64,000 nt of DNA, taken from Solirubrum puertoriconensis. Its GTDB lineage: Bacteria > Bacteroidota > Bacteroidia > Cytophagales > Hymenobacteraceae. Every line of letters starts with the position of its first letter. Position 1 is the first letter of the stretch. Under the pieces are notes generated by a model. That model had not been told where the DNA came from, did not search any database, and saw only the letters and a program-made list of their open reading frames with translations. The stretch lies in NCBI RefSeq assembly GCF_001483135.1, contig NZ_LNAL01000006.1, forward strand, positions 744,003 to 808,002, in the 5' to 3' direction. Positions 1 through 64,000 of this stretch are shown piece by piece. The translations under genes were made by a program, and so were the position numbers.

Positions 1-93
1 CCGCGACTAGGTTTTCGCAGCAACAGCCAGCATTAACGCCGCCGCCCGCCGCTAACGGGAGCTGGTGCAAGGAAGAAGCTGACGCATGATTTA

Positions 94-107
94 TGCAAAC
101 GTTTGCA
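94..107. promoter_or_regulatory. LacI-family operator-like palindrome
   Basis: A perfect 14-base palindrome, TGCAAACGTTTGCA, lies in the spacer at the left edge. This sequence is the classical LacI/CcpA-family operator type and is commonly found upstream of carbohydrate-utilisation genes. No open frame runs from it to the left edge on either strand, so the controlled gene is either beyond the left end or the helix-turn-helix gene starting 155 bases to the right. Assignment to LacI-type regulation is inference from the motif. Confidence 0.55.
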
Positions 108-262
108 CAGAAAATTTCAGTCGCCTACATTTGGCAAGTGAGCAGCCGCTAAAGCGCGAGGCATGGGCCGCGAATGCCTTGTAGCGAGTGGGTGCTTTTG
201 CCAACCGACCCTGTGTCTTCCCCACCCAACACACATCGTTAGCTCTTAGTCATCCGTTACCA

Positions 263-739
263 ATGGGCCGTCACCGTTACACCCTACAGCTTACTCGCAA
301 GCAACAGGCATACCTAGCCGACTTTATCAACTCCGAAACGCTCTCCAAACAGCAGCGCAACCGCGCCATTGTGCTGCAGCATTGGCTGGCTGATTTCTCC
401 GCGCAGGATTCGGCCGACATCCTGGGGCTCAGCATCGACCGCGTGTACAGCATGCGCCGCGCCTACTCGCAGCAAGGGTTCCGCGGCTATCTGCACGAGG
501 TACCCCGTTGCGGTGCGCCCAACAAGCTCACGCCCGAGCTCGAAACCCTGTTGCGAAAACTCACGCAGGGGCAGGCCCCGGCCAAAGGCAAACGCTGGAC
601 GCTTGCCTTGCTGGCGCAACGCATCGTGGAACTCGGCCACACCGACCGAATTTGCACGCTTACGGTGCACAAAGCCCTGAAGCGCATCCGGAGCACTGCG
701 GCCACGCCGCAAGCCACCCACATGAGCCAAGCAGCCTAG
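263..739 (+). CDS. Orphan helix-turn-helix protein, IS630 transposase N-terminal type
   Basis: The 158-residue protein starts at MGRHRYTLQL; the frame is open further upstream but that part looks non-coding. Residues about 15-110 resemble the two helix-turn-helix units of IS630-type transposases (QRNRAIVLQHWLADFSAQD, then ADILGLSIDRVYSMRRAY and a KLTPELETLLRKL linker). The DDE catalytic domain that should follow is absent, and no remnant of it is visible in the next few hundred bases. It is either a remnant of an insertion sequence or a domesticated DNA-binding protein. No flanking inverted repeats or target duplication were seen. Confidence 0.7.
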   Translation: MGRHRYTLQLTRKQQAYLADFINSETLSKQQRNRAIVLQHWLADFSAQDSADILGLSIDRVYSMRRAYSQQGFRGYLHEVPRCGAPNKLTPELETLLRKLTQGQAPAKGKRWTLALLAQRIVELGHTDRICTLTVHKALKRIRSTAATPQATHMSQAA

Positions 740-761
740 CTTGTGCTAAGCGCTTAAGTTG

Positions 762-914
762 CTACAGCCGTTGCAGTGCCTCCATTACGAGGGCAATCAG
801 TGGTATTAGCATGCCTACGCCCACAGTTGCAATGCTAACCCAAGCTGGGAGTATCCGATCGGCGGCCTCGTGGCGGCGCAAACGGTACCGCTCTACAATG
901 AATGTGTGGTGCAT
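762..914 (-). CDS. Possible small membrane protein (50 aa)
   Basis: A short frame begins MHHTFIVERYRLRRHEAADR and continues into a hydrophobic stretch (WVSIATVGVGMLIPLIALVM) that would form one transmembrane helix, ending with a short EALQRL tail. A basic N-terminus before a single helix fits a small inner-membrane protein with a cytoplasmic N-terminus. There is no clear ribosome binding site, which is not unusual in this phylum. I do not recognise a family. The supporting evidence is composition only. Confidence 0.4.
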   Translation of the reverse strand: MHHTFIVERYRLRRHEAADRILPAWVSIATVGVGMLIPLIALVMEALQRL

Positions 915-1035
915 AGCGATGGTGGCTGATGTTTTAACGATATGATAATATAAACATAAAATTTAAATATTGCCATAGATCTGTAGTTTCTAGTTACCTC
1001 ATGTGTACAAGAAGCCGACTGACCATACACTAACG

Positions 1036-1097
1036 CCCCAAACACCCGATGCCCTAGCGCCTGCACGTGCAGGCGCTAGGGCATCGGGTGTTTGGGG
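1036..1097. repeat. Perfect 62-bp palindrome
   Basis: Two 31-base arms are exactly complementary and meet with no spacer at the central CTGCACGTGCAG. The element sits 23 bases beyond the stop codon of the leftward GNAT gene, so as RNA it would form a very long hairpin at the end of that transcript. It has no T-tract, so it is not a standard intrinsic terminator. A function in mRNA 3'-end stability or as a repeated extragenic palindrome is inference. Confidence 0.8.
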
Positions 1098-1120
1098 GCA
1101 ATCAGAATCCGGAAGTACCG

Positions 1121-1570
1121 CTAGGAACGCAGCATATGAATGTGCTCTATGCCATCTTCCAGGTAAATGTCATCGAGCTGCTCGAAGCCGAAGCTAGTGT
1201 AGAAGGCGCGCAAGTAGTACTGCGCCCCGATTTTTATGGCCTGCGGGCCAAACAACTGTTCGCACTGGGTAATGGCCTGTTGCATCAGCTCGCGGCCTAG
1301 GCCGTAGCGCCGGTACTTTGGGCTCACTACCACGCGCCCGATGCTGGCCTGCTCGTAGGAGCGGCCCGCCTCAAACAAGCGGGCGTAGGCCGCCAACTGG
1401 CCTTCGGGCGAATAACCCAGCAGGTGGTAAGCTTGCTGATCCATGCCGTCGATGTCCTGGAATGCGCAGGTTTGCTCCACCACAAATACCTCGCTGCGCA
1501 GTTGCAGCAGGTCGTACAGTTCGGCTAGGGTAAGCTCGGCAAAGGGCTTGGTAATCCAGGTAAGCGTCAT
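1121..1570 (-). CDS. GNAT family N-acetyltransferase, ElaA-like
   Basis: The 149-residue protein starts at MTLTWITKPFAEL; the upstream extension in frame is not protein-like. It matches the ElaA group of GNAT acetyltransferases: LYDLLQLRSEVFVVEQ near the N-terminus, then QDIDGMDQQAYHLLGY, IGRVVVSPKYRRYGLGRELM (acetyl-CoA pyrophosphate loop of the R/Q-x-x-G-x-G/A type) and YLRAFYTSFGFEQ. It should transfer an acetyl group from acetyl-CoA to a small, unidentified substrate in the cytoplasm. It stands alone, followed by the large palindrome at 1036-1097. Confidence 0.9.
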   Translation of the reverse strand: MTLTWITKPFAELTLAELYDLLQLRSEVFVVEQTCAFQDIDGMDQQAYHLLGYSPEGQLAAYARLFEAGRSYEQASIGRVVVSPKYRRYGLGRELMQQAITQCEQLFGPQAIKIGAQYYLRAFYTSFGFEQLDDIYLEDGIEHIHMLRS

Positions 1571-1685
1571 GGCAAGAAAATGTGAGCCCAAAGGTAGGTG
1601 GCCAGCCGTGGTTTTGTCACGCTGGCTACCTGCGGCACTACATTCTCTTTTGCTCAACCGCACGAAGCGCCGTGTTTGGGCTTAG

Positions 1686-2669
1686 CTATTGCACGAGCAA
1701 GCTTCGGGTAAGCCGCTGCCCATCGATGCTGAGCTGGCACACGTACATGCCGGCTGCCAGCCCCGCCCGTTCGAAACGTATGGCGTGGCTGCCTGCGGGG
1801 CGGGCGGCATCGAGCAGCACGGCTACTTCGCGACCTGCCAGGTCGAGCACCGAAAGGCGCACATGGGCGTTGCGGCTAAGCGAAAAAGGCACCACCGCGC
1901 CATCGGCCGCAATGGGGTTGGGGTAGGCGGCCTGGAGCTGCATGCCTGCCTCGATGCTGCGGCGGTTGCTGGTTATGACCGAGGTAGTTTGCACGGGGTC
2001 GTTTTCTTCGGGCGCATTGGTAGAGCCCAGTACCCCAGCAGGGCCGGTTCTTACCTGATTGGCCACGGTTTGGCCCGGCGCATCCTCAAAGCGGAAGTAA
2101 GCCAGCAACTCGGCTGGCGGCACGGCCACACCGCTTTGCATATCGGTCAGGATTTCTTCGCTGCGGTCGTCCTTCCACACCATCACCTCGTCGATAAAGC
2201 CTTCCCAACCGGTGTCGTCCACGTTGTAGCCGATTCCTAGGTTACTGGCGGTGGGCAGCGTCCAGGGGGCTTTCTTGGAGGAGGCTACTTGCGTACCGTT
2301 CACGAACAGGGCTCCATCGGTGCCGTCCCAGGTGTAGGCTACGTGCGTCCAGGCACGTATGGGCACCGAGCCGCCCGCCGTTACATTAAAAAGCTCCAGC
2401 TGCCCGAAGCCGTTCACGCCAAACCACGGCGTGTCGTTTCCGAACTCCATAATGGTATGGTGACTCTTGCCGGAGGTGTAGCTGGCGCCCGTGTAATACA
2501 CCCACGCCTCTAGGCTTAAAGCGCCGTTGGGAACCAGCAGTGGCACGGATATTTTCGACGACTTAGCGCTTGAGAATCCGAAGAACCGGCCGCCCTGTTG
2601 CGCGTAGGCAATGCAAGGTAAAGTTGCACTTAGCAAGACTATGAGGGTAATGCGAAAAAGTGTTGGCAT
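1686..2669 (-). CDS. LamG-domain protein with T9SS type A sorting domain
   Basis: This 327-residue protein has a signal peptide (residues 1-23, cleavage near CIAYA-QQ). A concanavalin-A-like LamG domain spans about 35-195, with SLEAWVYYTG, THVAYTWDGTDGALFVNGT and GFIDEVMVWKDDRSEEI as diagnostic segments. The C-terminal 80 residues (AAYPNPIAADG, VLDLAGREV, GMYVCQLSIDGQRLTRSLLV) form a type A sorting domain, so it is exported across the outer membrane by the type IX system and anchored or released there. It is probably a small adhesin or carbohydrate-binding protein; its ligand is unknown. Confidence 0.9.
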   Translation of the reverse strand: MPTLFRITLIVLLSATLPCIAYAQQGGRFFGFSSAKSSKISVPLLVPNGALSLEAWVYYTGASYTSGKSHHTIMEFGNDTPWFGVNGFGQLELFNVTAGGSVPIRAWTHVAYTWDGTDGALFVNGTQVASSKKAPWTLPTASNLGIGYNVDDTGWEGFIDEVMVWKDDRSEEILTDMQSGVAVPPAELLAYFRFEDAPGQTVANQVRTGPAGVLGSTNAPEENDPVQTTSVITSNRRSIEAGMQLQAAYPNPIAADGAVVPFSLSRNAHVRLSVLDLAGREVAVLLDAARPAGSHAIRFERAGLAAGMYVCQLSIDGQRLTRSLLVQ

Positions 2670-2902
2670 AGGATAGTATATAGGTGTGCAGATATACTCT
2701 AAACGGAAACTTTACTGTTGGGTTGTTGTCATAAATATATTATTATCAATAGTAATGTGTTATGCCTATATTTATACTCAACAGCTTGGGTGCCGATCCT
2801 CTCTGGTTAAGATCTAAGGCGCCTTGTAGCGGTAAGGTGATAGCACTATCCCGCGTTTCGGCGCGTCTTGAAATGCCCTGAGCTTTTCGGGGGTTGGGCA
2901 AG

Positions 2903-3487
2903 CTATTTTTGCTTTTGCGGCGAAAGCGAAGCCAGGTAGGTCGCAAGCTCCTCGGATGATTTTCCTTCGAGTGTCAGAAGTGCCTCGTATGGGTCGCCGG
3001 GCAGTTGCAAAAGCTGCGCAAACGCTGGCTCTGTTTTCAGACCCTGCAGCTTAAGTGCCCGCACAGCTTCAAGCCACGCTGCTCCACCGGCTTGCAACAA
3101 GGCATGCTCCACTATCAGATGCCGGTAGGCATACTGCTGCCGTACAGGTCGGCCCTGCCCGAAGACCTCCACGGCAAACCCGCCGAACTCAAACCCGCAC
3201 ACCACTGATGACTGCCCACGCACAGATTTGTGGCGCAGGCTATACCCGGCAAGGTGTGCGTAGGCACGATGCAGCAGGGCCGCAAACCGCGGCTGCTCGT
3301 TGTCGGGTACTTCGCAAATCACGTCCAGGTCGCTGGTGGGCGTATCGATACCTAGCGGAATGGTGCCGGCCAACACGGGCGAGTAGGCCCGGAGCGTGTG
3401 CCACACACCGAGCTGCAGCAACACCGCATAGGCTTGCTGTTGACGGGGGCTGCCGGTGGCCAAGTAGCGGTGGTCGTGCCAATTCAT
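2903..3487 (-). CDS. DUF4269 family protein (nucleotidyltransferase-like)
   Basis: The 194-residue protein carries the DUF4269 signature: an N-terminal helix with RQQQAYAVLLQL, then LAGTIPLGIDTPTSDLDVIC near residues 40-59. The S-D-L-D motif resembles the metal-binding pair of nucleotidyltransferase folds, and GFAVEVFG may supply the third acidic residue. The biochemical role of the family is not known to me. It is divergent from the HPP gene, with 140 bases between them. Confidence 0.85.
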   Translation of the reverse strand: MNWHDHRYLATGSPRQQQAYAVLLQLGVWHTLRAYSPVLAGTIPLGIDTPTSDLDVICEVPDNEQPRFAALLHRAYAHLAGYSLRHKSVRGQSSVVCGFEFGGFAVEVFGQGRPVRQQYAYRHLIVEHALLQAGGAAWLEAVRALKLQGLKTEPAFAQLLQLPGDPYEALLTLEGKSSEELATYLASLSPQKQK

Positions 3488-3626
3488 AAGCCAGTACCAT
3501 GACTAAGGGCCGATAATCCGGGCCTAGGTGAATAACGTGAGCCGGACAGCAAAGACCTGGCGAGGTACCGCGCGTTGCCTAACTTTGGGGCAAATCTAGG
3601 TGCGACGATGCGTCGCTGGCAGGAGC

Positions 3627-4214
3627 ATGCGAAGAAGATTGCGCGGGCACGCCCGCCGGGTAAAGCTGATTGTATACGAAGAAACGCTGTTTGACTACCG
3701 AGAGCATTTCTGGACGTTTCTGGGCGCTTTTACCGGTATTGCCCTCATTGGTTTGCTCAACCGCCTGCTGCTTGGCCCGCACGATACCTTGTTGCTGGTG
3801 GGCTCGTTTGGGGCTTCGGCCGTGCTGATTTACGGTGTAATCAATAGTCCGCTGGCGCAGCCGCGCAATCTGCTGGGCGGGCATGTGCTAAGTGCCATTG
3901 TGGGCGTTACGGTGCACAGGCTAGTGCCCCACGAGCTGTGGCTGGCAGCGGCGCTGTCGGCCTCGCTGTCGATTGTACTCATGCAGATTACCAAAACGCT
4001 GCACCCACCCGGCGGAGCCACCGCGCTTATTGCCAACCTGGGCTCGGCAGAGGTGAAAGCCCTGGGGTATTGGTACGTGCTGATGCCGGTACTCACGGGA
4101 GCTGTGCTACTCCTTGTGGTGGCACTCATCTTCAACAACCTCACTAGCGCACGGCACTACCCCGCCAATAAGCACTGGTACAAAATCTGGCGGCGTCGGT
4201 ACCCGGTGCGGTAG
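3627..4214 (+). CDS. HPP family membrane protein
   Basis: I chose the ATG at 3627; a GTG at 3600 in frame is the alternative. The 195-residue protein has a short basic N-terminus, then four hydrophobic helices. The family motifs are clear: LLLVGSFGASAVLIYG, PLAQPRNLLGGHVLSA, and TKTLHPPGGATAL, which gives the family its HPP name. Members are integral membrane proteins; some have been linked to nitrite transport in plastids and cyanobacteria, but the substrate here is unknown. A terminator follows 28 bases after the stop. Confidence 0.85.
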   Translation: MRRRLRGHARRVKLIVYEETLFDYREHFWTFLGAFTGIALIGLLNRLLLGPHDTLLLVGSFGASAVLIYGVINSPLAQPRNLLGGHVLSAIVGVTVHRLVPHELWLAAALSASLSIVLMQITKTLHPPGGATALIANLGSAEVKALGYWYVLMPVLTGAVLLLVVALIFNNLTSARHYPANKHWYKIWRRRYPVR

Positions 4215-4241
4215 TGGCCGAGCCTGCTTTTGCCACATGCT

Positions 4242-4273
4242 AAAGCCCCTTGTAACGGGGGCTTTCTCTTTTA
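4242..4273 (+). terminator. Intrinsic terminator after HPP gene
   Basis: The stem AAAGCCCC / GGGGCTTT with an 8-base loop is followed by CTCTTTT. It ends the HPP transcript. Confidence 0.75.
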
Positions 4274-4305
4274 CGCTGCATTAGCGTGCGCCTGAGAAGT
4301 CGTAG

Positions 4306-4445
4306 TTACTTTTTCTGAATATACTGCTTCAACTTACGTCCACTGACCGAACCGAAGGTCGGCGCAGCAGGACCGTTTCATCCGCTTCAGTCACTGCCTG
4401 GCCAATACCCGCCTCCGAGCAGCTTTCGCCTAAAAACCAAGTCAT
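4306..4445 (-). pseudogene. Possible decayed gene fragment with one frameshift
   Basis: On the minus strand, a frame starting MTWFLGESCSEAGIGQAVTE and an offset frame ending PTFGSVSGRKLKQYIQKK-stop look like the two parts of one short C-terminal coding piece. One frameshift near 4375 would join them. The fragment sits in a 518-base gap between the HPP and AI-2E genes. I do not recognise the family, and coincidence cannot be excluded. Confidence 0.25.
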
Positions 4446-4732
4446 GGCTGGCTGTTAGCCATTGGTGGTTGGAGCAGCCACAAGTTCATCATAGGTGTGC
4501 ACATCAAGAGCAACATTGCTCCCCGTCAGGTTTGGTAAGGCCAGTGCCAGCCTACAACGTCCCCAATTCAGATGCGCTCATTGTTCTGCGCCAGCGCAAC
4601 CGCGAGGAGACAAAAGGCCGCAACAGCCACAAGAAGGAAGAAGGCAACCCGCCTTAGGTAAAAAATAGCGCCCACCTCGACAGCCGCAGGCAGGGCAAGG
4701 CCGTATGCAGGCGTATATAAACATTCCTGCAT
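4446..4732. other. Gene-free spacer
   Basis: No frame with convincing protein character, no strong hairpin and no repeat was seen. The last 50 bases become more A/T-rich ahead of the AI-2E gene and may hold its promoter. Confidence 0.4.
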
Positions 4733-5824
4733 ATGCCGCTGCGCAACCTCTCGTTACGCCACACCAACCAAGTATTGCTGCTCCTCGTGCTTAGCGTGGC
4801 AGTGCTGTACTTCGGGCGGGTTTTCCTGATTCCGCTGGCGTTTGCGGCGGTGCTGGCCATGCTGCTGGCCCCGGTAGCGCGGCGGCTCGAGCGGTGGCAC
4901 CTAGGGCGGGTGGGCGCGGCGTTAATCTGCCTGTTGTTGCTGCTCGCATTTGTGGGCGGCTGCATCTTTATCGTTGGGGCGCAGGCGGCCAACATTTCCG
5001 AGCAGTTACCGCAAATTCAGCAAAAGCTGCAGCAACTACTGGCACAGGCGCAGCAATGGATTCAGCAGCAGTTTGGCGTGGCGCCCGAGCAGCAAATCCG
5101 GTTTGTGCAGGAGCAGGTAGGCAAGCTGGCGCAGTCGGCCAACCGCTTCCTTACCATGTCGCTTAAGGGCATTGGCGGGCTGCTCAGTGGTTTTATATTG
5201 GTGCTGCTGTACTTGTTTTTCCTGATTTGGGGCCGCGACAAACTCCGGAAGTTCTTCCTGCAGCTGGGGCCCAACGAGCGTCGCGCCGAGGTGGGCCAGA
5301 TGCTCGACGAAATAACCAAGGTAGCCGGGCAGTACATTTCGGGGCGCTTGCTTTCCATGTTGTTTCTGGCCGTGTTCTACTTAATCGGCTTTTCCATCGT
5401 CGGCCTGAAAAATGCCTTGCTGCTGAGCCTGATTGCCGTATTGCCCACGCTCATTCCGTACGTAGGGGCGTTTATTGGGGCGTTTTTTCCGCTTACCATG
5501 GCATTGGTAAGCGGCTCGTCGGGGCAGGTGCTGCCGGTGGTAGGCGTGCTGGTGGCCGCGCAGGTTATCGATAACAACATCATCGAGCCCTTAGTAATGG
5601 GCTCGCGCCTCAACCTGAGTCCCATTTTTACCATCATTGCCATTGTAGCGGGCGAGCTGCTGTGGGGCATACCGGGCATGATATTGTTTGAGCCATTGCT
5701 GGCCGTTATCCGCATTGTATGCTCGCACGTGCCGGCCCTGCACGCCTACGCTTTCTTGCTCGAAGACGAAGTGCAGGAGCCGCGTTGGGTAGAGCGGATT
5801 AAGCAATTGGTGAAGCAAAAGTAG
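4733..5824 (+). CDS. AI-2E family transporter (PerM-like)
   Basis: The 363-residue integral membrane protein has the AI-2E/PerM layout. There are two N-terminal helices, a long extracytoplasmic Gln-rich amphipathic stretch (about 90-145, with LPQIQQKLQQLLAQAQQ), then about six helices. Family motifs are YLFFLIWGRDKLRKFF, LPTLIPYVGAFIGAFFP, and DNNIIEPLVMGSRLNLSP with GELLWGIPGMILFEPLLA at the end. Members are secondary transporters or exporters; despite the name, few have been shown to move autoinducer-2. It is monocistronic, with no functional clue from its neighbours. Confidence 0.93.
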   Translation: MPLRNLSLRHTNQVLLLLVLSVAVLYFGRVFLIPLAFAAVLAMLLAPVARRLERWHLGRVGAALICLLLLLAFVGGCIFIVGAQAANISEQLPQIQQKLQQLLAQAQQWIQQQFGVAPEQQIRFVQEQVGKLAQSANRFLTMSLKGIGGLLSGFILVLLYLFFLIWGRDKLRKFFLQLGPNERRAEVGQMLDEITKVAGQYISGRLLSMLFLAVFYLIGFSIVGLKNALLLSLIAVLPTLIPYVGAFIGAFFPLTMALVSGSSGQVLPVVGVLVAAQVIDNNIIEPLVMGSRLNLSPIFTIIAIVAGELLWGIPGMILFEPLLAVIRIVCSHVPALHAYAFLLEDEVQEPRWVERIKQLVKQK

Positions 5825-6093
5825 GTAGCAGATGAAAGTGTATGCTTTGCCAAGTAGTTGCAGCAAAGCCTAATACAAGCTGCCCTGTGGTAATTCTGTT
5901 GATTGATAAGTTTATATAAAATATCGACAATGTTATAAAAATTGCAATTATTTCATGGCTAACAGCAACTTAGTAAGGTTATTATAGTACACATGCAATA
6001 AAAAATTGTGTTGTTTGAAGCTTTAGCAATATGCCGCGGTTGCTCCAGGCCACTACAGCACTACCACCTATTTTCCAATCAACCACCAACCAC

Positions 6094-7203
6094 ATGAGAA
6101 ATTCTCTATTGTTGGGCGTGGCTACATGCGCGCTTTCCGTTTTTAGCTGTCAGAAACACGAAGTTGAACCGAGCGGGCTTGCTGCCAAAGGTGCAGCTGC
6201 AACAGCCGCAGCTACCAGCTGCGTAAGTGATGTCATCAACTTTGAAAATGCTTCGGGGTTGTTGCAGCAAGTAACCACGGCCAATGGGGTAGTAGTACCG
6301 GTTACGAGCTATAACCCGCATTATGCCGAGCCGCAGCGCTCCAACGCGGCTATTGTGTTCAATACCAATCCGCTTTCCAGTCCCGAAGACAACGACCTAG
6401 GTACGCCCAACTGGGTGCACGGTGGCACCGGCACCGGCGACGCGGGCATCAGCGGGCCGTACATCAACGACAAGGCGCTGGGCAAGCTGGCCGTGCTGCA
6501 CAACTACAAGGAGTACCCCGTGTCGGAGCCCAACGACGACGACTTCCGAACGGGTGAGGAGGCCGGTTGGATGCGCTTTAACTTCAGCAATATTGGCACC
6601 GTAACGGCTACCTCCATCACTGTAATTGATATTGAAGGTGCCGAGGCGGAGTACGGCAAGGCCGAGCTCTACAACAGCAGCGGAGCGCTCATCAGCACCG
6701 TCGACTTTCCATCGACGGGCTCCAACGGGGTGGCCGTTGTTAGCCTAGGTAACGTGGCTGGCGTTAGCGCCATTCGGGTAATCGTAGGTGGGTCGTTCGG
6801 CGTGGATAATTTGCAGTTCTGCCGCAGTACCACACCGCCGCCCACCAACCAGTGCACCTACACCCAGGGCTACTGGAAAAACCACCCCAATGCATGGCCG
6901 GTTAGCTCGCTCACGCTCGGCTCGGTTACCTACACCAAGGAGCAGTTGCTCAGCATCCTGAAAACGCCGGTAAAAGGCAACGGCTTGGTTTCGCTGGCGC
7001 ACCAGTTGATTGCCGCGAAGCTCAACGTGGCCAATGGCACCAACCCGGCCGCTATATCTACAAGCATCAACCAGGCCGATGCGCTAATCGGCAACCGCAA
7101 CATCCTGAACGGTGGCTACCTGGCTCCTTCGGCCACCAGCACGCTCACCGATAAGCTTGACGCGTACAACAACGGCAAGCTCGGCACACCGCACTGCGGG
7201 TAA
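6094..7203 (+). CDS. Lipoprotein with GYWKNHP motif
   Basis: I start the gene at MRNSLLLGVATCALSVFSC, which gives a lipoprotein signal with the acylated Cys at about residue 19; the in-frame upstream extension has no export signal. The 369-residue product has a beta-rich middle (FNFSNIGTVTATSITVIDIEG, SAIRVIVGGSFGVDNLQFC) resembling a sugar-binding-like sandwich. A PPP linker follows, then a C-terminal domain opening CTYTQGYWKNHPNAWP. That GYWKNHP signature recurs in secreted bacterial proteins of unknown role. An A/T-rich 270-base leader precedes the gene and a strong terminator follows it. Confidence 0.8.
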   Translation: MRNSLLLGVATCALSVFSCQKHEVEPSGLAAKGAAATAAATSCVSDVINFENASGLLQQVTTANGVVVPVTSYNPHYAEPQRSNAAIVFNTNPLSSPEDNDLGTPNWVHGGTGTGDAGISGPYINDKALGKLAVLHNYKEYPVSEPNDDDFRTGEEAGWMRFNFSNIGTVTATSITVIDIEGAEAEYGKAELYNSSGALISTVDFPSTGSNGVAVVSLGNVAGVSAIRVIVGGSFGVDNLQFCRSTTPPPTNQCTYTQGYWKNHPNAWPVSSLTLGSVTYTKEQLLSILKTPVKGNGLVSLAHQLIAAKLNVANGTNPAAISTSINQADALIGNRNILNGGYLAPSATSTLTDKLDAYNNGKLGTPHCG

Positions 7204-7224
7204 AGCAAAGCCGTTTGCTACAGC

Positions 7225-7259
7225 AAAAAACGCCCGGAGCAATCCGGGCGTTTTTTTTT
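7225..7259 (+). terminator. Intrinsic terminator after lipoprotein gene
   Basis: CGCCCGG / CCGGGCG form a 7-bp stem with a 6-base loop, flanked by A6 and T9 tracts. It is a textbook terminator 21 bases after the stop and could work in both directions. Confidence 0.92.
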
Positions 7260-7428
7260 GCGCGGGCGGTTGTCAGCGGGCAGGGGGTAAGCCAGTTTAA
7301 GCAAACCGCTGCACGGCGAGGTTGGCTACAAATAGGAGCTAATGCCTTTTCCCCAACGCTTTGCAGGTTGGCCCATCACGCCGATGTGGCTCACTTCCTA
7401 GGTATATGTCAAGGCAGTCGGCACAGCC

Positions 7429-8157
7429 TTACTTCGTTCCATCAATAGCCTTTTGCATGAAGCCGGCAATGTTGGGGTGCGAAAGGGCATGGAACACCAC
7501 CTTGCCTTCTTTGTCGAGCACCACATTGGTAGGAAAGGCCCTGATGCCGTACCGCTGCGCCATAGCCCGGGCACCGGGTATTTGGGCGTAGGCAAACGGG
7601 TTTTCCTTGATGAACTTTTGAATGGCGAATTTCTCGTCGAGGGCCACGGCCAGAAACACCACGTCCTGGCGTTGCGCGTTTTGCTCTACCAAGCGGTTGA
7701 GGTCGGGAATTTCGCGGCGGCAGGGCGGGCACCCGATAAACCAAAAGTTGAGCACCACCACCTTGCCGAGCAGCTCTTTGCTGTCGTACTTCTTGCCGTT
7801 GATGTCCCACACTTTGAAAGGGGCCATGGCTTGCCCGGTCTTAAAGAACGGGCTTTCCTCGGGTGCAGGCATGCGCGCCAATTGGGCAGCGCGCTCTTCG
7901 GCCGTTTGGGACACTACCACGAACACGGGGTTGGCCGGCGTATAATTGGGCGCACTCGTCAGCTTGAACGTGCCCGACGCCAACATGGCACTCCACACCG
8001 CGTACGGCAAGCGCTGGCCTTGCTCATCGTTTACTACAGAATTCTGATCAACTCGAACGCGCTGCTGCGCGGTAGCCGGAGTAGGCGGGGTTACTTGCGC
8101 AGCTGCCATGCCGCCAATGCCCAATAGCAGGCCGAGGGTAAGTACCAGTTGCTTCAT
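7429..8157 (-). CDS. TlpA/ResA-like thioredoxin-family protein
   Basis: I chose the ATG that opens a signal peptide (MKQLVLTLGLLLGIGG, cleavage near AAAQ). The mature part has a 90-residue N-terminal region of unknown fold. A thioredoxin domain follows, with FKVWDINGKKYDSKELLGK, VVVLNFWFIGCPPCRREIP (redox pair C-P-P-C) and the cis-Pro region RYGIRAFPTNVVLD. It is probably an extracytoplasmic thiol-disulfide reductase of the TlpA type, used in cytochrome maturation or protein repair. No partner gene lies next to it. Confidence 0.9.
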   Translation of the reverse strand: MKQLVLTLGLLLGIGGMAAAQVTPPTPATAQQRVRVDQNSVVNDEQGQRLPYAVWSAMLASGTFKLTSAPNYTPANPVFVVVSQTAEERAAQLARMPAPEESPFFKTGQAMAPFKVWDINGKKYDSKELLGKVVVLNFWFIGCPPCRREIPDLNRLVEQNAQRQDVVFLAVALDEKFAIQKFIKENPFAYAQIPGARAMAQRYGIRAFPTNVVLDKEGKVVFHALSHPNIAGFMQKAIDGTK

Positions 8158-8283
8158 TGATGCAGTAGTAATGATTGAAGTACAAAAATTGAGAACAGGC
8201 AAACGCCGAAATGGCGGTACGGGCATACCAGCTACAAATGAGGCTGCTAGGCTAGCCGCGGTGATGGCTTGGGTGTACTTGGC

Positions 8284-8736
8284 TCAGGACAGCAGGCGTG
8301 CCTGCTGCGCCGCTTTTATAAGAGCCGGCGCGTTTCTGAGTGTAGCCAGAGCCACCTCCTTGGCGGCTTGCTTCACCTCGTCGCGGTGGATGTCGCGGAT
8401 TTCCTCCTGCACCAACTCAGTAAGGGTATGAATGGCTTGGCTGAGCGCCTCGCGTCGGGGCCGCTCGGCCCGTAGCTCGGCGTAGGCTTCGGCTAAGTGG
8501 GCCTGCATGTTCTTGCGGCGGATGTGAAACACCGACTCCTGCGCCAACTGCCGCTGCACCGAATCGAGCAAGTTTACCAGCGGCAGCAGTTTGCTGGCCC
8601 CGCTAATCATCACCCGGTTGAGGCGGTCTGGGTGTTGCGAAGCTTCGGTAGGCCCTGGCAGCTCAGCAGCATGCTCCGGCGTGGGCAGATGGGTAACATA
8701 CGAATCGAAGTAATGGGGCTTATCGGCGGAGAGCAT
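8284..8736 (-). CDS. Hypothetical helical protein (150 aa)
   Basis: The protein has no signal peptide or membrane segment. After a 35-residue disordered start it is almost entirely charged amphipathic helix (LNRVMISGASKLLPLVNLL, NMQAHLAEAYAELRAERPRR, LTELVQEEIRDIHRDEVKQA), suggesting a helical bundle or coiled coil. I do not recognise a family. It is co-directional with the TlpA-like gene but 126 bases upstream of it. Confidence 0.6.
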   Translation of the reverse strand: MLSADKPHYFDSYVTHLPTPEHAAELPGPTEASQHPDRLNRVMISGASKLLPLVNLLDSVQRQLAQESVFHIRRKNMQAHLAEAYAELRAERPRREALSQAIHTLTELVQEEIRDIHRDEVKQAAKEVALATLRNAPALIKAAQQARLLS

Positions 8737-9009
8737 GGCCTAGGTGGCAATAGCATAGTGCAGCTACCAAGGTAGTAAGCTCGTGCGGGTTTATCGACTA
8801 TCGCAACGCCAAGTTGCCTGATACCAGCACTCTGTATTACACGACCTGCCGTGTGCCCTAGGTTGCCAACCAGGCTACCAAGCACAACACCTTCACTGCT
8901 CCGTGCTAGCACGGATTTTAGTATATGTGTATTGCAATATTTGTTGATGATATGGCGAATCCCTAGGTTGGCACTGCCGCACCGATGTCAACCGCCCAGC
9001 TCCTCATTT

Positions 9010-9258
9010 ATGATCAAAGCTTTACTCGTAGCCAGTTTGCTGTGGGTGGGTGCACCCGTGCCGGTTGTTCGGCAGATGCTGCAGGCCCGCGCTACTGCCA
9101 GCGCGCAAACCGTTTATGTCTGCATCAGCAAATCATCGGTAGCCTACCACTCGTCCGACGGTTGCGCGGGCCTGAACCGCTGCACCCACGAGGTGCGTGC
9201 CATGTCGGTGAGTGCCGCGCAAGACATGGGCAAACGAGCTTGCCAGAAGTGCTACTAA
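9010..9258 (+). CDS. Small exported Cys-rich protein
   Basis: The 82-residue product starts MIKALLVASLLWVGAP, an export signal ending near ASAQT. The mature part carries a pattern seen in small periplasmic proteins: VYVCISKSSVAYHSSDGCAG, then LNRCTHEV, a short helix (SVSAAQDMGKR) and a terminal ACQKCY. Five cysteines and two histidines could hold a metal or form disulfides. The function is unknown. It is 66 bases upstream of the YegP gene on the same strand. Confidence 0.65.
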   Translation: MIKALLVASLLWVGAPVPVVRQMLQARATASAQTVYVCISKSSVAYHSSDGCAGLNRCTHEVRAMSVSAAQDMGKRACQKCY

Positions 9259-9324
9259 CCCGAGCCACCTAGGCCTGCTGCCGCCATTTACTGCTTATCT
9301 CTCAACCTTTTTCATCCCCACCTT

Positions 9325-9651
9325 ATGAGCAAGTTTCAAGTATTCAAAAGCACCGCCGATGGTCAGTACTACTACCATCTGAAGTCGGCCAACAACGAGA
9401 TTATTCAGTCGGGCGAGGGGTATACCAGCAAGGCCAACTGCCTACAGGGTATTACCTCGGTGCAGCGCAATTGCCAGCCCGAGCGCTTCGAGCCGTACTA
9501 TGCCTTGGGGCAGTACGGCTTCAACCAAGTAGCCACCAACGGCGAAATCATCGGCCGCAGCGAAAAGTACACCGCCAGTGCTGCGCGCGACCACGGCATC
9601 GAGGCGGTTATCCGGCTGGCACCTTCGGCGCTGATCGAAGACCTGGCCTAG
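9325..9651 (+). CDS. YegP family protein (two DUF1508 repeats)
   Basis: The 108-residue protein is two tandem DUF1508 units. The first is FQVFKSTADGQYYYHLKSAN with IIQSGEGYTSKANCLQGI; the second is FEPYYALGQYGFNQVATNGE with IIGRSEKYTASAARDHGI. The family is small, cytoplasmic and of uncertain function; structures show a beta-beta-beta-alpha unit per repeat. The stop codon TAG lies inside a CCTAGG palindrome (9647-9652). Confidence 0.93.
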   Translation: MSKFQVFKSTADGQYYYHLKSANNEIIQSGEGYTSKANCLQGITSVQRNCQPERFEPYYALGQYGFNQVATNGEIIGRSEKYTASAARDHGIEAVIRLAPSALIEDLA

Positions 9652-9747
9652 GTACTGTTGGCCCTTGGCTGCCGCACAAAGGGCATACTTTAGAGTGGGC
9701 TGGCACCGCGCTGGCCTCAGTCGTCACGCCGATTTTTCAGCAACGCT

Positions 9748-10020
9748 ATGCAGCCCAAAACGTGCAGCCACCTTCAGGCCCTAACCCACATTACGCCCCC
9801 AGCCGAATATGCGTGCGCCGAGTGCGTAGCAGCCGGCGACACCTGGGTGCACTTGCGCGTGTGCCAGGAGTGCGGCCACGTAGCCTGCTGCGACGACTCC
9901 AAAAACCAACACGCCACGCGGCATTACCACGCCACACAGCACCCCGTAATAGCCTCGGCCGAACCGGGCGAGCAGTGGCTCTGGTGCTACCCCGACGAAG
10001 TGTTTCTGCAATACCGCTAA
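9748..10020 (+). CDS. UBP-type zinc finger protein
   Basis: The 90-residue protein is a stand-alone zf-UBP domain. Likely zinc ligands are C6, H8, C23, C26, C39, C42, H44, C47, H55, H59 or H61, and H65, in the spacing CSH, CAEC, CQECGHVACC, HATRHYHATQH. In eukaryotes the domain binds the C-terminus of ubiquitin; bacterial solo versions have unknown partners. A bidirectional terminator follows between it and the convergent zinc-protease gene. Confidence 0.9.
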   Translation: MQPKTCSHLQALTHITPPAEYACAECVAAGDTWVHLRVCQECGHVACCDDSKNQHATRHYHATQHPVIASAEPGEQWLWCYPDEVFLQYR

Positions 10021-10036
10021 GCACCTAGGGCGGGCA

Positions 10037-10075
10037 ACAAAAAAGGGCGGACCCAACGGTTCGCCCTTTTTGCGT
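10037..10075. terminator. Bidirectional terminator
   Basis: AAAAGGGCG / CGCCCTTTT form a 9-bp stem between two convergent genes, with A and T tracts on the two sides, so it can stop transcription from both directions. Confidence 0.85.
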
Positions 10076-10091
10076 GTAGCGCAGCGGCTGC

Positions 10092-11267
10092 TTACATCAC
10101 CAGCTTCGGCAGCTGAGCATCGAACAGCTTGGCAAACTCTTGCGGGCTCAGGATATGGCCTTGCTTTTGAGCGTTGTTGGCCAGGTTGTAGCCCCATTCG
10201 GCAGCGGCCAAGCGCTGCGTGGGTGTGCCGTGGTGCCCGTCGCTTGTGAAGGAACAGTCGCCGATATTGAAGAACACCTCCAGGAACAGGCGCACGCGCT
10301 TCCATTGCATGGCAGCGCCGCGGGCGTGCGAGAGGTAATAAGCCGAGTAAGCATCGGCCATCAGTTCGGTGCGGCGGGTAGCCTCGGGGCTGTCTTCTTC
10401 GCCGAACAGGTTGAGCTGAAACTGAATTTGGTGGCCAAACTCGTGGGCCAAAATGGCTTGCGGAGCTACGTCGCCGAAGCCAATGGCCGTAAAGCCTTCC
10501 ATGATGCCGTCGCCCATCACGATTTTATCCGGAATGTTGGCGTAGGGCGGGTAGTTGAAGCCTTGCAGCGCAAACGCGTTGAAGGTGAAGATGGGGTGGC
10601 TACCATCGCGGTACTGCGGAATTTGGTCGGTGAGCAGCACCACGATCTGCGCCAGGGTATTGGCAGTGGTCTTGCTCAGGCCGTAAGCGGCTTCGTAGGT
10701 GCTGGCAATTTTGGCTTGGTCGAGCATCACGTTGCCGTGCATGCCCACCATCACCATCTGGCCCGATTCAATCGTCCAGAAACGTCGGAGGTCTTTAAAC
10801 GTTTTGGTGAGGCGCTGGCTGTACTCGCCGTTTTGGCCAAACGTCTGATTAGCCGAGCTGTTCTCGAACACCAACGTGTAGTAGGTGGGCAAGTTCAGCA
10901 TATCGTAATTCAGCACGTACGTGATTACCTGCGAGTTCCAGTCGGAAAGCTGCTCGTCGAGCCACAGGTTTATGGGCGTGCTGTCCTCGCAGGGGGTGGG
11001 CGTAACGGCCAGCAAGCGGCGGGCCATTTCCTGGTACTGCGGGTCGGTTTGCAACAGCTGCGCCGAGCGCTGCTTCAGCTTCTCTTCGGTGCCGGCAGGC
11101 AATGTAGCCCGGAGCTGCTCGATGCGCTCGATGGTGGCAGCAGTGGAGAGCTGTGCCGATTCGGTAGCTGCAACTGGCGCAACCGTGTTATCTGCTTCTT
11201 TCTGGCAACCCGTGAGCAGGGTAAACGAAGCGGCAACGCAGGCCAACAAAAGCTTTACGTGTTTCAT
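10092..11267 (-). CDS. Lipoprotein, putative neutral zinc metallopeptidase
   Basis: The 391-residue protein begins with a lipoprotein signal (MKHVKLLLACVAASFTLLTGC, acylated Cys at residue 21). A helical region (about 40-90) precedes the catalytic part, which has H275-E-F-G-H279 in ILAHEFGHQIQFQL and a downstream ELMADAYSAYYLSH that may give the third zinc ligand. This resembles the YpfJ-type neutral zinc peptidase arrangement. The C-terminal HGTPTQRLAAAEWGYNLA is also typical of that group. The substrate is unknown; it should face the periplasm or cell surface. A 25-base inverted repeat lies 48 bases upstream of its start. Confidence 0.82.
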   Translation of the reverse strand: MKHVKLLLACVAASFTLLTGCQKEADNTVAPVAATESAQLSTAATIERIEQLRATLPAGTEEKLKQRSAQLLQTDPQYQEMARRLLAVTPTPCEDSTPINLWLDEQLSDWNSQVITYVLNYDMLNLPTYYTLVFENSSANQTFGQNGEYSQRLTKTFKDLRRFWTIESGQMVMVGMHGNVMLDQAKIASTYEAAYGLSKTTANTLAQIVVLLTDQIPQYRDGSHPIFTFNAFALQGFNYPPYANIPDKIVMGDGIMEGFTAIGFGDVAPQAILAHEFGHQIQFQLNLFGEEDSPEATRRTELMADAYSAYYLSHARGAAMQWKRVRLFLEVFFNIGDCSFTSDGHHGTPTQRLAAAEWGYNLANNAQKQGHILSPQEFAKLFDAQLPKLVM

Positions 11268-11314
11268 ACAAGCGGTTGGGAGGGTGAAACAGAGAGGTAT
11301 AGAAAGGCCAACCC

Positions 11315-11339
11315 ATATTGTATTAAATCAATACAATAT
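11315..11339. promoter_or_regulatory. Operator-like inverted repeat
   Basis: ATATTGTATT and AATACAATAT are perfect 10-base arms separated by 5 bases, in the A/T-rich leader of the zinc-protease lipoprotein gene. The size and position fit a binding site for a dimeric repressor. The regulator is not identified. Confidence 0.5.
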
Positions 11340-11507
11340 AGGTGTGTGCTTATCCGGTGCGGCCAGCTGGGCTCTGTTGAAGAGGTGTTCTAAAGTATAA
11401 TTACATCTTAAAATATCATAATAAAATCATGAATTAATTTACTGTTGGGCTTGAGATGGACGCCTCAACAAATGATTATTGCATAATATTTTATTGATAA
11501 AAGAAGA

Positions 11508-11690
11508 AGCTATAACGGCTCAGGCACACGGTTGCGATGGCTGCACCGGTATTATTGTATCCCAAGGTGCGTGCCTGATTACCGTTGGGCTAAGCTGTTC
11601 GGGCATCATAATTGCAACGGAAGTATGGGCGGCTTGTCCGCCTCCATAGCTCCATCTAAAAGCCCAGGGTTTTGCCCTGGGCTTTTGCTC
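11508..11690 (+). ncRNA. Candidate structured small RNA with terminator
   Basis: A closing stem AGCTAT (11508-11513) / ATAGCT (11646-11651) encloses three internal stems: CAGGCAC / GTGCCTG (11521-11527 with 11571-11577), CCGTTG / CAACGG (11582-11587 with 11615-11620) and GGCGG / CCGCC (11628-11632 with 11638-11642). A perfect 12-bp terminator follows directly. The 110 bases before it are very A/T-rich and could hold a promoter. No frame in the segment looks protein-coding. It does not carry motifs I know from tmRNA, RNase P RNA or the common riboswitches. Confidence 0.4.
11658..11686 (+). terminator. Intrinsic terminator of candidate small RNA
   Basis: AAAAGCCCAGGG / CCCTGGGCTTTT form a perfect 12-bp stem with the 5-base loop TTTTG. 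No protein gene ends near it on the plus strand, which is the main argument for a non-coding transcript upstream. Confidence 0.88.
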
Positions 11691-11764
11691 GGTTGGGTAA
11701 GCCAGGCGCAACCGCTCTGGTAGCCGCAGGGTTAACTACGCACCAACACAATTGAGCCAATGTG

Positions 11765-11811
11765 CCAACGAACACGGGGCCGCAGCAGTGCTGCGGCCCC
11801 GTGTTCGTTGG
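11765..11811. repeat. Near-perfect 47-base palindrome
   Basis: Two 23-base arms (starting CCAACGAACACGGGGCCGCA) are exactly complementary around a single central G. It is of the same style as the 62-base palindrome at 1036-1097 but unrelated in sequence. There is no T-tract. Confidence 0.8.
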
Positions 11812-11823
11812 GCTCGTCTGCGG

Positions 11824-12040
11824 GCGAAATGTTTCTCACGGCATTTCGCGCTCAGCACAGGAATGCCAGCCTTTGTTTTCCATACCTAGCAAATACATTC
11901 CTGTGCATTAACTACAAGGCCCCTAGGGGTGCTGCGTTTGCAATCCGCTCTCAACGCAAACACCTAGCAAGGCCTTGGCCAGTTGGTTTCCGGTAACCGA
12001 CCAAGGCCTGCTACCGAGCTGCGCTCGGGTAAGCACCCCT
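11824..12040. other. Hairpin-dense gene-free region, possible structured RNA
   Basis: Successive stems are visible: GCGAAATG / CATTTCGC (11824-11831, 11842-11849); GCACAGGAATG / CATTCCTGTGC (11855-11865, 11896-11906). An outer 9-bp stem AGGGGTGCT / AGCACCCCT (11925-11933, 12032-12040) encloses three hairpins: GCGTT / AACGC, AGGCCTTGG / CCAAGGCCT (11970-11978, 12001-12009) and CCGAGC / GCTCGG (12014-12019, 12023-12028). The last part is a four-way-junction-like fold. No tRNA features (T-loop, CCA) are present. The strand is undetermined. Confidence 0.35.
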
Positions 12041-12160
12041 TACGGATGTTGCAAAGCTGCATGCCTAGCATTAACCGCAGATTAAGTTCAAATTAGAAAA
12101 CATTAACACGGCCAACATTCGGCCCAGGACGACTCGGTACCTGAACAAAAAGCCTGCAGA

Positions 12161-13720
<1,560 letters not shown>

Positions 13721-13856
13721 AGGAAAACGCACGCAGGAGTGGGGGCAACTCTTGCAATACGGAAATGCAAAATCCCGTGATAAAAATACTGGGGTGCCAA
13801 GTACGTAATTACCACAGCCTTCGGTTTTAGTAGGTAAGTACCATTTTTCGAAGAAA

Positions 13857-13892
13857 AAAACAGCCCGACCACCAAAAGGCAATCGGGCTGTT
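13857..13892 (-). terminator. Terminator of the large adhesin gene
   Basis: AACAGCCCGA / TCGGGCTGTT form a 10-bp stem; read on the minus strand the stem is followed by a run of seven T. It lies 23 bases past the adhesin stop codon. Confidence 0.85.
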
Positions 13893-13914
13893 CTGGGCGG
13901 AAAACCGGGCTGTG

Positions 13915-16900
13915 CTATTCTACCAGCAAGCGGCAAGCACCCGTGCCGCTGCGCACAAAGTACACGCCGCTGGGCAAGCCGGCGGGAAGGCGCAACGCGC
14001 TCTGGCCAGAGGCATCGGCGGTGGTACGAAGCAGCAGGCGGCCGGTGGCATCGTACACCTCAACTGGCGCATTGGGCTGAGCCCCAGCTACGCTGGCTTG
14101 CGTGCGGGCCGGGTTGGGCGTTACGCGCAAGGTGTGGGCAGCCCGATCGAGCACCACCGTGCGCACGGGCGAGTAGTTGGTGGTGCCGTCCAGGTCTGCC
14201 TGGCGCAGGCGGTAGTAAAGCACGCCGGCCTGCGTAGGCAGTTGCGCATCGGTAGTGGCGTATGCGTGGGTACGGTTGCTGGTGCCTTGCGCCGCTAAGC
14301 GTTCTATCTCGGCAAACTGGCGGCCATCGGTGCTGCGCTCCACGGCAAAGTATTCGCTGTTGCGCTCTTGGGCGGTAGTCCAGCTTAGCTGCACGGCAGC
14401 GCCCAGCGCTTCGGCCGTGAAGCTTACCAGCTCCACCGGCAGCGGGTTGGCCGAAGAGCCGAGCGTCCAGACGGAGAAGCCCGTTACGCCCGTGGCCGTT
14501 ACGGTGTTGGCGCTGGCGTTGCGGTTGTTGGCAGCTACGTACTGCCACGGACCGGCCGTGCCGGTGGTGGAGCGGAACAAACCTAGGGAGTTTTCAGCCA
14601 AGCCGTTGAGCTCGGCCTCGGCGTAGCCGAACTCCAGCGTTACGTTCAGGCCGCTGTTGGTTTGAGCCGTAATGTCGTAGTAGCGCTTGATGCTGGTGCT
14701 CGTGCCCTGGCCCGACAAGGCCGTGCCCGTTACGCGGCGCACGGTGGTGGTGCCGGGCAACGTACTGCCGCTCGGCGTGAGGGCCAGCCCTAGGTTGCCA
14801 AAGGCCTGGCGGGTGCCGGCAGCGTTGAGCTGGCGGGTGGTTTCGACGGTGCCCGTAACGTAGCTGGCTGCCGACTCGCTGATGGTGGCCGTAGTGCCCA
14901 AGGTTACTTTGTTGGCCCCCGTAAGCAGGGTGCCGGCCGTCAGCGTCAGGCTCTGGCTCACGGTTGCGTTGGTTTGCAGCGTAAGCGAGCCAGACGTTTT
15001 GTTTACTGTCAGGCCCGTAAAGGTGGTGGCGCTGCTACCACCTAGGGTTTGAGCATTGCCACCGCGGAACACCACCGTACCGCTGAGCGTGGTCGTGCCA
15101 TTGTTCGTCCAGTTGCCGTGCACCTCCAGCGTGGCGCCCGAGGCTACTGTTAGGCTTGAACCCGAAGCTATTGTTACGTCGGCGGCTGTTAGCGTGCCGC
15201 TGCTCAGGGTTGGGTAGCGGCTTAGGCCAGCCGGAATAATTACGTGCGTGCCGGCGTCGGGCAGCTTGCCAAAGCTCCAGTTGGCGCAGTCGCTGAGTAC
15301 TGCGCTGGCGTTGCCGGTCCAGGTAGTAGTAGGGGTGGTGGGCACGCTAACGGTAATGGAAACCGGGGCGGTGCTGCGGTTGCCCGCAGCATCGGTTACC
15401 ACCAGCTGAAAGGCGTTGACTCCCACGTTGGCGCAGGTAAAAGTAGGGCTGCTGCTAGGCACCATGCGCAGGCTCAGGTTGTCCAGGGCTGCATCCACAT
15501 CGGCACCGTTGATTTCGCTACGGAATGCGAGCGTGGCGCTCGTAGCCGGTGCTACAAAGTTGTAGCTGAAGCTCGCCCAGGTAGTGCCGGGGTTAGGGAA
15601 GGTCGTTTGCTGAGTGCCGTTCAAATCAAACGCCAGCAGTGCCACCCCAATCGGAGGGTTGCCGTAGCCGGTGCCATTGCGCAGGCTGCCGCTAACCGTG
15701 TACGTGGCACCAGGCGTGAGGCCCGTTACGGTTTGCGCAATGCTGGGGTCGGTTGCCGAGGCTCCATTACTGTTCAAAATGACATAGCCACCCGGGTTGC
15801 CGCCCGTGTTGCGCCAGCCGCCGTTTGCATCCACGGTGCTTATTGTCCAGCCATTGGTGTTCGAGGTTAACTCGCCGTTGCTGATGCGTTCGGTGAGGTC
15901 GGCAATACTCAGTGTAACGGCACCGCAGGTAGAGCTACTGCCGTTGTTGATGGAAGCTACCGGCACAGTTACCGTGCCGTCGGCACCTAGGGATACGGCT
16001 ACATCGCGCGACACAGCGGTTACGGTGCAGGTGCGGGTAACGGCTACCGAGTAGGTGGTAGTGGTGGTGCCGTCCTGGGCCGTTACCAATACGGTAATGG
16101 TGTTCAGCCCTGGGTTGAGGTTAATCGTGCCCGAAGCGGCCCCATTTGCCACAACCGTACCGTTTACCCTAACGGTAGCATTGGCCTGCAGGAGTGTTGG
16201 GGTTACCGTGGTAGTAGCGGCAGCGGTGGAGAGGGTGTAGCTGGAGGTGTTGCTCGCAAAGGCCGGGGTGAGCGTACCTGCGCTGAGCACTAGGTTGCTT
16301 AGGCGCGACTCGTTGGAGGGCGTGTACACCGAAATGGTGTTCGAGTAGTTGCCTTGCCCCGTCACCGAAGCTTTATCAGCCCGCACGCGGTAGTAGTACG
16401 TGGTGGCACTGGCCAAGCCGGTAATGGCGCGCGAGGTACTGTTGCCCGCTACCGAGAACGGCGAGCCGCTAATCTGGGAGGCAAACGTGTTCGAGGTAGA
16501 TACTTCGAGCAGGTAATTGGTTACGCTGCCCACTGCCGGCGCCGTCCAGTTGGCTGTAAAGCCCGTGCTGCTGATGGCCGTAGCGGCCGTGGCCGTTGGC
16601 ACCACCATGGCGTAGCTTTCCACCCAGTTGGAGGTGCTGCCCGTGAGACCAAAGTTGGTGAGCGTACCGAAATATGTATTAGCAGTTACGTCATCTAGCA
16701 GGTTCTGGCTGGTATTGGTACCGTTGGCCATACCATGCTCAAACGTGTAATAGGCAACCAGTCCGGCTTGGCTTGGGCTTAGCGGAGTAGCGTAGTTGGC
16801 CTGAATTTCGGCCGCCGTGCGAGCTGTGTTCCAGATGCGCACTTCGTCGAAGCGGCCGCTGAAGTAGCCATTTACCAGGGTTTGCATGGAACCCAGTACC

Positions 16901-19038
16901 AGTCGGTTGGGGACATTGCGTGGAGCATTGCTGGCCGAGGAGTTACTAGCTTCCAACTTCCCATCGATGTACAGTTGCATGGTGCTGCCGTTGCGTACAG
17001 CGGCCACATGGTGCCAACGCCCATCGTTCACGGCCGTTGCCGACTGAATGGTGATATCGGGGTTACCCATGCCAAAGGCTACTTTGTTCTCGAGCAGCGC
17101 CGTACCAAAGTCGTTGGTTACACCGCCGACTTCGGCATCGAGCAGGCCAACGCCTTGGTACCACTGCGTGCCTTGCGGGGCCGTTTGGGTGGTGTTCAGC
17201 CAAAATTCCAGGGTAAAGTTGCCTTGAACGGTTTGGGGCAGCACCACGTAGTCGTTGGTACCGTCGAAGTGCAGAGCATTGCCGGGCTGGGGTTGGGTAA
17301 TGGTGTAGTTGCGGGTTACCGAACAGCCATTGGCATCGGTGGCCGTTACGGTGTAGTTGCCGGCGCGCAGGCCCGAAGCTGTGGCGCTGGTGCCGCCGCT
17401 TGGTGCCCAGCTGTAGGTGTAAGGAGCGGTACCGCCGCTAAGCCCAATGGTGGCCGAACCATCGGTGCCGCCCGAGGTGGTTACGTTGGTTTGGGAGGAA
17501 GTGGTGACAATCGCCGACGGCTGCGTGATGGTGACGTCGCGGGTAATTTCGCAGCCGTTCGCATCGCGGATGAGTACAGAGTAGGTACCAGCAATAAGTC
17601 CGGTAATGCGGTTGGTGCCGTCGCCGGTAGGGTTGCCAGGCGACCAGTTATACGTGTAACCCGGTGTGCCGCCGCTTACCGTAACCGTGGCACTACCACT
17701 CGCCACGCCGTTGCAGCTTATGTTGGTTTGCGCCATCGAAGCTTGCAAGGCGGGCGGCTGCGTGATGGTGACTTGCGCCGAAGTTTGCAGGCCGTTTCGG
17801 TCGGTTACCCTCACGAGGTAATTACCAGCAAAAAGGTTATTGGCAGTTGAACCGCTGCCGCCACTCGGTTCCCACACGTAGGTGTACGGGGAGGTGCCAC
17901 CGCTAACCGATACGGTGGCCGAGCCGCCCCGGCCCCCGTAGCAGGTTACGTTGGTTTGCGAGCTGATTCGGGCGCTTACGTCGGGTTGGTCAGTAACGAA
18001 AATGGTAAACGTCTCCTCGAAGCTGCCTACTGGCACGCCGTTATCGGTAACACGCACCCGGATGCTGTAGCTGCTCTTGGTTTCGAAATCGAATATCGAC
18101 GCCGTGCGCAAGCTATTGCCTACGATGCTGAACGAGCCGTTGTCCGCTGAGCCGGTGCCGCTTACCAGTTCGTAGGTGTGCGTTTGACCCGCTCCATCGG
18201 CATCGGTAGTACCTAACGTACCAACCGTAGTGCCTGCTAGCTGATTCTCAGCCACTGAAGAATTGGTGAGCGAGATGTCGGTAGGAGCTAAGTTGGGCGG
18301 CGGGGGGGCAAAGCGGTAGGAGCGGCCGTTTGTGAGCGTTACGCCGTTGGCAGGCTCTATGCTACTGCTGCTAGCCGTGTGCGTATTGGGATTTACCGTC
18401 AGATACTCCGTAGCTGAGGTAGCAATACCAATAGTGGTAGGCGTGCCGTTGCTGAAAGTATTGGGGCCATACACAAATCGTACAGCATTGGAGCTTTCGT
18501 AAAGCCACACTTGGTAGCGACGGGAAGAAGGACTGTTGAACGTGCTTGCGCCTCCCCATTCTACCACCAGCCTGCGGTTGGGGCTTACGCCCACCAGCCG
18601 GTAATACACACCTCCATCTGAGCCCATGGTTTGCGGAGTGGCCAGGGCTGCCACAGCTGGAGTGTTTTCCGCGGTCGGAAAATCGGACCAAGGGCTAGGG
18701 GCGGTGTTCCCGAACCGTAGCACGCCGCTGCCGTTTACCCAGGCCTGCGTGTAGGTGGTCGCGCCAAACTTAAAAGCAAAGCTACTCGGGAAGGTGAATG
18801 GTGATGGGGCTACTGAACCAAACGAGGAGTTTGGCGCAATGAGCAGCGTACCGCCGCTCATTGATTCTAGCGAATAGCCTGTTTCGGTGCTAAACGAATA
18901 GCTAGCCGCCGACTGGGCGAGTGCCGGATTCCACTTTACCGGAAACAGGTTTAACAGCATGGTGGCCAGTAGCAACAAGCCATAATTAAGCGGCCGACTG
19001 CGCGCTGCAGCCGGTACAATAGGGTAGCAATGGGGCAT
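13915..19038 (-). CDS. Giant multi-domain T9SS surface adhesin (SprB repeats, LamG, FN3)
   Basis: Translation from the ATG of MPHCYPIVPAAARSRP gives 1707 residues with a signal peptide ending near PALAQS. Domains in approximate order: an N-terminal beta domain (45-245); a cadherin-like unit (250-360; DISLTNSSVAENQLAGTTVG); three SprB-type repeats (360-590; each with SGGTxPYTYxW and NYLVRVTD/YTVTATD); a LamG domain (595-790; FDEVRIWNTARTAAEIQANY); a fibronectin III domain (825-920); a cadherin-like beta-sandwich (925-1010; LSNLVLSAGTLTPAF). Two further beta modules follow, then LPVELVSFTAEALGAAVQLS and a C-terminal type A sorting domain (LRVTPNPARTQASVAG). SprB-type proteins are moved along the surface in gliding motility or serve adhesion. 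Confidence 0.92.
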   Translation of the reverse strand: MPHCYPIVPAAARSRPLNYGLLLLATMLLNLFPVKWNPALAQSAASYSFSTETGYSLESMSGGTLLIAPNSSFGSVAPSPFTFPSSFAFKFGATTYTQAWVNGSGVLRFGNTAPSPWSDFPTAENTPAVAALATPQTMGSDGGVYYRLVGVSPNRRLVVEWGGASTFNSPSSRRYQVWLYESSNAVRFVYGPNTFSNGTPTTIGIATSATEYLTVNPNTHTASSSSIEPANGVTLTNGRSYRFAPPPPNLAPTDISLTNSSVAENQLAGTTVGTLGTTDADGAGQTHTYELVSGTGSADNGSFSIVGNSLRTASIFDFETKSSYSIRVRVTDNGVPVGSFEETFTIFVTDQPDVSARISSQTNVTCYGGRGGSATVSVSGGTSPYTYVWEPSGGSGSTANNLFAGNYLVRVTDRNGLQTSAQVTITQPPALQASMAQTNISCNGVASGSATVTVSGGTPGYTYNWSPGNPTGDGTNRITGLIAGTYSVLIRDANGCEITRDVTITQPSAIVTTSSQTNVTTSGGTDGSATIGLSGGTAPYTYSWAPSGGTSATASGLRAGNYTVTATDANGCSVTRNYTITQPQPGNALHFDGTNDYVVLPQTVQGNFTLEFWLNTTQTAPQGTQWYQGVGLLDAEVGGVTNDFGTALLENKVAFGMGNPDITIQSATAVNDGRWHHVAAVRNGSTMQLYIDGKLEASNSSASNAPRNVPNRLVLGSMQTLVNGYFSGRFDEVRIWNTARTAAEIQANYATPLSPSQAGLVAYYTFEHGMANGTNTSQNLLDDVTANTYFGTLTNFGLTGSTSNWVESYAMVVPTATAATAISSTGFTANWTAPAVGSVTNYLLEVSTSNTFASQISGSPFSVAGNSTSRAITGLASATTYYYRVRADKASVTGQGNYSNTISVYTPSNESRLSNLVLSAGTLTPAFASNTSSYTLSTAAATTTVTPTLLQANATVRVNGTVVANGAASGTINLNPGLNTITVLVTAQDGTTTTTYSVAVTRTCTVTAVSRDVAVSLGADGTVTVPVASINNGSSSTCGAVTLSIADLTERISNGELTSNTNGWTISTVDANGGWRNTGGNPGGYVILNSNGASATDPSIAQTVTGLTPGATYTVSGSLRNGTGYGNPPIGVALLAFDLNGTQQTTFPNPGTTWASFSYNFVAPATSATLAFRSEINGADVDAALDNLSLRMVPSSSPTFTCANVGVNAFQLVVTDAAGNRSTAPVSITVSVPTTPTTTWTGNASAVLSDCANWSFGKLPDAGTHVIIPAGLSRYPTLSSGTLTAADVTIASGSSLTVASGATLEVHGNWTNNGTTTLSGTVVFRGGNAQTLGGSSATTFTGLTVNKTSGSLTLQTNATVSQSLTLTAGTLLTGANKVTLGTTATISESAASYVTGTVETTRQLNAAGTRQAFGNLGLALTPSGSTLPGTTTVRRVTGTALSGQGTSTSIKRYYDITAQTNSGLNVTLEFGYAEAELNGLAENSLGLFRSTTGTAGPWQYVAANNRNASANTVTATGVTGFSVWTLGSSANPLPVELVSFTAEALGAAVQLSWTTAQERNSEYFAVERSTDGRQFAEIERLAAQGTSNRTHAYATTDAQLPTQAGVLYYRLRQADLDGTTNYSPVRTVVLDRAAHTLRVTPNPARTQASVAGAQPNAPVEVYDATGRLLLRTTADASGQSALRLPAGLPSGVYFVRSGTGACRLLVE

Positions 19039-19228
19039 ATGTTGAGAGAAAGTGAGAGAAGGCGGTTCTAGCCAGCGCAAAGGTCGCTGAAAGCTTGAAA
19101 TATTTTACTCGCTATATGCCTTTATCTAAGACAATTGCACATAACGAGTACAAGCCCGTGCGTACACGCATGCAGTGCCAATCTGTGCCGCCAAGGCCTA
19201 GGTGCCAATTGGTATTTAGCTAATAATG

Positions 19229-19275
19229 AGCAAGCCGGTTAGTGGCACGTTGGGCCACCAACCGGCTTGTTTTCC
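19229..19275. terminator. Hairpin, probable terminator
   Basis: CAAGCCGGTT / AACCGGCTTG (10 bp) is stacked on GTGG / CCAC, with TTTT on the plus side. It lies 35 bases past the stop of the leftward TonB-linked gene, so its likely role is to end that transcript, although the T-run is on the other strand. Confidence 0.65.
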
Positions 19276-19303
19276 GGAGTATTTTGGTTTTTGCGGTGCC
19301 GCT

Positions 19304-21739
19304 TTAGCTGCCAGCCCGATTAAGCTCTTCCAAGTTGGTGTTTCGGCGCTTGGTATCAACCTTGGCGCCCTGGCTGAAGTTGTAACGGACCGTAAGGCCC
19401 ACGCTACGCCAGCGGAAGTACTGGTTGAAGTCGTTGATGTTGCCGTTGATGTTGGTGCTGAAGCGGTACCGATAGCCTTTGAAAATGTCGTTCACGTTCA
19501 CGCTCACATCCAGCTTATCCTGCCGGAAGCTGCGCTTGAGGGCCACACCCACCCAGTGCATGGGTTCGATCTGGTACAAGCCCGAGGCCGTGGGGCCTAG
19601 GTACCGCGCTTCTATTTCAAGCCGCACTTTCGAAGGGAGCAGCAAGGTGTGGTTGCTCTGTAGCATGTAGTACAGCTGCTCGTTGGTCAGAAAGCCATTG
19701 AGGTCGTTGGTGCTGAACTTGCGGTACGACACCACCACGGTGTTTTGCGTGTCCCACCACTTAGCCAGTTTCACCGGGGCCACGCCCGTCATGCCGATGA
19801 TGTGGCCGGTATCGAGGTTGTCGGTGGTGTACGTGGTGGTAGCTGCTTCCACATCCAGGATGGGCACTTCCGAAATTACGGCCGTTTGGTAATCGTAGTT
19901 CAGCGCGAGGCTGTACACCTTTTTGTACGTGTGGGCCACCCGGAAGGCGTGGGTGTACTGCGGCCGCAAAAACGGATTGCCTTCCTCCCAGGTGTACGGG
20001 TCGCGGTAGAAGCGGAAGGGGTTGAGGTTGCCGTAGTTGGGGCGCGTGAGGCGGCGGCTGTAGCTGTAGCCGATGTCGTAATCTTTGGTTACCTGCTGTT
20101 GCGCGAACAGGCTCGGGAACAGGTTCAGGTACTGGCGCCGCGTTACCTGCCCCGTGGTGTACGACTCACCTAGGGAGGTAGTGTTTTCGAGGCGCAGGCC
20201 CGCCTGCAGCTTCAGCCGCTCCGAGGCCTTTCCGCTCCAGTTGAGGTAAGCGGCCTGAATGTTTTCGCGGTAGTTAAAGTGGTTGGTGCGCAAAGGGTCG
20301 AGCACCAGCGCCCCGTTGTTAAAATAAAAGCGCGAATCGTTGTCGGCCGTTACGCGGCTGAACTTCGTGCCTGCCTCAATTTTGTGCCCGTTGGCAAGCG
20401 GCTTCGTGAAATCGACTTTGGCAGCGTAAATGCTGAGGTCGGAGAAGGTGTTTGTGAACAGGAAATCCTGGGTGCGGTTGTTGGTGCCCAGGTCGGTGAA
20501 GAAATTGAAGAAATCGGCTTTGCCGCGGTTCTTGATCTGCACCAAGTCCAAGTCGGCGGTAAGGGTGGTGCCAGCGCTATCTAGGTTGCCGATGTAGTGC
20601 AGGTTGCCGGTGTAGTTGGCGTAGGTGTTGCGGCTAATGTTGTCGGCATCGATAAAGCGCGTAGGCTCCTGCGGCGAGGCGCCTAGGTAAGTGTCCGTCA
20701 GAAAATCCGACTCGCCGCGGCGCGGAGTGTAATTAGCCATAAAGCCGATGGTGTGTCGTTTGCTCAGGCTGTAATCGGCACCTAGGCGCACCACGGCCGG
20801 GCTAATCGAGGTGAAGTTGCCAGTTGCTTGTTGATTGAAATACGTGGTGTTTTGCTCGCCGAAAAACACCCGCGTAAAGGTGGCGTCGCGGCCCCCCACG
20901 CGGCGCGAGCCATCCACCGTCAGGAAACCGTTCCACCGCTCGCGCTTTAGGTTGAGGCTGGCACCGTAGGTATGGCCAAACTGCTTGAAGTTGTAGTTGC
21001 CGCTGGCGTACACGCTGCCGTTGAGGCCGCGTTGCGTGTTCTTTTTTAGGTTGAGGTTGAGAATGCCCGAGGTGCCTTCGGCGTCGTAGCGGGCCGGCGG
21101 GTTGGTAATGATTTCGATGTTCTTGAGGTTGGCCGCGGGCATGCTCTCGAGCAGGTTGCGCAGGTCGCGGCCCGAGAGGTACGTCAGGCGGTTGTCGAGC
21201 ATTACCGTTACGCCGGTTTTGCCGTTGAGCTGAATGTTGCCTTCCTGGTCGATGAACACGCCGGGCGACTTGGCCAGCACATCGTAGGCGGTGTTGCTGG
21301 CTGCCATGGCCGTGCCCTCTACCGAAACCACCATGCGGTCGGCTTCCTGCACAATCGTCGGCCGTAGTCCCTCAATTTTCACCTCCGCCAGCTGCTTGGC
21401 ATCCGCTTTCAGGGTAAGCGTACCAAAATCTTTGCCCGGTGCGGTGGCGCTTAGCTCGAAGGCGGGCGTTTCCAGCATTTGATAACCCACCGACGTGATG
21501 CGCAGCCTGTAGGAGCCAGCCGCGGGTGCTTGCAGCTGAAAGCGGCCGTTTTCATCGGCAACGGTGCCGGTAATGCTACTGGTGGCACCGGCTGGTAGCA
21601 CGGCCACCGTGGCAAAGCCCACGGCCGCGCCTTTTTCGTCGGTGGTAGTGCCCGTGAGCACGGCGCTTTGCTGCGCCCAGCCCGCCCGGACGACCAGCAG
21701 AAGGCAGAATAGCAGCAAGTGAGCGGAGAAGTTCTTCAT
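19304..21739 (-). CDS. TonB-linked outer-membrane beta-barrel protein
   Basis: The ATG of MKNFSAHLLLFCLLLVV gives 811 residues with a signal peptide (cleavage near GWAQQ). A carboxypeptidase-regulatory-like domain (about 25-105; LTGTTTDEKGAAVGFATVAV, RITSVGYQMLETP) precedes a TonB plug-like domain (about 125-235; VLAKSPGVFIDQEGNIQLNG, MPAANLKNIEIITNPPARYD, GTSGILNLNLKK). The remainder is an outer-membrane barrel. No SusD-like lipoprotein is adjacent, so it belongs to the stand-alone outer-membrane-receptor type rather than a glycan-uptake SusC pair. The ligand is unknown. CCTAGG lies directly before the start codon (21741-21746). Confidence 0.92.
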   Translation of the reverse strand: MKNFSAHLLLFCLLLVVRAGWAQQSAVLTGTTTDEKGAAVGFATVAVLPAGATSSITGTVADENGRFQLQAPAAGSYRLRITSVGYQMLETPAFELSATAPGKDFGTLTLKADAKQLAEVKIEGLRPTIVQEADRMVVSVEGTAMAASNTAYDVLAKSPGVFIDQEGNIQLNGKTGVTVMLDNRLTYLSGRDLRNLLESMPAANLKNIEIITNPPARYDAEGTSGILNLNLKKNTQRGLNGSVYASGNYNFKQFGHTYGASLNLKRERWNGFLTVDGSRRVGGRDATFTRVFFGEQNTTYFNQQATGNFTSISPAVVRLGADYSLSKRHTIGFMANYTPRRGESDFLTDTYLGASPQEPTRFIDADNISRNTYANYTGNLHYIGNLDSAGTTLTADLDLVQIKNRGKADFFNFFTDLGTNNRTQDFLFTNTFSDLSIYAAKVDFTKPLANGHKIEAGTKFSRVTADNDSRFYFNNGALVLDPLRTNHFNYRENIQAAYLNWSGKASERLKLQAGLRLENTTSLGESYTTGQVTRRQYLNLFPSLFAQQQVTKDYDIGYSYSRRLTRPNYGNLNPFRFYRDPYTWEEGNPFLRPQYTHAFRVAHTYKKVYSLALNYDYQTAVISEVPILDVEAATTTYTTDNLDTGHIIGMTGVAPVKLAKWWDTQNTVVVSYRKFSTNDLNGFLTNEQLYYMLQSNHTLLLPSKVRLEIEARYLGPTASGLYQIEPMHWVGVALKRSFRQDKLDVSVNVNDIFKGYRYRFSTNINGNINDFNQYFRWRSVGLTVRYNFSQGAKVDTKRRNTNLEELNRAGS

Positions 21740-21921
21740 ACCTAGGTGCTGTTGGTTGTGGAAAGAAGGCAGAAACCCGAAGAGCGTTGCACTAATCGGG
21801 CGCGGAAACCGAGGTTTGTAGCAATAGTTACACGTGCCACTCAAAAAACTTTTGCCGTGAGCCACAAGCCCGAGCAAGGCAAAGCGGCAATGGTTCAGCA
21901 GCCGGGCTATATCTTCCGGCC

Positions 21922-22641
21922 ATGAGACCCTTGCTTGAGCTTGTTTCCGTACTCGTGTTTCTTGGCCTGGGCATGGGCTACAGCTACCGGGCGCGTAAGC
22001 TCACGGGAGCGGGCGTATGGGCGGGCGGGGTGCTCGGCCTGTTCATCTTTTTGGGCACCGGCTACCTAGGGATGAGCTTGCTGGCGCTGTTTTTCGCGCT
22101 TGGCACGGCGGCTTCGGCCTGGCGCGTAGCCGACAAACGCCGACTGGGTCTGGCCGAAGAAAACCGCGGCCAGCGCACCGCCGGGCAGGTGCTGGCCAAT
22201 GCCGGCGTGGCGGGCGTGCTCGGGTTGCTAAGCTGGGCGTTTCCGGCGTTTGCGCCCCTGGGTAGCCTAATGCTGGCCGGCGCCTTTGCCTCGGCCACCG
22301 CCGATACGTTGGCCTCGGAGCTGGGCAATGTGTACGGCAGCCGCTACGTCAACGTCCTCACCCTGCGCCCCGACACGCGCGGCGAAAACGGCGTGGTAAG
22401 CATCGAGGGTACTTTGCTGGGGGTGGCCGGGAGCGGCGTAATTGCCCTAACCTACTGCCTGGCCGAAGGGTGGGGGCCGTGGGCTTGGTGGCTGCTGCTG
22501 GCCGGCACCGCCGGCAACCTCGCCGACTCTGTACTGGGCGCCACGTTGGAGCGGCGCGGCACCTTATCCAACGACGTGGTAAACAGCCTCAATACGCTGG
22601 TAGGCGCCCTCGTGGCAGCAGCCTGTGCACTAGCCCGGTAA
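21922..22641 (+). CDS. DUF92 family membrane protein
   Basis: The 239-residue protein has six hydrophobic helices and the DUF92 family pattern: KLTGAGVWAGGVLGLFIFLG, LANAGVAGVLGLLSWAFPAF, ASATADTLASELGNVYGSRY, NGVVSIEGTLLGVAGSGVIA, GNLADSVLGATLERRGTLSN and DVVNSLNTLVGALVA. Homologues in plants and cyanobacteria (VTE6) phosphorylate phytyl phosphate; the bacterial role is unproven, but a polyprenyl or lipid phosphate kinase is possible. Its stop codon overlaps the start of the next gene by one base (TAATG), so the two are translationally coupled. Confidence 0.9.
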   Translation: MRPLLELVSVLVFLGLGMGYSYRARKLTGAGVWAGGVLGLFIFLGTGYLGMSLLALFFALGTAASAWRVADKRRLGLAEENRGQRTAGQVLANAGVAGVLGLLSWAFPAFAPLGSLMLAGAFASATADTLASELGNVYGSRYVNVLTLRPDTRGENGVVSIEGTLLGVAGSGVIALTYCLAEGWGPWAWWLLLAGTAGNLADSVLGATLERRGTLSNDVVNSLNTLVGALVAAACALAR

Positions 22642-23882
22642 TGCATTACTTCCACCTTCGAGCACAGCCGGTGACCCAATACGTAGGAAAGGCGCAGCGT
22701 ACATGGCGGCTGCAGGTAGTTGGGGTGCTGCTCGGCTTGCTCTGCGTATGTGCTTCGGTAACCTGTGTGGCCCAACCGGGCCGCTTGTCCGAATCCGCCA
22801 CCGTAAGCTTGCTGACGTGCGCCCCCGGCTCCGAAACCTACGCTTTGTTCGGGCACTCGGCCCTGCGCATTACTGACCCCGTGCAGGGCATTGATCAGGT
22901 GTATAACTACGGCACGTTCGACTTCCAGACCTCGCACTTCTACTGGCGCTTTGTGCGGGGCAACTTGCGGTATTACCTGTCGGCGGTACCATTTGCAAGC
23001 TTTAGCCAAGCCTACGAGCAGGAGGGCCGCGCCGTAGCGGAGCAAGTGCTCAACCTGCAGCCGCAGGAGGTACAACGGCTGTACGCCCGCCTGGAAAGCA
23101 CGCTGCATTCGGAGGCACGATACTACCGCTACCAGTTCTTTTCCGATAACTGCTCCACCCGGCTTTTCACCCTCATCAACGAAAGCACCAATGCGCCGCT
23201 GCAGCTCGATTCGGCGCGGGTGGCCGCGGCTACTTACCGGCAGCTGCTCAGGCCTTACTTAGCCCCGGCGCCTTGGGTAAAGCTCGGCATGAACCTAGGC
23301 CTGGGCTTACCTGCCGACCACCAGACGCACTACCGGCAACGGCTGTTTCTGCCGCTGGAGCTGTTTCAAGCAATGGCCCGAGCAACCCATCGCGGCAAAC
23401 CGTTAGTTGCCAGGCAACAACAGGTTGTGGCGGCAGATAGCGCCGGCGTTCCAGCGCCTGCAGGCATTGTGCCCATGCAGGTACTGCTCGGCTGGCTGCT
23501 GGGGAGCGTGTTGGTGTGGCGCATCAAACCCCTTAGCTGGCTGCATCAAGTAAATATGCGCGTGGTGTTTGGGGTAACCGGTGCTTTGGGCTGTTTGCTC
23601 GCGGGGCTTGCTTTGGTTTCGCTGCACGAGCCAGTGCAGGCTAACTACCAATTGCTGTGGCTGCTGCCGAGCCATATTGCTTTGGCCCTAGGTCGGCGGC
23701 GCTCGTGGTGGCTGCGTTATGCGGCGGTGGCCATGTTGCTGCTGTTGCTCGGGGGCATAATTGCGGCTGTGTTGGGATACGGGTTGCTCTTGCCCGAGGT
23801 AGGCATGTTGCTGCTCTTGCTACTAGGTCAGCTGCTGCTGATTTGGGCAGGGCAGCGTAGGGAAGAGGAGCATCAGGGTTGA
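22641..23882 (+). CDS. Lnb/DUF4105 domain protein (putative lipoprotein N-acyltransferase type)
   Basis: The 413-residue protein starts at MHYFHLRAQPVTQYVG, with an N-terminal hydrophobic segment (about 22-42). The DUF4105 domain covers about 55-250: FGHSALRITDPVQG (H72), YNYGTFDFQTSHFYWRFVRG, and FFSDNCSTRLFTLINE (C171). Four transmembrane helices follow. This family is now annotated as the Lnb periplasmic domain after a Bacteroides lipoprotein N-acyltransferase, in which the conserved Cys and His are expected to act. Catalysis of lipoprotein acylation here is inference from family membership. It overlaps the DUF92 gene by one base. Confidence 0.85.
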   Translation: MHYFHLRAQPVTQYVGKAQRTWRLQVVGVLLGLLCVCASVTCVAQPGRLSESATVSLLTCAPGSETYALFGHSALRITDPVQGIDQVYNYGTFDFQTSHFYWRFVRGNLRYYLSAVPFASFSQAYEQEGRAVAEQVLNLQPQEVQRLYARLESTLHSEARYYRYQFFSDNCSTRLFTLINESTNAPLQLDSARVAAATYRQLLRPYLAPAPWVKLGMNLGLGLPADHQTHYRQRLFLPLELFQAMARATHRGKPLVARQQQVVAADSAGVPAPAGIVPMQVLLGWLLGSVLVWRIKPLSWLHQVNMRVVFGVTGALGCLLAGLALVSLHEPVQANYQLLWLLPSHIALALGRRRSWWLRYAAVAMLLLLLGGIIAAVLGYGLLLPEVGMLLLLLLGQLLLIWAGQRREEEHQG

Positions 23883-24091
23883 TTTGCGCTTTCCTGGGTT
23901 GAGTACGTGAGCTTAATAGCCAGGCAGCAAGCCATCGTGCGTCAGTTACCTAGTAGTACCTGTGTCGGCTGAAGTACGCTGGTTGGTAGCAATACCTCGC
24001 TTGCGCGAAGCACTCATCGACCTGCCTTACGAGCCGAGCCAACCAGCAAGTCAAGTGTGCTGAGAAATCGTGATAAATGAAAAAACATAGC

Positions 24092-24141
24092 ACTTTGTAT
24101 TGCAAAGTATCCGCTGAACACATTGCTTTGCAATACAAAGT
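24092..24141. promoter_or_regulatory. Pair of inverted operator-like sites before ABC operon
   Basis: ACTTTGTATTGCAAAGT (24092-24108), itself an interrupted palindrome with arms ACTTTG / CAAAGT, recurs on the opposite strand at 24126-24141, so the whole forms a 16-bp inverted repeat with a 17-base spacer. It lies 127 bases upstream of the ABC ATPase start. Paired palindromic sites like this usually bind a dimeric repressor. No regulator gene is adjacent. Nothing else was recognised in the 385-base gap 23883-24267. Confidence 0.6.
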
Positions 24142-24267
24142 TCTTTTTTGGTTGCTGTGCAGTTCATGCTACTCAGAATTCTCAGCTGAGGGAGTTTCCT
24201 TAAGCTCTGCTGCCTGCATCTGCCTTTTCTTCCCGCATCGTCTTCTTCACTTGCCTGCTGAATTGTT

Positions 24268-25179
24268 ATGGAATTACGGATACGCAACGTCTCGAAAAGC
24301 TACGGCAACGGAGTGCAGGCCCTGCAGGACGTGAGCCTGACCATCCCGGCGGGCCTGTACGGTTTGCTGGGCCCGAACGGGGCGGGCAAATCGACGCTGA
24401 TGCGCACGCTCGCCACCCTGCAAGAGCCCGATTCGGGCAGCATTCACCTAGGTGATATCGACGTGCTGCGCCAGAAAGAGGCCGTGCGCCAGACGCTGGG
24501 CTACTTGCCCCAAGAATTTGGCGTGTACCCCAAGGCCCGGGCCGAAGACCTGCTCGACTACTTCGCTATTCTCAAGGGCATCGGCAACCAACGCGAGCGG
24601 CGGGCAACGGTCGAGCATTTGCTGCGGCAAACCAACCTCTGGGAGGTGCGCCGGCAAAAGCTGGGCGGCTTCTCGGGCGGCATGAAGCAGCGCTTCGGCG
24701 TGGCCGTGGCCCTGCTCGGCCAGCCGAAGCTGCTGATCGTCGACGAGCCCACGGCCGGCCTCGACCCGGCCGAGCGCGTGCGCTTCCTCAACCTGCTGAG
24801 CGAGCTGGGCGAGCAGAGCGTGGTCCTCCTCTCCACCCACATCGTGGAGGACGTGGCCGAGCTCTGCACGCGCATGGCCATCATCAACCAGGGCCGCATC
24901 CTGCTCGAGGCCGAGCCGCTGCGGGCCGTCGAGCAGCTGCAGGGGCGCATCTGGCGCCGCATCGTGGAGAAAAGCGCCTTGGCCCAACTCGAGCAGGAGC
25001 ATAAGGTGATTTCCACCAAGCTGCTCAGCGGCCGCACGCTGGTGCACGTGTACAGCGACGAGGCGCCCGGCCCCGGCTTCGAGCCCGTCGCCCCCGACCT
25101 GGAGGACGTCTACTTCTGCACCATGGCCGGGCACTTCGGTCCGCACGTTGCTCAACCGCTGCAGGCCGTACGCTCATGA
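24268..25179 (+). CDS. ABC transporter ATP-binding protein
   Basis: The 303-residue ATPase has Walker A GPNGAGKST (about 36-44), Q-loop LGYLPQEFGVYPKARAEDLL, signature LGGFSGGMKQRFGVA, Walker B LLIVDEPTAGLDP and H-loop LLSTHIVEDVAEL. It belongs to the type whose partner permeases resemble ABC-2 exporters (FYFLAQEFGVYP-like Q-loop region). The last 90 residues form a regulatory tail. It overlaps the first permease-peptidase gene by four bases (ATGA), so the three genes from 24268 to 32407 form one operon. Confidence 0.93.
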   Translation: MELRIRNVSKSYGNGVQALQDVSLTIPAGLYGLLGPNGAGKSTLMRTLATLQEPDSGSIHLGDIDVLRQKEAVRQTLGYLPQEFGVYPKARAEDLLDYFAILKGIGNQRERRATVEHLLRQTNLWEVRRQKLGGFSGGMKQRFGVAVALLGQPKLLIVDEPTAGLDPAERVRFLNLLSELGEQSVVLLSTHIVEDVAELCTRMAIINQGRILLEAEPLRAVEQLQGRIWRRIVEKSALAQLEQEHKVISTKLLSGRTLVHVYSDEAPGPGFEPVAPDLEDVYFCTMAGHFGPHVAQPLQAVRS

Positions 25180-28100
25180 AGTTCTGGGCGATTTACCGTT
25201 TCGAGCTAGCTTACCAGCTCCGCCGCCCTTGGCCTTGGCTGTTCGTGGTGGTGCTGCTCGCGCTCAATTTTCTGATGACCCGCGACGGCTCCGTAGCCGA
25301 GGTACTGTACTCCGAATTTTACCTGAACTCGCCGTTTGCCGTGGCCAAAACCACGGTGTTCGGCAGCTTGGTGTGGCTGGTAATGGCCGCCGCTATTGCC
25401 GGCGACGCCGCTGCGCGCGACGTGCAAACGCGCATGCACCCCTTGCTCTACACCACGCCCATCAGCAAAGCGCAATACCTAGGGGGTAAGTTTTTGGCCG
25501 CGTTGGTGCTCAACGCACTGGTGCTGCTGGCGGTGCAGGCCGGTATTGTACTGGGCGCGTACCTGCCCGGCGTCGATGCTGAGCTGATTGGCCCGTTTCG
25601 GCCGGCGGCTTTCCTGGGGGCGTACGGCATCATTGCTTTGCCCAACGCCTTGGTCGCTACCGCCATTCAGTTTGGGCTGGCTGCGCGCAGCGGCCGCGCT
25701 ATGGCCAGCTACTTCGGCAGCTTTCTGATCGTGTTCATGGGGTTTTTCGTGGCCTCCATGCTGCTGTTCAAACGGAGCCTCGGAACCCTGCTCGACCCCA
25801 TCGGCATTCGCTTCGTGGTGGAGGATATGGCGCATCTCTGGACGCCCGCCGAGAAAAATGGGCGCCTGCTCGCGCTGGAGGGGACACTGCTCACCAACCG
25901 CCTGCTTTGGCTCGGCCTTGCGGTAGTTGTTGGCATGGTTACCTACTTAAGTTTCCGGTTCGCGCACCGTGCCGAAAGCAGTTGGCTGAGTCGGTTCCGG
26001 AAACGCCACAAGTCAGTGAATTCGACCAAGCTGGCCCGCCTCGGCATTGCCGCAAGCACGCCGGTAGTAGTGCCGCCGGTGCGTCAGCAATTTGGCCTGG
26101 CTACGCACGTGCGCCAGCTGCTGGCCGTAGCCTCTGATTCGTTTCGGATGATCGTGACGAGCTGGGCCGGGCTGGCCATGCTGGTTGCACTTCCGCTCCT
26201 TACGGTGCCCGTAGTGCTCGATCAGATGTCGTCGAACGGAGTGCCGCTGGTGCCCACCACGGCGCTGGTGGTTAAGCAACTAACAGCCTCGCTGGCCGAT
26301 GAGCTGAGCCGTTGGGTTGTAGTGCCTTTTCTAATCGTGTTCTTCGCCGGCGAACTGATGTGGCGCGAGAGAGATGCCCGCGTAAACGAAATCACCGACG
26401 CCATGCCCAGCTCCGAGTTGACGTCCTTCCTCGGCAAATACCTAGGACTTGGTGGTGTGCTGCTCGTGTTTATGGCTTTGCTGGCCGCAGCCGGCATGCT
26501 CGCCCAGGCCACCCAGGGCTACCAAAACTTTGAAGTTGCGCTGTACCTGAAAACCATGCTCGGGCTGCAGCTGCCCGAGTACCTGCTCTTCGCCATGCTG
26601 GCCTTGGTGGTGCACGTGGTAGTTGATCAGAAGTACGTCGGGCATTTGGTAGCCATCCTGGTCTTTGTATTCATCACGCTGGCCTCGCTGTTCGGCATCG
26701 AGCACAACCTGCTTATTTACGGGGCCGGGCCGGGGTGGTCGTATAGCGAGATGATCGGTTTCGGCAACTCGCTGGGGCCGTGGGTATGGTTTAAGCTGTA
26801 CTGGGCCGCCTGGGCATTGCTGCTGCTAGTAGCAGCGCGGCTGCTGTGGGCGCGGGGCAAAGAAAACAACCTAGGGCAGCGGCTGCAGGTAGCGCGGCGC
26901 CGGTTTACGCGCGGCACGGCCGTAACGGCCGGTATTGCCGCGGTGCTGGTGCTGGCCCTAGGCGGATTTATCTTCTACAACACCAACGTGCTGAACGTGT
27001 ACAGCACCGCCGCCGAAGGCAAGGCGCGCAGCGCTGAGTACGAGCGGCGCTTTGCCCGGTACGCCAACCGCCCGCAGCCACAGCGCAGCGCCGCCAACCT
27101 GCGCGTGGAGATATACCCCGAGCGGCAAGCAGCCGACATTCGGGGTAGCTACCGCCTCGTCAACCGCAGCGCCGTTGCCATCGATTCCGTTCACGTGGCC
27201 ACTGCGCCGGGCGTCGAAACGGATGCAATTACCTTCGACCGGCCCGCCACCCGCGTGCTGGCCGACAAGAAGCTTCACCAGCAGATTTATGCCCTGCAGA
27301 AACCGTTGCAACCCGGCGATTCGCTGCAACTTAACTTCCGGGTGCAGGTGGCGCCGCGCGGCTTCCGCGAAAATGGCGTGGACGGTTCGGTAGTTACCAA
27401 CGGCACCTATTTCAGCAACAGCTGGCTGCCGACTATCGGCTACCAGGCAAGCCGCGAGCTTACCAATGCCGGCGAGCGGCGGGCACACGGCTTGGCACCG
27501 CGCCCGGTAATTGCCTCGCTCTACAACACGGCGGCCCGCGGCACACACGGCGTAGGTACTGCCTTCGAGGCCGTAGTGGGTACCGCCGCCGACCAAATAG
27601 CCGTGGCGCCAGGGGCGTTGCGCCATACCTGGGCCGAAGGCGGGCGCCGCTACTTCCGCTACGCAACCGATGCCCCAATCAGCGGCGAGTGGGGCTTTTT
27701 CTCAGCTAAGTACGCCTTGCACCAGGAGCAATGGCAAAACCCCGATAAGCCTGGGCAAGTGGTTACCATTCAGCTCTACCACCACCCCAAGCACACGGCG
27801 CACCTAGGGCGCGTGCTGGCAAGTGCTAAGGCTTCGCTGGATTACTACACCAAACAGTTCGGGCCGTACCGCTACAAGCACCTTAGCATTGTGGAGCGGC
27901 CCGGCCTGGGAACGGGCATGCACGCCGATGCCAGCATGATTTCGCACGGCGAAGGATTCACCTTCTGGAACCCCGAAAACACCCCCGGCAGCCACGACCA
28001 CCCGTACGCTATCGTAGCCCACGAAATGGCCCACCAGTGGACGGTGCCCTACGCCGCCGTCGAGGGTGCCCCGGTGATGTCGGAGAGCCTAGCCTGGTAC

Positions 28101-28763
28101 TACGGCCTGAAGCTGGTGGAGCACGCCAAAGGGCCCGAGCACCTGCAGCACCTGCTGGATTACATGCGGCAGCCCTACCCATACCCGGTTATCCGGCGCG
28201 GCGAGCCACTGTTGCGCGGCCTCGACCCGTACATGTCGTACCGCAAAGGGCCCTTTGTGCTGTACGCACTGAGCGAGTACCTAGGGGAGGAGCCGGTGAA
28301 TGCCGCGTTGCGCCGCCTGCTCGAAAAGCATCGGCAAGCCGATGCCCCGCTGGCTACCACGCTCGATTTGTACCGCGAGTTGCGTGCCGTTACGCCCGAT
28401 TCGCTCCGGCCGCTGCTGCACGATTTGTTTGAGGTGAATACTTTTTGGGAGCTGAGAGCCGAGCGCGCCACCGCCAGGCAAACCCTGGCCGGCACTTGGC
28501 AGGTAGCCCTCGAGGTACGCGCCCGCAAAGTGGTGGTGGATAGCGCCGGCACCGAAACCGAAGTACCCCTGAACGATGTGGTGGAAGTTGGCGCCTCCGC
28601 GGCCGGCAACAAGCCGTTGTATCGAGACAAGCACCGCCTGCGCACGGGTCGGCAAACCATCACGTTCACGGTACCTCGCCAGCCCCTTCGCGCCGGCATC
28701 GACCCGAACCACCTGCTGCCCGACCTGAAGCCCGAAGACAACACCGCCGACATCAAGCCATGA
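25176..28763 (+). CDS. ABC-2 type permease fused to M1-family peptidase domain (copy 1)
   Basis: The 1195-residue protein has about twelve membrane helices in two sets (1-260 and 310-600), with conserved GDAAARDVQTRMHPLLYTTP and a second half opening FAGELMWRERDARVNEITDA. A C-terminal extracytoplasmic peptidase domain begins near 630. It carries H949-E-M-A-H953 with E970 in MSESLAWYYG, a slightly short spacing for the M1 HExxH-x18-E pattern, and resembles the M1/gluzincin fold. Such fusions occur in Bacteroidota operons with one ABC ATPase. Export coupled to processing of a peptide is inference. It overlaps both neighbours by four bases. Confidence 0.88.
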   Translation: MKFWAIYRFELAYQLRRPWPWLFVVVLLALNFLMTRDGSVAEVLYSEFYLNSPFAVAKTTVFGSLVWLVMAAAIAGDAAARDVQTRMHPLLYTTPISKAQYLGGKFLAALVLNALVLLAVQAGIVLGAYLPGVDAELIGPFRPAAFLGAYGIIALPNALVATAIQFGLAARSGRAMASYFGSFLIVFMGFFVASMLLFKRSLGTLLDPIGIRFVVEDMAHLWTPAEKNGRLLALEGTLLTNRLLWLGLAVVVGMVTYLSFRFAHRAESSWLSRFRKRHKSVNSTKLARLGIAASTPVVVPPVRQQFGLATHVRQLLAVASDSFRMIVTSWAGLAMLVALPLLTVPVVLDQMSSNGVPLVPTTALVVKQLTASLADELSRWVVVPFLIVFFAGELMWRERDARVNEITDAMPSSELTSFLGKYLGLGGVLLVFMALLAAAGMLAQATQGYQNFEVALYLKTMLGLQLPEYLLFAMLALVVHVVVDQKYVGHLVAILVFVFITLASLFGIEHNLLIYGAGPGWSYSEMIGFGNSLGPWVWFKLYWAAWALLLLVAARLLWARGKENNLGQRLQVARRRFTRGTAVTAGIAAVLVLALGGFIFYNTNVLNVYSTAAEGKARSAEYERRFARYANRPQPQRSAANLRVEIYPERQAADIRGSYRLVNRSAVAIDSVHVATAPGVETDAITFDRPATRVLADKKLHQQIYALQKPLQPGDSLQLNFRVQVAPRGFRENGVDGSVVTNGTYFSNSWLPTIGYQASRELTNAGERRAHGLAPRPVIASLYNTAARGTHGVGTAFEAVVGTAADQIAVAPGALRHTWAEGGRRYFRYATDAPISGEWGFFSAKYALHQEQWQNPDKPGQVVTIQLYHHPKHTAHLGRVLASAKASLDYYTKQFGPYRYKHLSIVERPGLGTGMHADASMISHGEGFTFWNPENTPGSHDHPYAIVAHEMAHQWTVPYAAVEGAPVMSESLAWYYGLKLVEHAKGPEHLQHLLDYMRQPYPYPVIRRGEPLLRGLDPYMSYRKGPFVLYALSEYLGEEPVNAALRRLLEKHRQADAPLATTLDLYRELRAVTPDSLRPLLHDLFEVNTFWELRAERATARQTLAGTWQVALEVRARKVVVDSAGTETEVPLNDVVEVGASAAGNKPLYRDKHRLRTGRQTITFTVPRQPLRAGIDPNHLLPDLKPEDNTADIKP

Positions 28764-31700
28764 AGTTCCGGAGCATCTTTCGCTACGAGTTCCGCTACCA
28801 GCTGGGGCACGTAACTACGTGGCTGTTCTTCGCGGTTCTGCTGCTGTTTCCGTTTCTGCTGACCAAGCTCGGCACTCCTTCCGATGGCACTTACAACAAC
28901 GGACCGACATCCATAGCATTTCTCACCGTATTCAGCAATGTGGTTTGGCTGCTGATGGCCGGGGCCATCAGCGGCGACGCTGCCGCGCGCGACGTGCAAA
29001 CGCGCATGTACCCCTTGCTCTACACCACACCCGTGAGCAAGGTCAAATACTTGGGCGGGCGCTTTCTGGCTGCCTTCGCGCTCAATGCACTGCTGCTGCT
29101 GGTGGTGCAAACCGGCCTGATCCTGGGTTTCTACACGCCCGGTTGGAAACCCCAATTACTCGGCCCGTTTCTGCCCGAAGCCTACCTCACGGCCTACGCC
29201 TTTCTGGCCTTGCCCATTGCCTTGGTGGGCACTTCGGTGCAGTTCTGCCTGGCTGTGCTCAATGGCCGCGGCATGGGCAGCTACGTCGGCAGCGTGCTGC
29301 TGTTCATCACTTCGCATTTCATCGTGATGATTGCCGCCAAAGCCGTAGGCTGGTGGGATTTAACCAAGCTGCTCGACCTCGTAGGGTTTGCCAGCATCGT
29401 GAGCGGCCAGCTTGAAACCTGGACGACCGCAGAAAAGAACACGCGGCTTATTGAGCTGGCGGGTTTGTTCGGCTGGAACCGCATGCTGTGGCTTGGGCTT
29501 ACCGCGGGCGTGCTGGCCTTTACTTACCACCGCTTCGGGTTTGGTAACCCCGCCACTAGCCGCGGTTGGGCGCCCTTCAAACGCCGGGCTGAAGCTACAA
29601 GCGCAACGCCTGCGGTAGCCCCGGCGCTGGTTAGCCACCCAGTTACGGTGCCGCAGGTTAGCCGCACGTTCGGTTTCGCCACCGACGTGCGCCAAACCCT
29701 GGCCGTGGCGTGGTCGTCGTTTGGCAGGGTGGCCCGCAGCCGCATTGGCCTGCCGGTGGTAACGCTTATTGCTCTGGGCTCGGCGCTGGTTGGGTCGGAG
29801 TTTATGGAGCAGAACAGCATTCCGATTTTCCCAACCACCCAGCAGGTTGTTGATTTTCTGACCACACCGCTGGGCAATGTCAAAACGCCCTGGATTGTGC
29901 TGCCGCTGCTCATCATGTACTTCGCCGGCGAGCTGGTGTGGCGCGAGCGGGAGGCCGGCCTCAGCGAAATTGCCGACGCGGCCCCCGTATCGGAGTGGGC
30001 CTTGCTGGTGGGCAAGTTCCTGGGCCTTGGGCTGCTGATTGCCACCTGGATGCTGCTCTTGCTGCTGGGCGGCATGTTGCTGCAGCTCATCCTTGGCTAC
30101 GATAAGTTCGAAGTAGGCTTGTACCTGCAGGCACTGTTCGGGCTGCAACTGCCCGAGTACCTGCTTTTTGCCATGCTGGCCTTGGTGGTGCACGTGGTAG
30201 TCAACCAAAAGTACCTAGGGCACTTGGTGTTGTTGCTCGTGCTGGGCTTTATGGGCTTTGCCGCCAAGCTTGGGGTACACCACCACCTGCTGGTTTTCGG
30301 CGCCGCTCCCGACTGGTGGTACACCGACATCCGTGGCTTCGGCAGCTCCCTCGGTCCGTGGGTGTGGTTTAAGCTGTACTGGGCGGCCTGGGCATTGCTG
30401 CTGCTAGTAGCAGCGCGGCTGCTGTGGGCCCGAGGTAAGGAAAACAACCTAGGCGCTCGAAAGCAACTAGCTCGTAGCCGCTTTACGCCCGCAACCGCCG
30501 CCACAGCCGCGGTAGCAGGCGGGCTGGTGCTAGGCCTAGGTGGGTTTATCTTCTACAACACCAACGTGCTGAACAAGTACATAACCACTGCCGATGCAAG
30601 CAAGCAGCGCGCTGAGTACGAACGGCTTTATGCGCGGTACGCCGATGCGCTGCAGCCGCAAGTGGCTGGTGCCAAGCTGCGCGTGGAGCTGTACCCCGAG
30701 CGGCAGGAGGTAACGATACAGGGTACCTACCGCCTTGTCAACCGCAGCGCCGTTGCCATCGATTCCGTTCACGTGGCCACCGCCCTAGGTGCCGAAACCA
30801 ATGCCGTTTCGTTTGGGCGCGCAGCTGCCCAGGTGCTGGCCGATGACCAACACGGCCACCGCATTTACATCCTGCGGCAGCCGCTGCAACCCGGCGACTC
30901 GTTGCAGCTCAGCTTTCAGGTGCAGAAAAAAACCAAAGGTTTCAGCAACAACGGCAGCACAGCCTTAGTGGAGGCCAACGGTACCTATTTAATGAGCCAG
31001 GATGTGCTGCCCGCCATTGGGTATCAGCCCCTACGCGAATTGCGCGAGGCAAGCGCCCGCAAGCAATACGGGCTCAGCCAGCGCCCCGAAATTTCATCGC
31101 TCTATGATGTAGCCGCCCGCCAGAAATCAACGCGCGGCGATTGGATGGCTTTTGACGCCGTTGTGGGCACCGCTGCCGAGCAGGTGGCCGTGGCGCCCGG
31201 TAAGCTGCGCCGAAGCTGGCGCGAAGGCGGGCGCCGTTACTTTCATTTCGTTACCGATGCGCCCATCCAGAATCAAGCGGCCTTCTTCTCGGCCAACTAC
31301 GCGGTGCGCAACGCGCAGTGGCACAACCCCAAGCAGGCCAACAGCAAGCCCGTCGTCATCAGCCTTTACTACTACGCGGGGCACGCGGCCAACGTGGAGC
31401 GTATGCTGCGCAGCGTGCAAGCCTCGCTGGATTACTACACCGAGCAGTTCGGCGCCTACCCGTACGGCCACCTCACCATCATCGAGAGGGCCGGCACCGA
31501 GGGCGAGCTGAACGCCGAGGCCAGCACCATCGACTACGGCGAGCAGTTTGCCCTGATGAACCCCGACGACAGCCCGCGCGGCTTCGATTTGCCGTACTAC
31601 GTGCTGGCCCACGAGGTAGCGCACCAGTTTGGCATGGGCTTCGCAAGCGTAGAAGGCGCGCCCTTCCTGGCCGAAGGCCTGGCGGTGTACTCGGGCATGC

Positions 31701-32407
31701 AGGTGCTCGAAAAAAACTACGGCTACGGCCACTTGCGCCGTTACCTAAGCTTTTTGCGCCAGTCCTACGAGGTGCCACGCTCCCGCGCGATGGTGCCCTT
31801 GCTGCGGGCCAACAATGCCTTTATGGGCTACCGCAAAGGCCCGTTGGCGCTGTACGCGCTCAGCAAATACATCGGGCAGGAGAAGGTAAACACCGCGCTG
31901 CGGCAACTGAAACTGAAGCATAGCCCCAAAGTGCCGCCGCTGGCTACCACGCTCGATTTGTACCGCGAGCTGCGCGCCGTTACGCCCGATTCGCTCCACT
32001 ACCTGCTGCACGACCTGTTCGAGGCCAACACCTACTGGGAGCTGCAAACCAAGCAAGCCACGGCCCGGCAAACCAAAGCCGGCAATTGGCAAGTGAGCCT
32101 CGAGGTGCAGGCCCATAAAGTAGTAATCGACAGCACTGGCGCCCGGCACGCGCAGCCCATGAACGACTGGATAGAAATTGGGGTAATTGCCCCACGCGAG
32201 AAGAACGAAGACTATGGCAAGCCGCTGTACTTGCAAAAGCACCGCATCCGCTCGGGGCAACAAACCATCAGCGTAACCGTGCCCCGCAAACCCGCCCGCG
32301 CCGGCCTCGACCCATACCTGTTGCTGGTTGATTTGGATGGGGACAATAATGTGAAGGATGTGCAGACTGCGGCAGCCATGGCAACCGCTAAAGCAACCCA
32401 ACGATAA
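28760..32407 (+). CDS. ABC-2 type permease fused to M1-family peptidase domain (copy 2)
   Basis: This 1215-residue protein is a full-length paralogue of the preceding gene with the same layout: two membrane halves (GDAAARDVQTRMYPLLYTTP; FAGELVWREREAGLSEIADA) and a peptidase domain with H951-E-V-A-H955 and E in LAEGLAVYSGMQ. Several DNA blocks are identical to copy 1, including two of 44 bases. With the ATPase it probably forms a heterodimeric transporter in which both subunits carry an extracytoplasmic peptidase. A 20-bp terminator ends the operon. Confidence 0.88.
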   Translation: MKFRSIFRYEFRYQLGHVTTWLFFAVLLLFPFLLTKLGTPSDGTYNNGPTSIAFLTVFSNVVWLLMAGAISGDAAARDVQTRMYPLLYTTPVSKVKYLGGRFLAAFALNALLLLVVQTGLILGFYTPGWKPQLLGPFLPEAYLTAYAFLALPIALVGTSVQFCLAVLNGRGMGSYVGSVLLFITSHFIVMIAAKAVGWWDLTKLLDLVGFASIVSGQLETWTTAEKNTRLIELAGLFGWNRMLWLGLTAGVLAFTYHRFGFGNPATSRGWAPFKRRAEATSATPAVAPALVSHPVTVPQVSRTFGFATDVRQTLAVAWSSFGRVARSRIGLPVVTLIALGSALVGSEFMEQNSIPIFPTTQQVVDFLTTPLGNVKTPWIVLPLLIMYFAGELVWREREAGLSEIADAAPVSEWALLVGKFLGLGLLIATWMLLLLLGGMLLQLILGYDKFEVGLYLQALFGLQLPEYLLFAMLALVVHVVVNQKYLGHLVLLLVLGFMGFAAKLGVHHHLLVFGAAPDWWYTDIRGFGSSLGPWVWFKLYWAAWALLLLVAARLLWARGKENNLGARKQLARSRFTPATAATAAVAGGLVLGLGGFIFYNTNVLNKYITTADASKQRAEYERLYARYADALQPQVAGAKLRVELYPERQEVTIQGTYRLVNRSAVAIDSVHVATALGAETNAVSFGRAAAQVLADDQHGHRIYILRQPLQPGDSLQLSFQVQKKTKGFSNNGSTALVEANGTYLMSQDVLPAIGYQPLRELREASARKQYGLSQRPEISSLYDVAARQKSTRGDWMAFDAVVGTAAEQVAVAPGKLRRSWREGGRRYFHFVTDAPIQNQAAFFSANYAVRNAQWHNPKQANSKPVVISLYYYAGHAANVERMLRSVQASLDYYTEQFGAYPYGHLTIIERAGTEGELNAEASTIDYGEQFALMNPDDSPRGFDLPYYVLAHEVAHQFGMGFASVEGAPFLAEGLAVYSGMQVLEKNYGYGHLRRYLSFLRQSYEVPRSRAMVPLLRANNAFMGYRKGPLALYALSKYIGQEKVNTALRQLKLKHSPKVPPLATTLDLYRELRAVTPDSLHYLLHDLFEANTYWELQTKQATARQTKAGNWQVSLEVQAHKVVIDSTGARHAQPMNDWIEIGVIAPREKNEDYGKPLYLQKHRIRSGQQTISVTVPRKPARAGLDPYLLLVDLDGDNNVKDVQTAAAMATAKATQR

Positions 32408-32417
32408 CGGAGCATTG

Positions 32418-32462
32418 TCAACAAAAAAGCCCGGCAAGGGTTACTTGCCGGGCTTTTTTGTT
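32418..32462 (+). terminator. Strong terminator of ABC operon
   Basis: CAACAAAAAAGCCCGGCAAG pairs perfectly over 20 bp with the arm at 32443-32462, loop GGTTA; T6 lies within the descending arm. It follows the stop of the second permease by 10 bases. Confidence 0.93.
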
Positions 32463-32515
32463 GCCTTCGGGACACTGGGTTTAAGCAGTCAGTTAATACA
32501 ACTGTAGTCTTTGGT

Positions 32516-32606
32516 CGTCATGCTGAGCTTGTCGAAGCATCTCTACCGCTTCGTTGAATAGTCTCTGACGAAGCGGTAGAGATGCTTCGACAAGCTCAGC
32601 ATGACG
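32516..32606. repeat. Large inverted repeat, REP/MITE-like element
   Basis: Two perfect 39-base arms (32516-32554 and 32568-32606; first bases CGTCATGCTGAGCTTGTCGA) enclose a 13-base spacer. From memory, sequences with the GCTGAGCTTGTCGAAGCATC core are abundant in intergenic spaces of Hymenobacter and related genomes, which fits a non-autonomous repeated palindrome. It lies between two convergent transcription units, 54 bases after the ABC operon terminator. Confidence 0.75.
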
Positions 32607-32634
32607 GTGTTTTGGGTATGCGTACTTAAAGCAC

Positions 32635-33285
32635 CTAGGCTTTCTTCTTCCACTTAATGGTGCATCCAATGGCTTTCGTCGAAGTAGTCTGCACGGGCTT
32701 ACCGGCCATCAGCTGCGTCATGGCCGATTCTACGTAGCGCTCCGTGGCGGCGGTGCCGTCCTCGGTGTTGTTGTCGATGGCGCCGATGTACGCCACCTTA
32801 AAGTCCTGGCCCGAGCGCTGCAGCACGTACACGTGCGGCGTGCGGGTGGCGCCAAAAGTACGGGCCACGCTCTGGGTTTCGTCGAACAGGTACGGGAAGG
32901 CGTACTTCTTCTCGGTGGCGCGTTCCTGCATTTTCTCAAACGAGTCGCCGGGGGCAATTTGCGGATCGTTGGGGTTGATGGCAACTACCGGGTAGCCCTG
33001 CGAGGCATACTTTTGGTGCAGGGCCATAATGCGCGATTCGTAGGCCTGGGCGTAGGGGCAGGTGTTGCACGTAAACACCACAATGTAGCCCTTGGCGCCG
33101 GCGTTGCTGCTCAACGAAACGGTTTTGCCATCCACGTTCTTCAGCTTGAAATCCATGGCTTTGTCGCCCACCTTGTAACCTTCGTCGGGGCTGGGGCCTG
33201 GGCCGGGGGTGCGCATGTAGCTGCTAAAGCCGACTATCAGGGCCAGCACTAGCAGCAGGGGCAGGAGGTACGCTGCTTTCTTCAT
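32635..33285 (-). CDS. Thioredoxin-fold redoxin, membrane anchored
   Basis: The ATG of MKKAAYLLPLLLVLALIVGF gives 216 residues with an N-terminal signal-anchor. The rest is an AhpC/TSA-like thioredoxin fold: KVGDKAMDFKLKNVDGKTVS, GYIVVFTCNTCPYAQAYESR (the C-N-T-C pair), YPVVAINPNDPQIAPGDSFE and RTFGATRTPHVYVLQR (cis-Pro region). This is the redoxin type common in Bacteroidota that faces the periplasm; substrates are unknown. The end is unusually basic (GCTIKWKKKA). A second thioredoxin-like gene lies 40 bases upstream and is probably co-transcribed. Confidence 0.88.
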   Translation of the reverse strand: MKKAAYLLPLLLVLALIVGFSSYMRTPGPGPSPDEGYKVGDKAMDFKLKNVDGKTVSLSSNAGAKGYIVVFTCNTCPYAQAYESRIMALHQKYASQGYPVVAINPNDPQIAPGDSFEKMQERATEKKYAFPYLFDETQSVARTFGATRTPHVYVLQRSGQDFKVAYIGAIDNNTEDGTAATERYVESAMTQLMAGKPVQTTSTKAIGCTIKWKKKA

Positions 33286-33325
33286 GGGTTGTTTGGGTTG
33301 TGAGAGGTGAACAACAAAGACGGAC

Positions 33326-33817
33326 CTAGGGCCGCACAAACGGGCGGAGGGCCTGCGTCAGTTCGGCTTCGGTAAGCGGCTGCTCGAACGACGTGCGCAG
33401 CTTGCGCCGGTTGTTGATGAGCAGCGTAAACGGCAACGCACCCGACCACTTCGGGTCTACTTTATCAATGTAAGCATTAGCGTCGGTTTCGTTGAGCAGC
33501 CACACGGTGGAGGCCAGGCGTTGCTGCTTCACGAAGGGTTTTACCTTTTGCTCAAGCTTCGACGGAAAGTCGAGGCTCACGAGCAGCACCCGCACTTTTT
33601 GGTTGGCGTAGCGTGCCCGTACCTTCTCGAAGTGCGGCAGCTCCTCGATGCAGGGTTTGCACCACGTAGCCCAGAAGTTGATAACGTAAGTAGTATCGGT
33701 GGGCCGGGCCAGCACCCGCTGCAGCGCGGGCAGCTTCACCACCGAAACCTTTTGGGCCCAGGCCGGAGCGGCACCTAGGCACAAAAGCATTAAAACCAAA
33801 ATGCGCAAGTGTTTCAT
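33326..33817 (-). CDS. TlpA-like thiol-disulfide protein
   Basis: The ATG of MKHLRILVLMLLCLGAAPAW gives 163 residues with a signal peptide (cleavage near AWAQK). The thioredoxin domain has TTYVINFWATWCKPCIEELP (redox pair W-C-K-P-C), VRVLLVSLDFPSKLEQKVKP and the cis-Pro segment WSGALPFTLLINNRRK. It probably works in the periplasm as a disulfide reductase. Gene order suggests co-expression with the redoxin downstream at 32635-33285, and the two may act in series. Confidence 0.9.
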   Translation of the reverse strand: MKHLRILVLMLLCLGAAPAWAQKVSVVKLPALQRVLARPTDTTYVINFWATWCKPCIEELPHFEKVRARYANQKVRVLLVSLDFPSKLEQKVKPFVKQQRLASTVWLLNETDANAYIDKVDPKWSGALPFTLLINNRRKLRTSFEQPLTEAELTQALRPFVRP

Positions 33818-33999
33818 GGGCAAGATCCTAGGTGGCGGCAGGAGTTAGGGCAACGAACAAGACACCGCACCGACGAAAGCGTTGCGCGGATGCGGGTATG
33901 CATATCCTTTCGCAATAATATTAATGCATTAGTTGCCTACACAGGCCACTTAGTCACGGCCCTGCAAACCGATGCGCGCACCTAGGGCGTATAGCTGAG

Positions 34000-34021
34000 G
34001 CGGGTCCTAGGGTGGACCCGC
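34000..34021. promoter_or_regulatory. Short hairpin upstream of esterase gene
   Basis: GCGGGTCC / GGACCCGC form an 8-bp stem with a 6-base loop (TAGGGT), ending 18 bases before the esterase start codon. It could be an operator or a leader hairpin that limits translation. Confidence 0.35.
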
Positions 34022-34039
34022 TGCTTTCAGGTTGTATTT

Positions 34040-34960
34040 ATGCGTGTAGTTCGTTGGTTGAAGATGCTGGTTGCGCTAACCGGCACCCTGTGGTTGCTGG
34101 TAGCGAACAATGAGGCCCTGGCCCGGCCCAGCCGCCGCACCGCCGACGTGGCCTACGTAGCCACCAACGCGCCCGATTACGATGCGGAGCGGCACCGGCT
34201 GGATGTGTACGCCCCACGCCGCAAGGCCTTGGGCGGGCATCCGGTGGTGGTATTTATTCATGGCGGCAACTGGAACAGCGGCCGCAAAGAGATATACCGC
34301 TTCGTGGGGCGGCGCTTGGCCAAGCAGGGTGTTGTGGCGGTGGTTATTAACTACCGTTTGGCGCCGCAGGTGCAAGTGCCTGCCATGGCCAACGACTGCG
34401 CCCGCGCCGTGCGCTGGACGCGGCAGCACATTGGGGAGTTCGGCGGCGACCCTGGGCGCATTTACCTAATGGGCCACTCGGCCGGGGGCGGACTGGCCGC
34501 CCTGCTCGCTACCAATGATGCGCTGTTTGCCCAGCTCGGCCTGCCGCAAAACCCCGTGCGCGGCGTCATCCTGAACGACCCCGCCGGGCTAAACATGTAC
34601 GCGTATCTACAGAAAAAGCAGTACCCCGACGATTCGCAATACATGGTGGCCTTCGGAACTGCACCCGCGTGTTGGCGGCAGGTGTCGCCGTACTACTACC
34701 TCACGCCCAAAAGCCCGCCATTTCTCGTCTTCGTCGGCGGCGAAACCTATGGCTCCATTGCCAGCAGCAGCGAGGAGTTTCGGCAACGGCTAACGGAGCT
34801 GGGTCACCAACCAGGCTTTACCGTGATGAAGGGCAAAAAGCACGTGCCCATGGTGCTGCAGCTGTATTGGAAAAACAACCTCATTTACCGGCAACTGCTG
34901 CCTTTTGTAGGCGCTAAGCCGCAGCCCGAGCACCTAGGCACTGCCCAAGGTCAACCCTAG
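34040..34960 (+). CDS. Alpha/beta hydrolase (esterase/lipase, HSL-like)
   Basis: The 306-residue protein has an N-terminal signal peptide or anchor (MRVVRWLKMLVALTGTLWLL). The hydrolase domain follows, with the oxyanion motif VVVFIHGGNWNSG, the nucleophile elbow YLMGHSAGGGLAA, and a C-terminal His in KGKKHVPMVL. DVYAPRRK upstream of the oxyanion motif is typical of the carboxylesterase/BD-FAE group. It should hydrolyse small or acyl esters in the periplasm. It is convergent with the aminopeptidase gene, only 12 bases away. Confidence 0.88.
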   Translation: MRVVRWLKMLVALTGTLWLLVANNEALARPSRRTADVAYVATNAPDYDAERHRLDVYAPRRKALGGHPVVVFIHGGNWNSGRKEIYRFVGRRLAKQGVVAVVINYRLAPQVQVPAMANDCARAVRWTRQHIGEFGGDPGRIYLMGHSAGGGLAALLATNDALFAQLGLPQNPVRGVILNDPAGLNMYAYLQKKQYPDDSQYMVAFGTAPACWRQVSPYYYLTPKSPPFLVFVGGETYGSIASSSEEFRQRLTELGHQPGFTVMKGKKHVPMVLQLYWKNNLIYRQLLPFVGAKPQPEHLGTAQGQP

Positions 34961-34972
34961 GCGCTCGATGCA

Positions 34973-37567
34973 TTACTGCACCAGCTTCTCGGCCCGAAAC
35001 ACGTCGTCGGCGGCTTGCAGCAGCTTGGCGCGCAGCTTGGGGTTGAAGTTGGGGTGCGCCTGCAAGAAGCTACGGACCGTGGCCGCCGCACTGGCGCTCT
35101 GGTAATTACCTAGGGTGGCCTGCAGCCAGGAGTAAGGGAAGAAAATGTCGCCGGTTAGCTGAATTTCTTCGAGCAGCTCGAGGCTCTGGGGCAAGTACTT
35201 CTCGGAGGTGCGCTGGCGCAAGGGGTGGTGCAGCGCACCTAGGGCGGCCAGCACCCAAGCTTCTTTTTCGCGGTTCTGCTCGTCGCGCAGCGAGGCGAAA
35301 AACGCGTCGCGGGTGGCTACGTCGGGCGAGAGGGCGGGCATCAGAAACTGCAGGCGCTTTTGGCGGTCGGGGTTTTTGATGCGGGCCAGTTGCTTGGTCA
35401 GGATTTGCGCATCGGCGGCGTAGTCGCGCACGGCCAGGGCTTGCGCCAGCGAGGTGTAGTCGTCTTCGGTAAGCGTAACGCCAGTAGGGGCCTGCTGCTT
35501 GTCCCAAATCTGGTACAGACGCTGCTGGGCCGCTGGCGTGAGGGCAACCGATTGGTAGCTCTTGAACAGCAGCTTGCGGATGTTGGCCGAGTTGTTCTGC
35601 TGCATCGTGCGCCACAGGTCAGCCTCGAGGGCCGGAGCTAGGGCGGTGCGCTCTTCGGGCTTCAGCAGACGCCAATACATGTCGGAAAGCTGGCCCGTAA
35701 GCAGCTTCAGGTTCAGCTCCTCGGTTTCGAGGGGCAGCTGTTGGCGGTACAGGTCGAGGAGCTGGCGCGGGGGTAACACCTGGCCGTTGAGCATGTTCTC
35801 GTAAAGGCTGATGTAGGCTGAGGCGCGCGCCACCGGATTCGGAAGTTTGCCTAGGTTGGGCAGCAGCAGCTTATCGATGGGGAACACCCCATAACCCAGG
35901 CCCGAAGAGTTGAACAAGACGAACGCCGGGACTGGTTGGTCAGCCGCTTCCGCGAGTTGCACTTGCCGCTCGTTCATGTTGACGGTCAGCTCCTTGCTGG
36001 TGCCGTTGGGGTACACCAGCAGCACCTCAAACACCTGCGGCCAAAGACGGTCGGAGTTGTCTTCGGCGCGCTGCCTGAGTTCGAGCTGTGTGATTTTGTC
36101 ACCTTGGGTTTGCAGTTGGTAGTCGATGACGGGGCGGCCGGGTTGGTTTACCCACACTTGGTTCCAGGCCTGCAAATCGGCGGGCGTGCGGCGGTCGAGG
36201 ATGCTGATGAGGTCGGGCCAGGTGGCGTTGCCGTGGGCGTAGCTGCGCAGGTACTCCTGCAAGCCCTGCCGGAAGGCCTCTTCGCCCATCAGCCGCTCCA
36301 GCTGCCGCATCATAATGGGCGCCTTGTGGTAGATAATATTGCCGTAGAGCGAGCCGGCATCCTGCAGGTTATCAAGCTGCTGCCGAATGGGGTTAGCGCC
36401 CTGGGTGCGGTCGATGCCGTAGGCGGCCGGGAAGTGGTCGGTCACGAACTTGAGGTCGTAGTTGGAGTTGGCTACGGCCACTTGCGTGATTTTATCGGCC
36501 ATGAAGTTGGCAAACACCTCCTTCATCCACACGTCGTTAAACCACTGCATCGTCACTAGGTCGCCAAACCACATGTGGGCGGTTTCGTGGGCGATGAGCG
36601 AGGAGCGGGCAATCTTCTGGTCCTGGGTGGCGCCTTCGTCGAGGAACAGCGTGCTGGCTTTGTAGTCGATGGCGCCCACGTGCTCCATGCCGCCGTACTG
36701 AAAGTCGGGAATGGCCGCAAAATCGAACTTGCGGAAGGGGTACGGAATGCCCGTGTACGCTTCCATGAACTTCAGCGCATCGGCATGAATCTGGAAGATC
36801 GGACCTAGGCTAAGCTGCAGTTTGCTTGCATCGGTTTCGCGGTGCAGTAGCTGCATGGTGCGCCCGCCCGCCTCGCGCGACAACCGCGTAAACTTGCCCG
36901 CCACAAACGAGAACAAATAGGTGCTGATGGTGTCGGAAGGAGCGAAGCGGTAGGTTTTGGTGTTGCCCGCAACGGTCGAATCTTGCACCGGTCCGTTGGC
37001 CAACGCCTGCCAACCCTGCGGCACCGTAAGCTGCAGCTGAAAACTGGCTTTCAGGTTGGGCTGATCGAACACCGGAAACACCGTGCGGGCGCGGTCGGGC
37101 ACCAGCAAAGTGTACAGGAAATCGTCGGAGCGGTTCAGCGACAAATCACCGGCTACAAAGTCAATCTGCACGGTGTTCGGGCCGCGCTTAAGCGTGCTGG
37201 CGGGTAGCACCAGGTGCTCCTCGTGGTGGTCGATGGCAACCGCTTTGCCGTTCACCACCACGCGCTTCAGGTGGTCGGTTTTCTCTTTGAAATCGAGCTG
37301 TACGGGCTGGCTGGCGTCCTTCAGCTTAAACGACACCACCTCCGACGCAACCACCGGCTCGGCTTTGCGCTCGGGTATACTTAGCTGCAGCTGGTACCCT
37401 AGGTTGCTGATGAGCTGTTTGCGTTGCTCGGCCAGTTGCAGCGAAACACCCTTTGCCACGGGCACGGCCGTAGTGGTGGTAGGCGCCAGGTTTTTTTGGC
37501 AGGCAGTAGCAAGCAAGGCAAGCATAAACCAGCTTGCCTGTTCATATTTACCGAAACGCGTGTTCAT
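34973..37567 (-). CDS. M1 family aminopeptidase, lipoprotein
   Basis: The 864-residue protein begins with a lipoprotein signal (LALLATACQKN). It has the M1 layout: an N-terminal beta domain (about 45-250), a catalytic domain with the exopeptidase motif QYGGMEHVGAIDY, and zinc site H327-E-T-A-H331 with E350 in WMKEVFANF. The GGMEH variant replaces the common GAMEN. The C-terminal ERAP1-like helical region covers about 530-860. It probably trims peptides in the periplasm or on the outer membrane. It is divergent from the pxp operon with only 49 bases between starts. Confidence 0.93.
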   Translation of the reverse strand: MNTRFGKYEQASWFMLALLATACQKNLAPTTTTAVPVAKGVSLQLAEQRKQLISNLGYQLQLSIPERKAEPVVASEVVSFKLKDASQPVQLDFKEKTDHLKRVVVNGKAVAIDHHEEHLVLPASTLKRGPNTVQIDFVAGDLSLNRSDDFLYTLLVPDRARTVFPVFDQPNLKASFQLQLTVPQGWQALANGPVQDSTVAGNTKTYRFAPSDTISTYLFSFVAGKFTRLSREAGGRTMQLLHRETDASKLQLSLGPIFQIHADALKFMEAYTGIPYPFRKFDFAAIPDFQYGGMEHVGAIDYKASTLFLDEGATQDQKIARSSLIAHETAHMWFGDLVTMQWFNDVWMKEVFANFMADKITQVAVANSNYDLKFVTDHFPAAYGIDRTQGANPIRQQLDNLQDAGSLYGNIIYHKAPIMMRQLERLMGEEAFRQGLQEYLRSYAHGNATWPDLISILDRRTPADLQAWNQVWVNQPGRPVIDYQLQTQGDKITQLELRQRAEDNSDRLWPQVFEVLLVYPNGTSKELTVNMNERQVQLAEAADQPVPAFVLFNSSGLGYGVFPIDKLLLPNLGKLPNPVARASAYISLYENMLNGQVLPPRQLLDLYRQQLPLETEELNLKLLTGQLSDMYWRLLKPEERTALAPALEADLWRTMQQNNSANIRKLLFKSYQSVALTPAAQQRLYQIWDKQQAPTGVTLTEDDYTSLAQALAVRDYAADAQILTKQLARIKNPDRQKRLQFLMPALSPDVATRDAFFASLRDEQNREKEAWVLAALGALHHPLRQRTSEKYLPQSLELLEEIQLTGDIFFPYSWLQATLGNYQSASAAATVRSFLQAHPNFNPKLRAKLLQAADDVFRAEKLVQ

Positions 37568-37616
37568 CGGGCCAGATCAGTACCTAGGGAAGAAGTAAAA
37601 GTAAGTTGCAGGGCCG

Positions 37617-38351
37617 ATGAAACACACCACTCCCGAGCCGCATCCCTCCGTTCAGCTGTACCCGCTGGGCGATGCGGCCGTGGTGGTTGAGTTCGGCAAG
37701 AGCATAAGCCCCGCCACGCACGAGCGCGTGCAGGCGTTTTGCCACCGGCTAGAGCAACAGCCGTTTGTAGGGTTGGTGGAGTACGTGCTTGCCTTTACGA
37801 CCGTAACCGTGTACTACGACCCGTGGCTGCTCCGCCACCAGGCCGCCACGCCCTACGATGCCGTGCTGCAACAACTGGAGCAGCTGCTGCGCCGCGTCAG
37901 TATTGCAACCGAAAAGCCGGCCCCTCGCGTGGTTGAAATACCCGTGTGCTATGGCGGCCCGTACGGCCCCGACCTCGATTGGCTTGCCGAGCACCTAGGC
38001 CTGCTGCCCGAGCAAGTAATAGCCCTGCACGCCGCCTCCGAATACCTGGTGTACATGATTGGGTTTGCGCCGGGCTTCCCGTACCTGGGCGGGCTCGATG
38101 CGCAACTAACCGCCCCGCGTAAAGCGCAACCGCGCCCGTTGGTGCCCGCCGGCGCGGTAGGCATTGCCGGCCAGCAAACCGGCGTGTACCCGCTGGCCAC
38201 GCCGGGCGGTTGGCAGCTGATTGGCCGCACGCCGTTGCGCTTGTTTCGCCCCGAGGCCGAGGTGCCCAGCCTGCTGCAAGCCGGCGACCGGGTGCGCTTT
38301 GTGCCGATATCCGCCGCCGAATACCAGCGCCTCCAGCAGCATGAGCTTTAG
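37617..38351 (+). CDS. pxpB: 5-oxoprolinase subunit PxpB
   Basis: The 244-residue protein is a KipI/PxpB homologue. Landmarks are YPLGDAAVVVEFGKSISPAT, VEYVLAFTTVTVYYDP, VEIPVCYGGPYGPDLDWLA, EYLVYMIGFAPGFPYLGGLD and the Pro-rich RKAQPRPLVPAGAVGIAGQQ with LIGRTPLRLFRPEAEVPSLL. With PxpC and PxpA it forms the ATP-dependent 5-oxoprolinase that opens 5-oxoproline to glutamate. It overlaps pxpC by 11 bases. Confidence 0.95.
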   Translation: MKHTTPEPHPSVQLYPLGDAAVVVEFGKSISPATHERVQAFCHRLEQQPFVGLVEYVLAFTTVTVYYDPWLLRHQAATPYDAVLQQLEQLLRRVSIATEKPAPRVVEIPVCYGGPYGPDLDWLAEHLGLLPEQVIALHAASEYLVYMIGFAPGFPYLGGLDAQLTAPRKAQPRPLVPAGAVGIAGQQTGVYPLATPGGWQLIGRTPLRLFRPEAEVPSLLQAGDRVRFVPISAAEYQRLQQHEL

Positions 38352-39357
38352 CATCCTCAGCCCCGGCCTGCTCACCACCGTGCAAGACCTAGGCCGCGTG
38401 GGGTACCAAAAGCAAGGCATCATCGTGAGCGGCGCCATGGATGCCACGGCCCTGCGCCTGGCCAACCTGCTGGTGGGCAACCCCGAAAACACCGCCGGCC
38501 TGGAGCTAACCTTACTGGGGCCCAAAATCCGCTTCGAAACCGACCAAGTAATTGCCCTTGCCGGCGCCGATTTGTCACCTGCCGTCGATAGTGAGCCGGT
38601 GCGCATGTGGCGGCCGGTGCTGGTACGTGCCGGGGCCGTGTTGTCGTTTGGGGCACCTAGGGAGGGCAGCCGGGCCTACCTGGCCGTGGCCGGGGGGCTG
38701 GCGCTGCCGCCGGTGCTCGGCAGCCGCTCCACGTACCTACGCGCCGGTTTGGGCGGGCTGCAGGGCCGGGCTTTGCGCAAAGGCGATGCAGTGCCGTGTT
38801 CCAAGCCAAACGCCCTAGCTGCCAAGTTGATGCAGGTGCTGGTAAGCAATGCCGATGCCTTAGGTCGGCGGTGGGCCGAGGCGGCGTGGGCACCCGATCC
38901 GGCCCTGCTGCCGCGCCACGAAAGCAGCCTCGAAATACGCGCCACAACGGGCCCCGAGTACCACCTGTTTTCGGCCGAAAGCCAAGGGCACTTGTGGGAG
39001 CAGGAATACAGCCTGAGCACCGAATCGGACCGCATGGGGTACCGTTTGCTTGGGCCCCAGTTAGGGCTCGAAAATCCCCAGGAGCTGCTCTCGAGTGCCG
39101 TTACGTTTGGCACGGTACAAGTGCCCGCGGGCGGCTTGCCTATTGTGCTCATGGCCGACCACCAAACCACCGGCGGCTACCCGCGCATTGCCCAAGTCAT
39201 CACGGCCGATTTTGCGCGGCTGGCGCAGTTGCCCCTAGGTGGTAAAATCCGATTTCGGGAGGTTACTTTGGCCGAAGCGCAGCAGCTGTACCTGCAGCAC
39301 GAGCAGCAGCTACACGCTCTGCGCGAGGGCATCCACCTGAAATTGCAGCATACATGA
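38341..39357 (+). CDS. pxpC: 5-oxoprolinase subunit PxpC (KipA, biotin-dependent carboxyltransferase type)
   Basis: The start is the ATG of [20 protein letters not shown], placed inside the end of pxpB. The 338-residue protein shows family landmarks: [72 protein letters not shown]-like [15 protein letters not shown], and [20 protein letters not shown]-type [20 protein letters not shown]. It pairs with PxpB in the oxoprolinase complex. It overlaps pxpA by four bases (ATGA). Confidence 0.95.
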
Positions 39358-40136
39358 GCGCAAGCTTTACCGTTGATCTGAACTGCGACTTAGGCGAAAG
39401 CTTTGGCGCCTATCAACTCGGCACCGACGAAGCCATTTTACCCTACGTCACCTCGGCCAACATTGCCTGCGGTTTTCATGCCGGCGACCCTGCCGTGATG
39501 AAGCGCACCGTGCGCCTCGCCCTGCAGCATGACGTAGCCATCGGCGCCCACCCCGGCCTGCCCGACCTCGTAGGCTTTGGCCGCCGCGAAATGGCCGTTT
39601 CGGCCGAAGAAGCACACGATATGGTGGTGTACCAATTAGGGGCGCTCGAGGCGTTCGTACGGGCCGAAGGCGGCCGCATGCATCACCTGAAGCCCCACGG
39701 TGCGCTCTACAACATGGCCGCCGTAAACGCCGCCCTCGCCGAAGCCATTGCCGAAGCCATGTACCGCGTAAACCCCGAGCTGGTACTCTACGGCCTGGCC
39801 GGTAGCGAGCTGATTCGGGCCGGCGAAAAGTTAGGCCTGCGCACCGCCCACGAGGTGTTTGCCGACCGCACCTACCAGCAAAACGGCACCCTCACGCCCC
39901 GCCGCCAGCCCGATGCGCTCATCACCGATCCGCAGCTGGCCATTCGGCAGGTGGTGCGCATGGTGAAGGAGGGCAAAGTGCGTGCCCAGCAAGGCCCGGA
40001 TGTGGCCATGAAAGTCGATACCGTGTGCATTCACGGCGACGGGGCGCATGCCGTGGCGTTTGCGCAGCAAATCAGGCAGGTGTTGCAGCAAGAGGGCGTA
40101 CAAGTTCGGGCCGCGCAGTACCCCGCCACCGTATGA
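39354..40136 (+). CDS. pxpA: 5-oxoprolinase subunit PxpA (LamB/YcsF family)
   Basis: The 260-residue protein has the LamB/YcsF family pattern: [75 protein letters not shown] and the terminal [20 protein letters not shown]. These Asp, His and Glu residues form the barrel active site that acts on 5-oxoproline. The four-base ATGA overlap with the NRAMP-like gene keeps all four genes in one operon. Confidence 0.95.
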
Positions 40137-41317
40137 GGCAGCAGCACAACTGGGGCGTGCTGCTAGGTGCGGCCTTCCTGATGGCTACCTCGGCGGTGGG
40201 GCCGGGCTTTCTCACCCAAACCACCGTTTTCACCGAGTCGTTAGGCGCCAGCTTCGGCTTTGTCATTCTCACGTCCATCCTCATCGACCTAGGCGTGCAG
40301 CTGAATATCTGGCGCGTAATTGCCGTCTCGGAGCGGCGCGCGCAGGACATTGCCAACGCCGTGCTGCCCGGCCTAGGTGCGGTTATTTCGGTGCTGATTG
40401 TGCTCGGCGGCCTGGCCTTCAACATCGGCAACGTGGCGGGCGCGGGCCTAGGTCTGCAGGTGCTCACAGGCATGTCGGCCGAGGTGGGGGCGGCTATTTC
40501 GGCGGCGCTGGCAATCGGTATTTTTCTGGTGAAAGAAGCCGGAAATGCCATGGACCGCTTCGCGCAGCTCATGGGCTTGCTGATGATTCTGGTTATCATT
40601 TACGTAGCCGTTACCTCAGCCCCGCCGGTTGCCCAAGCGGCCCTGCACACGGTGGCACCTAGCAAGATCGACCTGATGGCCATTGTAACGCTGGTGGGCG
40701 GTACCGTGGGCGGCTACATCACGTTTGCGGGCGGCCACCGCCTGCTCGATGCCGGCGTGAAGGGCCAAGCCGCCTTGCCGCAGGTTACGTCCAGCGCCGT
40801 GTCGGGCATCACGGTGGCGTCGGTTATTCGAGTGCTGCTGTTTTTGGCTTCGTTGGGTGTGGTAAGCAAAGGGCTGGCGCTGGGTGCGGCCAACCCGCCG
40901 GCCTCGGTGTTTCGGCTGGCAGCGGGCAACCTAGGGTACAAACTATTTGGCGTGGTGATGTTTGCGGCGGCTATTACGTCGGTTATCGGCTCAGCTTACA
41001 CGTCGGTGTCGTTTCTGAAATCGTTTCATCCCAGCATCGGCCGCCACGAAAACCGCGTCATCATCGGGTTTATTCTGCTCTCCACGGTGGTGTTTGTGCT
41101 CATCGGTAAGCCTGTGAAACTGTTGGTGTTGGCCGGCGCCGTCAACGGGTTTATTCTGCCGATTACGTTGGCTACCATTCTGGTAGCTGCTTACCGCCGC
41201 AACGTGGTAGGGGAGTACCGGCACCCGTGGTGGCTGACGCTCTGCGGCGTGCTGGTGGTATTGGTGATGAGCTGGATGAGCGCCGCGGTGTTTGTGGAGC
41301 AAGTGCGCGGCTTGTAG
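40133..41317 (+). CDS. NRAMP-family transporter without canonical metal motif (YcsG-like)
   Basis: The start ([20 protein letters not shown]) overlaps pxpA by four bases. The 394-residue protein has about eleven helices of the NRAMP/LeuT fold. Where metal-transporting NRAMPs have DPGN in helix 1, this one has [14 protein letters not shown]; where they have MPH in helix 6, this has [17 protein letters not shown]. It corresponds to YcsG-type proteins encoded with 5-oxoprolinase subunits, so it more plausibly imports an organic substrate linked to the pathway than a metal. That substrate is inference. Confidence 0.88.
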
Positions 41318-41407
41318 CCGCGTGCGCAGGCATGGGGCGCAGGTTTTTTGGCCAGCCGGTGTAATCTTTTTTCGCAGCGGGCGACTAATGAGCTAAACTA
41401 CACCGCC

Positions 41408-41908
41408 ATGCCGCTGGTAGCCCCTCCCGATTTCGTCGACACAATAGCCCAGTACCGGCCCATGCTGTGGCGCGTGTGCCGGCTGTACTGCCCCGCTTCG
41501 CCCGACGACCAGCGCGACTTGTACCAAGAGATGGTGCTGCAGCTGTGGCAGGCCTGGCCGCAGTACCAGGGCCGCGCCAAGCTCAGCACCTGGCTCTACC
41601 GCATTGCGCTCAACGTGGCCATTTCGGCCTTGCGCCGCGAGCAGCGCCGCCCTGCCTCCAGCGGGCTGGATGATGCCGCTCAGGAGCTAGCCTCGCCGGG
41701 TGCCAGCGGCCCCGAAGCAGACGAGCTCGAACAGCTTTACGCAGCAATCGAGCGGCTTTCCGATGTCGACAAAGCCTTGGTGCTGCTGCGTCTCGAGGAA
41801 CGCCCCGACGACGAAATAGCCGACATCCTGGGCATCACCGTGAACAACGTGCGCGTGAAAATGCACCGCGCCCTGCAACGCCTCCGTCAACTACTACCCC
41901 CGCAGTAA
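41408..41908 (+). CDS. ECF-type RNA polymerase sigma factor
   Basis: The ATG of MPLVAPPDFVDTIAQYRPML gives 166 residues. Region 2 is visible as RRVCRLYCP-like WRVCRLYCPASPDDQRDLYQ, with EMVLQLWQAWPQYQGRAKLS and TWLYRIALNVAISALRRE. Region 4 is YAAIERLSDVDKALVLLRLE with DDEIADILGITVNNVRVKMH as the DNA-binding helix-turn-helix. It directs transcription of an unknown regulon. The next gene starts two bases after its stop and probably encodes its regulator. Confidence 0.93.
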   Translation: MPLVAPPDFVDTIAQYRPMLWRVCRLYCPASPDDQRDLYQEMVLQLWQAWPQYQGRAKLSTWLYRIALNVAISALRREQRRPASSGLDDAAQELASPGASGPEADELEQLYAAIERLSDVDKALVLLRLEERPDDEIADILGITVNNVRVKMHRALQRLRQLLPPQ

Positions 41909-41910
41909 CC

Positions 41911-42516
41911 ATGGACCTCGACCGCCTCAGCCGCAACTGGCAGCAACAGCACGTAGCTGCCCCAAACGCCGCCTTACCCACTGCTGCCGCGGGCAGCGCA
42001 CTTAGCTTTCCGGTGGCGCAAATGCAGCGCAATGCTTGGGTCGAGCTAATCGGCGCGGTGCTGTTTGGCGTGCCCATCGTGCTTTGGGTTTTCTCGCTCG
42101 ATTGGCGCTACGCAGCCTGGGCCGGCGGCTTACTGGCCGGTTTGCAAGCCATTACCCTGCTCTACCATTACCGCCAGCTTGCCTTATTGCGGGGCATGCG
42201 CCAGCCGCTGGGCTCTTTGCGCCAAATACTGCCGCCCCACATCGCGCAGCTACGCCAACTGTTGCGCCTGAACTACCAACTGAGCCTGTGGCTCACGGCG
42301 ATGATAGCAGTAGTGGTGCTGGCGGGCATGGTGCACTACGTGTTGCCAGTGCTGCCGGCAGAAACGCACGTTCAGTTCTGGACTTGGCTCGTGTCAACGA
42401 TAGTGGTGGGCCTGACCCTGGTGCACCTATGCTTGCGGTGGCACTTCAAGCATTCATACGGCAAGCACCTCGCCCGCCTCGAAAGCACCCTGCACGACCT
42501 AGGCAACGAAGCTTAA
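41911..42516 (+). CDS. Membrane protein, likely partner of ECF sigma factor
   Basis: The 201-residue protein has a 35-residue soluble N-terminus (MDLDRLSRNWQQQHVAAPNA) and four transmembrane helices (about 42-60, 65-83, 125-146, 157-178), with a cytoplasmic tail of charged helix. It lacks the zinc-binding HxxxCxxC of ZAS anti-sigma factors and the FecR layout. Immediate linkage to the sigma gene and the small cytoplasmic N-terminus suggest an anti-sigma role, which is inference. No family is recognised. Confidence 0.7.
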   Translation: MDLDRLSRNWQQQHVAAPNAALPTAAAGSALSFPVAQMQRNAWVELIGAVLFGVPIVLWVFSLDWRYAAWAGGLLAGLQAITLLYHYRQLALLRGMRQPLGSLRQILPPHIAQLRQLLRLNYQLSLWLTAMIAVVVLAGMVHYVLPVLPAETHVQFWTWLVSTIVVGLTLVHLCLRWHFKHSYGKHLARLESTLHDLGNEA

Positions 42517-42559
42517 AGCCGCGCTGCTCAATGATCCAACCTCTTTAACTCACCATCTG

Positions 42560-43777
42560 TTAGTAGCTACCCGTGGCGCCACCGCCGCCAGAGTGCCCGC
42601 CTCCGAAGGCGAAAGCCGGCTCCGCTGGTGCAGCAGGTTTGTTAATCTGCACCGTTACCAACGCCTCTAGGTTGAGCGGGTCGGCTTCTTGGATGGGGGC
42701 TGCCGTGAAACCGTGCTTGGGTTTGCGCAAGTAGCGCAGGCAGATGGCCGTGAGCAGCACCAGCGCCGCGCCACCTAGGGTAAGGGCCGCCTCTACAGGC
42801 AACACCGAACGGTAGTGGCGCACGGTGTACAGCGAAAATGCGAACGTGAGCAAGCCTACGTACAGCAAAATGCGGTTGTGCTTGCGCAGCCCCAGCACCA
42901 CGTACGCTACCGGAATGCCCGCCGTGAAAAAGTAGAACAGCGGCGCAAAGGCAATTTGTACAGAGGTGGGCAGGTTGTTGAGCGCCGCGTTGGCCTCGCG
43001 CACCACCAGGTAGTTGCCGCCTAGGTAAGCCGTAACGAGTGCCAGCGCCGAAGTAAGCTTGATGCAGGTGCGGTAGTACAGGTAATCGGGGCGGCGCTTA
43101 AGCCGCTGCAGCACCACATACGCAGCGCCCGAAACCAGCATCAGCACGAAGGGCAGGACCACTTTACCTAGGGCAAGCTGCAGCGCGAACGTAGCCACCA
43201 TCAGCAGGATGGTGAGGTAGCAAGCCGCGGCTACCAGGGCATCGGCGTAGCGCACCACGGCGGCAAACAGCAGCGCTACTACCGGCACGAGCAGCAGCCA
43301 AAACAAGCCTCGCCCGATGAGCACATCGTCGAAGATGGGCAGGCCGAGAATATGGTCGTAGAACAAACCTAGGGCCGTGAGAAATGAACCCAGGGCAAAG
43401 TAAAGCAGGGCATTGTCGGAGCCGGAGTGGTAGAGGCGGGAGTTGCGGATAAAAGCATCGAGCGCCACGATTGTTACCGCGCCCATGAGCAACGAATCGA
43501 CGAGCAGCACGCTTTCAAACGTCACTACTCGTGTATCGGCCAGGCCGCTGCCGAACATCAGTAGAAACAAGCCCCCGGCCATAAAGCAGCCAAACCACGT
43601 AAACAGAAACAAGCCAACCTTGATGAAGAAGTTGGGCTGATAGAAATCGAGCGGATAAGCCTGCACAATGGCCTTGGCCTGCGCCTCGGTAAGCAGGTTG
43701 GTTTTCAGCCAGCGGCGGGCGCGGCGGCGCACCTCCTGGTTGAAACTCCACTCGGGGTTATAAGCCTTCGGATTCAT
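42560..43777 (-). CDS. Multi-pass membrane protein with Gly-rich C-terminus
   Basis: The 405-residue protein starts with a soluble helix pair (FNQEVRRRARRWLKTNLLTE, AQAKAIVQAYPLDFY). It continues with about ten helices and ends in a 50-residue cytoplasmic tail that finishes FAFGGGHSGGGGATGSY. I do not recognise a family beyond its resemblance in layout to the DUF2157 protein encoded upstream. The start overlaps the end of that gene by 20 bases, so the two are coupled and probably act together. Confidence 0.72.
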   Translation of the reverse strand: MNPKAYNPEWSFNQEVRRRARRWLKTNLLTEAQAKAIVQAYPLDFYQPNFFIKVGLFLFTWFGCFMAGGLFLLMFGSGLADTRVVTFESVLLVDSLLMGAVTIVALDAFIRNSRLYHSGSDNALLYFALGSFLTALGLFYDHILGLPIFDDVLIGRGLFWLLLVPVVALLFAAVVRYADALVAAACYLTILLMVATFALQLALGKVVLPFVLMLVSGAAYVVLQRLKRRPDYLYYRTCIKLTSALALVTAYLGGNYLVVREANAALNNLPTSVQIAFAPLFYFFTAGIPVAYVVLGLRKHNRILLYVGLLTFAFSLYTVRHYRSVLPVEAALTLGGAALVLLTAICLRYLRKPKHGFTAAPIQEADPLNLEALVTVQINKPAAPAEPAFAFGGGHSGGGGATGSY

Positions 43778-44771
43778 GGCCGCGTACGATTTTCTTGAGG
43801 TTTTTCAGCAGCCAGATTACCGCCGCTGCCGAAGCCGGGAAGTAAACCATAGCGCAGTAAATGGCCGCAATAGATAGGATGGTGCTGTCGAGTGCGGCAA
43901 TCAGCTGAATAAAGGTGTAGGTAACGGCCACATAGCCGTAGAGTGCCGCCAGCAGTACGAACAAGTAAGAGTGGCTGTGGCGGCCGTACCACCACAACAC
44001 GGCGCTGAACGCCAACAGCATAATCACACCCAGCGCCGCTGGCAAATGCGCCGTATCGTCGCTGCGGAACAGCGAAGTAAGGGCAGCCAGCAAGGCCAGG
44101 TTGCTGCCCATCAGCACGTAGGTGTAGGCAAAGTGCGGCTTGCGGTGGTAGCGTTCCGAGGCCAGGCCGGCCGCCATCAGGGCCATGCCCAGCAGCACGG
44201 CAATGACATCGAGGTAAGGCGCCGAAAAGTCGTTTTGCTTGAACACGTCGGCCGGGGCGGCGGCAATGCCTACCCAGGCCGCCAGCGCCGTGATGCCCAT
44301 GGCCAGCACGCCCCGATGATCGAAGCGGTAGGCGCAGTAGAAAAACAGCAGCGCGGGGAGGAGCGGCATCAGCCCGTAGCGCGAGCCAAACACCGTGTAC
44401 TGCGCCTGCAGGTAGCCCTCGAGCGTGAGGAAAGTAAGGCAGCCGAGCAGCAGGGCGTAGTCGGCAAACACCGAAACCCTAGGTGCTTCGGCCCAGGTAA
44501 ATGGCTGCCGGCGCCAGTAGGCATAGCCAAACCCCGCGGCCGATACCGCCGCAATGGCGCCTACGATTACGGCGTGGCTGATGCTATCGAGGTTTTGGTA
44601 GATGTAGATACCTAGGCCCGTGCTGAGCAGCGTAACGCCCAACGACAAGAGTGCCCGCAGCTCGAAGTACAGCGAAAAGGGCTTGGTACGCTCGTGCTCG
44701 GCCAAAGCCCGGGCGTGTTCCGGCGTTACGATTTGCCGCTCTTGCAGCGAGGCTAGTATGTTGGGGTCCAT
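43758..44771 (-). CDS. DUF2157 domain membrane protein
   Basis: The 337-residue protein opens with a cytoplasmic helical part (LASLQERQIVTPEHARALAE) typical of DUF2157. About ten transmembrane segments follow (LLSLGVTLLSTGLGIYIYQN, AAVSAAGFGYAYWRRQPFTW). The family is of unknown function. The gene is divergent from dinB, with 127 bases between starts, and its end overlaps the following membrane protein gene by 20 bases. Confidence 0.82.
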   Translation of the reverse strand: MDPNILASLQERQIVTPEHARALAEHERTKPFSLYFELRALLSLGVTLLSTGLGIYIYQNLDSISHAVIVGAIAAVSAAGFGYAYWRRQPFTWAEAPRVSVFADYALLLGCLTFLTLEGYLQAQYTVFGSRYGLMPLLPALLFFYCAYRFDHRGVLAMGITALAAWVGIAAAPADVFKQNDFSAPYLDVIAVLLGMALMAAGLASERYHRKPHFAYTYVLMGSNLALLAALTSLFRSDDTAHLPAALGVIMLLAFSAVLWWYGRHSHSYLFVLLAALYGYVAVTYTFIQLIAALDSTILSIAAIYCAMVYFPASAAAVIWLLKNLKKIVRGHESEGL

Positions 44772-44898
44772 GAATAAGCGACGTAGTAAGCTGCCGATGA
44801 GGGAAGCAAATTGGGTATAATATAGGCGCTTTTGGATGCTTTGCCGATGTAGCGGCGCTTGGCCCGATTCAGTAACTTCGTAAACTCGACAACAGCAC

Positions 44899-45981
44899 GT
44901 GGAAGCGGCCGAAGCACAGCGGAAGATTATTCACTTGGACATGGACGCGTTCTATGCCTCGGTGGAGCAGCGCGACAACCCCGCGCTGCGCGGCCAGCCC
45001 GTGGCCGTAGGCGGCTCGCGCCAGCGCGGCGTGGTGGCGGCGGCCAGCTACGAGGCCCGGCAGTTTGGTGTACGCTCGGCCATGCCCTCAGTGGTAGCGC
45101 AGCGCAAATGCCCGCACCTCGTCTTCGTAAAACCACGCTTCGAGGTGTACAAGGAAGTGTCGCGGCAAGTGCGGGCCATTTTTGCCGAGTACACTCCGCT
45201 GATCGAGCCCGTGTCGCTCGACGAAGCCTACCTCGACGTGACGCACAACCTCAAGCAAATGGTCTCGGCCACGCGCATCGCCGAGCAAATTCGGGCCAAA
45301 ATCTTCGATCAAACGCAGCTCACGGCCTCGGCGGGCGTGTCGTACAACAAGTTTCTGGCGAAGCTGGCATCGGATTACCAAAAGCCTAACGGTTTGTTCG
45401 TCATCAAACCGCACGAGGGGCTGGCCTTTGTGGAGCCGCTGAAGGTGGGCGACTTCCACGGCATTGGGCCCGTTACGGCCGCACGCCTCAACCAGCTAGG
45501 CATTTTTACCGGGGCCGATTTGCGGCAGCAGTCGGAGCAGTGGTTGCGGCAGCATTTCGGCAAGGCCGGCTCGTACTACTACACCATTGCCCGCGCCATC
45601 GACCACCGCCCCGTCGTGGCCGACCGCGTGCGCAAATCCGTAGGCTCCGAAAATACCTTCGAGCAAGACCTAACGGAGTACGAGGAGCTGGTGGCCGGTT
45701 TGCAGCCTTCCATCGACGAAGTATGGGAGTACTGCCAGCGCACCGAGGTGCTGGGCCGCACGGTTACGCTCAAGGTTAAGTACGCCGATTTTCAGCTCAT
45801 CACGCGCAGCCGCACCAGCTTCGCGCTCATCAGCTCGCAGGCGTTGCTGGAGCGCATTACGCTCGAACTGCTCGCGGCCCTGCTGCCCATGCCCAAAGGG
45901 GTGCGCCTCCTAGGTGTGTCGCTTTCCAACCTCGACAACACCGACGAGCTGGTGGGGCGCCAACTGGTGCTGGAGCTGTAA
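44899..45981 (+). CDS. dinB: DNA polymerase IV (Y-family)
   Basis: The 360-residue polymerase starts at a GTG; no better ATG precedes the first motif. The active site acidic residues are present: D14 in IIHLDMDAFYASVEQ and D108-E109 in EPVSLDEAYLDVT. RGVVAAASYEARQFGVRSAM (steric-gate and fingers region), TASAGVSYNKFLAKLASDY and GIGPVTAARLNQLGIFTGAD (helix-hairpin-helix) follow. The little-finger domain covers about 240-355. No terminal beta-clamp motif is obvious beyond the final QLVLEL. It performs translesion synthesis with low fidelity. It appears monocistronic. Confidence 0.96.
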   Translation: MEAAEAQRKIIHLDMDAFYASVEQRDNPALRGQPVAVGGSRQRGVVAAASYEARQFGVRSAMPSVVAQRKCPHLVFVKPRFEVYKEVSRQVRAIFAEYTPLIEPVSLDEAYLDVTHNLKQMVSATRIAEQIRAKIFDQTQLTASAGVSYNKFLAKLASDYQKPNGLFVIKPHEGLAFVEPLKVGDFHGIGPVTAARLNQLGIFTGADLRQQSEQWLRQHFGKAGSYYYTIARAIDHRPVVADRVRKSVGSENTFEQDLTEYEELVAGLQPSIDEVWEYCQRTEVLGRTVTLKVKYADFQLITRSRTSFALISSQALLERITLELLAALLPMPKGVRLLGVSLSNLDNTDELVGRQLVLEL

Positions 45982-46015
45982 GCCACCTAGGGCGCACCAA
46001 CGCTCGCGGAAACAG

Positions 46016-48013
46016 TTACTGCACCAAAATAAGGGCCGAGGTAGCAGGCAACTGCACCGGCGCTTGCTGCACTTGCAGTTGCCCAAGGCCTTGCTCAGCG
46101 TTTAGCTCGCTGCCACGCAGCACCACCGTGTAAGCCCCCGCCGGAATGCTCACCGGAGCAGCCGTGCGGTTGCCGTTGAAGAGCACCACAATGTTCTTCC
46201 ATTTGTCGCCGCCCGCATGGTCGCGCAGGCGGTAGCCGATGGTGCCAGCGGGCAGGTTTGGTAAGAACTCCAGGTGCTGCTGAATGAGCGCCTGCGTGGG
46301 CAGCCGGAAGGCGGGGTGGTTGCGCCGCATGGCAAGCAACCGCCGATGAAACTCGTAAACGGAAGCATACCGGGCTTTGCGGCTCCAGTCGATTTGGTTT
46401 ACGCTATCGGGCTGGTTGTAGGAGTTGTGCGAGCCACCCTTAGTACGCAAAAACTCGTCGCCGATGGGCAGAAATGGCACCCCTTGGGAGGTCAACACAA
46501 TGGCATGGCTCAGCAGGGCCATGTTGATGCGCTCGGCCTCGGTGGTGCCGGGGTTGGCTACCTGCAGCTTGTCCCAGAGCACGCGGTCGTCGTGGCAGGC
46601 CACGTAGTTGATGCTTTGCTCGGGTGCAGCGGCCCAGGGCGCCTGGGAGTAGTTTACCAGGGCGTAGTTTAGCTGCGGGTGGCGTGTGGCGGCCACAATG
46701 CCAAACTTCACGCTTTCCTCGAGGCTTGGTTGGCCGCTGGCAAAACCGCGTTCGGCTTGCCGGGCGTAGTGGCCCTTCACGCCGTCGCGCAGCTCATCGC
46801 CGAAAGCGGCCACGCGCTCAAGCTGCAGCACGTTGGCTTTCACGGCACGTTGGCTTTCGGGCAAGGGGCTGGGCCCAGCGGTCCAGCCTTCGCCGTACAC
46901 GTAAATGCTGCGGTCTTGCGTATCCAAGGCGGCGCGTACGGCCCGCATGGTTTCCAAGTCGAGAATACCCATGAGGTCGAACCGGAAACCATCGACGTGA
47001 TACTGCTGCGCCCAATACGCCACCGACTCCACAATCAACTTGCGCACCATGGGGCGCTCCGAGGCTACCTCGTTGCCGCAGGCGCTGGCGTCAGCAAATT
47101 TGCCGTTGGCCGTTTGACGGTAGTAGTAGCCGGGCACCAGTTGCTCGAAAGGGTGACGGCCCGCATCGGCCGTGTGGTTGTACACCACATCGAGCACCAC
47201 GCGCAGGCCCTGCTGGTGCAGCGCCTGCACCATTTGCTTCATTTCGAGAATGCGCGCCGTGGGCGCGGCTGCCGCCGAAGCATAAGAGCCCTCTGGCACC
47301 GTGTAGTGCAGCGGGTCGTAGCCCCAGTTGAAGGGGCGCTTCTCGGCGGGCAAGCTTTCGTCGATGGAGGCAAAGTCGTTGGTGGGCAGCAGGTGCACGT
47401 GCGTAATGCCGAGCTCGGTAAGGTGGTCGAGGCCGGTGCGTACGCCGCCGGGGCCGCGGGTGCCGGTTTCGGCAAAGCCCAGGTACTGCCCTTTGCGCCG
47501 CACTCCCGATTGCGGATGCGTGCTCAGGTCGCGCACGTGCACCTCGCCAATTACAATGTCGGTGGCTTTACTTAGGGCCGGGCGCTGGTCGCGGCTCCAG
47601 TTGGCGGGGCTGGCTTTGGCCGGGTCGAGCCAAGCACCGCGTTGGCCGTTCAGCCCAACGGCATGTACATACGGGTCGGCCACCTCGGCCATGGTTTTGC
47701 CGGCAATGGTGGCTTGCACGGTGTAAAAACCAGTGGTGTTGGCCGGCAGGGTATAGGTCCAGGTGCCGCCCTCGGCTTTGCGCATGGCATGGGTAGCGCG
47801 TGCTTTGCCGCCGGTGCCCGCATCGTAGAGGCGCAGCTGCAGGCTTTGGGCCGTGGGCGCCCATACCCGCAGGGTGCCCTGGCCTTTGCTGAAGGTGAGG
47901 CCTAGGTCGGCGCCGTTGTAGGTAGGGTAGTGGGCGTAGTCGGGCACAGACTGAGCAACCACGGCTGGGCCGCTGCCGAGGGCCAGCAGCAAAAACAACA
48001 AAGGGCGAATCAT
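46016..48013 (-). CDS. pulA: Type I pullulanase (GH13), secreted
   Basis: The ATG of MIRPLLFLLLALGSGPAVVA opens a signal peptide (cleavage near VVAQS). The 665-residue enzyme has a starch-binding-like/CBM48 region (about 40-130; GTLRVWAPTAQSLQLRLYDA) and then the GH13 barrel. The pullulanase hallmark FNWGYDPLHYTVPEGSY is present, the nucleophile D346 is in GFRFDLMG, the acid/base E375 in YVYGEGW and the third Asp in ACHDDRVLWDKL. It hydrolyses alpha-1,6 branch linkages in pullulan or starch-like glycans. The signal peptide places it outside the cytoplasm. No Sus genes are adjacent. Confidence 0.95.
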   Translation of the reverse strand: MIRPLLFLLLALGSGPAVVAQSVPDYAHYPTYNGADLGLTFSKGQGTLRVWAPTAQSLQLRLYDAGTGGKARATHAMRKAEGGTWTYTLPANTTGFYTVQATIAGKTMAEVADPYVHAVGLNGQRGAWLDPAKASPANWSRDQRPALSKATDIVIGEVHVRDLSTHPQSGVRRKGQYLGFAETGTRGPGGVRTGLDHLTELGITHVHLLPTNDFASIDESLPAEKRPFNWGYDPLHYTVPEGSYASAAAAPTARILEMKQMVQALHQQGLRVVLDVVYNHTADAGRHPFEQLVPGYYYRQTANGKFADASACGNEVASERPMVRKLIVESVAYWAQQYHVDGFRFDLMGILDLETMRAVRAALDTQDRSIYVYGEGWTAGPSPLPESQRAVKANVLQLERVAAFGDELRDGVKGHYARQAERGFASGQPSLEESVKFGIVAATRHPQLNYALVNYSQAPWAAAPEQSINYVACHDDRVLWDKLQVANPGTTEAERINMALLSHAIVLTSQGVPFLPIGDEFLRTKGGSHNSYNQPDSVNQIDWSRKARYASVYEFHRRLLAMRRNHPAFRLPTQALIQQHLEFLPNLPAGTIGYRLRDHAGGDKWKNIVVLFNGNRTAAPVSIPAGAYTVVLRGSELNAEQGLGQLQVQQAPVQLPATSALILVQ

Positions 48014-48059
48014 GGGGCCAAGGTCGGGAGTTGGCCGCACGAATCACAACCCGGTATAC

Positions 48060-48710
48060 CTAGGCCTTACTCGCGACGCGGCGCACGCGGCCTTTGCTAG
48101 CAGTAGCGCGTTTTGTTTTGGGCTTTTTGCGCCGCCGTACGGGCCGGCTCAGGCGTTCGGCTTTGCGCACGGCTCGGGCCTCAAGGCGCTGGGGCATGCG
48201 CTGCATCAGCCGGGTACGTACAAACTGCGCTAGCTGCGAAAGCGGGATGGAGTGGGCCGTATTCAGCAGCTTGGTGATGTCGCGGCGGCGCAGCAGGCCT
48301 ACGTGGTACAGCCCTAGGTCGGTAAGAAACTCCTTTACCTCGGTAAGGCGCAGCAAGCCCGCCACCGCGCCGCGTTGCACGGTGGCGTTGTAGCCGGGCG
48401 CCCGGTGCTGGCGCAAGCCCTCGGGCGTAGCTACCAGCACGCCTACCCACTCGGGCACCAACGGCAACAGCTTCTCGAGGTGCTTTTCGGTGACAACGAA
48501 GGTTACCAGATCGTAGGCGTTGGCGTAGCAGGGCAGCTGCTTGGCCACGCGCTGCAGGGTATCGTTGTCGCCTTTTACCTCGAAGCCGTGCATGTAGTGC
48601 TCCGTGATGTGCACCACATCGGCACGGGTGGTGCTGGTGGGCAGTTCATCCACGTACACGCCACCTTGCAGCAGCGGGTAAAGCAAAGCTCGGATATCGG
48701 GGTCGTTCAT
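48060..48710 (-). CDS. sce7726 family protein with basic tail
   Basis: The 216-residue protein fits the sce7726 family: an N-terminal helix (PDIRALLYPLL), YVDELPTSTTRADVVHITE, HGFEVKGDNDTLQRVAKQLP and YDLVTFVVTEKHLEKLLPLV. The D...EVKGD arrangement resembles the acidic centre of restriction-endonuclease-like folds, so nuclease activity is possible but unproven. The last 45 residues are extremely Arg/Lys-rich (RRRKKPKTKRATASKG), suggesting nucleic acid binding. A TACCTTTG box lies 41 bases upstream. Confidence 0.85.
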   Translation of the reverse strand: MNDPDIRALLYPLLQGGVYVDELPTSTTRADVVHITEHYMHGFEVKGDNDTLQRVAKQLPCYANAYDLVTFVVTEKHLEKLLPLVPEWVGVLVATPEGLRQHRAPGYNATVQRGAVAGLLRLTEVKEFLTDLGLYHVGLLRRRDITKLLNTAHSIPLSQLAQFVRTRLMQRMPQRLEARAVRKAERLSRPVRRRKKPKTKRATASKGRVRRVASKA

Positions 48711-48750
48711 TAGTAGCTGGCACCAAAAAAGCGGTGCACCTTCGGCAACA

Positions 48751-48758
48751 CAAAGGTA
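48751..48758 (-). promoter_or_regulatory. Possible Bacteroidota -7 promoter box
   Basis: On the minus strand TACCTTTG matches the TAnnTTTG consensus of the primary sigma factor in this phylum, placed 41 bases before the sce7726 start. A TTG lies upstream of it, but at a shorter spacing than the usual one. Confidence 0.35.
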
Positions 48759-49175
48759 CTAGCTTGTGCCTCAACGCTGCTGAAGCAGCATTAAGCTAAA
48801 TAGAATATATCTAACAAGTGCTATGTTGGACCTTGTACGAATAACCAGCGCATCCTCCTTGCATTTAAACTCGCTTGCAGCTCGGCAATTTGCAGCGGCC
48901 AAGAGAGCTAACTTAAGCAGTTGTTTTGATAAATAGTCAGCTTTATGGGTAAATAATTTTATTTCGACAAAATGAAAACCAAATACATTGAAGGATTCGT
49001 AAGTACCCTCACAACTGAAAAACAGCTGATTTTACCGAGGTACATAGCATACCTGTGTTGAGCAGTGGGGTTGGATAAAGTTCTGCGATTCGCCGCTAGT
49101 AGGACTTTGTGTGGATGCGTTGCCTTGGGATGAACAGCCAGTTTCGGTTATCTATTCACTCCAACCAACACCTTA
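48759..49175. other. A/T-rich regulatory spacer between divergent genes
   Basis: This gap separates the leftward sce7726 gene from the rightward protease gene. It is markedly richer in A/T than its surroundings from about 48780 to 49030, as expected of a promoter region, but I could not fix a promoter. A 28-codon frame at 48972 (MKTKYIEGFVSTLTTEKQLI) is too short to call. Confidence 0.4.
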
Positions 49176-51896
49176 ATGACCAAATCTTTATCTGCGTTGC
49201 TCGTGGCTGTGCTGGCGAGCAGCACCTCCTTTGCCCAAGCCGTGGTCGACCCCGAAATTCGGGCGGCGTTGCAGTCGAACCCCGTTGCTCAGGTAATCAT
49301 CACGTTTAAAGGCGATGGCGCTCCACAAGTGGCCCAGCTAAGCCTGTTGCAGCAGCTGGGCCTCACCAAGGGCATAACCCTACGCTCGCTGCCCATTGTG
49401 GGCAGCCTCGCTACCGCAGCCCAGGTACAAGCCCTGGCCCAGCGGCCCGAAATCCGATCTATCTACTTAAACAAACGCCTTCAGTACTACAACTACGACG
49501 CAACCCACCTCACGGGCGTGAAGCGCCTGCGCACCGATGCCAACCTGATTGCCCGCAACAACGGCATGCCGGTTTCGGGTAAGGGCATTGGGGTGGTCAT
49601 TAACGACAGCGGGGTCGACGGCACCCACGAGGACATTAAATCGGGCACGCACCTGGTGCAAAACGTGCTCGGCTCCATCAACCTGAACGCGGTTGATGCC
49701 ATGCTGCCCGTAACTTACCTCGAGAACGTGCCCAACACCGACACCAACTCGGGCCACGGCACGCACTGCGCCGGTACGGTGGGCGGCAACGGATCCAAAT
49801 CGGGTGGCAAGTACGAGGGCGTAGCGCCCGGTGCTTCGCTGATTGGCTACGGCTCGGGCGCCGCGCTGCTGGTGCTCGATGGCATTGGCGGTTTCGACTA
49901 CGCCCTCACGCACCAAGCGCAGTACAACATTCGCGTTATCAGCAACTCGTGGGGCTCAACGGGTGATTTTGACCCCGAGCACCCCATCAACCTCATTTCG
50001 AAAAAGGCCTACGACCGCGGTATCGTGTCGTTGTTTGCGGCCGGTAACGAAGGCCCCAGCTCCGATACGCACAACCCCTACGCTGTTGCGCCGTGGGTAA
50101 TTTCGGTAGGTGCCGGCGACAAGTTTGGCAAGCTGGCCGATTTCTCGTCGCGCGGGGTGAAAAACGAAGGCGGCTCCTTTGCCCTTGATGGCCAAACCTG
50201 GACGTACCAAAACCGCCCCACGCTGGTAGCCCCGGGCGTTGACATCGTATCGACGCGGGTAATTGGCCCGGTTGCCAGCCTAGGTATCCAGACGGATATT
50301 GAGCAGCTCGACCCCGCGCACGTGCCCTTCTACACGCACATGAGTGGTACCTCCATGGCTACGCCGCACGTGGCTGGCGTGGTGGCTCTGATGCTGGAAG
50401 CCAAACCCTCGTTGTCGCCGATGCAGGTAAAGCAAATCCTGGAGAAAACGGCCACCAACATGCCCAACCGTGAGTCGTGGGAGGTAGGCGCCGGTTACGT
50501 AAACGCGTATGCTGCCGTCGACCACATCTTCCGCGGCTCGGTGTTTGGCGCCCCCGTTAACCTCACGCGTACCTTCAACAGCAGCGTAAACTCGCAGCTA
50601 AGCTTTACGCCCTTCAGCATCAACTACAACCCGCTGATTACGGCCAACAACCAGCAAACCTTCCAGGTAGGCTCGGGCGTAACCAGCATCGAAGCTAAAG
50701 CCCTGGCCGGTGGAGTATCGGGCCTGACGGGCAACTCCATCAACCTCGTGCTCATCGACCCCAGCGGCACGCGCTACAGCTCCGGCATCAGCGCCTTGTT
50801 CGCGTTGTATCAGGACAGGGGCATAGCCGTAGCCTCGCCCAAGCCGGGCACCTGGACGGTGCTGCTCGAGGGCCTGCGCGGCGTAGCCTTGCCCGAAACC
50901 ATTTCGGGTACCATTAGCATGCTGACCACCTCCGGCACTTCGGGCCTAGGTGACATTGCCGGCCATCCGGCCGAGGCATCCATTAAAACAGCCGTAGCGG
51001 CGCGCCTGGTTGATGGCGTGAGCGGCGGCTACAAACCCAACGATTTGCTTACGCGCCGCCAACTGGCCGACTACTTGCTGATGGGCCAGGCCGTGCGTCA
51101 GTATCTACCCACCACGGGTACCAGCAGCTTCATTGATGTGCAAGGCACCGACCTGCTGCTGGCCGAATCGGTAACGGCACGCGGTGCTGCCCTACGCGAC
51201 CGGGAGCACAAGTCTCGGGGCGTAATGCTGCCGACCGCATCGGGCGTCTTTGCACCTGCTTCGTCGGTAAACCGTGCTAGCTTGGCTTACTCGCTCGTGC
51301 AGAGCCTAGGGCTGGAAGAAGCTGCCTTGGCTCGCAACGGTAAGGCCGTGACGGTAACCGCCGATGGCAAAACCATTCCCGTGGATGATGCTTCGCAAAT
51401 CCCAGCCGGCTTGGAAGGCTACGTGAGTGTGGCCCTCGAACTGAACCTGATAAACGCCTACTACAAGGTAACCCAAGGGCCGTTCGATCTGGTGCCGACT
51501 TTGCACGCAAGCTTCAAACCCGCCCAGGCTGTTACTCGCGGCGAGTTTGCAGTTATCGTAACGCGCACCTTTACGCAGTGGGATGCCGTAACGCAGCCGG
51601 CTGCTGCCCGCAGCACCGCAGCTACCGCGGCCTCGCAGCCCACCGAGGAGGTAACGGCTTACCCGAATCCCTTCTCCGGCAGTACCACCATCAGCTACAC
51701 CGTAGCCGAGCCCGGCCTTGTAACCGTGGAGGTGTACAACGTGCTCGGCCGCAAGGTGAAAACCCTGGTGTCGGAGTCTCAGCAATCGGGTATTCACCAA
51801 GTGAAATTCGACGCCAGCAGCCTAACGCGTGGCTCGTACGTGTACAAGGTGAAAGCCGGCGGCAAGCTCACCTCCAAGCAACTGCTGGTGCAATAG
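49176..51896 (+). CDS. S8 family serine protease with SLH-like repeats and T9SS sorting domain
   Basis: The 906-residue protein has a signal peptide (MTKSLSALLVAVLASSTSFA) and an inhibitor-like propeptide (about 22-100; VAQVIITFKGDG). The subtilisin domain has the triad D144 (VVINDSGVDGTHED), H194 (SGHGTHCAGTVGG) and S393 (MSGTSMATPHVAG), plus the oxyanion Asn in VISNSWGS/AAGNEG regions. Residues about 600-835 contain S-layer-homology-like units (LVDGVSGGYKPNDLLTRRQL, FKPAQAVTRGEFAVIVTRTF). The last 80 residues are a type A sorting domain (TAYPNPFSGSTTISYTVAEP, VEVYNVLGRKVKTLVS). It is secreted through T9SS and probably digests protein outside the cell. Confidence 0.94.
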   Translation: MTKSLSALLVAVLASSTSFAQAVVDPEIRAALQSNPVAQVIITFKGDGAPQVAQLSLLQQLGLTKGITLRSLPIVGSLATAAQVQALAQRPEIRSIYLNKRLQYYNYDATHLTGVKRLRTDANLIARNNGMPVSGKGIGVVINDSGVDGTHEDIKSGTHLVQNVLGSINLNAVDAMLPVTYLENVPNTDTNSGHGTHCAGTVGGNGSKSGGKYEGVAPGASLIGYGSGAALLVLDGIGGFDYALTHQAQYNIRVISNSWGSTGDFDPEHPINLISKKAYDRGIVSLFAAGNEGPSSDTHNPYAVAPWVISVGAGDKFGKLADFSSRGVKNEGGSFALDGQTWTYQNRPTLVAPGVDIVSTRVIGPVASLGIQTDIEQLDPAHVPFYTHMSGTSMATPHVAGVVALMLEAKPSLSPMQVKQILEKTATNMPNRESWEVGAGYVNAYAAVDHIFRGSVFGAPVNLTRTFNSSVNSQLSFTPFSINYNPLITANNQQTFQVGSGVTSIEAKALAGGVSGLTGNSINLVLIDPSGTRYSSGISALFALYQDRGIAVASPKPGTWTVLLEGLRGVALPETISGTISMLTTSGTSGLGDIAGHPAEASIKTAVAARLVDGVSGGYKPNDLLTRRQLADYLLMGQAVRQYLPTTGTSSFIDVQGTDLLLAESVTARGAALRDREHKSRGVMLPTASGVFAPASSVNRASLAYSLVQSLGLEEAALARNGKAVTVTADGKTIPVDDASQIPAGLEGYVSVALELNLINAYYKVTQGPFDLVPTLHASFKPAQAVTRGEFAVIVTRTFTQWDAVTQPAAARSTAATAASQPTEEVTAYPNPFSGSTTISYTVAEPGLVTVEVYNVLGRKVKTLVSESQQSGIHQVKFDASSLTRGSYVYKVKAGGKLTSKQLLVQ

Positions 51897-51913
51897 CCGC
51901 GAGTAGTTTGCCT

Positions 51914-51962
51914 ACATACCGAAACGCCCTGCTCCAGATTGGAGCAGGGCGTTTCGGTATGT
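51914..51962. terminator. Long hairpin between convergent genes
   Basis: A 23-bp stem (51914-51936 with 51940-51962; core CGAAACGCCCTGCTCCA) with a 3-base loop lies 17 bases after the protease stop and 39 bases from the end of the convergent kinase gene. It lacks a T-tract but is placed to separate the two transcripts. Confidence 0.7.
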
Positions 51963-52001
51963 GCTTGCCTAGGTCGCTTGGCGCTGCGCTACGGCAGGCG
52001 C

Positions 52002-54254
52002 TTAGGCCGGAAGCGTAATTACAAATTCGGTGTAGTGGCCTTCCTTACTGTCTACGCTGATGCTGCCGCCATGGCCTTTGGTTATAATGTCGTGGCTGAG
52101 CGAGAGGCCCAGCCCCGTGCCTTCGCCCACGGCTTTGGTAGTGAAGAAGGGCTCGAACACGCGCTGTCGCACGGCCTCAGACATGCCGGTACCGTTGTCG
52201 CGCACGCGCACCTCCACGCCGTTTGGCGTGCGCCGGGTGCTGATGCGTACCTCGGGTTGGTAGCCGTTGAGGCTAAACTGCTGACGCTGGCGCACGGCGA
52301 AAAAAGCGTTGGTAAGCAAGTTTAGCAGCACACGGCCCAGGTCCTGCGGCACGGCCTGCACCTCGCTTAGCGTCGTGTCGAAATCGGTGTTGAGCGTAGC
52401 CCGGAAATTTGGGTCTTGGGTCTGAACGCCTTCGTAGGCCAAGCGTAGGTTTTCGGCTGCTAGAGCGTTCAGATCGGTAGCTTCGCGTTGGCCAGTGCCC
52501 GAGCGCGAGTGCTCCAGCATATCTTTGATGATGGAGGATGCCCGCAGGCCGTGTTGGCTGATTTCCTGAAGGTTTTGCTTCAGGCCAGCCAAAATCTCCT
52601 GCTGCAACTCCTGCCCGTTGTGGGCGTGGCTGGTTTGCTGCGGCATGCCATCAATCATGTTGGTGCTCACCTCGGCAAACCGCTTCATAAAGTTGAGCGG
52701 ATTTTGCAACTCGTGCGCAATGCCCGCCGACACTTCGCCCACAAAGGCCCACTTTTCGGCGGCCACCAGTTGGTTTTGTGCCTGGCGCAGCTGGGCCAGG
52801 GTACGCTTGTTAATTTGTAGTTGCCGGTACAAAAACACTCCCAAGCCCGATACTGCCACCACCGTAAACAGCGCAATAAAAAGCAGGCGGTTGCGCTGCC
52901 GCAACTGCAACTCCTGAATGGCGCGCGTTTGCTGCAGCGCGGCAATGCGGGCATTTTGGGCTTGCTCTATTCGCTCGCCCTCGTACTGCGCCACCAAAAA
53001 AGCACTTTGCTCTTGGTGCATCGAATCGGTGAGGGCCATGTACATGCGGGTGTACTGCTGCACTTTGGCCGGCTGCTGGCTCTTAATGTAGAAGCCAATG
53101 ATGTCGCGCAATACCCGGTAGCGCAGAATTTTGAGCCTGCCCGAGGTAGCTTTGTTATAAGCCTGTTGCCAATACTGTTCGGCTACGTTGGGCTGGCGTA
53201 CGGCCTCGTAGTACTTGGCCCAGGCCGCATCCAGCAGAAACTCGCCCGGGCGACCCGAAACACGCAGTTGCAAGGAGTCGGCCAGGTGCTGGGCTCGGGT
53301 AAGCATGGGCCGCACGGGTTGCGTTTGGCCCATACCCAGCAGCACAAAGCTTTTCTGCACCAAGGCGTAGGCCTTGCAAATATGCTTGTGCACTGGGTTT
53401 TGCTTTGTGCCTACCTCCGCAAGGTTTTGATTGGCATACCGTAGCGCATTGGGCATATCGCCTTCCTGCAAATACACCCTCGAGAGCGTCTGCAGGGTAT
53501 AAAACCGCTGCAGGCCCTCCACGTTGTACTTGTCTTCGAGCACCATGGCTTGGCCTAGGTACTGCAGCGCTTTTTGCGGGTTGCCCCAATCGGCATACAG
53601 CGAGCCGGCCACCATCAGCTCGTTCACATAGTATTTGGGGTCGAACTGCTTAAACAAATCAGCAGCGCGCAGGCAGTAGCTAATGGCCTGATTGTAGGCT
53701 CCCATGTGCCGGAAGTAGCCGCTGATTACCAAGTAGCAGGCGGCGGTATTCTCGAGGGAGTTGTGTAGGCGGTAGTAGGCTAGCTTATCCCGGAAATAGG
53801 CGTAGCGCTCCTGCGATTGGTGCAGGCGATTATAAAGCGGAGCTAGGTCGATCAGCAGCCGCGGAATAGGATGATCGAGCCGGTCGAATTCGGCGATGGC
53901 CTGCTTGATGATTTCGAGTGCCTGCTGATCGTTGTGCCCTTTATGCCACAAGGCTACCCCGCGGCGGAGCAACCGATAAGGCGTTTCGTCGATTTGTTGG
54001 GAGCGGGCATTCAGCTCCAGCAGCTCGTCGATTAGGGGCAACGATTGTTCGCGGCCGGAGGCCTCGGTTAGCTCCAGAATGTCAAGCAAATGCACCAACG
54101 TGCGAATGCGCGCACTATCGCTCTGTTGCCGCGGCAAGCTTTTGCGCAGCGAATCGTAGTCGGTTGTCCAGTAGCGTTGATTTGCACGGGCAGGAAGCGC
54201 GCAAAAAAGTTGGATTAGCAGACTGCTAAAGAGGCAAAATGCAATAGTGCGCAC
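52002..54254 (-). CDS. TPR-containing membrane sensor histidine kinase
   Basis: The 750-residue protein starts at a GTG with a signal peptide (IAFCLFSSLLIQLFCALPAR). Residues about 40-400 are tetratricopeptide-like helix pairs (NTAACYLVISGYFRHMGAYN, GDMPNALRYANQNLAEVG), lying in the periplasm. A coiled coil and one transmembrane helix (FIALFTVVAVSGLGVFLY) follow, then a second coiled coil. The kinase core has the H-box GIAHELQNPLNFMKRF near residue 510, N-box VLLNLLTNAFFAV, G1 RDNGTGM, F-box FEPFFTTK and G2 GEGTGLGLSLSHDI. No response regulator is adjacent, so it is an orphan. Confidence 0.93.
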   Translation of the reverse strand: MRTIAFCLFSSLLIQLFCALPARANQRYWTTDYDSLRKSLPRQQSDSARIRTLVHLLDILELTEASGREQSLPLIDELLELNARSQQIDETPYRLLRRGVALWHKGHNDQQALEIIKQAIAEFDRLDHPIPRLLIDLAPLYNRLHQSQERYAYFRDKLAYYRLHNSLENTAACYLVISGYFRHMGAYNQAISYCLRAADLFKQFDPKYYVNELMVAGSLYADWGNPQKALQYLGQAMVLEDKYNVEGLQRFYTLQTLSRVYLQEGDMPNALRYANQNLAEVGTKQNPVHKHICKAYALVQKSFVLLGMGQTQPVRPMLTRAQHLADSLQLRVSGRPGEFLLDAAWAKYYEAVRQPNVAEQYWQQAYNKATSGRLKILRYRVLRDIIGFYIKSQQPAKVQQYTRMYMALTDSMHQEQSAFLVAQYEGERIEQAQNARIAALQQTRAIQELQLRQRNRLLFIALFTVVAVSGLGVFLYRQLQINKRTLAQLRQAQNQLVAAEKWAFVGEVSAGIAHELQNPLNFMKRFAEVSTNMIDGMPQQTSHAHNGQELQQEILAGLKQNLQEISQHGLRASSIIKDMLEHSRSGTGQREATDLNALAAENLRLAYEGVQTQDPNFRATLNTDFDTTLSEVQAVPQDLGRVLLNLLTNAFFAVRQRQQFSLNGYQPEVRISTRRTPNGVEVRVRDNGTGMSEAVRQRVFEPFFTTKAVGEGTGLGLSLSHDIITKGHGGSISVDSKEGHYTEFVITLPA

Positions 54255-54552
54255 AAACAGGTGAGGTAGCTGGATTGGTCGCCGAACTCCTAATTAGCTC
54301 TGTAATCAGTTGCTAAGCAATTGCTTGCAAAACAATGGTTGCAGTTAAGAAGATCGGAAGTAAGTACTGAGAGCAGAATCGTGTCCAAAATAGGAGTAAT
54401 TGCCGATAATCATGTTCTTTGCTCGCCCGGGCCTTCGGCATACCAACGCAGCTGAGCAGGCAACCCAGGCCGTGCGGCTCAAGCGGCACAATGCCTAGGC
54501 AATCAGCCTTAGGCCTGTTCACAGAAAACACCAGCCTACGGGAAAGATGGCA
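54255..54552. other. Gene-free spacer
   Basis: This is the downstream end of the polyamine-type operon and the leader of the TPR kinase gene. It has no strong terminator hairpin and no convincing coding frame. Confidence 0.4.
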
Positions 54553-55593
54553 CTACTTTTTCTCCCGCCGCCAGATGAAACCATCGAGCACGTAGTGTGT
54601 GGTTTGCGGCAGTGCCAGTAGCGGCACCAGCCACGCAAGGGTAGTGGCATCAGCTACGCGCGGCAATTGCTGAAACCAGCCAAATACGGCCGCATGCTCG
54701 CGCCACACCAGCCCGTCCCATATGCCTTCCTCAAAATACGCCAGCATCACCAGCACACCTAGGAAAACCGCCGCCCCGTACTTGCCCGCCCACAACCCGC
54801 TGGGCGAGGCCCTAGGTGCTACGGAGGAAGGCTGCGCCCCGGCAGCCCAAATCAGGGCCAGATAGGGAATGCCGTGCGACACCACGTTGAGCAGGGTAAA
54901 CGCCAAGTCGCCGTTGAAGTACACAATGCCGAAGTACCACGACAACAAAGTGCCGATGACCAGCAAATTGCGCGGTAGGTTGAAGCGGCGCGTTTGCAGC
55001 CATTGCTGCAACTCCTTACTCGCATACAACACCAGCAGCACGGCGTAGGCAGTTGTAGCCAGCAGCCGACCTAGGGGCCAATCCAGCTGCACAAAGTCGC
55101 CATCGACAAACCAGTTGAAGTTGCGGGCAGGCGAAAAGTGCCAGTAAAGCAGCGGGTAAATCGTAGCGTAGTAGATAACGGCCGTATCGAGCCAGCGGTA
55201 GGGCACAGTAGGCTCGTGGCGCGAGTACAGCCGCAAAAAGCCGTACTGCTGCCGGATGAAATGAAAAACTGCCAGGTACGCCAGCACGCGCCAAAACAGT
55301 AGCCCGCTTGCGAGGTGCAGCGCCACGCCCGCGGCGTAGCACAGCACCGGTACTACCACAAACAGCCCCAGCTGCCGGCGCCGGCGCTGCGCATCGAGGT
55401 AGGTGCGGAACAACGTACTGTACACGTGGCTTACATCGACGAGCAGCACCAGGGCCACCCAACCGAGCAGCGGCATGTGTGGGGTGTTGCGGAACGCCGC
55501 AGGCAGCAGCAACACGATTAGCAGCGACACAAAAGGCGGGGCCAGCACAAACAAACCATCGTACCAAGCCGAGCGAATCCAAGGTTGCTTCAT
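54553..55593 (-). CDS. Multi-pass membrane protein with conserved-looking histidines, last gene of polyamine-type operon
   Basis: The 346-residue protein has about nine helices. Several histidines sit at helix ends or in helices: H56 in LVDVSHVYSTLFRTYLD, H111 in VFHFIRQQYGFLRLYSRHE (H126), one in NVVSHGIPYLALIW and one in TTHYVLDGFIWRREKK at the end. This arrangement could hold a metal, as in membrane hydroxylases or desaturases, but the classical HxxxH/HxxHH boxes are missing. I do not recognise the family. It overlaps the oxidoreductase gene by four bases (ATGA) and so belongs to the operon. Confidence 0.72.
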   Translation of the reverse strand: MKQPWIRSAWYDGLFVLAPPFVSLLIVLLLPAAFRNTPHMPLLGWVALVLLVDVSHVYSTLFRTYLDAQRRRRQLGLFVVVPVLCYAAGVALHLASGLLFWRVLAYLAVFHFIRQQYGFLRLYSRHEPTVPYRWLDTAVIYYATIYPLLYWHFSPARNFNWFVDGDFVQLDWPLGRLLATTAYAVLLVLYASKELQQWLQTRRFNLPRNLLVIGTLLSWYFGIVYFNGDLAFTLLNVVSHGIPYLALIWAAGAQPSSVAPRASPSGLWAGKYGAAVFLGVLVMLAYFEEGIWDGLVWREHAAVFGWFQQLPRVADATTLAWLVPLLALPQTTHYVLDGFIWRREKK

Positions 55594-57248
55594 GCTGGTA
55601 GCAGCATTTCGGTTGCCGCCCTGATGCCTTGGTAAAAGGCCTCCTCAAATATGGAAATGCCGCTCAGGTCGGTGTGGGCGAAGTATAGCTTATTGCGGAG
55701 CGGTTGGGCTGCCGCCTGCCGGTTGGAGCCCCACAGGTAGCCCGGTGTGGGCGCCACCATGCCGTGGCCCCACACCCAAACCTCGGCGTGTTGGATGCGC
55801 GGCGTGATGCCCGGGTGCGCCGTTTCGAGCTCGGCCACTACGCGTTGTAGCCAATCGTTGTAGCTGGTTTGGTAAGCTTCGCGCCGGGCCGCGTTGGCAT
55901 CGGGGTGCGAGAGCGGCCAGTACAGGGTAATAACCTGGGGACCTATTGGCTGCGTTACCTGCTGGTGCGTAGCGCTAATGTAACCCACCGACTGGCTGTT
56001 GTAGAGCACATTATCCCAGCACAGCGGCTGGCCGGGGCCCTGCGGCAAACCATCAACCGTGAGGTTGGCAATAACCCAAGGGGCGTGGTGGGGCGCGGGC
56101 GTGAGTTGCGGAGCATCGGCAAGGCCCGCTAGCAGCCGCTGCGTTACGAAGTGCGGCGTAGCCAGCAGTACCTTCCGGGCTTCGAAGCGGGTGGTTTGCT
56201 TGGTGGTGCCGTCGTAGGTGAGTACCTCTACGCCTGTTGCGGTTTCGCGCAGCTGGTAGGCCAGCGTGTTCGGGCGAATACCTTGTGTGGTTTGCCGGCG
56301 TAGCTGCTCTACCAAGTAGCCGTTGCCCTCGGGCCAGGTAAGCACGTCGGCTTGTTCGGCGTTGTGGGCGCGGCCTTTGCGGGCGGCAAAGTAGTGCAAG
56401 CCCGCCCACGCCGATACTTGCTCGGGGGTAGCGCCGTAATCGTCGCGGCAGCTGTACGCCAGAAACCAGCGCAGATACGGCGAACTGAAGCCTTCGCGAC
56501 CTAGATACTCGGCAAACGTAATGGCGTCGAGCTGCCGAAACTGCTCGTCGGCGGAGGAGCGGTCGAGCGGAATGGCAAAGGCATCGAGGCCGTCCGTGCC
56601 CTTGGCGTGGCGCAGCTCCTCAACCAACGCCAGAAAGCGGGCAATCTGTTGGCGGTCGGCATCGGGCACGCCAAACTCGGGCACCAAGCCCTGCTGCCAA
56701 TGCCCGTTGATGTACAATCGCTCTTCGGGGTCGTGGCACAAGTGGTACTCGTTGTAGATGGGCAGCCCATCGGCCGAGTAGCCGGTAATCACGTTTGCCT
56801 CCTGCAAAAACGCGAGCAGCTCGCGGTTGCGCACATCGGGAATGGGCAGGTAGTGCGCGCCCCAGGGATAAGCCGAAACAGCGTTCTGGCCGCTGGCTGC
56901 GTTGCCGCCCACGTGGTTTTCCAGCTCCAGCAGCACCACATCGCTGAGGCCGCTGCGCTGCAACCAGCGTTTGGCCGAAAGGCCCGTTATGCCGCCGCCA
57001 ATAATTAACACCTCCGCACGCTCGGTGCGGGTGGGTGCCGGCAGTTTGCCCGGCTGGCGCAGCAAATGACCTAGGGAGAAATCGGCGCCGCGCATCCCGC
57101 CCTTGATATGCGCCAACGAGGCCGCCGGCGCGCACGAATGCAGCAAGGCAGGACTTAGCATCAGCCCGGTAAGCGCCAAGCCCGTGCGGCTGATAAACTC
57201 GCGCCGGCCAGACGCAAAATTACCGTAGGCGTTTCCTTCTTTGCTCAT
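55590..57248 (-). CDS. FAD-dependent oxidoreductase with Tat/lipobox signal
   Basis: I chose the ATG (MSKEGNAYGNFASGRREFIS); a GTG 15 bases upstream, directly after the previous stop, is possible. The N-terminus has a twin-arginine motif (GRREFISRTGLAL, R15-R16), a hydrophobic stretch and a lipobox-like LLHSC with Cys39, so a folded flavoprotein is probably exported and lipidated. The dinucleotide-binding site is EVLIIGGGITGLSAKRWLQR with VLLELENHVGGNAASG, and a C-terminal FAD segment is in YFAHTDLSGISIFEEAFYQG. The domain order is that of flavin amine oxidases and phytoene-desaturase-like enzymes. Oxidation of a polyamine-type product is inference from the operon. Confidence 0.87.
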   Translation of the reverse strand: MSKEGNAYGNFASGRREFISRTGLALTGLMLSPALLHSCAPAASLAHIKGGMRGADFSLGHLLRQPGKLPAPTRTERAEVLIIGGGITGLSAKRWLQRSGLSDVVLLELENHVGGNAASGQNAVSAYPWGAHYLPIPDVRNRELLAFLQEANVITGYSADGLPIYNEYHLCHDPEERLYINGHWQQGLVPEFGVPDADRQQIARFLALVEELRHAKGTDGLDAFAIPLDRSSADEQFRQLDAITFAEYLGREGFSSPYLRWFLAYSCRDDYGATPEQVSAWAGLHYFAARKGRAHNAEQADVLTWPEGNGYLVEQLRRQTTQGIRPNTLAYQLRETATGVEVLTYDGTTKQTTRFEARKVLLATPHFVTQRLLAGLADAPQLTPAPHHAPWVIANLTVDGLPQGPGQPLCWDNVLYNSQSVGYISATHQQVTQPIGPQVITLYWPLSHPDANAARREAYQTSYNDWLQRVVAELETAHPGITPRIQHAEVWVWGHGMVAPTPGYLWGSNRQAAAQPLRNKLYFAHTDLSGISIFEEAFYQGIRAATEMLLPA

Positions 57249-57263
57249 CTTCAGCTCGGCCAC

Positions 57264-58820
57264 TTAGTGGGTGTAGGGGCCCCAATCTTCCTCGAAATAG
57301 CGTACCAGCGCTTGGTTGTTGAGCTGGTTGATGTCGGTGGGCAGCTCGGCCATATCCGGCGGAAACACCAGCATTTGCCGGATGCTCTGCGGCGTTACGT
57401 AGCGTAGGCCCTTGGGCAAGGGGCCCGCATCGGGGCGCCAGTGGCCGTTTCGGCCGGCCAGCACGTAGCCCCACTCGCCAAACGAGGGCACGTAGAGGTG
57501 GTACGGGATGGTATGGAAGCCCGAAGCCTGCAGCGTGTGGGTAATGCACCAAAACGAGCGCCGCGCCACGTAGGGCGAGGTACTTTGTACCACCATCAGG
57601 CCGCCGGGCGCCAGTAGCTTGTGCAGCTCCTGGTAAAACGAGGTGCTGTACAGCTTGCCGATGGAGTAATTGGAAGGGTCGGGAAAGTCGACCACGAGCA
57701 AGTCGTAGCGGGTGGTGTCCTGTCGTACCCACTGGTAAGCGTCGCCGTTGATCACCTGCACCTTGGGGTGCAGCAAGGCCCGTTGGTTGAGCGCCACCAG
57801 CATTTCGTTGCGCCGGAACAGCTCGGTCATGCCCGGGTCGAGGTCGACGAGGTGGATTTGCTGCAGCTGCGGGTAGCGCAGCAACTCGCGCACGGCCAGG
57901 CCGTCGCCGCCGCCTAGCACGAGCACGCGGCGCGCCCTAGGTAGCGCCTGCATGGCCGGGTGCACCAGGGCCTCGTGGTAGCGGTACTCATCCGAGGAGC
58001 TGAACTGCAGGTTGCCGTTCAGGAACAGGCGCAGCTCGCGGCTGTTTTTGGTAAGCACGATGCGCTGATAAGGCGTGCTTTTGCTGTAAATCACCTGATC
58101 CTGAAAAGCCAAGGTTTCGGTGTAGACTTGGATGCGCTCGGCGTACACAAATCCGGCTCCCAGAAAAAGCAGCGAGGCGGCTACCACGCCCAAAAAGGAC
58201 CGGCGAAAGGAGCGGGTTTCTTCGAAACGAAGCAGCAGCACCGCGGCCACCGCCACGTTGAGCGCCCCGAAAAACAATGAGGTGCGTACCAAACCCAACT
58301 GCGGCACCAGCACCAGCGGAAAGATGAGCGAGGCCAGCAGCGCGCCGATGTAATCGAAGGTGAAAACCCGCGACACGAGGTCTTTGAACTCGAACCGGTT
58401 TTCCAGAATCCGCATCAGCAGTGGAATTTCCAGCCCCACCAAAATGCCCGTGAGGCCCACCAGCGTGTACAAAATCAGGCGGAAGGAGCTGACGTACTCG
58501 AACAGCACAAACAGCAGCGGAGCCGAAATGCCGCCCACCAGCCCCACCATGATTTCGAGGCGGATAAACCACTTCAGCAGCTGCCCATCGAGAAAGCGCG
58601 AAAGCCACGAGCCGATGCCCATGGAAAACAGGTACGCCCCGATGATGGTGGAGAACTGCGTAACGGAGTCGCCGAGCAGGTAGCTGGCCAGCGTGCCCGC
58701 TATCAGCTCGTAAATCAGCCCACAGGTGGCAATAACGAAAACCGAACCTAGGAGCAGGGCCGGTAAATGATCTGGGCCTGCCCGGCGCGGGGGCGCCGGC
58801 AGCACCGGTTGGTTAGCCAT
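57264..58820 (-). CDS. Membrane-fused spermidine-synthase-like protein
   Basis: The 518-residue protein has seven N-terminal transmembrane helices (about 20-225; GLIYELIAGTLASYLLGDSV, FSTIIGAYLFSMGIGSWLSR). A cytoplasmic aminopropyltransferase-like domain follows: VYTETLAFQDQVIYSKSTPY with LRLFLNGNLQFSSSDEYRYH, the nucleotide site VLVLGGGDGLAVRELL, IHLVDLDPGM and YDLLVVDFPDPSNYSIGKLY. These match the putrescine aminopropyltransferase fold that uses decarboxylated AdoMet. The membrane fusion suggests a substrate or product linked to the envelope. It overlaps the DUF350 gene by eight bases. Confidence 0.9.
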   Translation of the reverse strand: MANQPVLPAPPRRAGPDHLPALLLGSVFVIATCGLIYELIAGTLASYLLGDSVTQFSTIIGAYLFSMGIGSWLSRFLDGQLLKWFIRLEIMVGLVGGISAPLLFVLFEYVSSFRLILYTLVGLTGILVGLEIPLLMRILENRFEFKDLVSRVFTFDYIGALLASLIFPLVLVPQLGLVRTSLFFGALNVAVAAVLLLRFEETRSFRRSFLGVVAASLLFLGAGFVYAERIQVYTETLAFQDQVIYSKSTPYQRIVLTKNSRELRLFLNGNLQFSSSDEYRYHEALVHPAMQALPRARRVLVLGGGDGLAVRELLRYPQLQQIHLVDLDPGMTELFRRNEMLVALNQRALLHPKVQVINGDAYQWVRQDTTRYDLLVVDFPDPSNYSIGKLYSTSFYQELHKLLAPGGLMVVQSTSPYVARRSFWCITHTLQASGFHTIPYHLYVPSFGEWGYVLAGRNGHWRPDAGPLPKGLRYVTPQSIRQMLVFPPDMAELPTDINQLNNQALVRYFEEDWGPYTH

Positions 58821-59028
58821 GAATTGCGGAACTGATAATCAGGGCTATGGCGACGATAAATGCGGCCGACACAATAGCCAAAGCGGTGTTGTGCTCCTCA
58901 ATAATCTCTTTCCAGAGCGTGCGCGGCGTAATCTTCTCGAACACGAAAAAACTGATAAACAAAATCGCGATGCCGATAACCGAGTAGATAACCGACGCCG
59001 CGATGAGCTTGAAGTTGAGGTATTCCAT
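58813..59028 (-). CDS. DUF350 (YjfL-like) membrane protein
   Basis: The 71-residue protein has two transmembrane helices (VIYSVIGIAILFISFFVFEK and TALAIVSAAFIVAIALIISS) joined by the conserved short acidic loop PRTLWKEIIEEHNTALA. This corresponds to one half of the DUF350 repeat found in YjfL. DUF350 genes occur beside spermidine-synthase-like and DUF4178 genes in several bacteria, as here. It may form an oligomeric membrane channel or scaffold; that is inference. Confidence 0.88.
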   Translation of the reverse strand: MEYLNFKLIAASVIYSVIGIAILFISFFVFEKITPRTLWKEIIEEHNTALAIVSAAFIVAIALIISSAIHG

Positions 59029-59123
59029 GGGGAGGGATTAGGATCAGGAGTTAGGTTGTGGGTTGGGTTGCGCTTATTGAAGTCGCGCACCAACTGATGA
59101 CGCGGGCTGTAGCCCGGCTGCAG

Positions 59124-59318
59124 TTATTTATGATAAAACCGACCTGTGCGGGTACCAGAGCCACCGCTACCGCCGCTGCGGTAGCCGTTGATGTTCTCGG
59201 TGCTTTCGTTGTCGTCGCCGAGCAGGCGGTTGCCGCGCAGGCCCGCCCACACAAAACCCGCGAAGGCCAATAAGGCCACCACGATGTAATAGCGGAGTTG
59301 GTAGAATTGGCGAAACAT
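59124..59318 (-). CDS. Small membrane protein with Gly/Ser-rich tail
   Basis: The 64-residue product starts at the ATG of MFRQFYQLRYYIVVALLAFA, with one transmembrane helix (about 12-30). An acidic linker (LLGDDNESTENINGYRSGG) and a Gly/Ser-rich C-terminus ending RTGRFYHK follow. No family is recognised. It sits 12 bases after the DUF4178 gene and 95 bases before DUF350, all on one strand, so it is very likely part of the operon. Confidence 0.68.
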   Translation of the reverse strand: MFRQFYQLRYYIVVALLAFAGFVWAGLRGNRLLGDDNESTENINGYRSGGSGGSGTRTGRFYHK

Positions 59319-59330
59319 AGACAAGTACAG

Positions 59331-60653
59331 TTAGGCGCCTTGGGGGCCGTAGTCGCTGTTTTCCCAGCGCTGCTGCTCGTGAAAGCGACGCCGAAGAAAC
59401 AGGATGGCGGGGTACACAAACAGTGCGCCCAGCAGCAGAAACAGATTCGACTGCAGCGTAGCGTTTTCGGTTACGCGCAGGCTGAAGGTGGTGGGCATGC
59501 CGCCCTGCGACGCGGGATAGATGTTGATGTGGTAGCGGCCCGATGGAACTTCGGCCAGCACCGCATCGGCCGAGGTGCTGCCTTCGCTCCAGCTTTCGCC
59601 GCCCTCGTAGCCGTGGTAGTACTCAATGCTTTTGGTGAACTCGTAGCTCTGGCCGGTTTTCTCGTTAACCAGCGTCACGGGTAATTCCAGCCAAGCGTTG
59701 TCAACATAGGCGTTTATATCAACCGCAATGGCGGTGGGGCCGTGCACCTCAAACGAATGCGTTACAATGTTGGCGCTGGGGCCTGCCGTGCTGCCACGAG
59801 CGGTATCGGGCTGCGTCGAGAAGTTTTCGTTCACGAGCAGATTGCTCGGGTTGGTCGCCGACATAAAGAACTGCGCCACCACCGTCAGCATGCACATGAA
59901 CAGCGTGAAGCGCAGCAGCGGGAGCCAGGTGTCTTCGCCCGGCGCCGGCTGAACAGCCCCCGTGCCGCTGCGCCACGGCATTTCGTGGCTGGGCACGCCA
60001 AAGGCTTTGGCTACGGCCTTGGGCTCGATGTGCTCGGCGCGGTACCACTGCTGCTTTTTGCCGAACCGTTCTTTTTCCTCCACCAGCATGTGCGGCGGAC
60101 TGATGTATTCGGCTACGAACAGCTTCTCGTCGTCGAAAACATCGTAGTCGTACTCGCCCACGGCATAGAGCACCTTGGGCTGGTACTTGTTGTACAGCCG
60201 GTAATCCAAATCGCCACTGGCTATGTAGGCGCTACGCGAGTTCGGAAACTGCACCTTGTAAAGGCGCTCGGTAGGTTGAATAAACGTCCAGTGGCCCTCG
60301 TACACGGCCAGTTGGGCGTACTTATCGGGGGCACTGAACAACGTGTACTCGCCCCAGCGGTACTGCTGAGCGTTCAGCTCGCAGCGCACCGAATAGCCCG
60401 CCACCACGTAAGTGCTGCCATCGAGCATAACACCCGAAGCACCTAGGGGAATAACTTGCTTCGGTTGCTGGGTGCTAGCCTTAAACTCCCCGATGACGCG
60501 CGGCGGCTTTGGGTCTTCGTACTCGAAATACGTATGGCACGCCGGGCAGCCGTAGTGCGTGCTGTTTTCGGTGTCGTAGTACGCGATGGTGGTATGGCAC
60601 TGCGGGCACTCGAGCTGCGCCGTAGGCACCGATGGGGTAGCGGTTTCGCTCAT
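59331..60653 (-). CDS. DUF4178 domain protein with zinc ribbon
   Basis: The start is MSETATPSVPTAQLECPQCH. The 440-residue protein has a zinc-ribbon start (C16-x2-C19 and C36-x2-C39). DUF4178 units follow over about 50-190 (GASGVMLDGSTYVVAGYSVR, QYRWGEYTLFSAPDKYAQLA, YDVFDDEKLFVAEYISPPHM). A transmembrane helix near 245-268, a periplasmic beta domain (about 290-395; SFEVHGPTAIAVDINAYVDN) and a second helix near 405-425 complete it. The function is unknown; it recurs with AdoMet decarboxylase and DUF350 genes. It overlaps the preceding gene by four bases. Confidence 0.88.
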   Translation of the reverse strand: MSETATPSVPTAQLECPQCHTTIAYYDTENSTHYGCPACHTYFEYEDPKPPRVIGEFKASTQQPKQVIPLGASGVMLDGSTYVVAGYSVRCELNAQQYRWGEYTLFSAPDKYAQLAVYEGHWTFIQPTERLYKVQFPNSRSAYIASGDLDYRLYNKYQPKVLYAVGEYDYDVFDDEKLFVAEYISPPHMLVEEKERFGKKQQWYRAEHIEPKAVAKAFGVPSHEMPWRSGTGAVQPAPGEDTWLPLLRFTLFMCMLTVVAQFFMSATNPSNLLVNENFSTQPDTARGSTAGPSANIVTHSFEVHGPTAIAVDINAYVDNAWLELPVTLVNEKTGQSYEFTKSIEYYHGYEGGESWSEGSTSADAVLAEVPSGRYHINIYPASQGGMPTTFSLRVTENATLQSNLFLLLGALFVYPAILFLRRRFHEQQRWENSDYGPQGA

Positions 60654-61006
60654 CGGCACACTTCGGTTTTGCTTTGCTCGGTAGCCTGAAAGTAGCGCAA
60701 CGTGGCCGCGTACAGGGCTTGCACGGTGGCTGAGTTGTCGCGCTGAAAATTCGACAAAAATACGTCGAACGTAGCCAGGCCGAACTCGGGCCAGGTATGA
60801 ATGCTTAGGTGCGACTCGGTAAGCGCTACCACGGCAGTGAAGCCCCCATTACCCGGAAAGCGGTGGTAAGCTTCGCCTACTTTGCTCAGGCCCAACTGGT
60901 GTATCTGTGAATCGAAAAACACCCGGCAGCCTACCATATCGGTTAGCTGCGGCACGGGTGCGATAAACGTGGCCAGCACGTGCAGGCCCGGGGTATAAGT
61001 GCTCAT
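60650..61006 (-). CDS. S-adenosylmethionine decarboxylase family protein, Cys-less active site
   Basis: The 118-residue protein matches the short bacterial AdoMet decarboxylase type. It retains the self-processing site ALTESHLSIHTWPEFG, where E64-S65 would be cleaved to give the pyruvoyl group on S65, and H70. In characterised enzymes a catalytic Cys follows in a DVFTCG-type motif; here the equivalent segment reads DVFLSNFQRD, with Ser85. Homologues with altered active sites have been reported to act as pyruvoyl-dependent ornithine or arginine decarboxylases, so the substrate here is open. It is the first gene of the operon running to 54553. Confidence 0.88.
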   Translation of the reverse strand: MSTYTPGLHVLATFIAPVPQLTDMVGCRVFFDSQIHQLGLSKVGEAYHRFPGNGGFTAVVALTESHLSIHTWPEFGLATFDVFLSNFQRDNSATVQALYAATLRYFQATEQSKTEVCR

Positions 61007-61116
61007 CGGATAGAAGCGACCGGCTCGGCAATGGAGCGGGCCAAATGAAAGCGGCTACAGCTCCAAAACTAGCGCCCGACGAGCTTCGCTCCAACTCCAC
61101 CTAGGCCCGAAACTGA

Positions 61117-61794
61117 TCAGCTAATCAGCTTGTAGCCCACGCCGCGCACGTTCACGATTTGCACCTGCGGATCGTCTTTGAGGTAGCGGCGCAGGCGGGT
61201 GATAAACACATCGAGGCTGCGGCCGTTGAAGAAGTTGTCGTCGCCCCATAGCTCCTGCAGCACGGCGGTGCGCTCCAGCACTTGGTTGCGTTGGTCGTAG
61301 AGGCGCTTGAGCAGCTCGGCTTCGCGGTGGGTTAGGGCCTCTTCGTGGGGGCCTAGGTGCAGGCGTTGCTTCAGGTGGTCGAAGTGATACTGGCCGATTC
61401 GAAGGGTGGCGGGCTCATTGGGCGCAGCGGCAGGCGCCTGACCTAGGCGGGCTCGGATGCGCACAATCAGCTCATCCATGCTGAAGGGCTTTTTGAGGTA
61501 GTCGCTGCCGCCCAGTTCAAAGCCGCGCACCACGTCGGCAGGTTGCGAACGAGCCGTCAGGAAGATGATGGGCACGGTGCGGTTTTCGCGCCGGATTTGC
61601 TCGGCCAGCGAAAAGCCATCGAGCTTGGGCATCATCACATCCGCCACCACAATATCGGGACACTGCTGCCGAAACAACTTCAGGCCCTCTTCGCCATCGG
61701 CGGCGTATTGCACCGCGAAGCCTCGCACCTCCAGGCTGTCTTTTACAATCATACCTAGGGCTGGTTCGTCTTCGATTAGTAGAACAGAGGGCAT
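61117..61794 (-). CDS. OmpR-family response regulator
   Basis: The 225-residue protein has a receiver domain with acidic pocket E8-D9, phospho-acceptor D52 in DIVVADVMMPKLDGF, Thr in PIIFLTARSQ and Lys in DYLKKPFSMDELIV. A winged-helix DNA-binding domain (about 130-224; LTHREAELLKRLYDQRNQVL, NFFNGRSLDVFITRLRRYLK, VNVRGVGYKL) follows. It is the cognate regulator of the kinase ending at 61990; the two genes are separated by a 195-base spacer holding a large inverted repeat. Confidence 0.95.
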   Translation of the reverse strand: MPSVLLIEDEPALGMIVKDSLEVRGFAVQYAADGEEGLKLFRQQCPDIVVADVMMPKLDGFSLAEQIRRENRTVPIIFLTARSQPADVVRGFELGGSDYLKKPFSMDELIVRIRARLGQAPAAAPNEPATLRIGQYHFDHLKQRLHLGPHEEALTHREAELLKRLYDQRNQVLERTAVLQELWGDDNFFNGRSLDVFITRLRRYLKDDPQVQIVNVRGVGYKLIS

Positions 61795-61846
61795 GTTGTT
61801 GGAGGAATTGAGAGCGGAAGGTGAGAAGCTAAAGTTATAGTTAAGG

Positions 61847-61976
61847 CTAGCTCCCCTCCTCAGATGAGGAGGGGTTGGGGGTGGTTGATTAATCGTTGAC
61901 CGGCAACTGGTACCAGCTTTCTAGCTCTATCCTTTCAACCACCCCCAACCCCTCCTCATCTGAGGAGGGGAGCTAG
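61847..61976. repeat. Large inverted repeat between kinase and regulator genes
   Basis: Perfect 42-base arms (61847-61888 and 61935-61976) flank a 46-base centre. Each arm also contains a self-complementary CCCCTCCTCAGATGAGGAGGGG segment interrupted at its midpoint, so each arm can fold alone as well. From memory, CCCCTCCTC/GGTTGGGGGTGGTTG sequences are dispersed in Hymenobacter-like genomes. Here it interrupts an operon and would form a strong hairpin in the mRNA. Confidence 0.8.
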
Positions 61977-61989
61977 TATTAGCCTCGAA

Positions 61990-63456
61990 CTAGTTGGGCA
62001 GCCACAGGCTGAACTCGCTGCCGCGGTTTGGCTCGCTGCGCACGGCAATGCGGCCGCCGTGGCGCTCCACCACTTGCCGCACGTAGTACAAACCGAGGCC
62101 AAAGCCTTTAATGGGGTGCAGGTTGCCTGTGGGCACCCGGAAGAACCGATCGAAAATGGCATCCTGGTAGTTCTTCGGAATGCCAATGCCGTCGTCTTGC
62201 ACCGTGAGGCGCCAGCCGCCGTTGTCGTCGTGGTGGCCCCGTATGGCAATGCTTACCTGCTCGCGCGAGTACTTAATGGCGTTGTCGATGAGGTTGTTGA
62301 TGACGTTGCCCACGTGCAGCGGATCGAGGTGCACCGAGTCAGAGGGGGCAATGTCGACGGTGAAGTGCACTGGTTTGGTGGCCTTCAGCTGGTGGCGCGT
62401 TACCAGCTCGCTCACCAGCTCGGCCGGGCGCACAGGCTCGGGGTTGATGGTAAGCGTTTGGCGCTCCTCCACGGCAATGTTTAGCACTTTCTCCACCAAA
62501 TCGGAGAGGCGCTGCAACTCGTTGCGCGAAATGCTGAGGTAGGTTTGGGCCTTTTGCGGATCGTTGAGGGCGCCGAAATGCTGCATGGCCTCCACGGCTG
62601 CCGATACCGTTGCCAGCGGCGTCTTCAACTCGTGCGTCATGTTGTTGATGAAGTCGTTCTTCACCTCCGAGAGCTTCTTCTGCTTCAGGATGGTGCTCAG
62701 CATCAGCAGAAAGCATCCCGTGGTTAGGCCCAGCAGCAACACCGAGCCACCCAGCAGCCCGCCCATTTGCCGCAAGATGTAGTACGTGGGCGTCGGGAAC
62801 GACGCCTGCACGTACAGCGAGCGGAGCGGATTAAGCGGAACGGGGGGCGTTTGTACGGGGTAGCCCACCGGGGCGGGTTTGCTGGGCGGCAGGGCACCTA
62901 GGCCAGCGGCGCGCGGGACCGAAAGGGTATCCAGCTTCAGGTCGGAGTCGGCGCCGCGCAGGCGCAGCTCGGCGCGGTAAGCCTTGGTTAGCTTCTGCAG
63001 ATCGACATTGCGGCCACCGGCCCAATCGTCGATGATGATACGCGAAATATTGCGTGCCACCGTATCGGCCTCGGCTGAAGTACGGAGGGAAGGCCGCCGC
63101 TTGTGAATCTCGATGCGCTTGGTAGCAGCAAAGCGGCGTTTGCCTTGGCGGCGGTTGGTATCGGTAGGAGAGGCACTGTCGGGCGACACCAGCACGATGC
63201 GGTTGACGCTGCCGTTTTCGGAAGTGAACTGCCGTACAAATAGCTTGTTGGGCACGCGGCCGGGCTCCATCACCAGCTCGCGCGCACCGGCCAGTAGTTG
63301 GCGCTGCGCGGTAGCCAGCAAGGCCTCGCGCACCGTGCGGTTGAACTGGGCCGTGGTGAGCTGGTAGGTATTGTAAAGCCAATACGCCTGAAAGCCGTTG
63401 ATGCCCAGGATGCAAACCGCCATGAGCCAGAAGATAGAGCGGATGCGGCTTTTCAT
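61990..63456 (-). CDS. Membrane sensor histidine kinase
   Basis: The ATG of MKSRIRSIFWLMAVCILGIN gives 488 residues. A first helix (about 8-28) and a second (about 230-255; GLLGGSVLLLGLTTGCFLLM) enclose a periplasmic sensor region of about 200 residues without a recognised domain. The kinase core has H275 in NNMTHELKTPLATVSAAVEA, N-box VINNLIDNAIKYS, G1 QDDGIGIP, F-box FDRFFRVPTG and G2 GFGLGLYYV. It pairs with the OmpR-type regulator downstream. The sensed signal is unknown. Confidence 0.94.
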   Translation of the reverse strand: MKSRIRSIFWLMAVCILGINGFQAYWLYNTYQLTTAQFNRTVREALLATAQRQLLAGARELVMEPGRVPNKLFVRQFTSENGSVNRIVLVSPDSASPTDTNRRQGKRRFAATKRIEIHKRRPSLRTSAEADTVARNISRIIIDDWAGGRNVDLQKLTKAYRAELRLRGADSDLKLDTLSVPRAAGLGALPPSKPAPVGYPVQTPPVPLNPLRSLYVQASFPTPTYYILRQMGGLLGGSVLLLGLTTGCFLLMLSTILKQKKLSEVKNDFINNMTHELKTPLATVSAAVEAMQHFGALNDPQKAQTYLSISRNELQRLSDLVEKVLNIAVEERQTLTINPEPVRPAELVSELVTRHQLKATKPVHFTVDIAPSDSVHLDPLHVGNVINNLIDNAIKYSREQVSIAIRGHHDDNGGWRLTVQDDGIGIPKNYQDAIFDRFFRVPTGNLHPIKGFGLGLYYVRQVVERHGGRIAVRSEPNRGSEFSLWLPN

Positions 63457-63605
63457 GAGATGACGAAGCAAGTGTGCACCAACGAAAATACTACCCCCCG
63501 GCGGGCTGTAAGTGGCCGTTAACACACTTTAACACAATATAACAGTGCTTTACACGGCAGCATCGGTGCTTTGCAAGCGTCAATCAACCCAACTCTCTTG
63601 CTGCC

Positions 63606-64000
63606 ATGAAACCCTTGCTCATGTTCCTGCTCCTGCTGCTGCTCACCGGCACCAGCGTGTTTGCCCCGGCCAATGCCCAAACCACCTCGGGCCGCATTAT
63701 GTACGAAGGCACCCGCCGCATCGACCCCAACTCCATGCGCGTGGTGATAAACGGGCAGGAGATAAAGCCCGGCAGCCCCGATTTCCCCTCCGACATACCC
63801 GACGTGCGCAGCTTTGCCATGACGCTGAGTTTTGCCAACGGCTACGCCAAGGAGGAGCGCGAAGGCGGCGCCGTGATGCGCACCATGGTAAGCAGCTCCG
63901 GTGCAGCCCCGCAGGTAACCAACATCGGCCGGCCGTTTGAGGAAGCCGTGTACCTCAACCTGAATGAGCGGGCCACCAGCACCGTGCTCACCCTGAAAAA
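63606..64000 (+). CDS. GLPGLI family protein, N-terminal part (cut by window edge)
   Basis: The frame starts at MKPLLMFLLLLLLTGTSVFA, with a signal peptide cleaved near NAQTT, and remains open to the last base. The mature start SGRIMYEGTRRIDPN, the middle DVRSFAMTLSFANGYAKEER and the segment FEEAVYLNLNERATSTVLTL follow the GLPGLI family pattern of Bacteroidota (G-x-I-x-Y near the start, YLNL later). These are periplasmic or secreted proteins of unknown role. It is divergent from the sensor kinase gene by 149 bases. Confidence 0.8.
   Translation, partial: MKPLLMFLLLLLLTGTSVFAPANAQTTSGRIMYEGTRRIDPNSMRVVINGQEIKPGSPDFPSDIPDVRSFAMTLSFANGYAKEEREGGAVMRTMVSSSGAAPQVTNIGRPFEEAVYLNLNERATSTVLTLK

Follow-up and report, generated by a model that had tools for sequence, protein, structure and literature searches.

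Gene clusters that unite AdoMetDC, an MFS-SpdSyn fusion and DUF350 were reportedly described by Li et al. in 2019, and the core of SpeD, membrane SpeE, DUF350 and DUF4178 has been published as a cluster to which no function is assigned. In the open-access literature, which leaves many subscription papers outside, we found neither a substrate for such clusters nor the terminal-lysine pattern described below. The accessible part of Ravi et al. (2024; PMC11237479) places a lipoprotein and PspA in loci related to its PspA/CesT-Tir operons, and bacterial homologs of a fungal membrane-aminopropyltransferase fusion proved in experiments, according to the accessible part of another paper, to have no part in making spermidine or spermine (PMC12803844, citing Li 2019). 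The window analyzed here, a 64,000-nucleotide stretch of the Solirubrum puertoriconensis genome, contains SpeD, 7TM-SpdSyn and DUF350 together, which places it among the DUF350-linked clusters. It shares SpeD, the 7TM-fused SpdSyn, DUF350 and probably DUF4178 with the clusters of Li 2019 and, as far as the available text of PMC11237479 describes them, with those of Ravi et al. 2024. It differs from those clusters in having no PspA among the seven operon genes and a half-length DUF350, and in carrying a tiny peptide that ends in His-Lys in place of the lipoprotein; its additions are a flavin amine oxidase that bears export motifs and a nine-helix protein of a new family.

The first-pass annotation described seven tightly coupled leftward genes, a description that the ORF list of the window bears out, with all seven ORFs confirmed on the minus strand between positions 54553 and 61006. 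The gene for the SpeD-like pyruvoyl enzyme (118 aa; 60650..61006) overlaps that for the DUF4178-type protein (59331..60659), whose likely ATG start at 60653 produces an ATGA overlap. A gap of 6 nt separates the latter from the gene for a small membrane-anchored protein (59124..59324), and the widest gap, 95 nt, leads on to the DUF350 gene (58813..59028). The DUF350 gene overlaps the membrane SpeE gene (57264..58820) by 8 nt, the membrane SpeE gene abuts the FAD gene (55590..57263), and this in turn overlaps the gene for a polytopic nine-helix protein (346 aa; 54553..55593) by 4 nt. A promoter and terminator scan found no promoter-like site; its 18 terminator-like sites (8.4 expected) lie on both strands, scattered within genes, and are uninformative. 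According to Pfam, PspA is absent from the seven genes and from the flanking regulator and kinases.

The grouping of these genes is far beyond chance, and the operon includes both the FAD oxidase and the nine-helix protein. Among 295 genomes sampled from the class, 21 are FAD-positive, and every one of these has the membrane SpeE gene next to the FAD gene or at a distance of one gene; the FAD gene also occurs in 79 of the 80 named loci that contain the 346-aa gene, so that the idea of one conserved gene set, against which a lack of co-occurrence would have spoken, is upheld. Some variation exists: the 346-aa and FAD genes are non-adjacent in some Hymenobacter, and the nine-helix gene is missing from two FAD-positive genomes and unlinked in one. 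The suggestion that these two genes are a Bacteroidota extension holds mostly but not exclusively, given that the set was found in MAGs labelled Verrucomicrobia, Oligoflexia, Cyanobacteria, FCPU426 and Alphaproteobacteria, and that Novosphingobium and Burkholderia plasmids carry the FAD gene without the nine-helix gene in the stretch. The annotation's statement that DUF350, DUF4178, SpeD and SpeE recur together, sometimes with PspA, agrees with the presence of PspA, identified by Pfam, beside operons of this kind in three loci (L037, L041 and L137).

Several lines of evidence draw attention to the small membrane protein. It comprises 66 aa from a TTG start, or 64 aa from an ATG at 59318, with one TM helix and a Gly/Ser-rich tail that ends Phe-Tyr-His-Lys; the His-Lys codons (59127..59132, minus strand) mark the proposed acceptor site. 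The protein is kept in all 89 related loci whose DUF4178-to-SpeE region is readable, its tail being encoded as a separate ORF in 87 and fused to the DUF4178-type protein in two, and in all 89 it ends in HK. The background for such ends is 41 in 20,296 ORFs, and 0 in 319 antisense ORFs. Across 88 aligned small proteins, the window's included, His and Lys are invariant in every one and no other residue is, with one further Gly near-invariant (86/88 in the whole-length alignment). All four codon combinations for His-Lys and all three stop codons are in use across the homologs. The tails contain many His besides that at position -2, and charge is more positive before the TM helix in 70 of 87 small proteins. 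The loci are related to one another (84 distinct last-30 tails occur among 87, and L026 and L098 are apparently the same genome). That the end is always His-Lys suggests that the enzymes of the operon may build a spermidine-like group on the last lysine. The first-pass annotation had proposed an envelope-linked substrate, and this much is supported, but it named no molecule and passed over the small protein, which is the best candidate.

The terminal residue also follows the type of enzyme in other operons. A tail protein ending -GK is encoded in 11 of the 19 other membrane-SpeE loci listed. Some membrane-SpeE loci do not fit the pattern: no convincing Lys tail was seen in L128, L129 or L132, only uncertain candidates in L130, L131 and L147, and none in the stretch covered for L038, and the tail of L148 ends VK. 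Of the new loci without a ligase, 22 of 22 have a sense ORF upstream whose last residues are [GH]K, as against 10 of 3,411 ORFs elsewhere in the 23 new loci; as the loci are related, P values for these counts overstate their independence. By comparison, none of the 22 tails identified in ligase-type operons ends in K, 21 ending in Gly, Ser or Ala and one in Leu. Escherichia coli YgiB and YjfM both end GG, and their neighbors, which belong to the same Pfam family as the ligases of these operons, are named by NCBI as peptide-spermidine ligases. The window tail ends FYHK and not in a small residue, the latter being our own definition of the ligase type. A GSP_synth ligase is absent from the window operon and is encoded elsewhere in the host genome (G000:C8:319331). 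We also considered whether HK strictly tracks the FAD gene and rejected this, since a second gene order combines the FAD gene with tails ending FGK, FGYGK or YFGK, and since L170 and L175 have the HK end although the stretches covered there showed no FAD gene.

The membrane SpeE matches the membrane polyamine aminopropyltransferase family NF002956/PRK03612 at 678 bits, as well as PF01564, and family searches find one PF01564 protein in the host genome. Its SpeE domain conserves GGGDG (303-307) and DFPDP (378-382), the former corresponding to the GxG(D/E)G rule given in the accessible part of PMC10349129. Seven predicted TM helices precede the SpdSyn domain, so the protein is not of the soluble aminopropyltransferase type, and these helices, with more basic loops on one side, would leave the SpeE domain outside; the topology is a hydropathy estimate in which two of the seven segments are just two residues apart. 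The SpeE domain, the small-protein tail and the oxidase are all predicted to lie outside the inner membrane. A periplasmic SpeE domain would need dcAdoMet outside the cytoplasm, and we know of no route for dcAdoMet out of it.

The source of dcAdoMet would be the SpeD-like protein, which matches PF02675 (AdoMet_dc) at 66 bits and which, in the alignment and motif survey, keeps the ESH cleavage motif and the processing His. The catalytic residues in Thermotoga maritima numbering are S63, H68 and C83 (PMC10407285, accessible part); of this set the window protein keeps the Ser and His, and Ser85 stands at the place of Cys83, which makes its decarboxylase activity uncertain. The same replacement is common to 79 of 94 SpeDs from nine-helix-positive loci, yet 15 of the 94 keep Cys, and we therefore rejected it as a mark of the whole nine-helix type. 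According to the accessible part of the same source, the SpeD-derived arginine decarboxylase SpeDA is recognized by loss of the conserved Pro of AdoMetDC and the ornithine decarboxylase SpeDC by four residues (PMC10407285); the window SpeD, for which a role as a substitute for either decarboxylase was also considered, retains the Pro of HTWPE. The observation that no amine source is present is true of the operon but not of the genome, which elsewhere encodes a SpeA-like decarboxylase beside an arginase-like gene and a deoxyhypusine-synthase-family gene. A separate putrescine/homospermidine route is therefore plausible from gene content. We found no report of Hymenobacter polyamine content in the open-access literature.

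The flavin amine oxidase (557 aa) matches Amino_oxidase PF01593 at 45.4 bits against a cut-off of 19.8 and carries Tat-type and lipobox motifs, with R20 invariant and C44 present in at least 90% of 47 sequences. Its predicted model (pLDDT 89.6) has the fold of putrescine oxidase and MAO (Z 28.6, rmsd 3.3 over 419-422 residues) and of spermidine dehydrogenase (Z 25.9, rmsd 4.2 over 451), with 15-18% identity to these enzymes and, as a difference, its export and lipobox motifs. Scores nearly this high are also reached by protoporphyrinogen oxidase and others, and the fold therefore leaves the substrate unfixed. The nine-helix protein has no Pfam match at E<=1 and no NCBIfam match at E<=0.1, and the best Pfam E value over 55 family members is 0.0045. 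It has five invariant His (56, 111, 152, 240 and 333) and many invariant Asp and Glu. Its predicted model (pLDDT 89.4) retrieved nothing at E<=0.001 in a fold search, nor did its profile at E<=5 in a PDB sequence search; in a second look at the fold, the best match (Z 7.0) was to microbial rhodopsins, which may reflect only a common arrangement. An origin from the Brp/Blh carotene dioxygenases (PF15461) gained no support (hhalign probability 0.6 against nine ORFs from PF15461 loci). We consider the nine-helix protein a new family and, from its invariant residues, a candidate metalloenzyme.

The DUF4178-type protein has an N-terminal CxxC...CxxC ribbon visible in its sequence and two predicted TM helices separated by a segment of about 135 residues. 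The annotation assigned this protein to DUF4178; it has no PF13785 match at E<=1, whereas a distant homolog, in L127, does match. The DUF350 protein is a 71-aa half-length form with two TM helices that scores 52 bits to PF03994.

Based on these features, we propose that the operon serves to modify its own small membrane protein post-translationally, the C-terminal lysine being aminopropylated and the product then oxidized, a reading to which we assign a probability of about 0.55. SpeD would make decarboxylated AdoMet, and the membrane SpeE, whose catalytic domain is predicted to face the periplasm, would pass the aminopropyl group on to the C-terminal lysine at its side-chain amine. Like putrescine, the side chain of lysine is an aminobutyl amine, so that N-epsilon-(3-aminopropyl)lysine would be spermidine-like, and the operon would make, directly on a flexible tail anchored in the membrane, a spermidine-like group instead of free polyamines. 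The exported oxidase might then oxidize or cleave the aminopropyl-lysine group, the nine-helix protein could perform a further, perhaps metal-dependent, step, and the DUF4178 and DUF350 proteins may hold or present the tail. The first-pass idea of aminopropylation followed by oxidation stays reasonable. In the sister operons, a glutathionylspermidine-synthetase-like ligase would join spermidine to a small-residue tail and arrive at a similar end. More speculatively, and with less confidence than in the proposal for this operon, these systems may read a C-terminal code on membrane-anchored, low-complexity tails: a Lys end would be aminopropylated by the periplasm-facing 7TM spermidine-synthase homolog, a small-residue end would receive spermidine from the peptide-spermidine ligase, both would acquire a spermidine-like cap, and in the seven-gene variant the capped lysine would be oxidized on the outer side of the membrane, perhaps yielding a reactive aldehyde by which components of the envelope are crosslinked.

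The membrane or export features of the SpeE, FAD, DUF350, nine-helix and small proteins would also suit enzymes that aminopropylate and oxidize an envelope lipid or small membrane molecule, the small protein being a partner or regulator and its Lys a docking signal, and the accessible part of PMC11237479 contains proposals on aminopropylation of other substrates and on membrane structure; among the matches listed in an open-access literature search, nothing relevant to lipid aminopropylation appeared. This account, which we regard as unlikely, gives no reason why SpeE-type enzymes go with a terminal Lys and ligase-type enzymes almost always with Gly, Ser or Ala. That correlation is likewise left unexplained if His-Lys serves DUF4178, the nine-helix protein or a protease as a signal for recognition, sorting, metal binding or stability and has nothing to do with aminopropyl transfer. 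The His at -2, the many tail His, the five invariant His of the nine-helix protein and the loci in which the tail is fused to the DUF4178-type protein would all fit such a signal, but other membrane-SpeE operons keep Lys and not His, so that Lys is the shared element. We consider this explanation somewhat less probable still.

Least probable, in our judgment, is the reading as an ordinary spermidine operon whose spermidine synthase is anchored in the membrane. SpeD and SpeE homologs do occur in one set and the dcAdoMet-binding motif is intact, but the 7-TM fusion, the lack of an amine source in the operon, the Ser at the place of Cys83 and the plausible separate polyamine route in the genome all stand against it, as does the report, in the accessible part of PMC12803844, that such bacterial fusions take no part in spermidine or spermine synthesis. 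Our proposal that the small protein is aminopropylated at its C-terminal lysine offers, in a lysine that follows enzyme type, a specific acceptor candidate for clusters without a known substrate.

Among described systems, the fungal NHMT, a 7TM enzyme annotated to the spermidine synthase family, methylates the N-terminal His of a peptide (PMC10349129, accessible part). It resembles the window SpeE in architecture (7TM plus SpdSyn-like domain), on which the likeness is based, and it acts on a peptide terminus; according to the same text it resides in the endoplasmic reticulum and is without the acidic residue of GxG(D/E)G, which the window protein keeps (PMC10349129). The E. coli ygiBC and yjfIJKLMC operons share with the window a membrane-anchored protein, a low-complexity C-terminus and polyamine chemistry, and the yjf operon also encodes DUF350 (yjfL) and PspA (yjfJ); they differ in having a GSP_synth ligase in place of SpeD/SpeE and a tail that ends GG where the window has HK. 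If the proposed modification exists, it would give a reason for polyamine enzymes to sit with envelope-stress genes and would link this locus to E. coli YgiBC/YjfMC. In hypusine formation, deoxyhypusine synthase transfers the aminobutyl group of spermidine to a Lys inside the eIF5A chain. That pathway likewise places a polyamine-derived group on a protein lysine, and aminopropylation of the small protein would, if true, be a new post-translational modification related to it in spirit.

The seven minus-strand genes at 54553-61006 that the first-pass annotation described were all recovered in the window by an ORF check. Two labels change: the product of the gene at the DUF4178 place is too diverged for the Pfam model and is called DUF4178-type here, and the 346-aa membrane protein encoded by the last gene fits no described family in profile searches. 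One histidine kinase is encoded downstream of the operon (52002-54254), and another, together with a response regulator of the OmpR type, upstream (61117-63525).

Among 295 genomes of the same class as the window genome, the 346-aa, or nine-helix, protein (54553-55593) was matched in 22 (19 clear cases, one fragment and two marginal matches), and in every clear case but one (18 of 19) its gene is grouped with those for the FAD-dependent amine oxidase (the FAD protein, 55590-57263) and membrane SpeE (57264-58820); in G149 it is unlinked. Full-length membrane SpeE (matches above 300 bits) occurs in 33 genomes, and any match at E <= 0.001 in 93. The FAD protein is found in 21 genomes, all among those 33 (hypergeometric P = 5e-24, ignoring kinship of genomes), and in all 21 its gene adjoins the SpeE gene or lies one gene off. 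A scan of named genomes returned at least 556 relatives of the 346-aa protein, a polytopic family absent from Pfam. The best 80 of these at least 556 loci contain the FAD gene in 79 cases, membrane SpeE in 77, a DUF4178-type gene in 76, SpeD in 71 and DUF350 in 65, with part of the missing genes falling past contig or locus ends; the pairing in 79 of 80 bears out the conserved co-occurrence for which a neighborhood search had been proposed. The FAD and 346-aa genes are non-adjacent in some Hymenobacter loci.

The suggestion that these two genes form a Bacteroidota extension holds in part. The majority of the best 80 of the at least 556 loci are Bacteroidota by record title, and the gene set also occurs in MAGs labelled Verrucomicrobia, Oligoflexia, Cyanobacteria, FCPU426 and Alphaproteobacteria (labels as given). 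A different order of membrane SpeE, the 346-aa gene and the FAD gene, again grouped together, is seen in six genomes (G036, G103, G237, G241, G266 and G056). The same stretch also encodes SpeD and full-length DUF350 in five of these genomes and an extra SpeE in G036 and G237, and PspA (Pfam) is present in L037 and L041, two loci of this second arrangement. Plasmids of Novosphingobium and Burkholderia pair the FAD gene with SpeE, and the 346-aa gene was not found within the stretch examined. Because of the second arrangement and the plasmid loci, gene neighborhoods argue that the FAD and 346-aa proteins are true partners of membrane SpeE and are not strictly of Bacteroidota.

The small protein of the operon (66 aa, 59124-59324) has a single transmembrane helix followed by a variable tail rich in Gly, Ser and His, which in the window ends FYHK. 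Of the 89 loci with a DUF4178-to-SpeE region, 87 have a distinct sense ORF whose last two residues are His-Lys, an ending found in 0 of 319 antisense and 41 of 20,296 background ORFs; in the remaining two (L107 and L127) HK forms the end of the DUF4178-type protein. The 87 peptides comprise 84 distinct last-30 tails, L026 and L098 being apparently one genome. A whole-length alignment of these peptides and the window protein has no invariant columns apart from this His and Lys (88/88); one Gly is near-invariant (86/88). Among 82 peptides counted, HK is encoded in all four possible ways and each of the three stop codons is used, so the pattern lies at the protein level. Fusion of a Lys-ended tail to the DUF4178-type protein is seen in three loci (L107, 5085-6587; L127, 9695-11089; L138, 10580-11911), which argues that the two are functionally linked.

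In 19 further membrane-SpeE loci (second arrangement, PspA type and others), a lipoprotein or fused DUF4178 tail ends GFGK, GGFGK, GSGK or FGYGK in 11, five of which are second-arrangement loci with the FAD and 346-aa genes. The gene immediately before SpeE ends YFGK in L040-L042, and plasmid-locus tails end GPSHK or GPTHK (Novosphingobium), SYGSHK (Burkholderia, three loci), RHGK (Gemmatirosa), SSGK (Alteromonas) and RVK (Tritonibacter). A convincing Lys tail was not found in L128, L129 or L132, nor within the L038 stretch; L130, L131 and L147 gave uncertain candidates only. A phylum search supplied 23 new membrane-SpeE loci, fetched after the HK and GK endings were known. One 60-mer checked per locus was in no case common to earlier loci, and none of the new tails is identical over 25 residues to earlier HK peptides. 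A sense ORF ending in GK or HK lies at most 2.6 kb upstream of SpeE in 22 of the 22 new loci without PF03738, the GSP_synth ligase family; 25 of 268 ORFs in this zone end so (three look like chance), as do 10 of the 3,411 ORFs that the 23 loci contain outside it. The 2.6-kb limit was chosen after a first look, in which an overlap filter masked 8 of 22 small ORFs that a second look recovered; a single rule was then used throughout. L179, the new locus with both membrane SpeE and the ligase, has a tail ending GG. L133 and L134, like L179, bring a GSP_synth-type ligase together with SpeD and membrane SpeE, and all three have GG-ended tails.

PF03738 was found in 32 of 395 genomes (30 loci listed), and its Pfam members include E. 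coli YgiC and YjfC, named peptide-spermidine ligases by NCBI. The tail protein, recognised in 22 of the 30 loci, ends in GG (10), SS (6), GS (2), HA (2), FS (1) or SL (1), with terminal Lys in none of the 22; in the other eight it was either not found or truncated or split between frames. Beside YgiC and YjfC, the DUF1190 proteins YgiB and YjfM (L155, 3245-3916; L156, 4388-5026) end in Gly-Gly, a possible acceptor site. The window genome itself has one PF03738 ligase (G000:C8:319331, L194); the tail protein encoded upstream of it ends in RGFGG, and we regard the pair as a second tail system whose terminal residue is unlike that of the window operon. The GK or HK ends with SpeE, as against Gly/Ser/Ala-type ends with the ligase, argue that the terminal residue follows the enzyme: amine-bearing with the aminopropyltransferase, and mostly small, with a free carboxylate, with the ligase.

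Membrane SpeE has seven transmembrane segments (hydropathy, 90 aligned proteins), and because the more basic loops alternate in side around them, its SpdSyn domain is predicted to lie outside the inner membrane; GGGDG and DFPDP in this domain are at least 97% conserved. In 70 of 87 small proteins the residues before the helix carry more positive charge than those after it, so the tail probably lies outside as well. The FAD protein carries a Tat-type RRxF and a lipobox Cys, predicted to serve export. Its model (pLDDT 89.6) aligns with MAO and putrescine oxidase at Z 28.6 (rmsd 3.3, 419-422 residues) and with spermidine dehydrogenase at Z 25.9 (rmsd 4.2, 451 residues); protoporphyrinogen oxidase comes within 1 Z, and thus the fold alone leaves the substrate unfixed. 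A fold search with the 346-aa model (pLDDT 89.4) gave no confident match; five invariant His and many invariant Asp/Glu in the family suggest a metal site. In the window SpeD (60650-61006) the Ser of the cleavage site and the processing His are intact, and Ser stands at the position equivalent to the essential Cys83 (residues as named in PMC10407285). Ser occupies this position in 79 of 94 SpeDs from nine-helix-positive loci, and Cys is kept in 23 of 23 from loci without that gene; within this set of loci the substitution occurs only in nine-helix-positive operons, and in a large part of them.

The only PF01564 match in the window genome is membrane SpeE. A 465-aa SpeA-like decarboxylase (G000:C6:479556, L142), scoring well below NCBIfam cut-offs, adjoins an arginase-like gene, and a deoxyhypusine-synthase-family gene is present; this gene content is consistent with homospermidine being made by a separate route. 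PMC12803844 states that a fungal membrane-APT fusion has bacterial relatives which, by experiment, play no part in spermidine or spermine synthesis.

Comparative genomics marks the C-terminal Lys as the candidate acceptor. In the best-supported reading, each reaction of which we infer, SpeD and membrane SpeE would build a spermidine-like side chain in place on this Lys, and the exported flavoenzyme would then oxidise the modified residue. Searches of the open-access literature returned no description of the nine-helix family, the FAD link or the terminal-Lys rule. The core cluster is known already, reportedly from Li 2019. It is also described in PMC11237479. Fungal NHMT, a 7TM enzyme annotated to the spermidine synthase family, modifies a peptide N-terminus (PMC10349129), and a peptide-end substrate is therefore plausible.
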